Below are positions 1-50,655 of a DNA stretch of 50,655 nt, in pieces. A model generated the notes under the pieces. It worked only from the letters and a program-made list of their open reading frames with translations, searched no databases and had not been told where the DNA came from. Numbering within the stretch: position 1 is the stretch's first letter; each line of letters opens with the position of its first letter. This DNA is from an uncultured Pelagibacteraceae bacterium (GTDB lineage Bacteria; Pseudomonadota; Alphaproteobacteria; Pelagibacterales; Pelagibacteraceae), in contig CACHKE010000008.1 in NCBI GenBank assembly GCA_902580335.1, positions 1 to 50,655 on the forward strand, given 5' to 3'. A program made the position numbers and the translations under genes.

Positions 1-776
1 TAAGTTTTGGTAAAACCTTTGCTAATTTAATTAAAAAACCATTTATTGCTGTTAATCATTTAGAAGGTCATGCTTTAAGTCCAAGAATTAATTCAGAGTT
101 AAAATACCCGTATTTATTTTTATTGATTTCAGGTGGACATTCACAATTTTTAGATGTTAAAGGACTCGGAAATTATAAAAGATTAGGCACTACTATAGAT
201 GATGCTTTAGGTGAAGCATTTGATAAAACTGCTAAATTATTAGGAATAGAATTTCCAGGTGGGCCAAAAATTGAAGTTTTTGCTGATAAGGGAAATCCTG
301 AAAAATATAATTTACCAAAACCAATTATAAATAGGGGTGGTTGTAACTTATCATTCGCGGGCTTGAAGACAGCAGTTTTAAAAATATCGAAAAAAATAAA
401 AACAGAACAAGATAAATTTGATTTAGCAGCCTCATTTCAAAAAACAATTATAGAAATCCTGTATAAGAAAACAAAAATTGCTTTTTTAGAGTTTGAAAAA
501 CAAAACAGTCTGAATAAAAAAATTTTTGTTGTTGCCGGTGGTGTTGCTGCTAACAAAGAAATCAGATCAATGTTAATTAATTTATGTAAAGAAAAAAATT
601 ATGAAAGTATATTTCCACCAATAGAACTCTGTGGTGATAATGCTGCAATGATAGGGATGGTAGGCTTAGAAAAATTTAAATTAAATCAATTCAATGATTT
701 GGATCATCCAGCAAAACCCAGATGGCCACTAGATGAAAAAGCTAATTTCTTAAAAGGAGCAGGTGTAAAATTATAA
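1..776 (+). CDS. tsaD: TsaD, tRNA N6-adenosine threonylcarbamoyltransferase (5' partial)
   Basis: This enzyme transfers threonylcarbamoyl from TC-AMP to A37 of ANN-decoding tRNAs, with TsaB and TsaE. The start lies before the window; the frame is open from base 3 and about 257 residues are visible. The read-in sequence contains VNHLEGH, whose HxxxH is the metal-binding pair of the family. Further landmarks are ISGGHSQ, LGEAFDKTAKLLG, PGGPKIE, FAGLKTAV, VAGGVAANKEIR and CGDNAAMIG near the end. An ATG at 137 or any other internal start would lose the metal site, so the gene is truncated by the window, not short. It ends with TAA sharing its last A with the ATG of the next gene, so the two are probably translationally coupled. 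Confidence 0.95.
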   Translation, partial: SFGKTFANLIKKPFIAVNHLEGHALSPRINSELKYPYLFLLISGGHSQFLDVKGLGNYKRLGTTIDDALGEAFDKTAKLLGIEFPGGPKIEVFADKGNPEKYNLPKPIINRGGCNLSFAGLKTAVLKISKKIKTEQDKFDLAASFQKTIIEILYKKTKIAFLEFEKQNSLNKKIFVVAGGVAANKEIRSMLINLCKEKNYESIFPPIELCGDNAAMIGMVGLEKFKLNQFNDLDHPAKPRWPLDEKANFLKGAGVKL

Positions 777-1186
777 TGCAATACTGGTTACTTAAATCAG
801 AGCCTGACGTTTGGTCAATTGATCAACAAAAAAAAGCTGGTGAAAAAGGAGCACCCTGGGACGGTGTAAGAAACTATCAAGCAGCTAAGAATTTAAAAAC
901 TATGAAAAAGGGTGATCAATGTTTTTTTTATCACTCAAATATTGGAAAAGAAATTGTTGGAATAGTAGAAGTTGTGAAAGAACATTACATTGATAAAACA
1001 GACAAATCAGGAAGATTTGTTGCTGTGACTGTAAAGTTTATGAAAAGACTTAATAACCCTGTGTCTTTAGAGCAAATTAAAAAAAACAAGGATTTAAGCC
1101 ATTTATCTTTAATTAAACAAAGTAGATTATCTGTAATGCCTATTGACTCTAAAAGCTGGAAGATTTTAAATAAAATGAGTAAATAA
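776..1186 (+). CDS. EVE domain-containing protein
   Basis: A 136-residue single-domain protein of the EVE family (related to human thymocyte nuclear protein 1), a PUA-like fold thought to bind modified nucleobases; the bacterial role is not established. Family landmarks are YWLLKSEP at residues 3-10, [13 protein letters not shown] near residue 28, and the [10 protein letters not shown] strand around residue 46. Length is typical of stand-alone EVE proteins. The start overlaps the tsaD stop as TAATG, and acs follows after 8 bases, so the three genes look like one transcription unit. An EVE gene between tsaD and acs is, as far as I recall, a recurring alphaproteobacterial arrangement. Confidence 0.88.
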
Positions 1187-1194
1187 TAAAAAAA

Positions 1195-3282
1195 ATGCCA
1201 AAAAAAAAGAAATCGAAAAAGAAAAAAACCAAAAAGACAAAGAAAAAAAAATCTTCAAAAAAAAGAAGAAAAATAAAAAGAGTCTCAAAAACTAAAAGAT
1301 CTGCAACTAAAAGATCTAAAAAGAAAAATATTGATAAATCATCATCTAGCGATCAAGTAATTAAAACTAAACCTGAATGGGTAAAAAGGAGTTTAGCAAA
1401 TAAAGCCCAATATCAAAAAAAATATTCTGATTCTATTAAAAATAATAATTCATTTTGGAAAAAAGAAGGAAAGAGAATTACTTGGATAAAACCTTACAAA
1501 AAAATTAAAGATGTCAAATATAGTAAAGACGAAGTAAGAATTAAATGGTTTGAAGATGGTACTTTAAACGCATCTGCAAATTGTATTGATCGTCATCTAA
1601 AAGATAAAAAAGATAAAACTGCAATTATATGGGTAGGGGATGATCCTAAAGATACTCAAAAAATTTCTTATAAGCAATTACATCAAAAAGTTTCAAAAGC
1701 TGCTAATGGTCTAAAAAAACTAGGGATACAAAAAGGCGATCGTGTCACTATTTATTTGACGATGATACCTGAATTAGCAATACTGATGTTGGCTTGTGCA
1801 AGAATAGGTGCCGTCCACTCAATAATTTTTGGTGGTTTCTCTGCAGAGTCAATTTCAGGAAGAGTGAATGATTGTAAATCAGAATATATAATTACTGCTG
1901 ATGAGGGAGTAAGAGGAGGCAAAACTATTCCTTTAAAAGCAACCACAGATGAAGCTTTATCTAATTGTCCAGATGTTAAAAAATGTATTGTAGTAAAGAG
2001 AACTGGTAATTATGTATATTGGGATCAAGATCGAGATGTCTGGTATCACGACCTAATTAAGGATGTACCAAATCATTGTGAGCCTGAAGAGATGAGTGCA
2101 GAGGATCCTTTATTCATCCTATATACATCAGGATCAACCGGAAAGCCTAAAGGAGTATTACATACCACTGGAGGATATATGGTTTATGCTTCTATGACTC
2201 ATCAATATATTTTCAATTATAAACCGAATGACATTTATTGGTGTACAGCAGATATTGGATGGGTAACTGGTCATAGCTATATAATTTATGGACCATTAGC
2301 TAATGGTGCAACAACCATTATGTTCGAAGGTGTTCCAAATTACCCAGATAGTTCAAGGTGGTGGCAGATAGTAGACAAATATAAAGTCAATACTTTTTAT
2401 ACAGCGCCAACAGCTATAAGGGCCTTGATGAGAGAAGGTGATGGCCCGGTCAATAAAACTACTAGAAAATCTCTAAAATTATTGGGAACTGTTGGAGAAC
2501 CTATAAATCCAGAAGCATGGATGTGGTATTACAAAACTGTTGGTAATTCAAAATGTCCAATAGTCGATACATGGTGGCAAACCGAGACGGGAGGAATTCT
2601 TATAGCACCACAAACTGGAGCTATTCCACTTAAACCTGGATCAGCAACAAAACCTTTTTACGGAATTAAACCGGTGCTAGTCAATAAAGATGGTAAAGAA
2701 ATAAAAGGTGAAGGTGAAGGTAGACTTTGTATAGCTCAGTCTTGGCCTGGTCAAATGAGAACAGTATATGGTGATCATCAAAGATTTATTGATACATATT
2801 TTTCTCAATTTGATGGAAAATATTTCACTGGTGATGGATGTAAAAGAGATAAAGACGGTTACTATTGGATAACTGGTAGAGTTGATGATGTAATTATCGT
2901 TTCTGGTCATAATCTTGGTACCGCTGAAATTGAAAGTGCCTTTGTTGCCCATCCTAAAGTAGCTGAGGCTGCTGTGGTTGGATATCCTCATGATATCAAA
3001 GGAAATGGGTTGTACTGTTATGTTACTTTAAACGCTGGAGAGAGTGAAACGGGCGATTTGGATAGAGAACTAAAACTTTGGGTAAGAAAACAAATAGGAC
3101 CTTTAGCAACACCAGATCTAATTCATTTTACCCCAGGTCTTCCAAAAACAAGATCTGGAAAAATAATGAGAAGAATTTTAAGAAAGATTGCAGCAAACGA
3201 GCATGGACAACTAGGGGATACAACTACTTTGGCTGATCCAGGTGTAGTCGATAGCTTAGTTGAAAATAGAAAAAATACCTAA
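1195..3282 (+). CDS. acs: Acetyl-CoA synthetase with lysine-rich N-terminal extension
   Basis: AMP-forming acetate:CoA ligase, making acetyl-CoA from acetate, ATP and CoA in the cytoplasm. The ANL-family core starts near residue 60 ([20 protein letters not shown]). Visible motifs are [11 protein letters not shown] near residue 310, [39 protein letters not shown] and [16 protein letters not shown], where the catalytic, normally acetylation-controlled lysine is K656. The protein is 695 residues against about 650 for the E. coli enzyme; the excess is a basic tail (residues 2-45, 24 Lys and 5 Arg). No other in-frame ATG occurs before the catalytic core, so the tail is probably translated. The symporter pair at 4028-6102 may supply acetate. 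The end overlaps the convergent gene by 4 bases. Confidence 0.96.
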
Positions 3283-3923
3283 AATTTTATTCTTTCATTA
3301 AATTCTTTTTTTACAACATCCCATTTTAAAATTACTGAATTGAGAACAATTTTGCGATCTAAAGTTTTTAAATCTTCTGCAATTGGTGCCCACTTATATA
3401 ATGATAAAGCACTAGGATTAAAAGGTAAATCATTGTGATGATCATCCCAATTAATATTTTGTATCCTTTCATCAAAACTTTTTTTTGCATTTTCAATGAT
3501 ATCAATTGGCATCTTATTTGACGTTTCATCATCTAAAATTTTTAAAAAAATTTCTTTTGCTTTCTCTATGTCTTGGTAATTGAAATTTGCTTTCAATTTT
3601 GAAAATGTAAACAATGTAAGATCTTGAAGAGCAACAGCATAAATATTCCACTTAGCCAAGTTTACTGAGTCCATAAAAGTATCATTCTCAAAATGAAGAA
3701 CGTACCTAGTTCCCATCCTCGTTTTAAGATAGCCGTAAAGAGTGACCTGACTCACCCAGGCAGATTTTGTTTGAATAAACGTTTCAAGTTCATCCAAATT
3801 GCTAATTTTCCCCTTGGGAATAAAAGCTTTGAACATGGCGAAAAGATAAGTCTTAAAATCATGCCAAGTTAAGTCCCTCCACGTTAATTTGTATTTTCCC
3901 ATAAAAAGCCCTATTTTTGACAC
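3279..3923 (-). CDS. Conserved alphaproteobacterial protein of unknown function
   Basis: A 214-residue soluble protein with no signal peptide or membrane span. I recognise the pattern of an alphaproteobacterial family without assigned function: a segment [20 protein letters not shown] near residue 46, then [31 protein letters not shown] and a C-terminal [20 protein letters not shown]. Aromatic residues and helices dominate; I see no catalytic motif. Relatives are sometimes labelled esterase, a label the sequence does not support (no GxSxG). It is convergent with acs (4-base overlap) and divergent from the symporter genes, so it has its own promoter in the 104-base gap. Its conserved place beside acetate genes hints at, but does not prove, a linked role. 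Confidence 0.8.
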
Positions 3924-4027
3924 TTATAACTTGAAAAGGCCAGTAAATTTACCAATTTTAACACTTTAAATCTATTTCATAATGGTTATGGTTTTCGCCA
4001 GTTATAACTAAAAAGAGAGAGGTATAA
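3924..4027 (+). promoter_or_regulatory. Divergent intergenic region ahead of the symporter operon, with a repeated TTATAACT element
   Basis: This 104-base gap must carry promoters for both divergent genes. It holds a perfect 10-base palindrome AGTTATAACT at 4000-4009 and a second copy of its core TTATAACT at 3924-3931, 78 bases away, which could be a paired operator. A purine-rich Shine-Dalgarno-like run (AGAGAGAGG, 4014-4022) lies five bases before the ATG at 4028 and is stronger than the leaders of most genes here. A CATAAT hexamer at 3978-3983 is a possible -10 box but I find no good -35 at the right distance. Confidence 0.4.
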
Positions 4028-4288
4028 ATGTCAAAACAAGAACAACACTGGGAAAAATCCAAGGGTTTGCTAATGATGACGTTAGCAATTTGGTTTGTTT
4101 TCTCAATTGGCATCTTCCTATTCGGGGCTGAAATGAACGAAGTTACGGGACCATTTGGTTATCCGTTAACTTATTGGTTTACATGTCAAGGTTCTCTTGG
4201 AATTTTCGTATTACTGATTTTCTGGTTTGCGAACAGGCAAGAAAAAATTGATGAAGAGTTCGGCTTCAGTGAAAGAGGAGATGACTAA
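4028..4288 (+). CDS. DUF4212 small subunit of a sodium:solute symporter
   Basis: An 86-residue membrane protein with two transmembrane segments (about residues 16-35 and 47-68) separated by a short loop containing GPFGYPLTYWFTCQG. This is the DUF4212 family, which is found next to large SSS-family symporters of the VC_2705/ActP-like type and is taken to be their small subunit. It has a clear ribosome-binding site and its TAA shares one base with the ATG of the symporter (TAATG at 4286-4290), which fits equal, coupled synthesis of the two subunits. Codon use is richer in C-ending codons (TTC, AAC) than in neighbouring genes, suggesting strong expression. Confidence 0.9.
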   Translation: MSKQEQHWEKSKGLLMMTLAIWFVFSIGIFLFGAEMNEVTGPFGYPLTYWFTCQGSLGIFVLLIFWFANRQEKIDEEFGFSERGDD

Positions 4289-6102
4289 TGATAAAAGGTA
4301 ATTTTATAGACAATTTACCTAAGGTTTATGGAATCTATACAGGTGGTTTTTTAGCTTTCATAATCATTATGTCAATTGCCGAGCAGATGGGTATGACAGC
4401 GAAAACAATTGGTATTTGTTTCGTTGCCTTCACGGTAGCCATCTATGCTATAATTGGTTATCTATCACGTACAGCTCAAGCTGATGCGTATTACGTAGCT
4501 GGAAGACAAGTACCAACCGTGTTCAACGGAATGGCGACAGCAGCAGACTGGATGTCTGGTGCATCATTCGTTGCAATGGCAGGTGGTATTTACTTTAAGG
4601 GTTACGGTTATATGGCACTACTTGTAGGTTGGACTGGTGGATATGTATTAGTTGCATCACTTTTAGCACCTTACCTAAGAAAATTTGGCTGTTACACAGT
4701 TCCAGATTTTATTGGTACAAGATACGGTGGTAATTTAAGTAGATTTATGGCGGTAGTAGTTTTAACTGTTGCTTCATTTACTTACGTGACTGCACAAATT
4801 AACGCCACAGGTACAATTGCATCTGTTGCACTTGATATTCCATTCCAATACGCTGTATACGTTGGACTTATAAGTATCTTACTTTGTTCAATGCTTGGTG
4901 GTATGAGAGGGGTAACTTGGACACAGGTAGCTCAGTATATCGTACTAATCATAGCTTACTTATTACCAGTATTCTGGATCAGTAACAAAATGGGTGCGGG
5001 TTTCTTCCCTCACTTCATGTTAGCTGATGAAGTTTCAAGAATAGCTGAATTAGAGGCTCAGTTTGGTTTTGTTAAAAACTCTGCTGAAAATCTAAAAGAA
5101 GTACCAAAAGGTTTGGCTGGAATAACTAAAGCTCACTCAGCGGTGAACGCAACACCTTGGGCATTTATTTCATTAGCGTTAGCGATGATGATGGGAACAG
5201 CTTCATTGCCTCACGTTATGATGAGATATTTCACTACTCCAAGTGTAAAAGCAGCTAGAAAATCAGTAGGTTGGTCATTATTCTTTATCTTCCTACTTTA
5301 TTCTTCTGCTCCAATGTTAGCGACACTATCTAAGTTGTCATTGATTGATCCCTCACTACCAACAGGTATTATCGGTAAATCAATAGCTGAAGTTCAATCA
5401 ATAGATTGGTATCAAAACTGGAACCAAGCAAACTTAATGTTTGTAAGCGACTTTAACGGAAATGGAACTCTTGAGTTAAATGAGTTTTTCATGGGTGGTA
5501 AAGCCGTTGTGTTAGCAACTCCAGAAATAGCTGGATTACCATATGTAATCTCAGGTCTAGTTGCTGCTGGAGGTATGGCTGCTGCCATGTCAACAGCTGA
5601 TGGTTTGATTCTAGCAATTGCAAATGCAATCTCACACGATGTTTACTATAAAATCATCGATCCAAAAGCTGAGACTGCGAAAAGACTAGTTGTTGCAAGG
5701 GTATTACTTGTAGTAATTGGTTTTGCAGGAGCAACAATCGCAGCTCTTGAGATCCAAGGTATCTTGGGTTCAGTAATCTGGGCTTTTGACTTTGCGATGT
5801 CAGGACTATTCTTCCCGCTTGTACTTGGTGTATGGTGGAAGAGAGCTAACAAAGAAGGTGCTATAGCTGGTATGTTCTTAGGATTAGTTTCTGGTGCTGC
5901 TTACCTAGTTTGGGTAAGAACAGGCGGAAGTGGATTCTTAGGAATTACTCAGTTAACGTTTGGTATCTTTGGTTCAGCTGTCAGCTTAGTAGCTATGGTT
6001 GTAGTGAGTTTAATGACTCAAGCACCAAACGCTGCAACGCAGAAAATGGTTGACGAGGTTCGTGTACCAGCTGGTAAATCGATCCTTGGCAAACAACACT
6101 AA
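4288..6102 (+). CDS. SSS-family sodium:solute symporter, acetate/organic-acid type (VC_2705-like)
   Basis: A 604-residue inner-membrane permease with about 13 hydrophobic segments. It belongs to the sodium:solute symporter family closest to acetate permease ActP and the VC_2705 subfamily that pairs with DUF4212. Landmarks are AYYVAGRQVPTVFNGMATAADWMSGASF (residues 67-94), VPDFIGTRYGG, MMMGTASLPHVMMRYFTTPSVKAARKSVGWSL, and AGGMAAAMSTADGLILAIANAISHD, which carries the conserved Ser/Thr sodium-site region. Residues 388-399 (DFNGNGTLELNE) match a calcium-binding EF-hand loop and sit in an extramembranous insert. The acs gene 1 kb upstream makes acetate a reasonable substrate, but glycine betaine-like or other organic acid substrates cannot be excluded. 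A strong terminator follows directly. Confidence 0.9.
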   Translation: MIKGNFIDNLPKVYGIYTGGFLAFIIIMSIAEQMGMTAKTIGICFVAFTVAIYAIIGYLSRTAQADAYYVAGRQVPTVFNGMATAADWMSGASFVAMAGGIYFKGYGYMALLVGWTGGYVLVASLLAPYLRKFGCYTVPDFIGTRYGGNLSRFMAVVVLTVASFTYVTAQINATGTIASVALDIPFQYAVYVGLISILLCSMLGGMRGVTWTQVAQYIVLIIAYLLPVFWISNKMGAGFFPHFMLADEVSRIAELEAQFGFVKNSAENLKEVPKGLAGITKAHSAVNATPWAFISLALAMMMGTASLPHVMMRYFTTPSVKAARKSVGWSLFFIFLLYSSAPMLATLSKLSLIDPSLPTGIIGKSIAEVQSIDWYQNWNQANLMFVSDFNGNGTLELNEFFMGGKAVVLATPEIAGLPYVISGLVAAGGMAAAMSTADGLILAIANAISHDVYYKIIDPKAETAKRLVVARVLLVVIGFAGATIAALEIQGILGSVIWAFDFAMSGLFFPLVLGVWWKRANKEGAIAGMFLGLVSGAAYLVWVRTGGSGFLGITQLTFGIFGSAVSLVAMVVVSLMTQAPNAATQKMVDEVRVPAGKSILGKQH

Positions 6103-6113
6103 ATAATCTTTTT

Positions 6114-6141
6114 AAGGGGCGATTAATTTCGCCCCTTTTAA
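6114..6141 (+). terminator. Rho-independent terminator of the symporter operon
   Basis: A perfect 9-bp stem (AAGGGGCGA at 6114-6122, TCGCCCCTT at 6129-6137) encloses a 6-base loop and runs into a T-rich tail. It begins 12 bases after the symporter stop codon. The stem is far more GC-rich than its surroundings, and it is one of only two clear intrinsic terminators in the window. Confidence 0.9.
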
Positions 6142-6171
6142 TTTCGACCTTTTTCCAATATAAATTTCTCA

Positions 6172-6516
6172 ATGTCAGCTAACTTTCATCCTTTAGTATA
6201 TATAATTGACTATATTCTTGGAGTAATCATGTGGACTTTGATTGGAAGAGTTGCAATGAATATTTTTCAAAGAGAAGACTCTCAATTTTTTTTTATGAGG
6301 GTCTTTGTTAAATTTACAAATCCTTTGATCAACTTATTTAAACCTATAACTCCATCTTTTATCATTCAACCAATCGTACCTCTCTACGTTGCTTGGTTTT
6401 TTTTCATGATAAGATTTTACTTTATGCCTTGGGTTCTAGGATACTCTGTTATGGGTATGTTGTCATTTCCATTAGAAAGTGAGATTTCAAGACAAATTTA
6501 TCAATTTTTTAATTAA
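6172..6516 (+). CDS. Small YggT-like integral membrane protein
   Basis: A 114-residue protein with two or three hydrophobic helices (about residues 8-28, 60-82 and 84-100). The segment FTNPLINLFKPITPSFIIQP resembles the NPxxxxIrxxiP signature between helices of the YggT family, and the helix layout fits, but similarity is weak. YggT-family proteins have been tied to membrane or osmotic functions without a defined activity. It starts shortly after the symporter terminator and 40 bases before rpe, so it may be the first gene of the rpe-purH unit. I cannot assign a function with confidence. Confidence 0.65.
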   Translation: MSANFHPLVYIIDYILGVIMWTLIGRVAMNIFQREDSQFFFMRVFVKFTNPLINLFKPITPSFIIQPIVPLYVAWFFFMIRFYFMPWVLGYSVMGMLSFPLESEISRQIYQFFN

Positions 6517-6556
6517 ATTAGATTTTAAAATTTGGTACTAGTTTATTTAATAACCT

Positions 6557-7216
6557 ATGAAAAAAATACAAATTTCCCCCTCAATATTATCTGCTGACTT
6601 TAGTCAACTAGGAAATGAGATTAAGAGACTCGAGGAGGCAGGGGCAGATATGATACATGTTGACGTAATGGATGGTCATTTTGTTCCTAATTTAACTATT
6701 GGACCTCCAGTCATTAAGACTCTTAGAAAATACTCAGATTTAACCTTTGATGTGCATTTGATGATTTCGCCTGTCCATAAATATATAAAAGATTTTGCAG
6801 ATGCAGGGGCTGATATAATTACTATACACCCTGAAGCCACTGATAATTTAGCAGAATCAATTAAACATATTAAAAGTTTTAAAAAAAAGGTTGGCATTTC
6901 TCTAAATCCAAATACAGAAATCAACATAATTGAAAATGAATTAAAAAATGTGGATTTAATTTTAGTCATGAGTGTTTATCCAGGTTTTGGAGGACAGAAA
7001 TTTATTCCTGACGTGATTAAAAAAATTGAACTACTAAAAAAACTTAAAGATGACAAAAATTATGAATACGACATTGAAGTAGATGGTGGAATTAATTTTT
7101 CAAATTCAAAAGATGTTATTAACGCGGGTGCAAATATTCTTGTATCAGGGACCACAATATTTAAAGAAAACAACGGAAACATTAAAAAGAATATAGAAAC
7201 ACTTAAAGAAGTGTAG
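6557..7216 (+). CDS. rpe: Ribulose-phosphate 3-epimerase
   Basis: Interconverts D-ribulose 5-phosphate and D-xylulose 5-phosphate in the pentose phosphate pathway. The 219-residue TIM barrel has all expected motifs: SPSILSADFSQL at residues 6-17, the metal-binding HVDVMDGHFVPN around 34-45, FDVHLMI, VMSVYPGFGGQ, and the second catalytic aspartate in VDGGIN. Length matches the family. The next gene starts one base after the stop, so rpe, the heparinase-fold gene and purH form an operon. Confidence 0.97.
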   Translation: MKKIQISPSILSADFSQLGNEIKRLEEAGADMIHVDVMDGHFVPNLTIGPPVIKTLRKYSDLTFDVHLMISPVHKYIKDFADAGADIITIHPEATDNLAESIKHIKSFKKKVGISLNPNTEINIIENELKNVDLILVMSVYPGFGGQKFIPDVIKKIELLKKLKDDKNYEYDIEVDGGINFSNSKDVINAGANILVSGTTIFKENNGNIKKNIETLKEV

Positions 7217-7217
7217 A

Positions 7218-8843
7218 ATGCTGTTAGATGGATTTTTTGAAACTTTAAATGAGTTTGCAGAAATAATAAAAAAAAAATTCAGAGGTTTTTATCAAAATTC
7301 AAGTTTATACGAAAAAAAGATTTCTCAAACTTTTGATAATGAGTTTACATACAAGCCAAGTCCTCACTTACTTTCATCGATAATCAAATATCAAAATAAG
7401 AAATATAAAATTGAAGATTTTGAACTAGAGACAGTTTGGAATAGCCAAATTAAACCTAAAGATTTTGAAAAATTAAACAATTTTTTTTGGTTATTTACTC
7501 TTGACTTAAAATCCTCAAAAAATTCTGTGAAAAAAGTTATAACAAATTGGATAACCAACAATAGTCACTTTAAAAAAGAAAGTTGGGAATTTGATATGAC
7601 TGCTAAACGTATTATTTCATTCTTATCTAATCACCCACTTACTTATGACGACAATGATAAAGAATACAAATTAATGTTTGATCACATGATCCAGAAACAA
7701 ACAAATCATTTATTAAACGAGATAAAAAACTCTAAAGATTTAGAAAACAAAATAATTGGTTGTTCAGCAATAATTTTGGTAGGGTTATGTTACAAAATTG
7801 AAAAAGACTATTTAAATATTGGTTTAAGTTTTCTAAAAAAAATTACTAATTCCTTAATAGATAATCAAGGTTTTACAAATTCACGGAATATAAAACAATT
7901 AATATTTTTTTTAAAATATTTTATAATTATTAGAGAATGGTTTAAAGAGTCTCAGGTTGAGGTTCCAGAACACATAGAGGAAAATATTTATTATTTTGGA
8001 CAAAGTTATGCTTTCATAAGACAAAATATAAACGTAGATCTTCTATTTAACGGTAATAATAAGTCTAATACTCAAGATTTTGATCATTACTTAAGGAGAC
8101 TTGGTTATAAATTTAAAAATGAAAATAAAGATTGTGGTGGTTATATAATTTTGAAAAATAAAAAAATTTGTATAGCAATGGATGCAGGATCCTCACCAAA
8201 TTCGAAATATACTCAGGATTATCAATCAGGTGCTCTCTCATTTGAAATAATTTCAAATGGAAAAAAACTTATAACCAATTGCGGTTATTACAAAAAAAAT
8301 AATCAAGCCCTTAATGAGATATCAAAATCTTCAGCTACACACAGTACTTTAATAATTGATGATAATTCCTCGTGTAAATTTACAAAAAAAAAAGATAAAT
8401 TAATTTTAAAAACAGGATTAAGAATTACTCAAAAAAATTCTATATATGAGAAAAATTATTGGAAAATCAGTGCTGCTCATGATGGATACTTTAAAAAATT
8501 TAGATCAATTCATCAAAGAAATATCGAATTTTTTCCTGAGCAAATGAAATTTGTAGGAAATGATAAGATTATTAGAAAAAAAAATAATTTTAATTTTAAG
8601 TTTGATATTCGATTTCATTTAGAACCAAATATTAAATTAATGAAAACTCAAGATAATAAATCCATTTTAATAGAATTAGAGGATGAGGGTTGGAAATTTA
8701 CTTGCGATAATTATGAGATTAATATTGATAATGGATTATACTTCGGTAATGAAAATTCATATATTGAGAACCAAAATATTTTTATATCTGGAATATTAAA
8801 TGATAATGAAGAAAATATTAAATGGGAAATTAAAAAAATATAA
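7218..8843 (+). CDS. Heparinase II/III-fold protein
   Basis: A 541-residue protein with an all-helical N-terminal half (residues 1-270, toroid-like) and a beta-rich C-terminal half. The C-terminal half carries family features: AMDAGSSPNSKYTQDYQSGALSFE near residue 318, LITNCGYY, and SSATHSTLIIDDNSS near residue 370, where the histidine is in the typical place. The family includes polysaccharide lyases acting on uronic-acid glycans. No signal peptide is visible, which is odd for a lyase acting outside the cell. In alphaproteobacteria a homologue commonly sits beside purH, so this copy is probably ancestral and its real substrate unknown. The last A of its TAA is the first base of the purH ATG. 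Confidence 0.85.
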   Translation: MLLDGFFETLNEFAEIIKKKFRGFYQNSSLYEKKISQTFDNEFTYKPSPHLLSSIIKYQNKKYKIEDFELETVWNSQIKPKDFEKLNNFFWLFTLDLKSSKNSVKKVITNWITNNSHFKKESWEFDMTAKRIISFLSNHPLTYDDNDKEYKLMFDHMIQKQTNHLLNEIKNSKDLENKIIGCSAIILVGLCYKIEKDYLNIGLSFLKKITNSLIDNQGFTNSRNIKQLIFFLKYFIIIREWFKESQVEVPEHIEENIYYFGQSYAFIRQNINVDLLFNGNNKSNTQDFDHYLRRLGYKFKNENKDCGGYIILKNKKICIAMDAGSSPNSKYTQDYQSGALSFEIISNGKKLITNCGYYKKNNQALNEISKSSATHSTLIIDDNSSCKFTKKKDKLILKTGLRITQKNSIYEKNYWKISAAHDGYFKKFRSIHQRNIEFFPEQMKFVGNDKIIRKKNNFNFKFDIRFHLEPNIKLMKTQDNKSILIELEDEGWKFTCDNYEINIDNGLYFGNENSYIENQNIFISGILNDNEENIKWEIKKI

Positions 8844-10378
8844 TGAGAAAAATTAGATCAGCTTTAATATCATTGTCTGATAAATCTAATCTTAAGCCTT
8901 TATTAAAAGAATTGACGAGTAATAATATCAAAATAATTAGCTCTAGTGGAACACTCAAAGCAATTAAGAAACTTAAATTCAAATGTTTAGATGTTTCAGA
9001 CTTTACAGGATTTAAAGAAATACTTAACGGAAGAGTAAAAACTTTACACCCAAAAATACATGCTGGAATTTTAAACAAAAGGAGTAGTAAATCTCACTCT
9101 AGTGATATAAAAAAAAACAATTTTGAGAATATTGATTTAGTAATAGTAAATTTCTATCCATTTGAAAAAACGATTGAACAAACAAAAAACCATCCAAAAA
9201 TAATAGAAAATATTGATATTGGTGGACCAACTATGGTCAGAGCTGCTGCTAAAAATTACAAAGATGTGACTGTGATAACTTCTATCGATCATTATTCAGA
9301 ACTTATAAATGAGTTAAAGAAAAATAAAGGTGGTACATCTCTCAAATTTAGAGAAAAAATGTCTAGGTTTGCATTTAGTGAAACTGCCTATTATGATGCT
9401 GTAATTTCAAACTATTTTAATAAGTTTAACAATATCAATTTCCCTAAAAGAAAAATTCTTTACACTAATTTAATAGAAAATCTTCGGTATGGAGAAAATC
9501 CTCACCAAATGGGTGCTTTCTATTCTCAAAATAAAAAAAATAAATTGGAACAAATACATGGAAAAACTTTAAGTTATAATAATTACAATGATATTTTTTC
9601 TGCGCTAACTATTTCAAAATCATTACCAAAAAATACTGGTACAGTTATTGTTAAACATGGAAACCCCTGTGGGGTCTCAGCTGTAAAAAATAATTTAGAT
9701 AGCTATAAATCAGCATTAAAAACTGATCCAATAAGTGCATTTGGGGGTATTGTGTCATGTAACTACACGATTACTCAAAAACTAGCACTAATGTTAAATA
9801 AAATTTTTCTTGAAGTAATCGTGGCAAATGGTTTTGATAAAAAAGCTCTTAAAATATTAAAATCTAAAAGGAATCTAAGGCTTATAGATTCGTCAAAAAT
9901 TACTTTCGATGAAGTATGGAAATTTAACTCTTTAGATAATTTTACACTTGTGCAATCAGAGGATAAGAAAAAAATTTCTAAGCTAGATTTTAGAATTGTT
10001 TCAAAAAAAAAACCTAATAAAACACAGTTTGATAATTTAATGTTTGCATTTAACGTATGTCGTTACACAAAATCTAATGCTATCGTTCTTGCTAGTAATA
10101 AGTCTACCGTAGGTATAGGTTCCGGACAGCCTAGTAGATTAGACAGTTGTGAGATTGCGATAAATAAAATGAACAAGTTTTCAAAATTCAAAAATGATAT
10201 TGTCGCTGCATCAGATGCTTTTTTTCCATTTGTTGACGGAGTAGAAAAATTAGTTCAGTCAGGAGTTAGTGCAATAGTTCAGCCTGCTGGATCAGTAAGA
10301 GATAAAGAAATTATAAAGTTTGCTAACGAAACAAATACTGTTTTGATTTTTTCAAAAACTCGCCATTTTAGACATTGA
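8843..10378 (+). CDS. purH: Bifunctional AICAR transformylase / IMP cyclohydrolase
   Basis: Catalyses the last two steps of de novo purine synthesis, from AICAR to IMP. The 511-residue protein has the N-terminal cyclohydrolase (MGS-like) domain with ALISLSDKSNL, SGTLKAIK, GRVKTLHPKIHAGIL and NFYPFEKT, followed by the transformylase domain with LRYGENPHQ, VKHGNPCGVS (catalytic Lys-His), DPISAFGGIVS, and near the end GSGQPSRLDS and SDAFFPFVDGV. Length is close to E. coli PurH (529). The start overlaps the upstream stop (TAATG) and the end overlaps the convergent phhB gene by 11 bases. Confidence 0.97.
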   Translation: MRKIRSALISLSDKSNLKPLLKELTSNNIKIISSSGTLKAIKKLKFKCLDVSDFTGFKEILNGRVKTLHPKIHAGILNKRSSKSHSSDIKKNNFENIDLVIVNFYPFEKTIEQTKNHPKIIENIDIGGPTMVRAAAKNYKDVTVITSIDHYSELINELKKNKGGTSLKFREKMSRFAFSETAYYDAVISNYFNKFNNINFPKRKILYTNLIENLRYGENPHQMGAFYSQNKKNKLEQIHGKTLSYNNYNDIFSALTISKSLPKNTGTVIVKHGNPCGVSAVKNNLDSYKSALKTDPISAFGGIVSCNYTITQKLALMLNKIFLEVIVANGFDKKALKILKSKRNLRLIDSSKITFDEVWKFNSLDNFTLVQSEDKKKISKLDFRIVSKKKPNKTQFDNLMFAFNVCRYTKSNAIVLASNKSTVGIGSGQPSRLDSCEIAINKMNKFSKFKNDIVAASDAFFPFVDGVEKLVQSGVSAIVQPAGSVRDKEIIKFANETNTVLIFSKTRHFRH

Positions 10379-10712
10379 CAATTTTATTAATTTTAGCAGC
10401 TAATATAAAATCATTTTCAGATAAACCCTCGATAGCATGAGTTGTAATATTAATCTTAGCATATCCCCATCCAAACATAATATCTGGATGATGACCCTCG
10501 TCCTCCGAGACTCTTCCTACCTCATTAACAAATTTTTGACTTTCTAAAAAATTTTTAAACTCAAATTTTTTTTCTAAAAGATAAATTTTTTTATCGTTTT
10601 GAACAATCTCCCAACCATCAACCTTTTTTTGATATTTATGAATTTCAGAAATATCAAAAGCCTTGACTCCTCCCTCACAAGGAACACATTTTTTATCTAA
10701 TAAATCGTTCAT
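10368..10712 (-). CDS. phhB: Pterin-4a-carbinolamine dehydratase
   Basis: A 114-residue DCoH/PhhB-family protein that recycles 4a-hydroxytetrahydropterin. Conserved residues are in EDEGHHPDIMFGWGYAKI (the two adjacent histidines) and ITTHAIEGLSENDF with the third active-site histidine. The N-terminal CVPCEGG and the WEIV strand also fit. No aromatic amino acid hydroxylase is visible in the window, so its substrate source is unknown; stand-alone copies in other bacteria have been linked to folate or molybdopterin metabolism without firm proof. It lies just 3' of the tRNA-Gly gene on the same strand. Confidence 0.92.
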   Translation of the reverse strand: MNDLLDKKCVPCEGGVKAFDISEIHKYQKKVDGWEIVQNDKKIYLLEKKFEFKNFLESQKFVNEVGRVSEDEGHHPDIMFGWGYAKINITTHAIEGLSENDFILAAKINKIVNV

Positions 10713-10719
10713 ATTTTAA

Positions 10720-10794
10720 TGGAGCGGGCAAAGGGGGTCGAACCCTCGACCTTCTCGTTGGCAACGAGACGCTCTACCACTGAGCTATGCCCGC
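10720..10794 (-). tRNA. tRNA-Gly (anticodon GCC)
   Basis: The minus strand folds into a full cloverleaf of 75 nucleotides. The acceptor arms GCGGGCA and TGCCCGC pair over 7 bp, followed by the discriminator T and an encoded CCA. The D arm contains AGCTCAGTGGTAGAGC, the anticodon stem TCTCG/CGAGA encloses the loop TTGCCAA with anticodon GCC, and the T arm contains GGTTCGA. It reads GGC and GGU glycine codons. Gene symbols differ between genomes, so none is given. Confidence 0.97.
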
Positions 10795-10868
10795 TTGTCT
10801 ATAAGTAATAAAAGTATTAGCTTTTTAAAAATTAAGCAATAGTACTTTTTGTGAAATTTTAATTGAAC

Positions 10869-10886
10869 TGTGCCAAGAGTGTGCCA
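10869..10886. repeat. Tandem TGTGCCA heptamers at one-helical-turn spacing
   Basis: TGTGCCA occurs at 10869-10875 and 10880-10886, so the copies start 11 bases apart and face the same side of the helix. They lie about 75 bases before the 5' end of the tRNA-Gly gene and 34 bases after the first sulfotransferase gene. The stretch is noticeably GC-rich for this gap. It could be a regulator site for the tRNA or a leftover integrase arm-type site; the sequence alone does not decide. The rest of 10795-10919 holds no gene I can see. Confidence 0.4.
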
Positions 10887-10919
10887 GAAAATTAACAAAA
10901 CTATAAAATTCTAGCATAC

Positions 10920-11768
10920 TTAATAATTTAATTCTTTTAAATTTTTTTCAAAAATATTATTTAATTTATCAACAAATTCTTTATTAAAGTTTTTTTGCCA
11001 ATTATTCTTAGGTCCCAAATGGAAAAAAGGTATCTTTTTTTTTTCTTTGCGAGAGATGATGGACTCACTAAATCCATTCATTTCTTCTATACTTTTCAAG
11101 TTTTCAAAAGAAGTAGTTTTGACTACGTTTTTAGCTTTTTCTCTATTAAATCCACTTTTATTATTTGTCAGTTTATCTATAAATTCTATTATCTCTTTAA
11201 ATACAAAAAAAGTTTCTGACAATAAATCTTCATACTTTAAAAATTTTATTGGTAATAAGTTATTATTTTTCCAAGATTGATAATTTAATTCCCAAGAACT
11301 AATAAATTGATAATCACTATAATCCTTTTTCTTTTTAAAGTCGTAAGTAAAGTTTTTTTTGTCTTGCATTACCTCTAAAGCTTTATCATGATCGATTTGA
11401 AAATGTCTGGACATGGAGTCTAGGACATTTCTAGGATCTCTTACTATATAAATTCCACCTAGCGAATTAGCTCGATTTGTAAAGTCATTATTTCCCAATT
11501 TCACTAAAGCATTATGTGTCTTGAAAAATTTTATTTTTCGGTCTTCGTTAATTTTTTCTTGAGCTAAAACCCAAAACTTTGAGGTATCTCCTGGTATTGA
11601 TAAATCATAATCAAAACTTTCTAAATATTTTTTTACAGGAAACTGTTGAACGTTCTTTAAATGATTATCACCGAGAAAAATACCATCTTTTGTATAATAA
11701 TAAGCACTTATTAACGATCTTAACCATGTGTTCCCATTTTTAGGATAAGAGGCGAGCCAAATTATCAT
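10920..11768 (-). CDS. PAPS-dependent sulfotransferase, paralogue 1
   Basis: A 282-residue cytosolic-type sulfotransferase that would move sulfate from PAPS to an unknown acceptor. The 5'-phosphosulfate loop is YPKNGNTWLR (residues 8-17), the likely catalytic base is H85 in FKTHNAL, and the 3'-phosphate site is IVRDPRN (residues 108-114) followed by SMSRHF. The C-terminal GPKNNW stands where classical enzymes have RKGxxGxW, but the Arg-Lys pair is replaced by His-Leu. No signal peptide. It shares the ends MI(I/V)W and ELNY/ELDYL with two other copies at 22387 and 33843. It stands alone between tRNA-Gly and a LON-domain gene, opposite to the latter, and probably has its own promoter in the 50-base gap. 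Confidence 0.9.
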   Translation of the reverse strand: MIIWLASYPKNGNTWLRSLISAYYYTKDGIFLGDNHLKNVQQFPVKKYLESFDYDLSIPGDTSKFWVLAQEKINEDRKIKFFKTHNALVKLGNNDFTNRANSLGGIYIVRDPRNVLDSMSRHFQIDHDKALEVMQDKKNFTYDFKKKKDYSDYQFISSWELNYQSWKNNNLLPIKFLKYEDLLSETFFVFKEIIEFIDKLTNNKSGFNREKAKNVVKTTSFENLKSIEEMNGFSESIISRKEKKKIPFFHLGPKNNWQKNFNKEFVDKLNNIFEKNLKELNY

Positions 11769-11818
11769 ATTTTTATCTTTAAATTTTTTTTATATTATTA
11801 ATATATATTTAATAAATT

Positions 11819-12460
11819 ATGAAACTTCCAAAAACTATACCTGTTTTTCCACTCAGTAATTTTATAATTTTTCCTAAAACTACAGTACCCTTAAACATTT
11901 TTGAGCCAAGATATATAGATATGGTAAATGACAGTATGAAAGCAGATAAGTTTATAGGCATGATTCAACCAAAAATCACAAAGAATTTTAGTAATAACAA
12001 ATTAACTTCACTTCATAAAGTTGGTTGTTTAGGTAAAATTACAAGTTTCAAAGAAGCTGATGATGGAAGATATTTAATTGATCTAAAGGGTGTAATAAGA
12101 TTTGAAATTAAAAAAGAAATAGATTCAAATAAAAAGTATAGAGAATTTGAAATAAATTTTGAGAATTTTTTAGATGATTTAGTGGAAAAAAAAGAAGACT
12201 TAAAATTTTCTGATTTGGAACTCATTTTTAAAGATTTAAAAAATTTATTTGAAAAAAGAGGATTTATTATTAATTGGAAGGCTCTAGAAAAACAAAGTTT
12301 AGACGAAACAATAAATGCTTTAGCAATGACATCACCATTTAGTTTAGAGGAAAAACAAGTTTTACTAGAGACTAAAAATCTAGAAATTAGAAAAACAAAA
12401 ATTTCTGAGATTTTAAATACTTATACTTACGATCAGTTTGATAATACCACTCTTCAATAA
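11819..12460 (+). CDS. LON substrate-binding domain protein
   Basis: A 213-residue protein consisting only of the N-terminal LON (PUA-like) domain; it lacks the AAA+ and Ser-Lys protease parts of Lon. The opening IPVFPLSNFIIFPKTTVPLNIFEPRYI (residues 7-33) is typical, as are IGMIQPK and VGCLGKI. Stand-alone LON-domain proteins are widespread in alphaproteobacteria, and their function is unknown; a role in binding or presenting damaged proteins is a guess from the parent family. It is convergent with the UbiH-like gene, with one base between the two stops. Confidence 0.9.
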   Translation: MKLPKTIPVFPLSNFIIFPKTTVPLNIFEPRYIDMVNDSMKADKFIGMIQPKITKNFSNNKLTSLHKVGCLGKITSFKEADDGRYLIDLKGVIRFEIKKEIDSNKKYREFEINFENFLDDLVEKKEDLKFSDLELIFKDLKNLFEKRGFIINWKALEKQSLDETINALAMTSPFSLEEKQVLLETKNLEIRKTKISEILNTYTYDQFDNTTLQ

Positions 12461-12461
12461 A

Positions 12462-13544
12462 TCAATTTTGAAAACCCCTGTCAGCGACATTTTTAAAATA
12501 TTTATTTAATATTTTATTTCCTCCAATTAATCTAGCTGTTGAGTCAATTAAATTATTTCCAATCTTATTTTCAGAGTTAAAATATTCATATATAAAATTA
12601 ATTCCCTCTGAAAAAACAAAGTTTTTACTTTTTACATTATTCTGAAATTCAACACATACACTTTGGTCTAAAGGTAAACCAAGTTTTATTTTGTAATCAA
12701 TTATTTTAGAAAATTCTTTAATATCTCTAATTGACATATTAAAACCCTGACCAGCTAAAGGATGAAGTTTATGCAACAAATCACCAAAGGCTAAAATGTT
12801 ATCTTTATAATATTCTCTTAAATTTATTGATTTTAAATCAAATTTTGAAATCTTATGAATTTTCTTAATTTCATATTTGGGATTGAACTTATTAATAATT
12901 TTTTTGATTTCTAATTCAGTTTTATTTTTTTTCATTCTTGCAGAATAAACTATTGACGTTTTTTCTTTTGATATCGGCAAAAATGCCATCGGGCCATCAT
13001 TTGTAAAAATCTGTATTGCCTCGTTATTAGACGATAATTTAAAGTGATCTATAATTGTTGTGAATGCAATACTATTGTATTTCTTTTCAAATTTTTTTGA
13101 AAAATATTTTTTTGTTATTTCATTTCTGATGTCACAATTAATTATCAAATCATAACTTAAATTATCAAATTTTCCATATCTCATGTATTTTTTGAATTTA
13201 AAAAATTTATTCTTTTTAAGTTCGATAATTAGTTGATTAAATATTTTTTGATTCTGCAAGATTGAAAAAAGATTGTTTTTTTGATCCTCGAATTTTAAAA
13301 TTTCTTTGTCTTTAAAGTTTTCTGTAAAAATTTTTATTTTTTTGATTGGCCACAACATTTCTTTAATATTTGATATTTCCCTATTAAAATAATCAACATT
13401 TGATTTTGAAATTCCAATTGTACGAGTACTATCTATTTTAGTGTTTTTTTTCTTATAAAATAAATCAACAAATATCTCTTTTTTGACTAGGGCTTTTGCC
13501 AGAGCTAAGCTTGTTAGGTTATCACCCAATATACATACTTTCAT
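12462..13544 (-). CDS. UbiH/COQ6-family FAD monooxygenase (ubiquinone biosynthesis)
   Basis: A 360-residue flavoprotein related to UbiH/UbiF/COQ6, which hydroxylate the ubiquinone ring. The best landmark is AFGDLLHKLHPLAGQGFNMSIRDI (about residues 250-273), the FAD-ribityl GD motif plus the HPxAGQGxN signature. The N-terminal nucleotide fold reads CILGDNLTSLALA, so the usual GxGxxG has lost two of its glycines, and the central part is diverged. I chose the ATG at 13544, because the open frame to 13583 starts with non-conserved residues and would overlap the possible upstream start of ftsK. Which ring position it acts on cannot be told from sequence. Confidence 0.82.
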   Translation of the reverse strand: MKVCILGDNLTSLALAKALVKKEIFVDLFYKKKNTKIDSTRTIGISKSNVDYFNREISNIKEMLWPIKKIKIFTENFKDKEILKFEDQKNNLFSILQNQKIFNQLIIELKKNKFFKFKKYMRYGKFDNLSYDLIINCDIRNEITKKYFSKKFEKKYNSIAFTTIIDHFKLSSNNEAIQIFTNDGPMAFLPISKEKTSIVYSARMKKNKTELEIKKIINKFNPKYEIKKIHKISKFDLKSINLREYYKDNILAFGDLLHKLHPLAGQGFNMSIRDIKEFSKIIDYKIKLGLPLDQSVCVEFQNNVKSKNFVFSEGINFIYEYFNSENKIGNNLIDSTARLIGGNKILNKYFKNVADRGFQN

Positions 13545-13607
13545 AATAAATTTAATTTTAACAAGAAAAATTAGATGATACAAAGTGATAAATTTGATTC
13601 ACTTAAT

Positions 13608-15692
13608 ATGAACATAAAAAAAATTGTTGATATAACACTTCTTTTTGTTGCTAGAAGGTTAACAGAAATATTTGGTTTTCTAATATTATCTGCAGGTATC
13701 TTTTTGTTTGTCTCATTAGTTTCATATTCTCCAGAGGATCCAAATTTTATATTTCCTGAGAATAGAGAAATAAAAAATCTTTTGGGCTTTAGGGGAAGTT
13801 ATATTTCCGATATTTTTTTTCAATCAATCGGTTTAGTCTCTTATTTGTTCTCATTAACTCTAATTTTTACAGGCATAAATATCATTTTAAGAAAAGATTT
13901 TTTTTTAATAATTGAGAATATTTTTTATTCAATTTTATATTCAATTTTTGGATCTCTTTTTTTAAATCATTTTTATAATACAGCTTTTGCCCTTTTTATT
14001 AACGGTAACGGCGGTTTTATAGGGGACTATTTAAATGAAAATTTTTTTAAAAATTTAATAGGTCTGAATGAAAATATATCCTATTATTTTTTAATCATCT
14101 TAATAGTCGCATTTTTTTTACTAAGTGTAAATTTTAGTCTTAAGAAATCTTTTAATTTTCTTAAAAAAATTAATTTTCTTAATCCTAAAAAAAATAAGAA
14201 TTATACGGACAAGAGTGAGGTTATTAATGAATATATTCCACAAGAAGAAATTAAAAATTTAATCCAAGAAGATTTACCTTTTATAAAAGCTGATGAAATT
14301 AAAAAAACTGAAATACAAAAATTTAAATTGCCTAGCATAGATTTGCTTAAAATTCCGTCTAAAAAGGAAAGAGAAAATTATGAAAAAAACCAATCAGATC
14401 CTGAATTTTTAGAAAAAATATTATTAGACTTTGGCGTTAATGGAAAAATCAAAAAAATAAGTCATGGACCGGTTGTTACATTGAATGAATTCGAACCTGC
14501 CGCTGGTGTAAAGGTTTCGAAGATTATAAATCTATCTAATGATATAGCGAGAAATACTAGTTCTGAGTCAGCTAGAATTTCAACCATTCCAGGAAGTAAC
14601 ACTGTTGGAATTGAGTTACCTAATTCATCAAGAGAGAATGTTTACTTGAGTGAGATTTTGAATAACTCAGACTTCAAAAAAAAAGAAATTAAATTACCGA
14701 TCGCTTTAGGTAAAAGTATATCTGGAAACCCGATAGTTGGGGATTTATCTATAATGCCTCATTTGTTAATAGCTGGAACAACTGGGTCTGGAAAATCAGT
14801 TTGCATTAACACAATAATTTTATCACTGCTTTACCGACATACTCCTGAGAAATGTAAATTTATTTTGATCGATCCCAAAATGCTCGAACTATCTACATAC
14901 GAAGGTGTACCTCATCTTTTATGCCCAGTGATTACAGAAGCAAAAAAGGCAGCTTCAGTTTTAGGCTGGGTCGTTAAAGAGATGGAAAGTAGATACAGAT
15001 TAATGACTAAAGAAGGAGTTAGAAATATAGATGGCTATAACTCAAAACATAAACTTCCAATGCCTTATATAGTTGTAGTGGTTGATGAAATGTCAGATTT
15101 AATGTTAGTAGCAGGAAAAGAAATTGAAAACTATATTCAAAAATTATCTCAAATGGCAAGGGCTGCAGGAATACACATTATCATGGCTACTCAAAGGCCA
15201 AGTGTTGACGTTATTACTGGAACAATTAAAGCAAATTTTCCTACACGAATATCTTTTCAAGTTACATCTAAAATAGATAGTAGAACCATATTAGGAGAAC
15301 AAGGTGCTGAACAATTATTAGGTAAAGGTGATATGTTGTACATGTCATCTGCTAACAAAGTTATAAGAATCCATGCACCATTTGTATCTGACAATGAAAT
15401 TGAAAATATTAATAATTCTTTAAGATCCCAAGCAGAACCAGATTATGTGGACGAAATTTTAAATTTTGCAGATGAAAAAGAAATGGGTGATGGATCCAAA
15501 AATATAGGTGATAAAGATGAACTTTATCAAACAGCATTAGAGATAATAAAATCTGAGGGAAAAGCATCAACGTCTTTTTTACAAAGAAAACTACAAATTG
15601 GATATAATCGAGCAGCAAGAATAATTGATATGATGGAAGACGAAGGAATTGTAAGTAAAGCCAATCATGTGGGAAAACGTGATGTTCTTTGA
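13608..15692 (+). CDS. ftsK: DNA translocase FtsK
   Basis: Septum-anchored ATP-driven DNA pump that clears and aligns chromosome ends and activates XerCD at dif. Four hydrophobic helices occupy about the first 180 residues, then a short acidic linker, then the motor: GTTGSGKSV (Walker A, near residue 390), VVVVDEMSDLM (Walker B), ATQRPSVDVITG and RISFQV. The last 65 residues form the gamma winged helix that reads KOPS (LQIGYNRAARIIDMMEDEGIV). At about 694 residues it is far shorter than E. coli FtsK (1329), because the linker is minimal. The open frame extends to 13575, but the ATG at 13608 avoids a clash with the divergent gene; the extra residues cannot be excluded. Confidence 0.96.
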   Translation: MNIKKIVDITLLFVARRLTEIFGFLILSAGIFLFVSLVSYSPEDPNFIFPENREIKNLLGFRGSYISDIFFQSIGLVSYLFSLTLIFTGINIILRKDFFLIIENIFYSILYSIFGSLFLNHFYNTAFALFINGNGGFIGDYLNENFFKNLIGLNENISYYFLIILIVAFFLLSVNFSLKKSFNFLKKINFLNPKKNKNYTDKSEVINEYIPQEEIKNLIQEDLPFIKADEIKKTEIQKFKLPSIDLLKIPSKKERENYEKNQSDPEFLEKILLDFGVNGKIKKISHGPVVTLNEFEPAAGVKVSKIINLSNDIARNTSSESARISTIPGSNTVGIELPNSSRENVYLSEILNNSDFKKKEIKLPIALGKSISGNPIVGDLSIMPHLLIAGTTGSGKSVCINTIILSLLYRHTPEKCKFILIDPKMLELSTYEGVPHLLCPVITEAKKAASVLGWVVKEMESRYRLMTKEGVRNIDGYNSKHKLPMPYIVVVVDEMSDLMLVAGKEIENYIQKLSQMARAAGIHIIMATQRPSVDVITGTIKANFPTRISFQVTSKIDSRTILGEQGAEQLLGKGDMLYMSSANKVIRIHAPFVSDNEIENINNSLRSQAEPDYVDEILNFADEKEMGDGSKNIGDKDELYQTALEIIKSEGKASTSFLQRKLQIGYNRAARIIDMMEDEGIVSKANHVGKRDVL

Positions 15693-16240
15693 TGATTAAT
15701 AGATTAATTTTTTTATTTCTTTTGTTTTCAATTGTTGAGGCTTCAGCAAATGTTAAAGAAAAAATTATTCAAAATTTAGAAACCACTAATAACTTGACAT
15801 TTAACTTTGAACAAAACGTCAATGGTAAAACAGAAAATGGTCATTGTGCTCTTTCGTACCCCCAAAAAATATTTTGCAAATATAATTTAAAAAATAACAA
15901 AATTTTAGTTTCTAATGGAAAATCCATAGTCATTAAAACTAATAATAGCTATTACCTATATCCCCTTAAAAGAACACCATTAAATCTTATATTAAGTAAA
16001 AAATTTTTAATTAATAAAATTAAAAATTTAAATGAAAGAGTCTTAGATAATAAATTTGTAAATTTTAAATTTTTTGAAGAAGATTTTGAGGTGAATATTT
16101 TCTTTGATTATAACACTCTTGATTTAATCGGTTGGCAAACTACAGATATTTATCAAAATCTTAGTATCACTTTTTTAGATTCAGTTAAAAAAAATCAAAA
16201 ATTAAATAGTAATTTATTTGATTTACCTAAACAAAATTAA
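15692..16240 (+). CDS. lolA: LolA-like periplasmic lipoprotein carrier
   Basis: A 182-residue exported protein with a signal peptide (hydrophobic residues 5-15, likely cleavage after EASA near residue 18). The beta-rich remainder fits the LolA fold: LTFNFEQNVNGKTENGHCALSYPQKIFCKY corresponds to the FxQ and G-x-(L/F)xxxxP pattern, and TTDIYQNLSITF is the late strand. LolA ferries lipoproteins from the inner membrane to LolB. A position right after ftsK is usual in many proteobacteria and supports the call. The best start is the ATG at 15692, one base overlapping the ftsK TGA (TGATG); a TTG three bases earlier is possible. Confidence 0.85.
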   Translation: MINRLIFLFLLFSIVEASANVKEKIIQNLETTNNLTFNFEQNVNGKTENGHCALSYPQKIFCKYNLKNNKILVSNGKSIVIKTNNSYYLYPLKRTPLNLILSKKFLINKIKNLNERVLDNKFVNFKFFEEDFEVNIFFDYNTLDLIGWQTTDIYQNLSITFLDSVKKNQKLNSNLFDLPKQN

Positions 16241-16740
16241 ATTGAAACAGATTCCGTTTTATAAATTTTCATACCCCTTGAAATATAATTATTTAGTGCA
16301 TTTTTATGGTCTAAAGAACAAGTGTGCACCCAAACTCTATTAGTATTTTCAGAAAAAGAATTTTTTATAGCTGATGTTAAAAGGAAAGAGCCTAATTTTT
16401 TATTTTGATATTCTTTGAGTAAACCAAGATAAGCAATTTCTGTCTCTTTTTTTTCCTCATGGAAAATAAGTTCAAAATATCCAGCCATATCGTTAGCTTT
16501 TTTAAGAATATAAGTTTTTACTTTTTGGTCAGAAATATATTTTATCCATTGTTTATCTGTCCAAACTAATCGATCCGTCCATCGATGTTCTTTACCGATA
16601 CTTTTATAAAAAAACTTATTTATTTGAAAATCTGCTGGATCACTAAGATCAATTAAACAATCATCTGGAGAAAATTTAGATCTTTTTAGGTCTTTAAGTG
16701 AATTGATTTCTAAATAATTTCTTTCAACTTTAGTGCTCAT
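16237..16740 (-). CDS. GNAT-family N-acetyltransferase
   Basis: A 167-residue protein with a GNAT core. Strands around YILKKANDMAGYFELIFHEEKKETEIAYLGLL lead to the acetyl-CoA loop at LLKEYQNKKLGSFLL (about residues 109-123), a variant of the Q/RxxGxG/A motif, and the C-terminal strand WVHTCSLDHKNALNNYISRGMKIYKTE is typical, with the ALNNYISRGM helix. The acceptor is unknown. It is the last gene of the his transcription unit, overlapping the HIT gene by ATGA, and its 3' end overlaps the lolA-like gene by 4 bases. Confidence 0.85.
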   Translation of the reverse strand: MSTKVERNYLEINSLKDLKRSKFSPDDCLIDLSDPADFQINKFFYKSIGKEHRWTDRLVWTDKQWIKYISDQKVKTYILKKANDMAGYFELIFHEEKKETEIAYLGLLKEYQNKKLGSFLLTSAIKNSFSENTNRVWVHTCSLDHKNALNNYISRGMKIYKTESVSI

Positions 16741-17102
16741 TCTACCATCTTTCCAACTTTTTCACCTCCAAATAGGTGAAAGTGTAAATGAGGTACTTCT
16801 TGACCGCCGTGTTCAGATATATTGGCTAAAGCACGATAACCTTTACCGGTATCTACTGATATACCAAGTTTTTTTGCAACTAAATTTATACCTTTTAATA
16901 AACCAACCATTTCATCTGGGGAGGCTTTTTGACTAAAATCATCAAGGTCAATATATTTTCCCTTGGGTATTACTAGTGCATGAATTTTTTTTTGAGGGTT
17001 AATATCATGAAATGATAAAACGTAATCATCCTCGTAAATCTTTTTACAAGGAATTTCTCCCCTTAAGATTTTAGCAAAAATATTATTATCATCGTAACTC
17101 AT
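16737..17102 (-). CDS. HIT-family (histidine triad) nucleotide-binding protein
   Basis: A 121-residue HINT-type hydrolase, expected to cleave aminoacyl- or phosphoramidate-linked AMP. The triad is plain in VPHLHFHLFGG near residues 102-112, and the upstream FHDINPQKKIHALVIPKGKY is the usual nucleotide-pocket strand. The N-terminal NIFAKILRGEIPCKKIYEDD is diagnostic. Both ends overlap neighbours by 4 bases (ATGA) in the his unit. HIT genes commonly follow hisE in alphaproteobacteria, which fits handling of AMP-like by-products, though that link is inference. Confidence 0.95.
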   Translation of the reverse strand: MSYDDNNIFAKILRGEIPCKKIYEDDYVLSFHDINPQKKIHALVIPKGKYIDLDDFSQKASPDEMVGLLKGINLVAKKLGISVDTGKGYRALANISEHGGQEVPHLHFHLFGGEKVGKMVE

Positions 17103-17371
17103 TTTTTTCTTTTGTTTAGTTCTTCCATTACATCCTCAATTTTCACATTATTTGCCTCTAGATACATTATTAAATGATAGAAAACATCAGCTGCTTCATG
17201 AATTTTATTTGAATTTTTTTCTACTGCCTCAATAAGTTCATTAATTTCTTCTAGAATCTTTTCTTTGCTCAAAGATTTATCACTAAGTAATTTATTAGTG
17301 TATGAACCAACTACTGGAGTTTTTTTCCGTTCTCTTGCAAGATTAAATAAGCTTTCTAAAGTATTAAGCAT
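17099..17371 (-). CDS. hisE: Phosphoribosyl-ATP pyrophosphatase
   Basis: Hydrolyses phosphoribosyl-ATP to phosphoribosyl-AMP, the second step of histidine synthesis. The 90-residue MazG-like helical protein has LLSDKSLSKEKILEEINELIEAVEKN, with the metal-binding ExxE pattern, and EAADVFYHLIMYLEANNV with the second acidic pair. Length is typical for stand-alone HisE; no HisI domain is fused. It lies one base after hisF and overlaps the HIT gene by 4 bases. Its own start codon is ATG at 17371. Confidence 0.95.
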   Translation of the reverse strand: MLNTLESLFNLARERKKTPVVGSYTNKLLSDKSLSKEKILEEINELIEAVEKNSNKIHEAADVFYHLIMYLEANNVKIEDVMEELNKRKK

Positions 17372-17372
17372 G

Positions 17373-18128
17373 CTAAATTCTAACAGGTATTCCTTTTGAG
17401 TCCAAATAATCCTTGGCTTCTTTTACCGAGTGTTTTCCATAATGAAATATAGAAGCTGCTAAAACTGCACTAGCTTTTCCTAATTTAATTCCATCCACTA
17501 GGTGATCTAAATTACCCACCCCACCAGATGCAATAACTGGAATATTAACTTTTGATGAAATTTTTGACATGAGATCAATATCATAACCTGCTTGTGTTCC
17601 ATCTCTATCCATAGAAGTTACTAATAACTCCCCTGCACCGTTTTTTTCCATTTGTTCAGCATACTCTAAAACGTCAATACCACTATTATTTCTTCCTCCG
17701 TGAGTAAACACTTCCCACTTATCTCCATTTTTTTTTGCATCGATTGCAACTACAATACACTGAGAGCCAAATTTTTTTGAACTATCAATAACAACTTTTG
17801 AATTTTCAACTGCTGCAGTGTTTATGGAAACTTTATCAGCGCCACAATTAAGTAATTTGTTAATATCCTCAACATTTCTGATACCACCTCCTACAGTTAA
17901 TGGCACAAAACACTTTTTTGAAGTTTTCTCCACAACATCATAAATAGTATCTCTATTTTCATTAGATGCAGTAATATCTAAAAAACAAATTTCATCTGCT
18001 CCACCATCACTATAAATTTTTGCTTGTTCCACAGGATCTCCTGCATCTTTTAGATCAACAAAATTTATTCCTTTAACAACGCGACCATTTTTTACGTCTA
18101 AACAAGGTATTATTCTATTTTTAAGCAT
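17373..18128 (-). CDS. hisF: Imidazole glycerol phosphate synthase, cyclase subunit
   Basis: Uses ammonia from HisH to turn PRFAR into imidazole glycerol phosphate and AICAR. The 251-residue barrel has [19 protein letters not shown] at residues 4-22 (catalytic Asp), [43 protein letters not shown] with the second catalytic Asp, VTSMDRDGT and VIASGGVGN. Its 5' end overlaps hisA by 8 bases, so the two barrels are made from one message. Confidence 0.98.
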
Positions 18129-18837
18129 CTTCTTTTACTAATTCCTCTAATTTTATATCTCCGTCATAAATAGCTTTACCAACTATTATACCCTCAACAT
18201 TTTTTAAATTCTTTGCTTTTTTAATATCTTCCATGGATGAAACACCGCCGGATATAATTACGGGGCACTTTGACATCTCAGCAACTTTCTTAGTTTCATT
18301 AAAATTTGGACTTTGTTTCATACCGTCTCTATTAATATCTGTATAAATTAATCTACTAACACCATAATCGTTAATTTCTTTTAAATAATCTAAAGTTAAT
18401 TGATTAGAGCTTTCTTTCCATCCAGATACTGACAAATACCCTTCTTTAGCATCTAAGCCTAGAGCAATACGATTTTGAAATTTTTCACATGATTCTTTTA
18501 AGAAATTTTTGTCTTTAATAGCAGCACTTCCCAGAATTACTTTCTCAACGCCAGCATCAATATATTTTTTAATACTATCAGAATTTCTAATACCACCACC
18601 TACTTCAACTTTAAAATTAAATTTACCAACTATATCCTGAATAATATCTAAATTTACTGTTTCACCAGTTAATGCACCATCTAAATCAACTATGTGTAAA
18701 TTTTTAAATCCATGATCCTTAAATTTTCCTGCTTGCTCAATCGGAGACAAATTATACTCAGTCTTTTTATCGAAATCTCCTTTAACTAATCTTACACACT
18801 TTTTATCTTTAATATCTATTGCTGGTAAAATTTTCAT
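18121..18837 (-). CDS. hisA: ProFAR isomerase
   Basis: Isomerises ProFAR to PRFAR in histidine synthesis. The 238-residue barrel shows [20 protein letters not shown] at its start (catalytic Asp8), [45 protein letters not shown] and VIISGGVSS. Length is normal. It follows a small membrane-protein gene by 3 bases and overlaps hisF by 8 bases. Confidence 0.97.
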
Positions 18838-18840
18838 AAT

Positions 18841-19185
18841 TTATTCTTTCTCAGGAAATAAAGATCTAATTATTGCCCACCAAAAGAAAATAGACAAAAG
18901 AAATCCGATTAGGGTCATGATGCCAAAAAAAATCATTCCTATAATCCCAGTCATGGAGTCTATCCAATTAAGAAGATTTTCATAAAATAAATTTGATAAA
19001 ATAAAAGTATGAGCAAAAAACACACAAAAATAGTATACAATTAGTGTGTATTTCGCGTTTCCGTAACTTTTGAAATCAATTACTCCCTTGGCAAACCTAA
19101 GATTAACTTTCTCAAAATAATTTTTACAATCTTTTAAATTTGTATTTAAAACATAAGAAAAATATTTATCTTTTTTATCTGTCAT
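18841..19185 (-). CDS. Small two-helix membrane protein inside the his operon
   Basis: A 114-residue protein that I do not recognise. The first 45 residues are polar and lysine/asparagine-rich; two strong hydrophobic helices follow at about residues 47-68 and 77-105, the second with WW near its end, and the tail is charged (SLFPEKE). It overlaps the hisH stop by ATGA and ends 3 bases before hisA, so it is made together with histidine enzymes. Some alphaproteobacteria also have a small membrane gene between hisH and hisA (often DUF2628), but I see no convincing sequence match. A function in the pathway is unproven. Confidence 0.75.
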   Translation of the reverse strand: MTDKKDKYFSYVLNTNLKDCKNYFEKVNLRFAKGVIDFKSYGNAKYTLIVYYFCVFFAHTFILSNLFYENLLNWIDSMTGIIGMIFFGIMTLIGFLLSIFFWWAIIRSLFPEKE

Positions 19186-19808
19186 ATTCCCAAAAAATTA
19201 TTAATTATTTTTAAACCATGTTTATCGCTTTTTTCTGGATGAAATTGAGTTCCAAAAATATTTTCTTTTTCAACTGAACAAACAATATTTGATGAATAAT
19301 CTGTTGTTGCTGAAATCACATTTTTATCCTCTGGAATAAATTCATAGCTATGAACAAAATACATGTGTGAATTATTTTCTATATCTTTAAAAATTTTACT
19401 ATCTTTGACAATGTTAATTTGGTTCCAACCGATATGAGGAAGTTTAAATTTTCCATTTTGATTATCTATTTTTGAAACTTTACCTGAAATCCATCCTAAA
19501 CCTTTAGTTTCAGTTTCTTCATAGCCAATATCAGCAAACATCTGCAAACCAACACAAATCCCAAGTAAAGGTTTTTTATTAGTTATTGCAAATTCATTTA
19601 AAGTATCAGTGAGACCTTTAATTTTATTTAGGGCATCCACACAACTTTTAAATGAGCCCTGCCCTGGTAAAACTACTTTGTCACTTGATTTTATCTTATT
19701 TAAATCTGAGGTAACCTGGATAGTTACTTTATGTTTTGCTACTTCTTTAAAAGAATTTATTACCGAGCTTATATTGCCCGATTTATAATCAACAATCGTG
19801 ACGTTCAT
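19182..19808 (-). CDS. hisH: Imidazole glycerol phosphate synthase, glutaminase subunit
   Basis: Class I glutamine amidotransferase that feeds ammonia to HisF. In the 208-residue protein the nucleophile cysteine is in LLGICVGLQMF (about residues 82-92), and the His-Glu pair is in GTQFHPEKSDKHG near residues 186-198. The start MNVTIVDYKSGNISSV and LPGQGSF are also typical. It lies 5 bases after hisB and overlaps the small membrane gene by 4 bases. Confidence 0.97.
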   Translation of the reverse strand: MNVTIVDYKSGNISSVINSFKEVAKHKVTIQVTSDLNKIKSSDKVVLPGQGSFKSCVDALNKIKGLTDTLNEFAITNKKPLLGICVGLQMFADIGYEETETKGLGWISGKVSKIDNQNGKFKLPHIGWNQINIVKDSKIFKDIENNSHMYFVHSYEFIPEDKNVISATTDYSSNIVCSVEKENIFGTQFHPEKSDKHGLKIINNFLGI

Positions 19809-19813
19809 TAAAC

Positions 19814-20404
19814 TTATAAAGAACCTTTTGTAGAAGGAATAGTTTTTTTATTCCTCGGATCTATTTCTAATGCAGTTCTTAGCGACCTTGCTAATCCTTT
19901 ATAGCAAGACTCGATAATGTGGTGACTATTGTCCCCATAAATATTTTCAACGTGTAAAGTTATTCCTGCTGCTTGAGAAAATGCTTGAAACCATTCTTTA
20001 AAAAGTTCTGTATCCATCTCGCCAAGTTTTTCTACTTTTAAATTTACTTTCCAAATTAAATAAGGTCTATTTGAAATATCAATTGCAACACGTGATAGAG
20101 TTTCATCCATTGGGATCATCGCATGAGCATATCTTCTAATTCCAACAGATTTTTTCAAAGCTTTTTTTAAAGCTTCACCAATAGCAATTCCTGTATCTTC
20201 AGTTGTGTGGTGTAGATCAATATGAGTATCTCCTTTAGCTTTTATGCTCATGTCTATTGAGGAATGCTTAGATAGTTGTTCAAGCATGTGATTTAAAAAA
20301 CCTATTCCTGTGTCAATTTTGTATTTACCTTTACCGTCAATATTTAAATCAACGCTAATGCTTGTTTCTTTTGTTTTTCTGCTTATTTTGCCTTTACGGT
20401 TCAT
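19814..20404 (-). CDS. hisB: Imidazoleglycerol-phosphate dehydratase
   Basis: Dehydrates imidazole glycerol phosphate to imidazole acetol phosphate. At 196 residues it is the single-function form, without the phosphatase domain fused in E. coli. The manganese-binding histidine clusters are visible in [13 protein letters not shown] and [17 protein letters not shown], with the second pair in [30 protein letters not shown] is also conserved. It is the first gene of the his unit and is preceded by a good candidate promoter at 20416-20444. Confidence 0.97.
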
Positions 20405-20415
20405 AATTAAAAACA

Positions 20416-20444
20416 GGTATACATATATTATTCAATTATGGCAA
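20416..20444 (-). promoter_or_regulatory. Candidate sigma-70-type promoter of the his operon
   Basis: On the minus strand TTGCCA (20444-20439) and TATACC (20421-20416) are separated by exactly 17 bases, a good -35 and a fair -10 pair. Transcription would begin around 20409, leaving only about five bases before the hisB ATG at 20404, so the message would be nearly leaderless. I see no attenuator or leader peptide. Confidence 0.45.
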
Positions 20445-20460
20445 TAATACTAAACCTGGG

Positions 20461-20488
20461 CTTGAAGTATCAAATTTAGTATCCATTT
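20461..20488 (+). promoter_or_regulatory. Candidate heat-shock (RpoH) promoter of hslVU
   Basis: CTTGAA at 20461-20466 and CCATTT at 20483-20488 match the -35 (CTTGAAA) and -10 (CCCCATNT) of RpoH promoters with acceptable spacing. The predicted start point falls at about 20495, immediately before the hslV ATG at 20496. Heat-shock control of hslVU is well known in other proteobacteria, which supports the match. Confidence 0.6.
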
Positions 20489-20495
20489 ATAAGCT

Positions 20496-21011
20496 ATGAC
20501 AACGATTGTGTTAGTTAGAAAAAACAACGAAGTGGTAGTAGCTGGTGACGGTCAAGTAAGTATGGGCAATACTGTCGTAAAAAGCACTGCCTCAAAAGTC
20601 AGAAAAATTGAAAAGAGAGATGTCGTAGCTGGTTTTGCTGGATCAACAGCTGATGCATTAACTTTATTTGAAAGATTAGAGGGTAAATTAGAGAAACATG
20701 CTGGTAACTTATCTAGAGCTGCTGTGGAGTTAGCTAAAGATTGGAGAACAGATAAATATCTAAGAAGATTAGAAGCGCTAATGGCAGTCGGTGACAAGAA
20801 CAATAGTTATATAATTTCAGGGACTGGTGACGTTCTAGAGCCTGAAGGAGACGTTATAGGTATTGGCTCTGGTGGTAATTATGCTTTAGCTGCAGGAAAA
20901 GTCTTAATGGAAAGTAATATTTCAGCAGAAGAAGTCGCAAAAAAAGCTATAAAAGTTGCGGCTGATATCTGTGTATTTACAAATGAAAATATCAAAGTTG
21001 AAAAAATTTAA
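20496..21011 (+). CDS. hslV: ATP-dependent protease subunit HslV
   Basis: Threonine peptidase chamber of the HslUV (ClpQY) protease. The protein starts [11 protein letters not shown], and removal of Met exposes the catalytic Thr1. [17 protein letters not shown] carries the proteasome-like Asp and Lys, and [12 protein letters not shown] near residue 125 is conserved. 171 residues is close to the E. coli 176. An in-frame TAA at 20490-20492 lies two codons before the ATG, so no longer start is possible, and no Shine-Dalgarno sequence is present. The stop overlaps the hslU start as TAATG. Confidence 0.97.
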
Positions 21012-22384
21012 TGGATAAATCAAACGTAACTCAATTGCATCCTAAAGGTGATCAGCAAAAAGAAGAGGCTTCATTAGTAAGCTCTTTGTCACCAAGAGAA
21101 ATTGTCTCTGAATTAGACAGGTTTGTTGTCGGTCAAAATAAAGCTAAAAGAGCAGTTGCTGTTGCTTTACGAAACAGATGGAGAAGACAAGCTTTAAAAG
21201 GTGAAATGAGAAATGAAGTTTTACCTAAAAATATTTTGATGATTGGACCAACGGGTGTTGGAAAAACAGAAATTTCAAGAAGACTCTCTAAATTAGCAGA
21301 AGCTCCTTTTGTAAAAGTTGAAGCAACTAGATTTACTGAGGTGGGTTATGTTGGAAGAGATGTAGAACAAATTGTCAGAGATTTAATTGAAATAGCAATT
21401 TCAATGGAAAAAGTTAAAAAAAGAAAAGAGGTCTACGCAAAAGCTCAAAAATTAGCTGAAGAAAAAGTACTAGATGCTTTAGTTGGTAAAAAAGCAAGTG
21501 CGGCTACAAGAGAAAGTTTTAGAAAAAGACTCAGAGATGGTGATCTAGATAATAACGAAATAGAAATAGCTGTCAGTGAAAGTGGTGGTAATAGTACATC
21601 ATTTGAAATTCCTGGAATGCCAGGCGCTAATGTAGGAATGATCAATATTGGAGAGATGCTTGGAAAGTCTATGGGTAAACAAGAAAAAAAGAAAAAAATG
21701 ACTGTAAAAGAATCTCACGAAATTTTAATAAATGATGAGTCTGATAAGTTGATTGAACAAGATAAAATAATTAAAGCTGCAAAGATCTCTACAGAAAATA
21801 ATGGGATAGTTTTCTTAGATGAAATAGACAAAATTTCTGGAAGAACAGACCGGGTTGGTGGAGATGTATCTAGAGAAGGTGTGCAGAGAGATTTATTACC
21901 TTTAATTGAAGGAACAACAGTCAATACAAAATATGGACCTATAAAAACTGACCATATATTATTTATTGCTTCTGGTGCTTTTCAATTAGCCAAGCCTTCT
22001 GATTTGCTCCCAGAGTTACAAGGAAGACTGCCAATCAGAGTTGAGCTAGAGGCTTTATCAAGTGAGGATTTTAAAAGAATTCTTAAAGAACCTGATTTTA
22101 GTTTAATTAAACAGTATGTGGCTTTGTTAAAGACTGAGAATGTTGAGCTTGAGTTTACTGAAGATGGAATTGATGCAATCGCTAATATTGCTTCAGAGGT
22201 TAATGCAACTGTTGAGAATATAGGTGCTAGAAGATTACACACAATAATAGAAAAAATCCTTGATGAAATCAGTTTCACAGCAACTGATAGATCTGGTGAA
22301 AAAATCTCAATAAATAAAGAATATATAAATAAAAACCTTGATAATCTTGTTAAAGATACTGATTTATCAAAATTTATTTTATAA
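21011..22384 (+). CDS. hslU: ATPase subunit HslU of the HslUV protease
   Basis: AAA+ unfoldase that feeds substrates to HslV. The 457-residue protein begins with a 27-residue polar tail that E. coli HslU lacks, then [33 protein letters not shown]. Walker A is [10 protein letters not shown] near residue 78, followed by [17 protein letters not shown] (the pore and I-domain entry); the I domain covers about 120-240; Walker B is [12 protein letters not shown], and the sensor regions are [12 protein letters not shown] and [10 protein letters not shown]. The C-terminal DLSKFIL tail is the segment that docks into HslV. Coupled to hslV by a 1-base overlap. Confidence 0.98.
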
Positions 22385-22386
22385 AA

Positions 22387-23235
22387 TTATAGATAATCTA
22401 GCTCTAACATTTCTTTTTGGAATGAATTTTCAATTTTTTTAGTCAAGGTATTATCTAAATAATTTCTCCAATCATTTTTTTTTCCCAAGTTAAAAAAAGG
22501 TATACTTTCTCCTGTTTTTTCATTTTTTTTTGACTCAAAAAAACCTTCTTTTTTTTCCAGTTTTTGCATTTTATCAAAATCAGTAGATGCGATAGAATTC
22601 GCTAATTTTTTTTTATCAATTGAAATCTTTGAATTTCCGAGTCTATAAATAAAATTTAAAACATTGACCAATATTTTTTCAGGATTCTGCAACAAATCCT
22701 CATATTTCACCAACATATATCTATTAGATTTATTTAATTGTTTCCAAGAATTGTAATGAAAATTCCAGGAACCAACATGGGTTGGGGGATGAGTTTTTGA
22801 GTTGACACCAATAATTAATTCATTTGTAATATCAATTACTGATTGTTCTTTTGTTTTTTTAAAATGTTTTGAATAAGATGTTACCACATTTCTAGGATCT
22901 CTTACAATATGTATCGCGCCAAGTGTAGTTTCGAAACTTAAGAATTTATAATTTCCAATTGAGGCACAGCTGCTGTGTGTTTTTACAAACTGTATACTAT
23001 TTTTATTTCCCAATTTATGAATAAATTGTTGAGCTTTAAGATAATTCTTATTTTGTTCTGCTTGATTTTTAAAATCTATTCCTAATTTATCAAAAATAAA
23101 TTTGTTTGGAAATTGAATAGTATTTTTTAATAAATCAAAATTAAATAATCCATCATTAGAGTATATATATGAGGAAATTAAAGATCTCAAATATGTATTT
23201 CCACTTTTTGGAAAAGATGCCAGCCAAACAATCAT
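22387..23235 (-). CDS. PAPS-dependent sulfotransferase, paralogue 2
   Basis: A 282-residue protein of the same subfamily as those at 10920 and 33843. The PAPS loop is FPKSGNTYLR (residues 8-17), the likely catalytic base is H87 in FVKTHSS, and the 3'-phosphate motif is IVRDPRN (residues 110-116) followed by SYSKHF. Near the C-terminus NLGKKNDW replaces the usual RKGxxGxW, and it ends ELDYL. Its ATG overlaps the stop of the TPR gene (ATGA, 23232-23235), so the pair is co-translated, which makes the TPR protein a possible partner or substrate carrier. It ends two bases from the convergent hslU stop. Confidence 0.9.
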   Translation of the reverse strand: MIVWLASFPKSGNTYLRSLISSYIYSNDGLFNFDLLKNTIQFPNKFIFDKLGIDFKNQAEQNKNYLKAQQFIHKLGNKNSIQFVKTHSSCASIGNYKFLSFETTLGAIHIVRDPRNVVTSYSKHFKKTKEQSVIDITNELIIGVNSKTHPPTHVGSWNFHYNSWKQLNKSNRYMLVKYEDLLQNPEKILVNVLNFIYRLGNSKISIDKKKLANSIASTDFDKMQKLEKKEGFFESKKNEKTGESIPFFNLGKKNDWRNYLDNTLTKKIENSFQKEMLELDYL

Positions 23236-24452
23236 TTTAATTTTGAATCAATAAAATTTGATTTAAAAATATCATCTGAGATTTTTTTATATGTTGTGTC
23301 ATTAATCTTTTTTGCAAAATATAACCAATTTCTAAAAACTAAAACATCTTGAAGGAACAAACCTTTTGAAGATACATTTGAAATTCTAAAAATATTCAAA
23401 TTTGGATGTTTTTTATCAAAATTTTCCTCAACAGTAGGCTCCCATTTCTTTCCAACATCTGAATATTTACTATCTAATTTTTTATATTCAGGATAAGAAT
23501 TTCCAAATTCTGTACACCCTTTTTTTATCTGCATGTCAAAGTTTAAATTTATTTTATCTTTTAATTCTTCTTTAATTGATTCTGCTTGATTTAAACTTTC
23601 ACAATAAATTAAACCTTTATACATATCATCAATGTTTGGTCTTAACTCTATCATGCATTTACGTGTAAGATTATTTTTGAAATTATATTTATTAAAAAAA
23701 ATATGTAGTTTGATTAGATCTACTACGTTTTTTACACTTATTTGGATCTTAAAACAGCTAAAACAAAACTTTGGAATAACTTTGAATTCATTGAAGATTT
23801 TTTTATGTCTTGAGCAATTTAAATATCTCGAGCTTCTTCGATAAAGTTGAGTTCCATTATATTCTAATAAGTTAAAATTTTTTTTTATAATGAGGTTTGA
23901 GCTGTTATAAAATTTTACAATCTCGCCCTCTAGATCTTGATCATAATAAAAACTTTTATTTAACTTATTAATTTGATTATTTAATTTGACATATATATTT
24001 TCATTAACTACCTCATGCATAGTTAAGGCATTTATCAAATTATTTCTTGCTGCATTATTGTTTTGATTAAATTTCAGACATTTAATAAAATATTCAATAG
24101 ACTCTTTTACTTTACCTGAATTAAACATTAAGGCACCAATAAAATTATAAGGTTGGTCAAATTTTGGATTTATTTGAATAATTTTTTCAAAATCTTTTAT
24201 AGATTCTTTTAAGTTTCCTATGTTAAAGTAACATAAAGCTCTTAAATTACGACTAGCTATATCATCATTGTTATAAGAAATTATTTTACTAGTTGAATTA
24301 ATGCAATCGCTAAAATGATTTAATGAAAACTCTGCTTTTGCTTTTAAATAATAAAGGTCTAATTTTTCGTTATTATTTGTTAAAGCTTTATTTATAATTT
24401 CAAGAGCTTTTTTTGCGTCTCCATTATTTATCAGCTCATTTATTTTAATCAT
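23232..24452 (-). CDS. TPR protein with a Cys/His metal-site-like C-terminal domain
   Basis: A 406-residue cytosolic protein. Residues 1-145 are about four tetratricopeptide repeats (for example ASRNLRALCYFNIGNLKESIKDF and QPYNFIGALMFNSGKVKESIEYF). Residues 165-406 form a second domain that I cannot name. It holds C213-x2-H216-x13-C230-x2-C233, spaced like a small zinc site, then a mixed alpha/beta region with two further cysteines. TPR repeats fused to sulfotransferases are common in marine bacteria; here the repeats sit on a separate protein whose stop overlaps the sulfotransferase start. It may bind the acceptor protein or glycan carrier for that enzyme, which is inference from coupling only. 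Confidence 0.8.
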   Translation of the reverse strand: MIKINELINNGDAKKALEIINKALTNNNEKLDLYYLKAKAEFSLNHFSDCINSTSKIISYNNDDIASRNLRALCYFNIGNLKESIKDFEKIIQINPKFDQPYNFIGALMFNSGKVKESIEYFIKCLKFNQNNNAARNNLINALTMHEVVNENIYVKLNNQINKLNKSFYYDQDLEGEIVKFYNSSNLIIKKNFNLLEYNGTQLYRRSSRYLNCSRHKKIFNEFKVIPKFCFSCFKIQISVKNVVDLIKLHIFFNKYNFKNNLTRKCMIELRPNIDDMYKGLIYCESLNQAESIKEELKDKINLNFDMQIKKGCTEFGNSYPEYKKLDSKYSDVGKKWEPTVEENFDKKHPNLNIFRISNVSSKGLFLQDVLVFRNWLYFAKKINDTTYKKISDDIFKSNFIDSKLK

Positions 24453-24453
24453 T

Positions 24454-24888
24454 TTATTTTTTTTTTAAGTGAATATAGAATGCTCCTTTTCCACCATCTT
24501 CAATTTTTGCATCTTTGATTTCTATAATTTTTTTCATTAATTCTTGATTGCTTTTTATATATTCTGGAACGGAGTATTTCAAAATACTAAGGTCTCTTGA
24601 AACATATGGATCTTTTTCTACATTAGAGTGAAGTCCTTTTCCTGTGACAACAATAATCTTTGAAACTCTATTTTGATAACAGTCATCAATAAATTTTGAT
24701 ATTGTTTTATTGGCTTGCTCTAATGTACAACCGTGAAGATCAATATGTTTAATTTTGATTGAGTTTTTTTTTTCTAATTTGATATCTTTATTTGGTAATT
24801 TTTCATCGCTAGATATAAACTCTTCCCAATCCGTTTTGTCTTTATCTGAAATATTATTTTTTTTTTTATCTGAATTGTAGTTGGTCAC
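24454..24888 (-). CDS. Smr domain protein
   Basis: A 144-residue protein with a charged, disordered first 45 residues and a C-terminal Smr domain, a putative nuclease fold related to the end of MutS2. Diagnostic parts are HIDLHGCTLEQANKTISKFI (the DLHG motif, around residues 48-67), IIVVTGKGLHS (the TGxG loop) and GGKGAFYIHLKKK at the end. A stand-alone Smr gene near hslU, tim44 and secB is usual in alphaproteobacteria. It starts one base from the tim44-like gene and ends one base before the TPR gene. Confidence 0.93.
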   Translation of the reverse strand: MTNYNSDKKKNNISDKDKTDWEEFISSDEKLPNKDIKLEKKNSIKIKHIDLHGCTLEQANKTISKFIDDCYQNRVSKIIVVTGKGLHSNVEKDPYVSRDLSILKYSVPEYIKSNQELMKKIIEIKDAKIEDGGKGAFYIHLKKK

Positions 24889-25485
24889 TTACGTGAGGGT
24901 ATCTACTAACTGCCAATTTGGGTTATTAGTGCTAGTATCTCTTGAAAATACCCATGTGTCGTAAATTTTCTTAATCTTTTCCGGGTTTCCAGATACTATT
25001 TTTTTATCTTTATCTCTGATGCAAGTTATTACTTCACCTACAAACTCTACGGTGACCTGTAGGATTTTGCCCAAATACTTGTGTTCTTTAACATTTGCTG
25101 AATTTACCCCAATAAATGTAATTTCAGCGAAATGACCCCTCTTAGTTCTTTCTCTTAGTGCTGTATTAAATTGATCGTAAATCTTGTTACTCAATAAAGG
25201 CTTGCTTGTCGTCAATTTGTTATCACTATCACCAAAGTCTGTGATGATAGTTTCGTAAGCTATTTTAGCACCTTTTAAGAAATCTTTTTTTGCATTTTCG
25301 TCAAAATCAGTTTTTTTATTAATTTTGGATTTAGGATTAATATTTTTTAAAACTTCTTCAAATTGAGGTGAGGTCTTTCCCTCAAAACCTGTTCTTTTTC
25401 CTAAAATTCCTCGAAGTCTTAAAAAAATAAAACCAGCGATCATTGCCAATAAAATAATATCAATATATTCAAAACTGTAATTCAT
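24889..25485 (-). CDS. Tim44-like domain protein (TimA family)
   Basis: A 198-residue protein with one N-terminal hydrophobic segment (residues 6-24, IDIILLAMIAGFIFLRLRG) that probably anchors it in the inner membrane, a polar linker, and a C-terminal Tim44/NTF2-like domain. Family features are FLKGAKIAYETIITDFGDSD, LLSNKIYDQFNTALRERTKRG, and the closing VDTWVFSRDTSTNNPNWQLVDT pattern (here KKIYDTWVFSRD). Bacterial relatives are the alphaproteobacterial cousins of mitochondrial Tim44; their job is not settled. It is divergent from fxsA and lies near secB, which fits a link to protein export. Confidence 0.92.
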   Translation of the reverse strand: MNYSFEYIDIILLAMIAGFIFLRLRGILGKRTGFEGKTSPQFEEVLKNINPKSKINKKTDFDENAKKDFLKGAKIAYETIITDFGDSDNKLTTSKPLLSNKIYDQFNTALRERTKRGHFAEITFIGVNSANVKEHKYLGKILQVTVEFVGEVITCIRDKDKKIVSGNPEKIKKIYDTWVFSRDTSTNNPNWQLVDTLT

Positions 25486-25542
25486 AGATTAAATTTAATT
25501 ACTATGTTGATTAATTTCAACTAACAATTACATTAAAGACAA

Positions 25543-25968
25543 ATGAACACAGTACTTTTAGCTGTAATTTTAATCCCAATTTTAGAGATATACCTTTTTA
25601 TTAAGATTGGGTCTCAAATAGGAGCTTTCAGCACCATATTTTTGGTATTTTTTACTGCGGTTGTAGGAGTTTACTATGCCAGATACGAAGGAATTAACAC
25701 TCTGAGATCTGGAATGATGCAAATAATTAAAAATCAAATTCCAGCCCACGAATTAATTTCTGGTGCCGCAATAGCATTTGCGGCTGTTCTGTTAATCATA
25801 CCAGGATTTGCAACTGACCTGATTGGTTTCCTATTGATCATCCCAATAACACGAAAGTTAATGTTAGGAAGATTTAATAAAAAATTTGAAAATAAAGAGA
25901 TGAAAAAGAATGATTTTATTGAGGGGGAATTTGAAGATATAGAGGATGACAATGACAGAAAAATTTAA
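25543..25968 (+). CDS. fxsA: FxsA-family membrane protein
   Basis: A 141-residue integral membrane protein with three or four helices in the first 105 residues and a charged acidic tail (EFEDIEDDNDRKI). VILIPILEIYLFIKIGSQIGAFSTIF and the RYEGINTLRSGM segment are characteristic of FxsA, a protein whose excess blocks phage T7 exclusion by F in E. coli; its normal task is unknown. PGFATDLIGFLLIIPITRKL is the usual last helix. The 3' end overlaps the secB start by 17 to 23 bases. Confidence 0.92.
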   Translation: MNTVLLAVILIPILEIYLFIKIGSQIGAFSTIFLVFFTAVVGVYYARYEGINTLRSGMMQIIKNQIPAHELISGAAIAFAAVLLIIPGFATDLIGFLLIIPITRKLMLGRFNKKFENKEMKKNDFIEGEFEDIEDDNDRKI

Positions 25969-26374
25969 AATTTTAGCAAAATACATAAAAGATATGTCTA
26001 GCGAGACACCAGATGTTGAAACTTACATATCTGCAGGAAATAACATGGGTAAATATCAATTAGATATCGATATCAAGTCAATAGCCCTTAAAAATAAAAT
26101 GATTGAGGTAAATATAACATTAAAATTTCAACACAAAGACACTCAAGTTAAAAAATCTTATTTTGAGATTGTTTACGCAGCAGCAGTAAAAATTGAGGAA
26201 TCTATTAAAGAAAAAAAAGATCTAGAAAAAATTGTTCTATGTGATGTCCCTAATTCAGTTTATCCAGATTTAGAAAAATCATTTTTAGATATGATGCATA
26301 ATTCTGGATACCCTAAACTCAAATTGGAAAAAAAAATTGATTTTACAAAACTTTATTTAGAAAAATTTAATTAA
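25946..26374 (+). CDS. secB: Protein-export chaperone SecB
   Basis: Holds presecretory proteins unfolded and hands them to SecA. The 142-residue protein matches SecB in length and core: YIKDMSSETPDVETYIS at the start of the fold, NMGKYQLDIDIKSIALKNKMIEVNITLKFQ (the paired strands), YFEIVYAAAVKI, and the acidic helix region LCDVPNSVYPDLEKSFLDMMHNSGYPKL. Two in-frame ATGs (25946 and 25952) are possible starts. It overlaps fxsA and is convergent with dnaQ, sharing 4 bases. Confidence 0.94.
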   Translation: MTMTEKFKILAKYIKDMSSETPDVETYISAGNNMGKYQLDIDIKSIALKNKMIEVNITLKFQHKDTQVKKSYFEIVYAAAVKIEESIKEKKDLEKIVLCDVPNSVYPDLEKSFLDMMHNSGYPKLKLEKKIDFTKLYLEKFN

Positions 26375-27033
26375 TAAAAGTTTTTTTTAAGAGATGTCTT
26401 TAGATAAATTTGATGATTTTTAAGTTCCTCTGAGGATGGTTTAACAATCTTAGTAGAATAAATAACTTTTCCAGTATTTAATTTTGAAACGTTTTGTTCT
26501 AAATCTTTAAAGTCTAAAGTTGGCTCTTTTTGATCTATCAAATTTATATAAACCTTAAATAACAAATCACAGTCAATAAGCGCAGTATGTTGGACCCTTT
26601 TTGAATTGTCTATCCCATATCTCTTACATAAAGCATCCAAACTATTTTGGGATCCTGGGAATTTATTTCTTGCCAATGATACCGTATCTACAACTTCATT
26701 ATCAATTTTGTTTTTTCCGATGATCTTAAGTTCATTATTTAAATGAGATAAATCAAATTCTGCATTGTGAATTATTAATCTTTTATCTTTTATAAATCTA
26801 AGAAAATCATCAGCTATTTCTCTAAATTTCATTTTGTCTGATAAAAAACTATCTGAATATCCATGCACTTCGAAAGCCTTTTCAGAAACTTTTCTCTCTG
26901 GATTTAGGTAGCAGTGAAATTTATTTTTTGTTGGTATTAAATTGTCTAGTTCAATACATCCAATTTCAACAACTCTATGGCCCTCCTTGACTGAAATACC
27001 AGTGGTTTCTGTGTCTAGAACAATTTCTTTCAT
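26371..27033 (-). CDS. dnaQ: DNA polymerase III epsilon subunit (proofreading exonuclease)
   Basis: 3'-5' DEDDh exonuclease that edits replication errors. ExoI is VLDTETTG (residues 5-12, with the metal-binding DxE), ExoII is IHNAEFDLSHLNNEL with the Asp, and ExoIII is HTALIDCDLL with the catalytic His and Asp. The last 40 residues would hold the clamp- and alpha-binding tail. 220 residues is slightly under the E. coli 243. Its start overlaps the coaE stop (ATGA). Confidence 0.95.
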   Translation of the reverse strand: MKEIVLDTETTGISVKEGHRVVEIGCIELDNLIPTKNKFHCYLNPERKVSEKAFEVHGYSDSFLSDKMKFREIADDFLRFIKDKRLIIHNAEFDLSHLNNELKIIGKNKIDNEVVDTVSLARNKFPGSQNSLDALCKRYGIDNSKRVQHTALIDCDLLFKVYINLIDQKEPTLDFKDLEQNVSKLNTGKVIYSTKIVKPSSEELKNHQIYLKTSLKKNFY

Positions 27034-27599
27034 ATTAAAGTTTTTATAATTTCTTTTGCTCTTATTTTAACAGTTTTTTTTTTAAAGTTGTTCTTAATTA
27101 TAAATTGAGACTTCCTCTTTTTTAAATCAAGTGAAAGTTGTATCTTTTTAAAATTATTCAGTATTTTCATATTAAAATTTTTTCTTTTCTTTAGTCTTTT
27201 TAAAATTTCTGATTTCTTTGACTCAACAAAAATCAATACATCTTTTTTTTTATTTATTTTATTCTCCAAAAGAAGAGGAATGTCTAAAACTACAAATTTC
27301 TTATCTTTATTTTTTTTTAAAAAATTATACATTTTTTTTCTAACTTCAAAATGAATTATTTTTATAATTTTTTTTAAATTCCTCTTGTTAGATAAAATAG
27401 CATGAATAATTTCTTTTTTTTTAACAGGAAAAGACTCAAAATATAGTGGAAGTTCTTTTTTTAATTTTTGAAAAACTTTTTTGTTATTTTTGTAAATTTT
27501 TGCAACTTCTAAATCTGCATTAAATACAGGAAAACCAAAACATTTAGCTACATAACTCTTTCCAGACCCTATGTCACCAACTATAGCAATTCTAATCAT
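27030..27599 (-). CDS. coaE: Dephospho-CoA kinase
   Basis: Last step of CoA synthesis, phosphorylating the ribose 3'-OH of dephospho-CoA. The P-loop is GDIGSGKSYV (residues 8-17), followed by VFNADLEVAKIY with the substrate-binding Asp and the lid region; VVLDIPLLLENKINKKKDVLIFV is also typical. The protein is short (189 residues) and extremely lysine-rich, a composition effect of the AT-rich genome. It overlaps aroE by 8 bases and dnaQ by 4, in the order aroE-coaE-dnaQ that is standard in alphaproteobacteria. Confidence 0.94.
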   Translation of the reverse strand: MIRIAIVGDIGSGKSYVAKCFGFPVFNADLEVAKIYKNNKKVFQKLKKELPLYFESFPVKKKEIIHAILSNKRNLKKIIKIIHFEVRKKMYNFLKKNKDKKFVVLDIPLLLENKINKKKDVLIFVESKKSEILKRLKKRKNFNMKILNNFKKIQLSLDLKKRKSQFIIKNNFKKKTVKIRAKEIIKTLI

Positions 27600-28389
27600 T
27601 TTGAAGAAACTTGATTAAATTTTTATCTACATTTGGCATGATATTGTGCCAAGTTTTAAATGATGCTGCTGCTTGATTAATAAACATCATTAAACCATTT
27701 TGGACCATACAACCTTTATTTTTTGCCTTTTTTAAAAGATTGGTTTCTTTTGGATTATATATAACATCATAAAAAAAGGTATCTGACGTAAATAAACTTT
27801 CATCCAACTGAATTTCGTCTGTTTTATCTAAACCGACACTAGTAGTGTTAATTATTACGTTTGCTTTTGCAGTTTCTCCCCAATTTAAAACTTCTATAAA
27901 GCCAAATCTTTCTTTTAATTTTAACGCTTTATCTTTTGTTCTATTAGTAACTATTATTTTTTTAACCCCCATCATTCTTAAGCCCAGTATTATTGAGGGT
28001 GTAACACCCCCTGCCCCCAAAATTAAAACATTTTTGTTTTTAAGATTTATAGTTTCTGGCTTTAATGAAAGATAAAACCCCGCAATATCTGTGTTATGCC
28101 CAATAATGTTATTTTCAGACATATAAATCGTGTTTACTGAGTTCGCATTTTTAGCCTCATCAGACAATATATCTATAAACTTAATTATTTTTTCTTTAAA
28201 TGGGACTGTTATATTTGCGCCCTCAATTTTTTTATCTTTAATCATTTTAATAAAATTTTCCAAATCTTCATCTACAAGTGTTTCCTTATTATAAGTTGCA
28301 TTTATCTTATTTTCTTGAAACCAAAAGTTATGAATTTTGGGTGACAAAGAATGATCCAGTGGATTTCCAATAACTACATATTTTTTCAT
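27592..28389 (-). CDS. aroE: Shikimate dehydrogenase
   Basis: NADPH-dependent reduction of 3-dehydroshikimate in aromatic amino acid synthesis. Substrate-site motifs are GNPLDHSLSPKIHN (residues 7-20) and GANITVPFKEKI, with the catalytic lysine in the latter; NSVNTIY and NTDIAGF follow. The dinucleotide loop is LGAGGVTPSI and the adenosine-phosphate loop is VTNRTKDKALKL. Length of 265 is typical. Its ATG overlaps the maf stop. Confidence 0.96.
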   Translation of the reverse strand: MKKYVVIGNPLDHSLSPKIHNFWFQENKINATYNKETLVDEDLENFIKMIKDKKIEGANITVPFKEKIIKFIDILSDEAKNANSVNTIYMSENNIIGHNTDIAGFYLSLKPETINLKNKNVLILGAGGVTPSIILGLRMMGVKKIIVTNRTKDKALKLKERFGFIEVLNWGETAKANVIINTTSVGLDKTDEIQLDESLFTSDTFFYDVIYNPKETNLLKKAKNKGCMVQNGLMMFINQAAASFKTWHNIMPNVDKNLIKFLQND

Positions 28390-28970
28390 TTATAGTTACT
28401 TAAATATTCTTTAATTTTATTTATAGGTAAGCCCATAATAGTATTCTTATCACCGTCTATATTTGAAAAAAGCAATTTCCCCTCGCCTTCTATTTGGTAA
28501 ACGTTATAGGCATATAATGCCTCATCAGAAATTTTTGCTAAATAACTTTTAAGCTCATCTTCACTCATTTTTTTCATTGTCAAAGTAGCCTTATCTGTGT
28601 GATTCCATACCATAGATCCGTTTTTAGAGATACACACTGAACTAATTAAATAGTGTTTTTTACCATTAAGCTTTCTTAAAATTTCTAAAGCCTCCTCTCT
28701 ATTGTCTGGTTTTGATATCAATTCTCCATTTAAATCGATTACACTATCAGCACCCAAAACTAAATTATCACTATATTTCCCACTTATCTTGTTAGCTTTC
28801 AATTCAGCTAAATTTTTAGATATTATCTCTGGTGAAGCCTTTTCTTTTAGTAAACTTGATTTAACAACATCTTCATCAACATTAGATGGCCTTACCTCAT
28901 TTAAAATATTATGTTCATCAAGAATTTTTTTTCTAACTTTGCTTTGGGAAGCAAGAATAATTTTAAGCAT
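28386..28970 (-). CDS. Maf-family nucleoside triphosphate pyrophosphatase
   Basis: House-cleaning nucleotide pyrophosphatase acting on modified or non-canonical NTPs. The 194-residue protein starts ILASQSKVRKKIL (the SxxR motif), then VRPSNVDEDV, LVLGADSVI with the catalytic-site Asp, and SKPDNREEALEILRKLNGKKHYLIS. It overlaps ppsR by 8 bases and aroE by 4. Maf proteins were once linked to septum inhibition. The sequence does not settle the subgroup (dTTP/UTP or m7GTP). Confidence 0.94.
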   Translation of the reverse strand: MLKIILASQSKVRKKILDEHNILNEVRPSNVDEDVVKSSLLKEKASPEIISKNLAELKANKISGKYSDNLVLGADSVIDLNGELISKPDNREEALEILRKLNGKKHYLISSVCISKNGSMVWNHTDKATLTMKKMSEDELKSYLAKISDEALYAYNVYQIEGEGKLLFSNIDGDKNTIMGLPINKIKEYLSNYK

Positions 28971-29787
28971 TTTCTTTAAAAATTTCGTATATTTTAATTA
29001 TTGAAGCTGCTGTTTCCTCTACAGATTTTCTAGTTACATCAATTGATGGCCATTTATATTTTTTAAAGGCATTTTTTGCCATGTCCACTTCCCTTTTTAT
29101 ATGTTCTAAATCTGTGTATAATTTATTAGTATTTTCTTTAAGAGAATTCATTCTGTTTTTTCTTATTTCTACTAACCTTTCTGGTTCGGTGTTTAATCCC
29201 ACAACACATGAGGTTTTTGGATTTTGTTTTAAAATCTCAGGAATAGAGTCTTCTGTTATTAAGGGAATGTTGGAGGTTTTAAGGCCTTTATTTGCTAAAA
29301 AAATAGCCGTAGGTGTTTTGCTTGTTCTACTAACCCCTAACAAGATTATATCAGATTGTTTTATTTCTTTTACAAGATTGCCGTCATCATGGTTCATTGT
29401 AAATTGAATTGCTTCAATTCTTTTATAATAGTCTTCATCTAAAGCATATTGACCACTTGGTTGGTGTGAAGCCTTCTGATTTAAAAGTTTTGAAAAACTT
29501 AATATTAGATCACCCAACACCCCAAAGCATGGAATTTTTTTCATATCACTATTTTTAGCAAGATATTTTGCTAAGTTACTGTCGACGATGGAATATAAAA
29601 TTATTGAGTTTTTTTCTTTTTCTGCGTTTTCTAAAATTTTTAAAATCTGATTTTCTGTTCTAGTAAAAGAATAGGTATGTATCTTGTAATTTATATTTTT
29701 AAATTGTGCTTTAATTGCTATGAAAATACGATCCAAAGTTTCACCAGTTGCATCTGATATTAAATAAATTTGATATAAATTACTCAT
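28963..29787 (-). CDS. ppsR: Pyruvate, water/phosphate dikinase regulatory protein (DUF299 kinase/pyrophosphorylase)
   Basis: Bifunctional ADP-dependent kinase and phosphate-dependent pyrophosphorylase that switches PEP synthase or PPDK off and on. The 274-residue protein has LISDATGETLDRIF at its N-terminus and the P-loop-like LLGVSRTSKTPTAIFLANKG near residue 152, both diagnostic. Which dikinase it serves cannot be told here. It is the first gene of the ppsR-maf-aroE-coaE-dnaQ unit and diverges from hemE across the candidate origin. Confidence 0.95.
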   Translation of the reverse strand: MSNLYQIYLISDATGETLDRIFIAIKAQFKNINYKIHTYSFTRTENQILKILENAEKEKNSIILYSIVDSNLAKYLAKNSDMKKIPCFGVLGDLILSFSKLLNQKASHQPSGQYALDEDYYKRIEAIQFTMNHDDGNLVKEIKQSDIILLGVSRTSKTPTAIFLANKGLKTSNIPLITEDSIPEILKQNPKTSCVVGLNTEPERLVEIRKNRMNSLKENTNKLYTDLEHIKREVDMAKNAFKKYKWPSIDVTRKSVEETAASIIKIYEIFKENA

Positions 29788-30069
29788 GTATAAAATGTGT
29801 ATAAATTTGTATTATATTTATCATATTGGACATTTTTCATAATTTTAAATTTACGTTGTAAAACAATACTTTTATTAACAATATCAAACATGTTGAGATC
29901 TTTGATGACCATTTAATGTATTTGGTTAATAAGCTTTAATTTTACATATATATTTTATAAAATTTAAATTTTAAATGTTAATAAATTGTTTGCAAAATGT
30001 TCATTAAATTTAATTACCAATATTCACAGACTATACTAACATTACTACTAATTATATTTAATTATTAAT
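29788..30069. other. Candidate chromosomal replication origin (oriC) between ppsR and hemE
   Basis: This 282-base gap is the largest in the window. It is almost entirely A and T and has a long helix-unwinding candidate (29930-29990). One perfect DnaA-box match lies on the minus strand at 29796-29804, with single-mismatch matches at 29872-29880 (TTATTAACA), 29976-29984 (minus strand) and 30020-30028 (ATATTCACA). In Caulobacter the origin lies beside hemE, and parA, parB and parS are 8 kb away here, as expected. A TATACT hexamer at 30032-30037 may serve hemE. In such AT-rich DNA, loose boxes also arise by chance, so the call rests mainly on context. Confidence 0.6.
29796..29804 (-). promoter_or_regulatory. 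DnaA box (TTATACACA)
   Basis: On the minus strand the nonamer reads TTATACACA, an exact fit to TTATNCACA. It is the best DnaA box in the candidate origin and lies 9 bases outside the ppsR start codon, so bound DnaA could also affect ppsR transcription. Confidence 0.55.
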
Positions 30070-31071
30070 ATGACTCCAGTAGAGGAAGTAATAATAAATA
30101 AGAAAAGTAATATTAATCCAATTTGGATTATGAGACAGGCAGGAAGGTATTTACCTGAGTTTAGAGAAATAAGAAAACAAAATCCTGATTTTATCAAACT
30201 TTGTCTTAATGAAAAATTATCTAGTGAGATAACTCTTCAGCCTTTAAAAAGATTTGATCTAGATGCAGCAATAATTTTTTCTGATATTTTAATGTTACCA
30301 TACGGTTTAAATCAAAATGTTGAATTTAAAAAAAATATAGGTCCACTACTTGGTAATCTTGACTTAGAAAAAATCTCTAATGTTGGAGAAGTTGATTTTG
30401 TTGAAAAACTTTCACCTGTTTATAAATTAATTGAATTAGTTAGTAATTCTCAACACACTAAAAATAAATCTACCATAGGCTTTATAGGAGCACCATGGAC
30501 TTTATTGGTTTACATGTTGAATAAAAAATCACCAAAATTAAACTTAAATGATAATTTTTATGAGGATAAATATTTAATTGATAAAGTTCTAAAAATTTTA
30601 GACAAATTTTTAAAAATACATATTAAAAAACAAATTGATAATGGAGCTCAAATAATTCAAATTTTTGATAGCTGGGCTGGTTTATTAAAAGAAAAACATT
30701 TATCTTATTATATATATAATCCTACATTAAGCTTAGTTAATTATGTTAAATCGTTAAATGTGCCTGTTATTTGTTTCCCAAGAGGTATAAAAAATTATAG
30801 AGATTATTGTGAAATTGTTAAACCAGATACAATTTGTATTGACTATGAGATCGATCCAACAAAAATTAATAAAGAGATTAAAATTCCTGTACAAGGAGGC
30901 ATGGATCCAAAGGTTTTACTTTCCGATAAAGATAATTTAAAAAAAGAAGCAACAAAATATTTAGATATATTTAAAGATCATCCATATATATTTAATTTAG
31001 GACATGGTGTTTTACCAGAAACAGATCCAAATATGATGGATTATTTAGTGAAAACTGTGAAAGATTATTAA
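30070..31071 (+). CDS. hemE: Uroporphyrinogen decarboxylase
   Basis: Decarboxylates uroporphyrinogen III to coproporphyrinogen III in heme synthesis. The N-terminal PIWIMRQAGRYLPEFREIR (residues 16-34) carries the substrate-binding arginines, AAIIFSDILMLPYGL has the catalytic Asp, GFIGAPWTLLVYML and IQIFDSWAGLL follow, and FNLGHGVLPETDP near the end holds the conserved His. 333 residues is normal. No ribosome-binding site is seen before the ATG. The TAA overlaps the hemH start. Confidence 0.97.
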   Translation: MTPVEEVIINKKSNINPIWIMRQAGRYLPEFREIRKQNPDFIKLCLNEKLSSEITLQPLKRFDLDAAIIFSDILMLPYGLNQNVEFKKNIGPLLGNLDLEKISNVGEVDFVEKLSPVYKLIELVSNSQHTKNKSTIGFIGAPWTLLVYMLNKKSPKLNLNDNFYEDKYLIDKVLKILDKFLKIHIKKQIDNGAQIIQIFDSWAGLLKEKHLSYYIYNPTLSLVNYVKSLNVPVICFPRGIKNYRDYCEIVKPDTICIDYEIDPTKINKEIKIPVQGGMDPKVLLSDKDNLKKEATKYLDIFKDHPYIFNLGHGVLPETDPNMMDYLVKTVKDY

Positions 31072-32069
31072 TGGAAAACAACAACGAACATCCACCAATA
31101 AATTTTGGTAAAACTGGAGTTTTAATAATAAATTTGGGAACGCCAGACTCAACAAGTTGGTTAGATATAAGAAAATATCTTAAAGAATTTTTATCGGACA
31201 GAAGAGTAATCGAGGTTAACCCAATAATTTGGCAGCTTATCTTAAATGTTTTTATATTAACTTTTCGACCCTCTAAAACGGCTAAAGCTTACAAAGAAAT
31301 TTGGATGAAAGACAAAAACATTTCACCACTTTTACATTACACTCAAAAGCAAGCGGAAAAACTTTCAAACTTAATATCTGAAAAAAACTTAATAATAGAT
31401 TATGCAATGAGATATGGAAATCCAAGTATAAAAAGTAAAATTGCAACACTTCATGAAATGGGTTGTGAAAATTTAATAATTTTACCGCTTTATCCCCAAT
31501 ACGCCGCCGCAACAACTGCAACAGTCTGTGATGAAGTATATAGAACACTTATGAAAATGAGATGGCAACCATCATTAAAAATAGTGCCACATTATGAATC
31601 GGATCCTTTATATATAGAAGCGCTTGTAAATTCTTTGAATAAGAAAATTAAAGAAATAAATTGGAAGCCAGATTTGATATTAGCTTCTTATCATGGAATA
31701 CCACAAAAATATTTTGATAAAGGCGATCCTTATCACTGCTATTGTCACAAGACCACGAGACTAATATCAGAAAAATTTACTTCAATTGAAATTAAGACGA
31801 CATTCCAATCTAGATTTGGACCTGAGAAGTGGCTTCAACCTTACACAGACAAAACCTTAGAGAGTTTACCTAAAGAAGGTAAAAAAAATGTTTTAGCTAT
31901 ATGCCCTGGATTTTCTTCGGACTGTGTCGAAACTCTAGAAGAAATCCAAATTCAAGGAAAAGAGAGCTTTTTAGAATCTGGCGGAGAAAACTTTGATATG
32001 GTGCCGTGTTTGAATGATAATGATGATCACATAATTTTATTAAAATCTTTAATTAAAAAAAATATCTAA
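31071..32069 (+). CDS. hemH: Ferrochelatase
   Basis: Inserts Fe(II) into protoporphyrin IX. The 332-residue protein has GVLIINLGTPDS at residues 16-27, FLSDRRVIEV, ILPLYPQYAAATTA, ASYHGIPQKYFDKGDPYHCYC with the metal-binding His, FQSRFGPEKWLQPYT, and CPGFSSDCVETLEEI with the active-site Glu. The stop is three bases before hemJ. The HemE-HemH-HemJ order completes the end of the heme pathway in one unit. Confidence 0.97.
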   Translation: MENNNEHPPINFGKTGVLIINLGTPDSTSWLDIRKYLKEFLSDRRVIEVNPIIWQLILNVFILTFRPSKTAKAYKEIWMKDKNISPLLHYTQKQAEKLSNLISEKNLIIDYAMRYGNPSIKSKIATLHEMGCENLIILPLYPQYAAATTATVCDEVYRTLMKMRWQPSLKIVPHYESDPLYIEALVNSLNKKIKEINWKPDLILASYHGIPQKYFDKGDPYHCYCHKTTRLISEKFTSIEIKTTFQSRFGPEKWLQPYTDKTLESLPKEGKKNVLAICPGFSSDCVETLEEIQIQGKESFLESGGENFDMVPCLNDNDDHIILLKSLIKKNI

Positions 32070-32072
32070 TTA

Positions 32073-32513
32073 ATGAACACTTACTTGCTTTTTAAATCGT
32101 TACATTTGATATCTGTCATTTCTTGGATGGCTGGATTGTTATATCTTCCAAGGATTTTCGTTTATCATTCTCAAAACAATACTCAGCCAATTATATCGGA
32201 TGTATTTAAGGTCATGGAAAGAAAACTATTTTTTTATATCATGACGCCAGCGATGATATTATCTTGGTTATTTGGCTTGTTACTTATCCATGAAATAGGA
32301 TTTGAAAAACTTGGACAAACCTGGATGATTTTAAAACTGATATTTGTAGTTATATTAACAATTTATCATTTTTATCTTGGTCGTATTTTAGGACAGTTCA
32401 AATTAGACCTTAATACACATTCACATAAATTTTATCGATTTATAAATGAAATACCCACATTATTGCTTATTTTAATCATATTTGTTGTGGTTTTTAAGCC
32501 TATCTGGGGTTGA
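32073..32513 (+). CDS. hemJ: Protoporphyrinogen oxidase HemJ
   Basis: A 146-residue membrane protein with four helices. HemJ is the oxygen-using but non-flavin type of protoporphyrinogen IX oxidase of most alphaproteobacteria and cyanobacteria. KSLHLISVISWMAGLLYLPRIFVYH (residues 9-33) has the two conserved histidines, one a proposed heme ligand, and the later KLIFVVILTIYHFYLG carries another. Its presence explains the lack of a hemG or hemY gene beside hemH. Confidence 0.94.
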   Translation: MNTYLLFKSLHLISVISWMAGLLYLPRIFVYHSQNNTQPIISDVFKVMERKLFFYIMTPAMILSWLFGLLLIHEIGFEKLGQTWMILKLIFVVILTIYHFYLGRILGQFKLDLNTHSHKFYRFINEIPTLLLILIIFVVVFKPIWG

Positions 32514-32544
32514 ATATTTGCAAATAGCGTATATATTTAAATTA

Positions 32545-32564
32545 ATTATTAAGTCCTTAATAAT
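32545..32564. repeat. Perfect 9-bp inverted repeat just before rho
   Basis: ATTATTAAG (32545-32553) and CTTAATAAT (32556-32564) are exact reverse complements with a TC centre, making a 20-base near-palindrome that ends 8 bases before the rho ATG. A two-base loop is too tight for a good RNA hairpin without opening, so a dimeric DNA-binding site is more likely. It lies where it could block transcription start or ribosome loading of rho. Confidence 0.5.
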
Positions 32565-32572
32565 CTCTAATC

Positions 32573-33841
32573 ATGAACATACAAGAATTAAAACTTAAAT
32601 CATCAGAACAACTTATTACACAAGCAGAGGAGCTTGGTATTGAAAATGCCAGCACACTGAGAAAACAGGAAATTCTTTTTGCAATTCTTAAAAAGGTAGC
32701 TGAAAAAGAGGAAATTACAGGTGCAGGAGTTTTACAATTGCTTCAGGATGGATTTGGTTTTTTAAGAGCGATGGAGTCAAACTACCTTCCTGGTCCCGAC
32801 GATATTTACGTTAGTCCAAGTCAAATAAGAAAATTTGGTTTAAGAACTGGAGATACTGTTGAAGGTCCTGTAAGAGCTCCTAAAGAAGGTGAAAGATATT
32901 TTGCTTTATTACAAGTAAGTAAAATAAATTTTGAGGAACCCGATAAATCTAGACACAAAATAGCGTTTGATAACCTAACTCCTCTGTATCCAGATAAACA
33001 ATTAGTTATGGAAGTTGAGGCTACAAAGCCAGATAAAAAACAAGATTTAACACCGAGATTGATAGATCTTGTTAGCCCAATTGGTAAAGGTCAAAGATCA
33101 ATAATTATTTCTCCCCCTAAAGCAGGGAAGACTATGATTTTACAAAGTATTGCAAACTCAATTGCTAAAAATTATCCAGAGTGTTATCTGATAGTATTAT
33201 TGATTGATGAGCGTCCAGAAGAAGTGACAGATATGCAAAGAACCGTCAAAGGTGAGGTTATTAGTTCAACTTTTGATGAACCCGCACAAAGACACGTTGC
33301 AGTAGCTGAAATGGTAATAGAAAAGGCCAAAAGACTTACAGAACATAAGAAGGATGTGGTGATACTACTCGACTCTATAACAAGGCTAGGTCGAGCTTAT
33401 AATGCTGTTATACCAAGCTCGGGAAAGGTTTTAACTGGTGGTGTAGATGCTAACGCACTCCAAAGACCCAAAAGATTTTTTGGTGCCGCAAGAAACATAG
33501 AGGAAGGCGGATCTTTAACTATTATATCTACAGCTTTGATAGATACTGGAAGTAGGATGGATGAAGTAATTTTTGAGGAATTTAAGGGAACCGGAAATAG
33601 TGAAACCGTACTCGATAGAAAAATTGCAGATAAAAGGATTTATCCTGCTATTGATATAACAAAATCAGGAACTAGAAGAGAAGAATTGTTATTTGATAAA
33701 AATGATCTTCAAAAGATGAATGTTTTAAGAAGAATAATAGCGCCAATGGGAACAATGGATGCAATTGAATTTATTAGTTCTAAATTGAAAGATACCAAAA
33801 ATAATTCTGATTTTTTCAATTCAATGAACAAACCTAGCTAA
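32573..33841 (+). CDS. rho: Transcription termination factor Rho
   Basis: Hexameric RNA helicase that ends transcripts and, in a genome with so few hairpin terminators, probably ends most of them. The 422-residue protein has an N-terminal helical part, a cold-shock-like RNA domain ([35 protein letters not shown], residues 61-95), Walker A at SPPKAGKTM near residue 181, [16 protein letters not shown], Walker B at [16 protein letters not shown] (Q-loop and R-loop downstream) and the Arg finger region. It keeps the GKGQR motif. Length matches E. coli (419). Confidence 0.98.
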
Positions 33842-33842
33842 T

Positions 33843-34685
33843 TTATAGATAGTCAAGTTCAATTAACTCATTTTTAAGTTTAGTTTCAAGTTCTATTTGA
33901 ATGTCTTTTGGTAGCGAATCTTTCCAATTATTATCAGGGCCTTTATTAAAAAATTTTACTTTTTCATTTGTCCCTTTTACAAAAACATTTTCTGTAAACT
34001 TACCATTTTCCTCTATCTTTTTTAAAGCTTCAAAAGAGGTTGATTTAATAACATTCTCTTTTTTTTTATCCGAGACTTCCAAATCGATGAATTTTTTAAT
34101 AAATGCAATAATTTTGTCAATTTCTTGATGTATATTTTTTACCAAGTCCTCATATTTAATAACTAATAAATTTTCATTATTATTTGTCCAAAACTTATAA
34201 TGTTCTTTCCACGAGCCAAGATACGTAATTACGTTTCCACCCCTCAATTCAATTTCTTTACCAGGAGAAAGAATTTTTGATGTAAGGAGAAACTTTTTAG
34301 ACTCTTCAACAGATTTACTGAAATGATTTGATATGGAGTCAATAAGATTTCTGGGATCTCTTACAATGTAAATGGTGCCTTTTGTACATTCTTTATTTGT
34401 AAAAGGATAATTATCAACTTTACAATTTAAATGATGTGTTTTGAAAAATTTAATTTCATTATCTAAATTAATTCTTTGTTGAGATGTAATCCAGTGCTTC
34501 TTAATTTCATGAATATTATTGTAATCTTGGGTGAAATATTCAAAAAATCTCCTTTGTGGATATTGGTCAATTTTTTTTATACTGGGAAAATCAAATATTC
34601 CATCCTTTGTATAGACTAGAGAAGAAATTATGGATCTGATCCATGTATTTCCGCTCTTCGGATATGATGCTACCCAAATAATCAT
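33843..34685 (-). CDS. PAPS-dependent sulfotransferase, paralogue 3
   Basis: A 280-residue relative of the genes at 10920 and 22387. The PAPS loop is YPKSGNTWIR (residues 8-17), the likely catalytic base H84 in FFKTHHL, and the 3'-phosphate motif IVRDPRN (residues 107-113) followed by SISNHF. The C-terminal NKGPDNNW is the nearest of the three to the classical RKGxxGxW, and it ends ELDYL. It lies between rho and mnmE, on the opposite strand, one base after the rho stop. These two genes are normally adjacent in alphaproteobacteria, so this copy looks like an insertion. No repeats or mobile-element genes flank it. Confidence 0.9.
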   Translation of the reverse strand: MIIWVASYPKSGNTWIRSIISSLVYTKDGIFDFPSIKKIDQYPQRRFFEYFTQDYNNIHEIKKHWITSQQRINLDNEIKFFKTHHLNCKVDNYPFTNKECTKGTIYIVRDPRNLIDSISNHFSKSVEESKKFLLTSKILSPGKEIELRGGNVITYLGSWKEHYKFWTNNNENLLVIKYEDLVKNIHQEIDKIIAFIKKFIDLEVSDKKKENVIKSTSFEALKKIEENGKFTENVFVKGTNEKVKFFNKGPDNNWKDSLPKDIQIELETKLKNELIELDYL

Positions 34686-34723
34686 AAAAGTTTATAATTA
34701 TATAAAATAAAAAACCAAATTAT

Positions 34724-36055
34724 ATGACAATTTATGCATTATCTAGTGGACCTGGCACTTCTGGTGTAGCTGTTGTAAGAATTTCAGGTCCAGACTCCTC
34801 TAAAGTGTTAAAACTACTGACTAAGCATGAATTACCAGCTCCAAGAGTGGCCACCCTTCGAAAAATAAACAATATCAACACTTCTGAACTTATTGATGAG
34901 GGGTTGATTTTATGGTTTCCTGGCCCTCATAGCTACACTGGCGAAGATATGGTCGAAATTCATATTCACGGAGGTAAAGCAGTTGTGGAAGCGCTTTTAA
35001 ATACTCTTTCAAAGATAAAAGAGTGTCGACTTGCAGATCCTGGTGAGTTTACAAAACTTGCTTTTCAAAATAATAAAATAAATTTGCTTAAAGCAGAGAG
35101 TATAGCTGATTTGATCTCGGCAGAAACTGAAATTCAGAGATTGCAAGCTGTAAAAATGATGAAAGGAAAATCTTCAGAAAAATTTAATGAGTTGAGAGAG
35201 AAATTATTGAAAATTTTGTCATTTGTTGAGGCAAAAATAGATTTTCCCGATGAGGATTTACCAGAAGAAAATTTAAAAAAAATCAAAGAGGATTCACTGA
35301 ATGTCTTAAATGAGATTAAGAAAATTTTAAATGATCAAAAAGTTGGTGAGATAATTCGTGAAGGTTTTAAAATTGCAATTGTAGGCCCAACCAATGCCGG
35401 TAAGTCTAGTCTATTAAATAATTTATCAAACAGGGAAGTTGCTATAGTGTCTGAAATTGCTGGTACTACAAGAGACGTTGTTGAAACACATTTAAACATA
35501 AATGGTTATCCAGTTATAATTTCAGATACAGCGGGCATAAGAGACTCCAAGGATGAAATTGAAAAAAAAGGAATAAAATTATCATTAAAAAAAGCTGAAA
35601 ATGCTGATCTAAAACTAGTAGTGGTAGATGCTAAAAGTATTGATTTAAGCGGTTTTTTGAATGATTTATTAAAAAAAGACGCAATTCTAGTTATTAATAA
35701 ATCAGATCTGTTGAAAGAAAAATTAGATATTGAAACTTCCAAATTTAATCATGTTTTGATTTCACTAAAAGATAATTTAAATATAGATAAATTAATTTCT
35801 AAAATAAAAAACCACTTAGAAAATAAATTTATATCAGAGGAAGATATCTTAATTACAAGAGAAAGGCATAGACAACATTTGCTTCAGTGCGTTGATCACT
35901 TAAATAATTTTTCAGATAAAAATGATAAAGAAGATTTTGATAAAGGTGCTGAGGATCTAAGGTTAGCTACAAGACAATTAGGTATGATTGTAGGTAAAGT
36001 CGATGTAGAAGAGATCTTAGGCAGTATTTTCAATGATTTTTGCATTGGAAAATAA
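34724..36055 (+). CDS. mnmE: tRNA modification GTPase MnmE
   Basis: With MnmG, installs the cmnm5 group on U34 of tRNAs ending in A/G-reading anticodons. The 443-residue protein has the N-terminal folate domain (TIYALSSGPGTSGVAVVRISGP, TGEDMVEIHIHGG), a helical domain, an inserted G domain with GPTNAGKSSLLN near residue 220, AGTTRDVVETH, DTAGIRD and NKSD, and the C-terminal FNDFCIGK, whose cysteine is conserved. The partner mnmG follows after 117 bases. Confidence 0.97.
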   Translation: MTIYALSSGPGTSGVAVVRISGPDSSKVLKLLTKHELPAPRVATLRKINNINTSELIDEGLILWFPGPHSYTGEDMVEIHIHGGKAVVEALLNTLSKIKECRLADPGEFTKLAFQNNKINLLKAESIADLISAETEIQRLQAVKMMKGKSSEKFNELREKLLKILSFVEAKIDFPDEDLPEENLKKIKEDSLNVLNEIKKILNDQKVGEIIREGFKIAIVGPTNAGKSSLLNNLSNREVAIVSEIAGTTRDVVETHLNINGYPVIISDTAGIRDSKDEIEKKGIKLSLKKAENADLKLVVVDAKSIDLSGFLNDLLKKDAILVINKSDLLKEKLDIETSKFNHVLISLKDNLNIDKLISKIKNHLENKFISEEDILITRERHRQHLLQCVDHLNNFSDKNDKEDFDKGAEDLRLATRQLGMIVGKVDVEEILGSIFNDFCIGK

Positions 36056-36172
36056 CAACGCTTTTATGGGGTTTTTTGAAGTTTTTTACTGATTTTCGTT
36101 GATAAACAACACTTTTTTTAAGAAAAAAAACACAAATCTTGTAAATATTCTAATCGAATATAAATTTAGCCC

Positions 36173-38044
36173 ATGAAAAAAGATTTGCGATTTGATGTAG
36201 TTGTTATTGGAGGAGGTCATGCTGGTTGTGAAGCTGCAGCGGCCTCAGCAAGGCTTGGTGTAAATACCGCTTTGTTTACACATAACAAAAATACAATCGG
36301 AGAAATGTCATGTAATCCAGCTATAGGTGGTTTAGGCAAAGGTCACCTAGTTAGAGAAATTGATGCTTTAGATGGTGTTATGGGAGAGGTAGCAGACAAG
36401 TCTGGAATCCAATTTAGATTATTAAATAGAAGTAGAGGACCGGCTGTCAGAGGACCGCGAACTCAGTCTGACAGATCATTATACCGTAAATATATGCAAG
36501 AAAAACTTGTAAACTACTGTAATTTAAGCATTTTTTCTGATCCTGTAATAAAGTTTATTTTTGAAAATAACCAAATAAGTGGGTTTATTACACTTAAAGG
36601 TAACAAAGTGAGTTGTAATAAGTTAATCTTAACAACAGGCACTTTTTTGAATGGTTTGATACATATAGGTGATGAAAGGACTCCTGCTGGACGATTTAAT
36701 GAAAAACCGAGTACAGGTTTAAGTGAACAATTAAAAAAGTATAATTTCAAAATTGGAAGATTAAAAACAGGCACACCTCCTAGATTAGATTCTAGAACAA
36801 TCAATTTTGAAAATTTGGAAAAACAGTTTGCCGATGAAGATCCATATTTTTTTTCTTTTCTGACCAAAAAAAATTTTAACAAACAAGTGTCTTGTTCGAT
36901 GACTTATACAAACGAAAAGGTTCATAAAATAATAGAAAAGAATTTATCTAAAAGTGCAATGTATTCCGGAAGCATACAAGGTGTTGGTCCTAGATATTGC
37001 CCGTCTATTGAGGATAAAATAGTAAAATTTGCTGATAAGACAAGGCATCAAATATTTCTAGAGCCGGAAGGCTTACAAGATCATACTATTTACCCAAATG
37101 GTATATCTACATCTCTACCTGAGGTTGTTCAATATGAAATACTCAACAATATCAGTGGTTTAGAGAATGTAAAAGTAATTAGACCAGGATATGCTATAGA
37201 ATATGATTATATTGACCCTAGAGAGCTTTTTTTAACACTGGAGACAAAAAAAATAAAAAATCTTTATCTTGCTGGTCAAATTAATGGAACTACAGGTTAT
37301 GAGGAAGCAGCTGCTCAAGGCCTTATAGCAGGAATTAATGCTGCTCTATCCTTTAAGAATATGGAGCCTTTTATTTTAGATAGATCAGATGCATACATTG
37401 GTGTTATGATAGATGATTTAGTTACTAAAGGCGTTGCAGAGCCTTATAGAATGTTTACTTCTCGAGCAGAATACAGACTAAGTCTAAGGTCAGATAATGC
37501 AGACTTAAGGCTTACCCACAAAGGAATTAAAATTGGTTTAATAGAAGAATTTAGAAAGCAGCTCTTTGCGGATAAATTCAATAAATTAAGCAAAATATCT
37601 CTTCAAATGTCTAATTTAAACATATCACCTTCTAAGGCAGATAAATTTGGAATAAAAATAGCAAAAGACGGTGTTTTTAGATCAGCAGAGGAAATTCTAA
37701 CCCAAAAAAGTGTTGATATGACAAAAATTAGGAATATATGGCCTGAAATTTCTGATTATGGCAATGATATAGATGAGCAGATTGAGATTAACTCTCATTA
37801 CAGAGGATATTTAAAGAAACAAAAGGCCGATATTTTAGCTTTTAAACGAGATGAAAATTTAACAATACCAGATAACATTGATTATGATCAATTTTCAGGC
37901 CTTTCTAATGAGGTAAAAGCCAAATTCAAAGAAATAAGGCCTAAAACTATGGGTCAGGCCTTAAGAATCGATGGAATAACTCCTGCAGCCGTATATATTT
38001 TGTTGTCACACGTCAAAAGAAAGTCTATTAAGCATATAGCTTAA
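36173..38044 (+). CDS. mnmG: tRNA modification enzyme MnmG (GidA)
   Basis: FAD enzyme, partner of MnmE in U34 tRNA modification. [21 protein letters not shown] (residues 9-29) is the FAD fold, then [49 protein letters not shown], and [13 protein letters not shown] with the conserved GYAxxYD motif; [20 protein letters not shown] is near the C-terminus. 623 residues is normal. The 117-base gap upstream is AT-rich, with a short inverted repeat (ATATTC/GAATAT, 36145-36161) and nothing else I can assign. Its stop overlaps rsmG (TAATG). Confidence 0.98.
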
Positions 38045-38691
38045 TGGATAACCTAATTTTAAATTCTTATTCTAAAATTTCCAATTTGAATGTTTCACGT
38101 GAAACTTGTAATGAGCTTGAGAGCTTAATTATGATGATACAGGAAAAAAATAAGAAAATTAATATTATAAGTAAAAAAATGTTTGAAAAAGAGGCAATAA
38201 GAGAGCGCCATATAATAGATTCAGCGCAAATTATTGATTTTGTTGATTTAAATTGCAATACAACCTCAGATTTAGGTACAGGGGGTGGAATGCCCGGATT
38301 AATAGTGGCTATAGTGATGAAAAAAATTAAAAACGACCTCAAAGTAAACCTTTACGAAAAAAGCTATCACAAATGCGCTTTCCTGAAAGAAGTTTCGAAA
38401 AAATTAAATTTAAATACAGAAATAATTCAGAAAGATATTTTTTCACTTAAAAATATTGAAACAGGAACAATTATGTCCAGGGCGTTTAAGCCAATGCCTG
38501 TGATTTTAAACTTGGTTAATGAAAATTTTAAAAAATATAAAAATATTATCTTTTTTATGGGAAGTAGTGGAAGAAAAATTCTTAATGAAACACTTCAAGA
38601 GTGGGATTTAGATTATGAAGAAAAAAAAAGTTTAACAAGCAACGACTCGTTTATATTAAACATCAAAAAAATTAAAAAAAAAATTTCATGA
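38044..38691 (+). CDS. rsmG: 16S rRNA m7G527 methyltransferase RsmG (GidB)
   Basis: SAM-dependent methylation of G527 in 16S rRNA. The 215-residue protein begins with a helical part containing NVSRETCNELESL, then RERHIIDSAQI, the SAM loop SDLGTGGGMPGLIVAI near residue 76, and IMSRAFKPM. The codons for residues 16-21 contain a parS site, so this stretch is under double constraint. It overlaps mnmG by one base and parA by four, keeping the classical mnmG-rsmG-parA-parB order. Confidence 0.96.
   Translation: MDNLILNSYSKISNLNVSRETCNELESLIMMIQEKNKKINIISKKMFEKEAIRERHIIDSAQIIDFVDLNCNTTSDLGTGGGMPGLIVAIVMKKIKNDLKVNLYEKSYHKCAFLKEVSKKLNLNTEIIQKDIFSLKNIETGTIMSRAFKPMPVILNLVNENFKKYKNIIFFMGSSGRKILNETLQEWDLDYEEKKSLTSNDSFILNIKKIKKKIS
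38091..38106. promoter_or_regulatory. parS: parS centromere site inside rsmG
   Basis: TGTTTCACGTGAAACT matches the consensus TGTTTCACGTGAAACA at 15 of 16 bases. ParB loads here, slides as a CTP clamp and marks the origin region for ParA-driven segregation. It lies 0.6 kb from parA and 1.4 kb from parB. I saw no second copy in the window. Confidence 0.93.
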
Positions 38692-39482
38692 AAATAATTT
38701 CAATTATAAATCAAAAGGGTGGGGTTGGAAAAACAACAACCGTAATTAATTTAGCGTCCGCGTTATCCCAACTTGGAAAAAAAATTCTAGTAATCGATCT
38801 AGATCCTCAAGGGAATGCTACTACAGGACTGGGATTATCCAATACTTCTCAATCCAATCAGACAATTTATGGAATCCTTAATGGCACAATGTCAATTTCA
38901 AACGTGATTAAAAAAACAGAGTTTCAAAATCTTGATTTAATATCATCCAATGTAGATCTGTCTGGATTGGAGGTTGAGACCGCTGGTGATAGTGATAGAG
39001 CTTTTATACTTAAGGCTAAATTAACCGCGTATTTAAATGATTCTAGAGGATTGTATGATTATATTCTCATAGATTGCCCTCCTTCTTTGAGCCTTCTAAC
39101 TGTAATGGCCTTGGTATCATCTAACTCACTGCTTGTGCCATTACAAACAGAATTTTTTGCCCTAGAAGGACTTACACAGCTTATGAAGACTATTGATAGG
39201 ATAAAAACTAATTTGAATCCTGAATTGGAGATTCAAGGCATACTCTTAACTATGTATGATCGAAGAAATAAACTTTCGTCAGAAGTTGAAAAAGAAGCGA
39301 GAGATTATTTCAAAGATAAAGTCTACCAAACGGTGATACCTCGAAATGTAAGATTATCAGAAGCGCCATCGCATGGTATACCAGTATTGATTTATGACAA
39401 GAATTGTCCAGGAAGTAAGTCATATTATAGTTTTACAGATGAGTTCGTGGCACAAGAAAATAAAGTTGGGAGTGCAGCGTAA
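38688..39482 (+). CDS. parA: Chromosome-partitioning ATPase ParA
   Basis: Walker-type ATPase that moves ParB-parS complexes toward the new pole. The deviant Walker A, INQKGGVGKTTTVINLA, is at residues 6-22 with the signature lysine; VIDLDPQGNATTG and ILIDCPPSLSLLTV are the other switch motifs. 264 residues without an N-terminal DNA-binding extension marks the chromosomal class. The start overlaps the rsmG stop (ATGA), and the stop overlaps parB (TAATG). Confidence 0.98.
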   Translation: MKIISIINQKGGVGKTTTVINLASALSQLGKKILVIDLDPQGNATTGLGLSNTSQSNQTIYGILNGTMSISNVIKKTEFQNLDLISSNVDLSGLEVETAGDSDRAFILKAKLTAYLNDSRGLYDYILIDCPPSLSLLTVMALVSSNSLLVPLQTEFFALEGLTQLMKTIDRIKTNLNPELEIQGILLTMYDRRNKLSSEVEKEARDYFKDKVYQTVIPRNVRLSEAPSHGIPVLIYDKNCPGSKSYYSFTDEFVAQENKVGSAA

Positions 39483-40324
39483 TGAACAAAATAAAAAAAG
39501 GGTTGGGTAGAGGCTTATCTTCTTTAATAGGTGAAACCAAAGTTGAGAATAAAACAAATAATTTAAGCTTAGCCGAAATAGTTCCAAACAAATATCAACC
39601 AAGAAAAAATTTTGATGAGGAAAATTTAAATGATTTAGTTAATTCAATAAAAGAACGGGGAGTTATTCAGCCAATTATAGTTAGGAAATCTAATACGGAT
39701 AACTCTAAATACGAAATCATAGCTGGAGAGAGAAGGTGGTTAGCAGCTCAGAAAGCTGGATTGCATGATATTCCAGTAGTTGTAACAGATGCTGATGATC
39801 TAAAATCTTTAGAATTTGCGATTGTTGAAAATGTTCAGAGACATGATTTAAATCCCTTAGAGGAAGCACAAGGGTATAAAAGATTGATAGATGAATTTGC
39901 GTATGATCAAGATAAAGTATCAAAATTTATAGGTAAGAGCAGAAGTTATATTTCTAATTCATTAAGATTACTAAATTTACCTAAAGAAGTTCTTGATTTT
40001 GTAGAACAAAAAAAAATTACAGCTGGTCATGCAAAGATATTAGTAGGACTAGATAATGCATCTTTTTTAGCAAATAAATTTATTGAAAAAAAATTATCTG
40101 TTAGACAAGCTGAAAATTTGGTTAAAATATTTAGAAAAACTAAAAGAAATACCTTCGGCAGAGTAGACTCGAATATTAGAGATTTAGAAAACTCTATATC
40201 TGAAAAAATTGGACTTAGTGTCTCAATTAAAAATAATAAAAACAATAAAGGTACAATATCTTTTTATTACAAAGAGCTTGATCAATTAAACAAAATAATT
40301 GATATAATTAAATCTGGATATTAA
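39482..40324 (+). CDS. parB: Chromosome-partitioning protein ParB
   Basis: CTP-dependent DNA clamp that binds parS. The 280-residue protein opens with the arginine-containing ParA-stimulating tail KKGLGRGLSSLIGE, then the CTP pocket (NKYQPRKNF, AGERRWLAAQKAGL with GERR, and ENVQRHDLNPLEEA) and the helix-turn-helix FIGKSRSYISNSLRLLNLP. The C-terminal 50 residues form the dimer domain. It overlaps holA tail to tail by 17 bases. Confidence 0.98.
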   Translation: MNKIKKGLGRGLSSLIGETKVENKTNNLSLAEIVPNKYQPRKNFDEENLNDLVNSIKERGVIQPIIVRKSNTDNSKYEIIAGERRWLAAQKAGLHDIPVVVTDADDLKSLEFAIVENVQRHDLNPLEEAQGYKRLIDEFAYDQDKVSKFIGKSRSYISNSLRLLNLPKEVLDFVEQKKITAGHAKILVGLDNASFLANKFIEKKLSVRQAENLVKIFRKTKRNTFGRVDSNIRDLENSISEKIGLSVSIKNNKNNKGTISFYYKELDQLNKIIDIIKSGY

Positions 40325-41306
40325 TATCTTTAACTTTATCTAAAATCATATTGTTTATGATTTGATTAGAAATCTGAGGATTTTTTTTAATTAAACTCTC
40401 AACATTGTTTAAATCTTCAATAAAACTCTCAATATAATTCAATTCCCATATTTTGATCTGTTGCTTAATTATATTTTTATCCTTCCAGAAGATTGGAGGT
40501 TTAAATGAGTTAATTACTTGATCAATATTATTATTTTTGTTCAAATTTAATCTTAATTTCCTTAGTCTTTTTAACTTGTTTAAAAAAGTTCTTAAAATTA
40601 AAATATTATCCTCACTAGATGGGATATTTTCATTAAGAATATTGAGTGTTCTTTTTTTATTTTTGCTAAGACAACTATCTACTAACTCTCCAGCACTGTA
40701 ATTTTCACTTAGGTTTGTTAAACTTAAAATATCTTTTAATTCTAATTTTTTATTGTTTTGACTTAGGCTAATAATTTTTTGTAATTCATTTTTAAGATTA
40801 ATTCTATCTCCTTGTGATCTTTCAATGATTAAATTTATGTTTTCAGAAGATAAGTTAATTTTATTTTCAAATAAAATTTTTTTTGCGATAGATAAAAGAG
40901 TTTGTGGAGTATCTTCGTAAAAAGGAACAATTAGTACATTTTTTTCTTTTTCAAAAAAATTTCTTAATTTTGACTTTTTTTCTAAAATCTTTGCTATTAA
41001 AATAATGGTTACGTCCTTTAAACTCGACTCAATAATTTCTTCAGTTATGTTAATTATTTTGTCAGATACATTAGAGATAATAATAAGTTTTTCTTCTTCA
41101 AAAAAGGATTTCGAGAAAATGTTTTCAAAAAAGTTTTGTTTGTTTTCGATTATTTCTTTTTCTGTAAATTTATAAGTATTCTCTTTTGTAAAGGTATTAA
41201 AGTCTGAAAATATTATCTCTTGTTTGAGACCTTCATTTTCTCCATAAAACAAGTAATAATTTATTTTATTTCTAATCTTTTTTATATCGTAATATTTAGA
41301 GATCAT
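40308..41306 (-). CDS. holA: DNA polymerase III delta subunit
   Basis: Clamp-loader subunit that opens the sliding clamp. The 332-residue protein is diverged; it matches HolA by an N-terminal YLFYGENEGLKQE (degenerate P-loop region), by length, and by EKSKLRNFFEKEKNVLIVPFYEDTPQTL and SQGDRINLKNELQKI, which agree with the family's lid region. Position after lptE and leuS is standard in proteobacteria. It overlaps lptE by 11 bases and parB by 17. Confidence 0.9.
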   Translation of the reverse strand: MISKYYDIKKIRNKINYYLFYGENEGLKQEIIFSDFNTFTKENTYKFTEKEIIENKQNFFENIFSKSFFEEEKLIIISNVSDKIINITEEIIESSLKDVTIILIAKILEKKSKLRNFFEKEKNVLIVPFYEDTPQTLLSIAKKILFENKINLSSENINLIIERSQGDRINLKNELQKIISLSQNNKKLELKDILSLTNLSENYSAGELVDSCLSKNKKRTLNILNENIPSSEDNILILRTFLNKLKRLRKLRLNLNKNNNIDQVINSFKPPIFWKDKNIIKQQIKIWELNYIESFIEDLNNVESLIKKNPQISNQIINNMILDKVKDINIQI

Positions 41307-41763
41307 TTTCTAAAATACTCAAGAAAATATTTATATCTTGTAAAATTTGGGAAATCATATTTTTTTCAAGATTTTTTTTATATTGACTTAGTTCAAATTT
41401 ATTTTCCATAGAATTATAAATAGTCTCTTTCATAAACCTTTTTTCAAAATTTTTATTAATAGATTTATTATCTAAATATAAATCCACTACAATCGTAATT
41501 TTGTAGCTTGATGCGTTACCTTTTTTATCCTTCGATACTACGCTTTCTTTTTTTGAAGTATTTAATTTTGTACTTAAAACATTATTCGATACATTTTGTG
41601 TCAATCTCCCGATACCCCGCATTATTGACCTATTTATTTCTTTATCTCCTGTATATTCAACAATATCTAATCTGTAATTTGGCTCTTGATTGCTCTGGTA
41701 GATTGGTGAATAGCCACAACTTGATAAGAACAGAAATATCAAAAAACATTTTAATTTTTTCAT
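41296..41763 (-). CDS. lptE: LPS-assembly lipoprotein LptE
   Basis: Outer-membrane lipoprotein that plugs LptD and delivers LPS to the surface. The 155-residue protein has a short lipoprotein signal with lipobox LSSC (modified Cys16), then CGYSPIYQS, the usual post-Cys GYxP(L/I)Y motif. The rest is polar with a YKITIVVDLYL strand. The leuS-lptE-holA order supports the call. It has a two-base gap from leuS. Confidence 0.9.
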   Translation of the reverse strand: MKKLKCFLIFLFLSSCGYSPIYQSNQEPNYRLDIVEYTGDKEINRSIMRGIGRLTQNVSNNVLSTKLNTSKKESVVSKDKKGNASSYKITIVVDLYLDNKSINKNFEKRFMKETIYNSMENKFELSQYKKNLEKNMISQILQDINIFLSILENDL

Positions 41764-41765
41764 AC

Positions 41766-44306
41766 TTAATTGATAATAAAGTTAATTAATTTATTTTCTA
41801 TATATATTGTTTTTATTATTTGTTTATTGTCTAAGTATTTTTTAATTTGATCATCATTTTTAATTTCTTCAATTAATTTTTCTTTATTTATGGATTTGTT
41901 AATAGAGAATACCTTTCTTTTTTTTCCATTTATTTGGGTCACAATGTTGTAAGACTCTTTTTGTAAATATTTTTTGTCTATATCGGGCCATCTTATAGTG
42001 TCCTCACCATATTTTAATTTTTCTAGGCTTTCACTTGAAAAGTGTGGAATTATCGGGTTTATTATTTTTAAAATGTTAATGTAATTCTTATAAAAATTGC
42101 TTCCCCAATCATCTTTGTTTGTTTGTGAGTTGTAAAAAGAGTATAATTTGTAAATTGAAGCTATTACTACATTAAATCTAAATCTTTCTAAATCTTGATT
42201 GAATTTTTGAATAATTTGATTAGTAAATTTTTCTAGATCCTCGTCAAATTTCGAAAATTTTTTTTTATTATTAAATATTTTTTCATTTAACATCCACAAT
42301 TTTTGTATAAACTTATAAGAAGCACTAATTCCGGTGTCTGACCATTGAACATCTTTTTCTGGCGGACTGTCAGATAAAATAAACAGTCTAACTGCATCAG
42401 CTCCATACCTTAAGATTATTTTTTCGGGATCAATTGTATTTTTTTTTGATTTTGACATTGATTCAGAAGGGCCAACAATAACTTTTTTTGAAGGATTTTT
42501 ATTTAGGTAATAATTTTTACCATCATCACTAAAAACTTCCTCAGGATTGATCCAATTATTGTTCTCATCTTTGTAAGTTTCGTGGCAAACCATGCCCTGA
42601 GTAAATAAACCCTCAAATGGTTCTGTTATCTTAGTATTTTTGTTATCTAAGCTTATAGCTCTCATAAAAAACCTAGAATAAAGAAGGTGTAAAATTGCAT
42701 GTTCAATACCTCCTATATACTGATCTACAGGCATCCAATAATCTATCTCATTATAATCAAAAGGCTTCTCTTTATTTTGAGATGAACAAAACCTAAGATA
42801 GTACCATGAGGAGTCCACAAAAGTATCTAATGTGTCTGTTTCTCTTCTATATTTTTTTCCATTAATTTTAACTGCTTGCCATTCTTTTTCAGCGTCAAGA
42901 GGGTTTCCATTTGTATTTAGGTTAACATTTTTTGGTAAGTTTACAGGTAAATCTTTTTCTGGAATTTTTACCACATTATTTTTTTCGTCATAAGCAATTG
43001 GTATAGGACATCCCCAGTATCTCTGACGAGATATTCCCCAATCTTTTAATCTATAATTAGTTTTTCTTTTACCAAGATTTTTTTTTTCCAAAATTTTTAT
43101 TGTTTCATCGATAGATTTTTCAGGCGCAATAAGACCATTTAAAAATTGAGAATTGATCATGATGCCTGGCCCTGAGTAAGCTTCGTTTTGAACTTTGTAA
43201 GTATCCTTTTCATCTGAAGGCTTTACTACTGTTTTAATCTGAAGATTATACTTTTTAGCAAAATCAAAATCTCTTTGATCATGTGCTGGACACCCAAAAA
43301 CAGCACCAAACCCATAATCCATTAAAACAAAATTAGCAAAGTAAACAGGTACTTTGGAATTGTTATCTAGGGGATTTACAGCCATTAACTTAGTCTTAAA
43401 GCCTATTTTAATTGCCTGAGCTATAGACTCTTCAGTTGTTCCAGTTTTTGAACATTCTTTTTTAAATTTTATAAAATCCTCATTATTTTCATAATTTTTA
43501 GATATGGGATGATCTACTGACAGTGCCAAAAACGAAAATCCGAATAAAGTGTCAGGCCTGGTTGTATAACATTTAATAGACTTTATTTTTTCAGAGCCCA
43601 CAATTTGAAAATCAATCTCACATCCATAGGATTTCCCAATCCAATTTTTTTGCATTGTTTTTACTTTATCTGGCCAATGATCTAAAATTTTTAAATTATT
43701 TAAAAGATCCTCTGAAAATTGAGATATCTTAAAGAACCACTGATTCAGTTTTTTTCTCTCAACTATTGCTCCCGATCTCCAGCCTTTGCCATCAATAACT
43801 TGCTCATTTGCAAGAACAGTTTTGTCTATTGGATCCCAATTTACGTAGCTTTCTTTTCTATATACTAGACCCTTATCATATAGATCTAAGAACAATTTCT
43901 GTTGATGCTTAAAATATTCTGGCGCACATGTTGAAATTTCTCTATCCCAATCAATCGACAGACCCAACATTTGTAGTTGAGATTTCATAACTTTAATATT
44001 CTTCTCAGTCCACGTTTTAGGATTTAAATTATTTTCTTTGGCAGCATTTTCCGCTGGCATTCCAAAAGAATCCCAGCCCATCGGATGCAACACATTAAAT
44101 CCTTTTAACGTTTTATATCTAGAAAGAACATCACCGATTGTATAATTTCTCACATGTCCCATGTGAATTTTTCCAGAAGGATAGGGAAACATTTCCAGAC
44201 AATAGAATTTTTTTTTATTTTTATCTATTTTTGATTTAAATTTCTTTTTATTTAGCCAGTGTTCTTGCCATTTTTGTTCCACTAACTTAAAATTATATCT
44301 GTCCAC
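41766..44306 (-). CDS. leuS: Leucyl-tRNA synthetase
   Basis: Class I synthetase charging tRNA-Leu. The HIGH motif is [13 protein letters not shown] (about residues 43-55), preceded by CLEMFPYP; the editing domain covers about 220-420 and includes [11 protein letters not shown] and [18 protein letters not shown] (threonine-rich and Asp-containing editing pocket); the KMSKS loop is [12 protein letters not shown] near residue 614; the anticodon-binding helices and the C-terminal domain follow. 846 residues is close to E. coli (860). Confidence 0.98.
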
Positions 44307-44332
44307 AATTTACGAATTTCTAATTGCTAAAT

Positions 44333-44923
44333 TTAATCTTTTGATCTGCTGTCACCTTGTTTTTGTTCACCCACAATATATGGATTCTCTTTTTTGTTTC
44401 TTTCAATAATTTCTTTTTGATATTTAGTAGCTTTTTTAAGAATATTCAAATTAAGATCTGCTACTAAATTACTGTTATCTTTGCTTATTGAGCAATTATT
44501 TGAGTCTGTAGAGCATTTTTTAAAAAATACGTTTATATCCAATGCATCAGATCTAATTTCATTTGTCAGGAATCTTATTGAAATTTTTACAGACTCGTTT
44601 GGTGAGTTATTTTCGCTGTACCAATCGGTGACAACTATTCCACCACTGTAATTTGCTGATACAAGTGGCATAAAATCTAAGGTATCAAGAGTAGCTCGCC
44701 ATAGAGGATTTGAGCTAGCGAATTCATAGTTAGTCCCTTTATTAGGATTACCCATTAATCTAAAGCCTTTTCCCTCATTAACATTCTTTTCAACTCTTTG
44801 CCTTGGATCTGGTGGAAAATCTTTAGCACTTACTTTTTTTGGCTTAAGAGCCTCACAAGCACTTTGTGAAAAAAGTACTGATATAGATAGTAAAATTATT
44901 ATTTGTCTCTTAAGATTTATCAT
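44333..44923 (-). CDS. DUF3576 probable lipoprotein
   Basis: A 196-residue exported protein. The signal peptide is hydrophobic over residues 8-18 and ends SQSAC, giving a probable lipidated Cys23 although the -3 residue (Gln) is unusual. The body matches the alphaproteobacterial DUF3576 family, with PPDPRQRVEKNVNEGKGFRL, NPLWRATLDTLDFMPLVSANYSGGIVVTDWY and SVKISIRFLTNEIRSDALDI. Function is unknown; it always seems to travel next to leuS and lptE, which suggests a role in outer-membrane assembly. It is divergent from the porin gene. Confidence 0.9.
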   Translation of the reverse strand: MINLKRQIIILLSISVLFSQSACEALKPKKVSAKDFPPDPRQRVEKNVNEGKGFRLMGNPNKGTNYEFASSNPLWRATLDTLDFMPLVSANYSGGIVVTDWYSENNSPNESVKISIRFLTNEIRSDALDINVFFKKCSTDSNNCSISKDNSNLVADLNLNILKKATKYQKEIIERNKKENPYIVGEQKQGDSRSKD

Positions 44924-45105
44924 TATTGTTATTGTGTTAGTTTATTAGCATAAAATGCCTTGTTTAATATTAGAATATGTTTTATTAAAAATTAAGTAAT
45001 AATAAGGAAAAAAGTGATGTAAAAATACAACACTATCCTAAATTTTTGTCATAAATCCAATAATTATATAAGAAATAAATCATTTTTTGCTAGAAATAGC
45101 CTGTT

Positions 45106-45127
45106 TATAATTAATTATAAAAAGGAG
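45106..45127 (+). promoter_or_regulatory. Porin promoter -10 box and strong ribosome-binding site
   Basis: TATAAT at 45106-45111 is a perfect -10 box; the best -35 candidates (TTGCTA at 45087) have too short a spacer, so an activator may help. AAAGGAG at 45121-45127 is the strongest Shine-Dalgarno sequence in the window, 7 bases before the ATG. The remaining part of the 211-base gap (44924-45105) is AT-rich with no gene seen. Confidence 0.5.
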
Positions 45128-45134
45128 TATATTT

Positions 45135-46070
45135 ATGAACAATCTAAAAAAAGTAGGATTAACTGCTTTAGCTACTACTCTTGTTTCTACAGCATCATTT
45201 GCTGGTGAAATGAGTGTATCTGGTTCAGCACAATTATCTTACACAGGTCTTAGCACCAACTCAGATACTAACCCTTGGGCTCAAAATAATAGTATCAAGT
45301 TTAATGGTGGTGGAGATCTTGACAATGGTATGACAGTATCTGTCTACTATGAACTAGACCAAGGTAACAATGTTTTTGATGACTACAACCTAAAATTAGG
45401 TATGGGTGATATGGGAACATTGTCATTCTCAGGTAACTCAAGCTCTGGAAGTGGTGTTGACAAATTAAAAGACATGGTTCCAAATGCTTACACTCCAGTT
45501 TACGAAGTAACAGACTCAACAGACAGTGGTTTGGTCGATACTTCTGGAAACACTCAAGCAGGTCAATGGGGTTATGATTACTCAATGGGAGATATTGAGT
45601 TGTCTGTATCATACAACCCAGAGCCAGGAGTAAGCGAAAAATCAGCTGAGACTGGTTATGCTATCAAATACAGTGGTTTAATGGATGGTTTAACATTAGG
45701 TGCTGCATATTTTGATGATGGTGATGAAGCTGAAAACGATACTATGGGTCTTACTTATACAATGGGATCATTAAGCTTTGGTTACCAACTAACTAAGGTT
45801 GATTACACTGCAACTGGTACAAAAGACCAAGATGCTACGCACTATGGTGTTTCAATAGCTGTTAACGAAGATCTATCAGTTTCTGCTGGAAGACAAGAAG
45901 TAGAATTTGATGGTGCATCAGCTGATGAAGTAAACTCAGGTTTTGGTGCTTCATATACAATGGGTTCAATCTCAATGTATGGTGGATTTAACAAATTAGA
46001 AAACGCAAGCGGTTCTAATACTGCTGTAGATGCTGAAGCTTCGATCTTCAATATTTCGTTCGCATTCTAA
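45135..46070 (+). CDS. General outer-membrane porin
   Basis: A 311-residue beta-barrel porin. The signal peptide ends at A23 (VSTASFA/GEMSVSG). The rest is a string of short amphipathic strands with glycine turns (for example GDLDNGMTVSVYYELDQG and LKLGMGDMGTLSFSGNSSSG) and a final strand ending INISFAF-like (FNISFAF), with a C-terminal Phe, as outer-membrane barrels have. It belongs to the Gram-negative porin (OmpC/porin 4) superfamily. Codons use AAC, TAC and TTC far more than neighbours, and the gene has its own strong ribosome-binding site and terminator, so it is likely among the most highly expressed genes here. Confidence 0.92.
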   Translation: MNNLKKVGLTALATTLVSTASFAGEMSVSGSAQLSYTGLSTNSDTNPWAQNNSIKFNGGGDLDNGMTVSVYYELDQGNNVFDDYNLKLGMGDMGTLSFSGNSSSGSGVDKLKDMVPNAYTPVYEVTDSTDSGLVDTSGNTQAGQWGYDYSMGDIELSVSYNPEPGVSEKSAETGYAIKYSGLMDGLTLGAAYFDDGDEAENDTMGLTYTMGSLSFGYQLTKVDYTATGTKDQDATHYGVSIAVNEDLSVSAGRQEVEFDGASADEVNSGFGASYTMGSISMYGGFNKLENASGSNTAVDAEASIFNISFAF

Positions 46071-46090
46071 TTATTAGATTAGCTAATATT

Positions 46091-46654
46091 TTAAAGGCCC
46101 CTATTTTTAGGGGCCTTTTTTTTATCAAAATAAGAAATACCTGCAAAGCCAAAAGGTTGAATTAGTTTTAATTTTTTAACATTTTTATTATTAATCCCAC
46201 CCAATGATATATCCTTCATAAAAGTTATTTTTTTTAAATTTAGATAACCATATAAGTTTAATTGTTTGTTTGTTTTATCTTTAAACAGTGGAGACAAAAA
46301 TACTTCTTCAACTTTTTGAGATTCTTTTAATTTAATCTCTTTTAAATTATGTGCAGATCCTAAAATTTTAAAGTCATTTCTAAGCTTAAAAAATCTAAAA
46401 TTAAAACTTTTATTATTTGATGAAATATAAACTCCATTAGCCTTAATCTCGATAGCTAATTTGATATTATTACTAATATAAAATCTTCTATTATTTTTTT
46501 TGCAAAAATTTCGTAATTCAATTAAAGTTTTTGTATGATTTTCTTTATCTTTATTTCTCCAAATAAAAGAGATATTTTTATCGAGTTTAATTAAATGAGA
46601 ATATTCAAATTTTTTAATAAAATAATATTGTATAAATTTATTTAAATGCATCAT
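46091..46654 (-). CDS. ThiE/TenI-like protein (thiamine phosphate synthase superfamily)
   Basis: About 187 residues. The C-terminal half keeps barrel features of ThiE/TenI: ANGVYISSNN (the GVHL(G/P) position), ILGSAHNLKEIKL (the GxSxH loop), VFLSPLFKD (the SPVFPT-like loop) and ISLGGINNKNVKKL (the phosphate-binding GGI). The N-terminal third is weakly conserved, so it may be a TenI- or specialised relative and not a true thiamine phosphate synthase. A TTG start at 46660 is possible; ATG at 46654 or 46651 is more likely. The last ten residues are encoded inside the porin terminator. Confidence 0.75.
   Translation of the reverse strand: MMHLNKFIQYYFIKKFEYSHLIKLDKNISFIWRNKDKENHTKTLIELRNFCKKNNRRFYISNNIKLAIEIKANGVYISSNNKSFNFRFFKLRNDFKILGSAHNLKEIKLKESQKVEEVFLSPLFKDKTNKQLNLYGYLNLKKITFMKDISLGGINNKNVKKLKLIQPFGFAGISYFDKKKAPKNRGL
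46093..46123 (+). terminator. Rho-independent terminator of the porin gene
   Basis: An exact 11-bp stem (AAAGGCCCCTA at 46093-46103, TAGGGGCCTTT at 46108-46118) with a 4-base T loop and a run of T's. It starts 22 bases after the porin stop. The convergent gene's last codons are encoded in the same DNA, and the A-run on the other side could let the hairpin also end that transcript. Confidence 0.95.
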
Positions 46655-47311
46655 ACACAATCTAATTTAATTGAAATTCAGAATAAAATTAAGGAGAAAA
46701 TTAAGTATTTATCTTTTAAAGATTATAATCCAAAAATTATCGCTGTATCAAAAACCTTTTCTGAGAAAGATATTCTTCCTCTTTTAAATCATGGGCATAG
46801 TGAATTTGGTGAAAATAAAGTGCAAGAAGCTTCACAAAAATGGACATCTCTTAAAGAAAAGTACAAAAACGTAAAACTACACATGTTGGGTAAATTACAA
46901 ACAAATAAAGTAAAAAATGCAGTCCAAATATTTGATTACATACACTCCTTAGATAATCTTAAACTCGCGAATAAACTTGCAAATGAAATTCACAAAAAAA
47001 ATAAAAAAATTAAGTTATTCATACAAATAAATTTAGGTGGTGAAAAACAAAAATCTGGAATTCAGATATCTGAGTTTGAGTCATTTTACCAGAATTGCTT
47101 ATCGTTAAAATTAGATATTATAGGCACAATGTGTATTCCTCCGACAGATCAAGATACAAAACCTTTTTTTAAGAGTCTGCATGAGTTAAATCAAAAAGCA
47201 AATCTTAAAGAGATAAGTATGGGCATGTCTAACGATTATTTAGATGCTGTAGAATATAAATCAACTTTTTTAAGGATCGGTACTGGTATTTTCGGTAAGA
47301 GATCTATTTAA
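46646..47311 (+). CDS. YggS/PLPBP-family PLP homeostasis protein
   Basis: A 221-residue pyridoxal phosphate-binding barrel. The PLP lysine is in PKIIAVSKTFSEKDI (about residues 29-43), followed by FGENKVQEASQKW, HMLGKLQTNK (with the H-x-(I/L)-G-x-LQxNK motif), IHSLDNLKLA, LFIQINLGGEKQKSG and SMGMSNDYLDAVE, LRIGTGIFG. The family controls free PLP and has no known catalysis. Its ATG shares the ATGCAT hexamer with the start of the divergent ThiE-like gene, so its promoter must lie in that coding region; TATAAA at 46631-46636 is a candidate -10. Confidence 0.95.
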   Translation: MHHTQSNLIEIQNKIKEKIKYLSFKDYNPKIIAVSKTFSEKDILPLLNHGHSEFGENKVQEASQKWTSLKEKYKNVKLHMLGKLQTNKVKNAVQIFDYIHSLDNLKLANKLANEIHKKNKKIKLFIQINLGGEKQKSGIQISEFESFYQNCLSLKLDIIGTMCIPPTDQDTKPFFKSLHELNQKANLKEISMGMSNDYLDAVEYKSTFLRIGTGIFGKRSI

Positions 47312-47801
47312 TTCTTATTTTTGTATTTTTTTTAATCAGTTTACATAGAATTAAAAAATCTTTTTTACTTAAAGCTATACATCCTTTAGTTGGAAGGTAA
47401 TCTTTGGTTAAATGCAAAAATATTGCACTACCTTTGTTTTTTATAATTTTTTTATAATTATATTTTATTAATAAAAATAGATCATATTTATGGTCTTTTC
47501 GAAAAAGTTTTTCATAACTTGTTTTTAAATTTTTTCCGATTTTTATTAGCTTGTTGTAATATTTGCTTTTTGGATCATCGCACCAACCCATATTTTTTGT
47601 AATTTTTATGCAATTAAGTTTTGAAATAGGTTTTTTTAATCTATCCGCCCGATAATATATATTTCCGAGACTAAAAAAACCTTTTGGCGTGGCATAGTCG
47701 CCTTCTGTTTTATTAATGCTAACCCCTCTTTTCCCTATGGAACACTTAATTTGAAAATCTTCAAATAAAAGTGTTTCTTTATTTTTAACAATAATTGTCA
47801 T
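47304..47801 (-). CDS. L,D-transpeptidase (YkuD family)
   Basis: A 165-residue cell-wall enzyme family that cross-links peptidoglycan or attaches proteins to it through a cysteine. The catalytic motif is HLTKDYLPTKGCIALS (about residues 131-146), with His and Cys. The preceding KGFFSLGNIYYRAD fits the fold's PxG region. No signal peptide is visible, so how it leaves the cytoplasm is unclear. It neighbours a regulator gene on the opposite strand, 9 bases away, and overlaps the yggS-like gene by 8 bases at the 3' side. Confidence 0.9.
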   Translation of the reverse strand: MTIIVKNKETLLFEDFQIKCSIGKRGVSINKTEGDYATPKGFFSLGNIYYRADRLKKPISKLNCIKITKNMGWCDDPKSKYYNKLIKIGKNLKTSYEKLFRKDHKYDLFLLIKYNYKKIIKNKGSAIFLHLTKDYLPTKGCIALSKKDFLILCKLIKKNTKIRIK

Positions 47802-47810
47802 AACTTATAA

Positions 47811-48374
47811 ATGATGAATTCAAAAATTTTAATTGTTTATGAATATCAAATTTTGTTTGAAATATTAAATGAAATTAATGAAAAATTAAACTTTACTGTA
47901 ATTAAATTGACCTCAAAAGAATACGTTAATTTTAAATTTGAACAAAAAAACAATTATTTAGTTTTATCCTCTAGAAAGTTAAAAAATATTAATAATTGCT
48001 TAACTTTGTCTAGTATTCCTCTCAAAATAGAAAAGTTAATTGAATTTATAAATATTAATTTTTTAAAAAATAAATTTTCAGATCAGTCGAATGTAAAAAT
48101 TGGAAAATATAGTTTAGACTTAAATTCAAGAAGAATTACTCTAAAGAATAAAAATTTAAATTTAACAGAAAGAGAGATAAATTTAATTGTTTTTATTCAT
48201 GAAAAAAAAAATGTATCTGTGAAAGATCTCCAAAAAAAAGTTTGGGAATATTCGGCAGATTTAGAAACACACACAGTTGAAACTCATATTTATAGGTTAA
48301 GAAAAAAAATGAAAGAAACTTTTGGGGATGAGAACTTTATTTCAAATGACACTAATGGCTATTTATTGAATTAA
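47811..48374 (+). CDS. OmpR-type winged-helix regulator without a functional receiver
   Basis: A 187-residue protein with a C-terminal OmpR/PhoB DNA-binding domain (about 95-187): KNLNLTEREINLIVFIHEKKN, VSVKDLQKKVWEYSADLETHTVETHIYRLRKKM, NDTNGYLL. The N-terminal 80 residues resemble a receiver in size and strand pattern (ILIVYEYQILFEIL) but lack the acidic pair and the phospho-accepting Asp and Lys. It is therefore probably controlled by ligand, partner or level rather than phosphorylation. It is divergent from the L,D-transpeptidase, which may be a target. Confidence 0.85.
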   Translation: MMNSKILIVYEYQILFEILNEINEKLNFTVIKLTSKEYVNFKFEQKNNYLVLSSRKLKNINNCLTLSSIPLKIEKLIEFININFLKNKFSDQSNVKIGKYSLDLNSRRITLKNKNLNLTEREINLIVFIHEKKNVSVKDLQKKVWEYSADLETHTVETHIYRLRKKMKETFGDENFISNDTNGYLLN

Positions 48375-48378
48375 GTAA

Positions 48379-49305
48379 TTAGATTCTTGCACCTATTTTT
48401 TGGATGATTTTAGAAGACAATTCAGTCCCTTTAATTAAACAATCTTTTGCTGGTGCATTATTAATTAATCCATGTAAATATCCTGCCGCGAATAAATCTC
48501 CTGCTCCAGTTAAATCTTTTATATTTAAATTTTCTTTAGCTTTTACCTCAAAAATTTCATCTTGATTGATTGAAATTGCTCCTTTTTCACCTCTAGTAAT
48601 GATGATATTTTTTCTAGCTTGTTTTGAAAATGAAATCACTTCGTCAAACGATTTTGCATTTGATAATGAAATAATTTCTTGTTCATTAGCGAATACAATA
48701 TCTAATTTATTTTTTACCAAATCTAAAAAATGTGTTTTATGTCTATCCACACAAAACAAATCTGATAAGGACATTGCTACTTTTTTTGAACAAGAAATTG
48801 CTTTTTCAAAAGCCCTTTTAGGATCACCTTCATCCCAAAGATATCCTTCTAAGAAAATTAGTTCCGAATTTCTGACATCCTCTTCTTTTATATCTTTGTC
48901 ATTAATTTTTCCCGCAACGCCAAGATAAGTGCACATTGTTCTTTCAGAGTCAGGTGTGATCAAAATTAAACAAGACCCGGTTGGAATAGACTCTTCTTTC
49001 TTTTCATATAAATATTTCACTTTTTCTTTTGTTAAACCATTCTCATATTTTTGACCTAAATCGTCTTCACTTACTTTTCCTATAAATCCAACATCATTTC
49101 CCAATTGGGACAATCCAACTATGGAATTTGCTACTGAACCACCTGAAATAGTCTCCTCAATTTTTAAAGATTTAAGTAATTTTTTAAATTCAACTTCATC
49201 TATAAGTTTCATAGTGCTTTTGGTTAATGAATTTTTTTTCAAAAATTCGTCTGATACCTTACAGAGCACATCAACTATAGCATTTCCAATTCCTAATATT
49301 TTCAT
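48379..49305 (-). CDS. PfkB-family sugar/nucleoside kinase, probably adenosine kinase
   Basis: A 308-residue ribokinase-fold enzyme. GIGNAIVDVLCKV at residues 5-17, TISGGSVANSIVGLSQLG with the GG switch near residue 56, IGKVSEDDLGQKY, and near the end the anion hole and catalytic base DLTGAGDLFAAGYLHGL. Relatives in alphaproteobacteria are annotated as adenosine kinase, salvaging adenosine to AMP; ribokinase or fructokinase function cannot be excluded. It is cotranscribed with nth, whose stop codon overlaps its start by one base. Confidence 0.88.
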   Translation of the reverse strand: MKILGIGNAIVDVLCKVSDEFLKKNSLTKSTMKLIDEVEFKKLLKSLKIEETISGGSVANSIVGLSQLGNDVGFIGKVSEDDLGQKYENGLTKEKVKYLYEKKEESIPTGSCLILITPDSERTMCTYLGVAGKINDKDIKEEDVRNSELIFLEGYLWDEGDPKRAFEKAISCSKKVAMSLSDLFCVDRHKTHFLDLVKNKLDIVFANEQEIISLSNAKSFDEVISFSKQARKNIIITRGEKGAISINQDEIFEVKAKENLNIKDLTGAGDLFAAGYLHGLINNAPAKDCLIKGTELSSKIIQKIGARI

Positions 49306-49958
49306 TAAGGCTTTTTAGCAATAAATGGTTTTTTACGATTAGGATAGCAAGTAGTACAGATTTTACAACTTAATCCATAACAATCTCTAGCTTTACAAAA
49401 TTCTCTTCCATAATAAATAATTTGTAGATGTAACTTATTCCAATATTTTCTAGGAAATAATTTTTTTAGATCTTTTTCAGTTTGAGTCACGTTTTTTCCA
49501 TTTGTTAATCCCCATCTCTGAGCCAACCTATGTATGTGGGTATCTATAGGAAAGGCTGGATAACCAAAACCTTGAGACATTACTACACTAGCAGTTTTAT
49601 GTCCTACACCTGGTAAATTTTCAAGCTCTTCAAAAGTTTTAGGTACCTTGCCATTATAGTCTTTGATCAGTATTTTTGACAAATTATAAATACTTTTTGC
49701 TTTAATTCTAAAAATACCAATTTTTTTAATTAAAGTTTCTATTTTTTTTCTTCCTAATTTAACGAAGTGTTCTGGTTTGTGATATTTTGGATAAATATTC
49801 TTAGTCACGTTATTAACATTCACATCAGTACATTGAGCAGAGAGAAGCACAGAAATCAATAATGTAAATACATTTCGGCTTTTAAGGGGGACTTTTATAC
49901 GGGGATAAGTCTTATTTAATATCTTTAATATTATTTTTGCTCTTTGAATTTCATTCAT
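49305..49958 (-). CDS. nth: Endonuclease III (base-excision repair)
   Basis: DNA glycosylase/AP lyase removing oxidised pyrimidines. The helix-hairpin-helix is LENLPGVGHKTASVV with the catalytic lysine, followed by PIDTHIHRLAQRWGL with the catalytic aspartate. I chose ATG at 49958 (217 residues), because it overlaps the dapB stop exactly (TAATG on the minus strand) and matches the E. coli length (211); the frame stays open to 50018. The Fe-S region contains five cysteines in FCKARDCYGLSCKICTTC, with spacing unlike the usual C-x6-C-x2-C-x5-C. Confidence 0.94.
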   Translation of the reverse strand: MNEIQRAKIILKILNKTYPRIKVPLKSRNVFTLLISVLLSAQCTDVNVNNVTKNIYPKYHKPEHFVKLGRKKIETLIKKIGIFRIKAKSIYNLSKILIKDYNGKVPKTFEELENLPGVGHKTASVVMSQGFGYPAFPIDTHIHRLAQRWGLTNGKNVTQTEKDLKKLFPRKYWNKLHLQIIYYGREFCKARDCYGLSCKICTTCYPNRKKPFIAKKP

Positions 49959-50655
49959 TATTTGAAATTCATTAAGTCTCTCATTGAGTATAAGCCAGGT
50001 TTTTTCTTTATTAACCAACTAGCAGCTGTTAGCGCACCTTCAGAGTAAAGTGCTCTATCAAATGCTTCATGATTAAGTTTTATTATCTCTTTTCCACTGG
50101 AAAATAAAACTTTATGTTCACCAATAATTTTACCTTTTCTAACTGAATTAAAATTTATTCTTTTTCCATAGGGAAATTTTTTTTTATTAAAATATTTTTT
50201 TCCCATAATTCTGTAGAAATTTTTACTTTTCCCTATCGCGATACCCTGACCCAACATTAATGCTGTACCAGAAGGATGATCTTTTTTAAATTTATGATGA
50301 GCTTCAAAAACTTTACTTAGAAAATTATCACCCAGAGTTTTTGATGCAATTTCAGTTAAATACATCAAAAGATTAATTCCAAGACTCATGTTTCCAGCTT
50401 TTAGAATAGGAATTTTTTTTGAAATTTTTTTAATTAAATTTTCTTCTCTTAATGAGAACCCAGTAGTTCCAATGACCACTCTTTTTTTTTGTTTTGCAGC
50501 GATACTCAAAACCTCAAGTGTACATTTCGGAACTGTAAAATCTATTATAACGTCGCTTTTTTTAAAAGCTTCTGAACTATTCAATTTTGGCAAAATACCT
50601 ATAATCTTTTTTCTTTGCAGCTTATTTTCGGTGAGACTATTAATTTTAAATCTTT
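49958..50655 (-). CDS. dapB: 4-hydroxy-tetrahydrodipicolinate reductase (5' partial)
   Basis: NAD(P)H-dependent step of lysine and diaminopimelate synthesis. The frame stays open to the window edge (232 residues seen), so the N-terminal dinucleotide-binding loop is outside. Visible motifs are SDVIIDFTVP, VVIGTTGFS, KAGNMSLGINLL and EAHHKFKKDHPSGTALMLG (the catalytic His-His and Lys plus substrate-binding GTA). A TTG at 50593 could be taken as a start but would remove the nucleotide fold. The stop overlaps the nth ATG by one base. Confidence 0.93.
   Translation of the reverse strand, partial: RFKINSLTENKLQRKKIIGILPKLNSSEAFKKSDVIIDFTVPKCTLEVLSIAAKQKKRVVIGTTGFSLREENLIKKISKKIPILKAGNMSLGINLLMYLTEIASKTLGDNFLSKVFEAHHKFKKDHPSGTALMLGQGIAIGKSKNFYRIMGKKYFNKKKFPYGKRINFNSVRKGKIIGEHKVLFSSGKEIIKLNHEAFDRALYSEGALTAASWLIKKKPGLYSMRDLMNFK

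Follow-up and report, generated by a model that had tools for sequence, protein, structure and literature searches.

A sulfotransferase and a TPR protein with a cysteine-rich C-terminal domain as a candidate sulfation pair in SAR11 bacteria

Analysis of the window (the whole stretch of 50,655 nucleotides from contig CACHKE010000008.1 of an uncultured Pelagibacteraceae bacterium) centered on two overlapping genes, one for a sulfotransferase (ST) and the other for a TPR protein whose C-terminal domain (CTD) falls outside named families. Judged from sequence, the CTD constitutes a genuine family, and its neighborhood with ST genes is strongly enriched and phylogenetically broad. The source genome comprises 1.0 Mb in 26 contigs and is 84.75% complete.

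The ST gene (positions 22387 to 23235, minus strand) encodes 282 amino acids and the TPR-CTD gene (23232 to 24452, minus strand) encodes 406. As an earlier note on this DNA had claimed, both reading frames are open and share an ATGA at positions 23232 to 23235 (minus strand), where the TPR-CTD stop overlaps the ST start. The same note had placed this cassette between hslU and smr, which the sequence confirmed with both flanks named by eye: the smr-like gene (24454 to 24888, minus strand) lies upstream, 1 base from the TPR-CTD start, and hslU (21011 to 22384, plus strand) is convergent, 2 bases from the ST stop, both being outside the cassette. The ORF list gives a minus-strand order of smr, TPR-CTD, and ST, with a 1-base gap and then the ATGA overlap, and the pair may have been appended to what is plausibly an smr operon, at its 3' end. 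According to Pfam and the structural model, the TPR region (residues 1 to 147; 24012 to 24452, minus strand) is made of helical pairs, and it matched TPR family PF07719 with 49.8 bits against a cutoff of 27. The note had also described a 240-residue domain starting at about residue 165; a C-terminal domain with no family match is indeed present, but its start lies nearer residue 193, because residues 153 to 192 were modeled as helices following the TPRs. The nearest named carriers of the CTD among the best 80 of 121 relatives were Pelagibacteraceae single-cell contigs, i.e., SAR11. Two Pelagibacteraceae single-cell contigs (L028 and L029) match the window in gene order across positions 20496 to 27033 and keep the ATGA; dN/dS for the TPR-CTD gene was 0.155 and 0.199, and for the ST gene 0.056 and 0.071. 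The pair is under purifying selection in both contigs; since gene order and overlap are shared and dN/dS ranges from 0.056 to 0.199, the pair is not a product of chance.

One genome scan returned 121 relatives of the CTD, the best 80 of which were kept as loci for a survey of neighboring genes. Genes were taken as longest-ORF picks, and an ST neighbor was defined as an ORF of at least 150 amino acids with the ST P-loop pattern. ST-motif ORFs occupied 34 of the 154 slots adjacent to the CTD, 10 of 142 at distance two, 5 of 139 at distance three, and 2 of 463 at distances four to eight, an enrichment near the CTD with a Fisher value of 6e-20, which ignores relatedness. Counted by locus, an ST-motif ORF was found next door in 32 of 80 and within two genes in 35 of 80; the remaining 45 had none within two genes, some loci ending at contig edges. 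When the CTDs were clustered by identity, which removes relatedness only partly, an adjacent ST was present in 3 of 6 groups at 50%, 10 of 26 at 60%, 20 of 43 at 70%, and 22 of 53 at 80%; one 13-member group had an adjacent ST in none, and some genomes may duplicate species already among the 80 loci. The Magnetovibrio locus (L105) had no ST motif within two genes. The P-loop pattern missed the Pfam-confirmed ST of locus L168, and probably also the neighbor in L051, and few of its matches were Pfam confirmed. Among the neighbors of the CTD, long ORFs with an inner ST motif (TPR-ST fusions by eye) outnumbered single-domain STs, the motif lying near the N terminus in short ORFs and far inside long ones. 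ST neighbors were found in both orientations, and therefore shared transcription is not a general rule. The corresponding genome-level comparison, made with 40 of the 46 CTD-positive genomes and 40 controls (33 of the same genus and 7 of other genera), was uninformative, with PF00685 in 39 of 40 CTD-positive genomes versus 31 of 33 same-genus CTD-negative genomes and 1 of 7 other-genus controls.

Twelve more distant CTD places, outside both the 80 loci and the window's genus, were assembled from G633, G462, G802 (four places), G787, G873, G947, G1294, G1349, and a Thalassobaculum plasmid. Viral proteins were left out, and a doubtful match in G482 (37.8 bits over 41 positions) was dropped. In 11 of the 12 places an ST was fused to the CTD, adjacent to it, or within four genes, as recognized by Pfam (G462, G633, G802, and G787), by annotation (Thalassobaculum), or by the P-loop motif (G873, G947, and G1349); the exception, G1294, is a contig of 3,010 bases that ends near a PqqD-like gene. 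Fusion into a single ORF was observed in two genomes of one genus. The protein encoded at positions 3 to 2879 of L168 (G802), open at the contig edge, has a CTD (residues 198 to 402), TPRs, and a Sulfotransfer_3 domain (residues 718 to 906; E value of 4.5e-42), and that encoded at 7641 to 9578 of L172 (G787) has a CTD (residues 56 to 250), TPRs, and Sulfotransfer_3 (residues 457 to 639; E value of 2.2e-20), with the CTD N terminal to the TPRs in both. In G633, the TPR-CTD protein shares its first 60 residues with a TPR-ST protein encoded by a convergent gene. The description of the two genes as a modification pair is thus well supported by neighborhood enrichment, by recurrence, and by fusion into a single ORF elsewhere, and the conserved co-occurrence that the note had named beforehand as refutable does appear in the locus survey. 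Separately, large repeat or autotransporter-like proteins were seen by eye near the TPR-enzyme genes of L168 (3736 to 7701) and L172 (14277 to 14999) and are possible acceptors.

The CTD also occurs without TPRs. Such homologues were found in four putative lasso-type peptide clusters that contain an ST gene (G462, Thalassobaculum sp. OXR-137, G873, and G947), together with PqqD-like, Asn-synthase-like, and HprK-like genes (the HprK-like assignment in Thalassobaculum being by eye). PqqD exceeded the Pfam cutoff in G462 and G947; lasso B2 exceeded its cutoff in G947 and G873, was annotated in Thalassobaculum, and was not seen in G462. The cyclase-like proteins of G462 and G947 showed partial similarity to lasso cyclases, below the NCBIfam lasso cutoff, and that of G873 was scanned in Pfam only. 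In each cluster the Asn-synthase gene is immediately preceded, on the same strand, by a short ORF of 51 to 75 amino acids with the motif [KR]-x-[WY]-x-x-P-x-[LF] and, in 4 of 4, a C-terminal Ser (L145, 1622 to 1828, plus strand; L151, 7412 to 7639, minus strand; L166, 7598 to 7771, plus strand; L167, 611 to 766, plus strand). These ORFs are only candidate RiPP precursors, because the motif was set after the first example and the loci contain other short ORFs with it, a slightly looser pattern giving 15 short ORFs in five loci. No evident lasso ring acceptor was seen by eye in the cores. Since the parts following the motif have no Tyr, Ser or Thr would be the site, were these peptides sulfated. 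Phosphorylation of a C-terminal Ser by proteobacterial lasso kinases is reported in the available passages of PMC8498205, and by analogy the C-terminal Ser of the precursor-like ORFs would fit such a target. Beside the window pair, no lasso B1/PqqD, B2, or cyclase gene was seen by eye in the window's ORF lists. Phage tail-collar-type proteins lie near two of the peptide clusters (L145, 497 to 1036, PF07484; L167, 11469 to 11999, by eye).

Carriers among the best 80 of the 121 relatives include SAR11, Prochlorococcus, SUP05, Magnetovibrio, and others. With the window's own genome counted each time, the CTD was matched in 46 of 397 genomes of its order, 3 of 289 of its class, and 5 of 398 of its phylum; with the center genome counted, it was matched in 3 of 303 genomes in the class of G947 and in 2 of 190 in that of G462, one of the latter being doubtful. 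Searches of phages with the window protein, with the L105 CTD (also against plasmids), and with the TPR-less queries L108 and L145 found no match, and the sole match of the TPR-less queries L145 and L151 was the Thalassobaculum plasmid, which is L151's own record. In single-sequence scans of viral contigs, the window CTD and the G462 homologue found none and the L108 query found only the same viral protein. That protein is a TPR-less CTD homologue with 27% identity on IMG/VR contigs (L108, 5815 to 6588, and L109); by eye its neighbors are phage structural-like genes, and the ST motif was absent from the DNA fetched. A role in defense was considered, and PADLOC gave no match.

The CTD proper (residues 193 to 406; 23235 to 23876, minus strand) is predicted to have a Cys-rich entry, a beta-alpha-beta-beta-alpha-beta core, and a helical tail. 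Searches against Pfam, NCBIfam, PHROGs, and PADLOC gave it no above-cutoff model, and PDB sequences gave no match at E values up to 10. The note had named a match to a well-known enzyme unrelated to modification as a refutation, and no enzyme family in these libraries or the PDB was matched above cutoff. A sub-threshold hit to S-AdoMet_synt_C at residues 259 to 336 (E value of 0.019; 15.3 bits against 25) was taken as chance. When 62 members were scanned with Pfam, the 25 families listed, of 61, were TPR or other helical-repeat families. AlphaFold2 modeled the full protein with a pLDDT of 91.8 and a pTM of 0.90. Because fold searches with this model were filled by TPR matches, the CTD was also modeled alone (pLDDT of 88.4; pTM of 0.86), and Foldseek found no PDB match to this model at E values up to 0.001. 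The best VIA row for it had a Z score of 6.1 with an rmsd of 3.5 over 100 aligned residues, eIF4E rows being tied; the eIF4E-like rows (Z scores of 5 to 6.1) were discounted, as the tool's own note reads Z scores under 8 as possibly a mere common arrangement.

The note had given C213, H216, C230, and C233 as a C-x2-H-x13-C-x2-C site, and all four residues are at those positions (codons within 23754 to 23816, minus strand); C-x2-H followed by 10 to 18 residues and C-x2-C was present in 111 of 113 CTD ORFs scanned, duplicates counted. In an alignment of 62 proteins, 61 with a TPR match, the invariant residues include C213, H216, C230, C233, K235, K265, E269, R271, K310, and C313, as well as E315, W337, E342, W376, and D385. 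In a varied set of nine homologues that included two TPR-less bacterial forms and the viral one, C213, C230, C233, C313, K235, K265, and D385 were invariant in 9 of 9 but H216 was not. H216 is kept in TPR-less G1349 and missing from all four peptide-cluster homologues; E315, R271, and W376 are missing from some TPR-less forms. C313 (codon at 23514 to 23516, minus strand, within a K-x-G-C motif) was invariant throughout all alignments made. The proposed site therefore stands for its three cysteines and not for H216, and is better read as four invariant cysteines (213, 230, 233, and 313), with H216 variable; they may form a metal site, which would probably hold zinc. Were the core of the model ferredoxin-like, C230, C233, K235, K265, K310, and C313 would lie at one edge of the sheet.

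The ST of the window belongs to PF00685 (E value of 2.3e-24; 86.6 bits against the Pfam cutoff of 22). It carries PKSGNT at residue 9, which we take to be the PAPS-binding P-loop, KTH at residue 85, and RDPR at residue 112, presumably the RDPR-type motif of Sulfotransfer_1, and PAPS-dependent sulfate transfer is predicted. Used as a query, it found matches in 22 of 61 genomes, its own included, with several copies in some; ST genes are present in most SAR11 genomes tested, often more than one. Two further single-gene STs lie within the window amid core-type genes (10920 to 11768 and 33843 to 34685), the former with a variant P-loop, PKNGNTW, and near a tRNA-Gly at 10720 to 10794. The same genome encodes an ATP-sulfurylase (PF01747; 126.5 bits against 24.3) and an APS-kinase-like protein (PF01583; 48.7 bits against 21.1, over positions 5 to 82 of 152 only), both under the NCBIfam cutoffs, and their genes are consecutive with that of a pyruvate-kinase homologue between them (L210, 123 to 2866, on contig C3 of G000). 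A PAPS supply by the genome itself is likely, though not proven.

The explanation that we favor, and to which we give an even chance, is that the ST and the TPR-CTD protein act as a single sulfation unit. The ST would transfer sulfate from PAPS, probably made by the genome itself, to a protein or peptide of ribosomal origin; the TPR part would bring in this acceptor, and the CTD, as a small alpha/beta domain with a putative Cys4 site, would dock the ST or hold or prime the acceptor. The metal, the adaptor role, the protein or peptide acceptor, and a physical complex are what we infer within this scheme. Another reading is that the CTD and ST genes are functionally unlinked, independent cargo of common SAR11 insertion sites. 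The hslU C terminus was searched in 41 genomes and matched in 40, and 30 loci were examined, 23 of them from the window's genus. Among those 23, the interval was empty in 15, held another gene (186 to 217 amino acids) in 5, an ST alone in 2, and an ST with TPR-CTD in 1, the window itself being the sole such holder. The view that hslU and smr are usually close was accordingly borne out for the 15 of 23 same-genus hslU loci, among those returned, in which they are direct neighbors, and not for the 8 that are interrupted. The site is empty in G014 though its hslU C terminus is 99% identical. One of the five alternative genes matches methyltransferase models; a methyltransferase-like gene occupies the site in G003 (L182, 855 to 1508), and therefore the site swaps cargo. 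Since G015 and G021 keep an ST at the site with no CTD match in these incomplete genomes (58% and 74% complete), the ST is not strictly "dedicated" to its partner, as had been proposed. Cargo that differs between genomes would suit separate insertion, as would the window's two other STs, which are lone genes, one of them near a tRNA-Gly. In a tRNA scan of 12 hand-picked loci, guided in some by upstream tRNA-like readings, 11 (L040, L050, L051, L056, L060, L079, L088, L092, L093, L099, and L104) had the same tRNA-Gly(gcc) upstream of the CTD gene at a distance of up to about 1.3 kb, and L028 had none; this suggests a common insertion site. Separate cargo is nevertheless hard to reconcile with the fusions, the kept ATGA overlap, and the association of CTD and ST in other contexts outside SAR11, so that this reading is already unlikely and we give it very little credence.

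Within a functional pair, a CTD that would present the acceptor as an adaptor is plausible, with an enzymatic CTD close behind in likelihood. In the latter case the CTD would itself modify the ribosomal acceptor that the ST sulfates, either ahead of the ST or following it, with the TPRs bringing the acceptor as in nearby TPR-sulfotransferase and TPR-methyltransferase proteins, and we regard this as a serious possibility with a somewhat less than even chance. In G802, G787, and G633, the CTD occupies the C-terminal place that methyltransferase or ST domains take in nearby TPR proteins, whereas in both fusions it is N terminal to the TPRs. The polar residues K235, K265, and D385, invariant across the varied homologues, would suit a catalytic site, and E269, R271, K310, E315, W337, E342, and W376 are invariant in the 62 aligned proteins; however, some TPR-less forms lack three of these (E315, R271, and W376). 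The CTD is found among tailoring-type genes in the peptide clusters, yet it has no significant match to an enzyme fold or family. Those clusters also weigh on the nature of the acceptor. Small molecules or sugars are often the substrates of Sulfotransfer_1 enzymes, and some SAR11 CTD loci have sugar- or small-molecule-type genes by eye, so that the pair might decorate the envelope by sulfating a surface glycan or small molecule; we consider this improbable given the homologues in peptide-type clusters and the fusion to TPRs, commonly protein-binding repeats. Returning to a ribosomal acceptor, a broader proposal, which we offer tentatively and think rather doubtful, is that the CTD represents an undescribed metal-dependent peptide- or protein-modifying domain family working with STs on ribosomal substrates, free in a sulfated, phosphorylated lasso-type pathway and TPR guided in SAR11 and Prochlorococcus, which are among the most abundant marine cells.

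Parts of such a system have precedents. In the passages available for FlmG, a TPR-glycosyltransferase for flagellin, a TPR part is carried on a protein-modifying enzyme and its interaction with flagellin was tested by two-hybrid analysis (PMC7591256). FlmG resembles the present protein in its N-terminal TPRs and in cytoplasmic protein modification; unlike it, FlmG has a GT-B glycosyltransferase as its C-terminal domain, whereas here the CTD takes that place and a gene of its own encodes the transferase. Kinase-containing lasso clusters of Proteobacteria, as described in parts of PMC8498205, share with the TPR-less CTD loci PqqD, cyclase-like, and HprK-like genes, B2 (in 3 of 4), and precursor-like ORFs ending in Ser; they differ in that these genes are all absent from the SAR11 cassette, that a CTD gene is added, and that by eye the cores show no evident ring. 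Groups of lasso-type genes that include an ST appear in passages of PMC8498205, PMC4289311, and PMC10040529 and likewise combine an ST with lasso machinery, although those passages report no functional test and do not name the CTD; in Pontixanthobacter-type genomes, lasso B2, two sulfotransferases, PqqD, Asn-synthase, and a hypothetical protein have close cluster numbers (PMC10040529). RaxST, which sulfates a tyrosine of RaxX, is by its description a bacterial sulfotransferase with a ribosomal peptide as substrate, and a TPR or CTD partner is not named for it there. A SAR11 table in PMC2217521 shows an ST gene adjoining a pilin gene, a hint of surface proteins and no more. In the open-licence PMC literature, as far as titles, abstract starts, and passages go, no description of the pair or the CTD was found. 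Sulfotransferases, TPR-guided modification, and ST genes in lasso-type groups are already known, and the CTD as their common partner would be new.

Together, these results point to an unstudied route of protein or peptide sulfation. The CTD partner, the likely PAPS genes, and the TPR-less homologues in peptide clusters make the target of SAR11 sulfation a testable question. If confirmed, the pair would assign a role to a domain that is widespread and missing from the family libraries searched, and would tie protein sulfation in ocean bacteria to the tailoring of ribosomal peptides.
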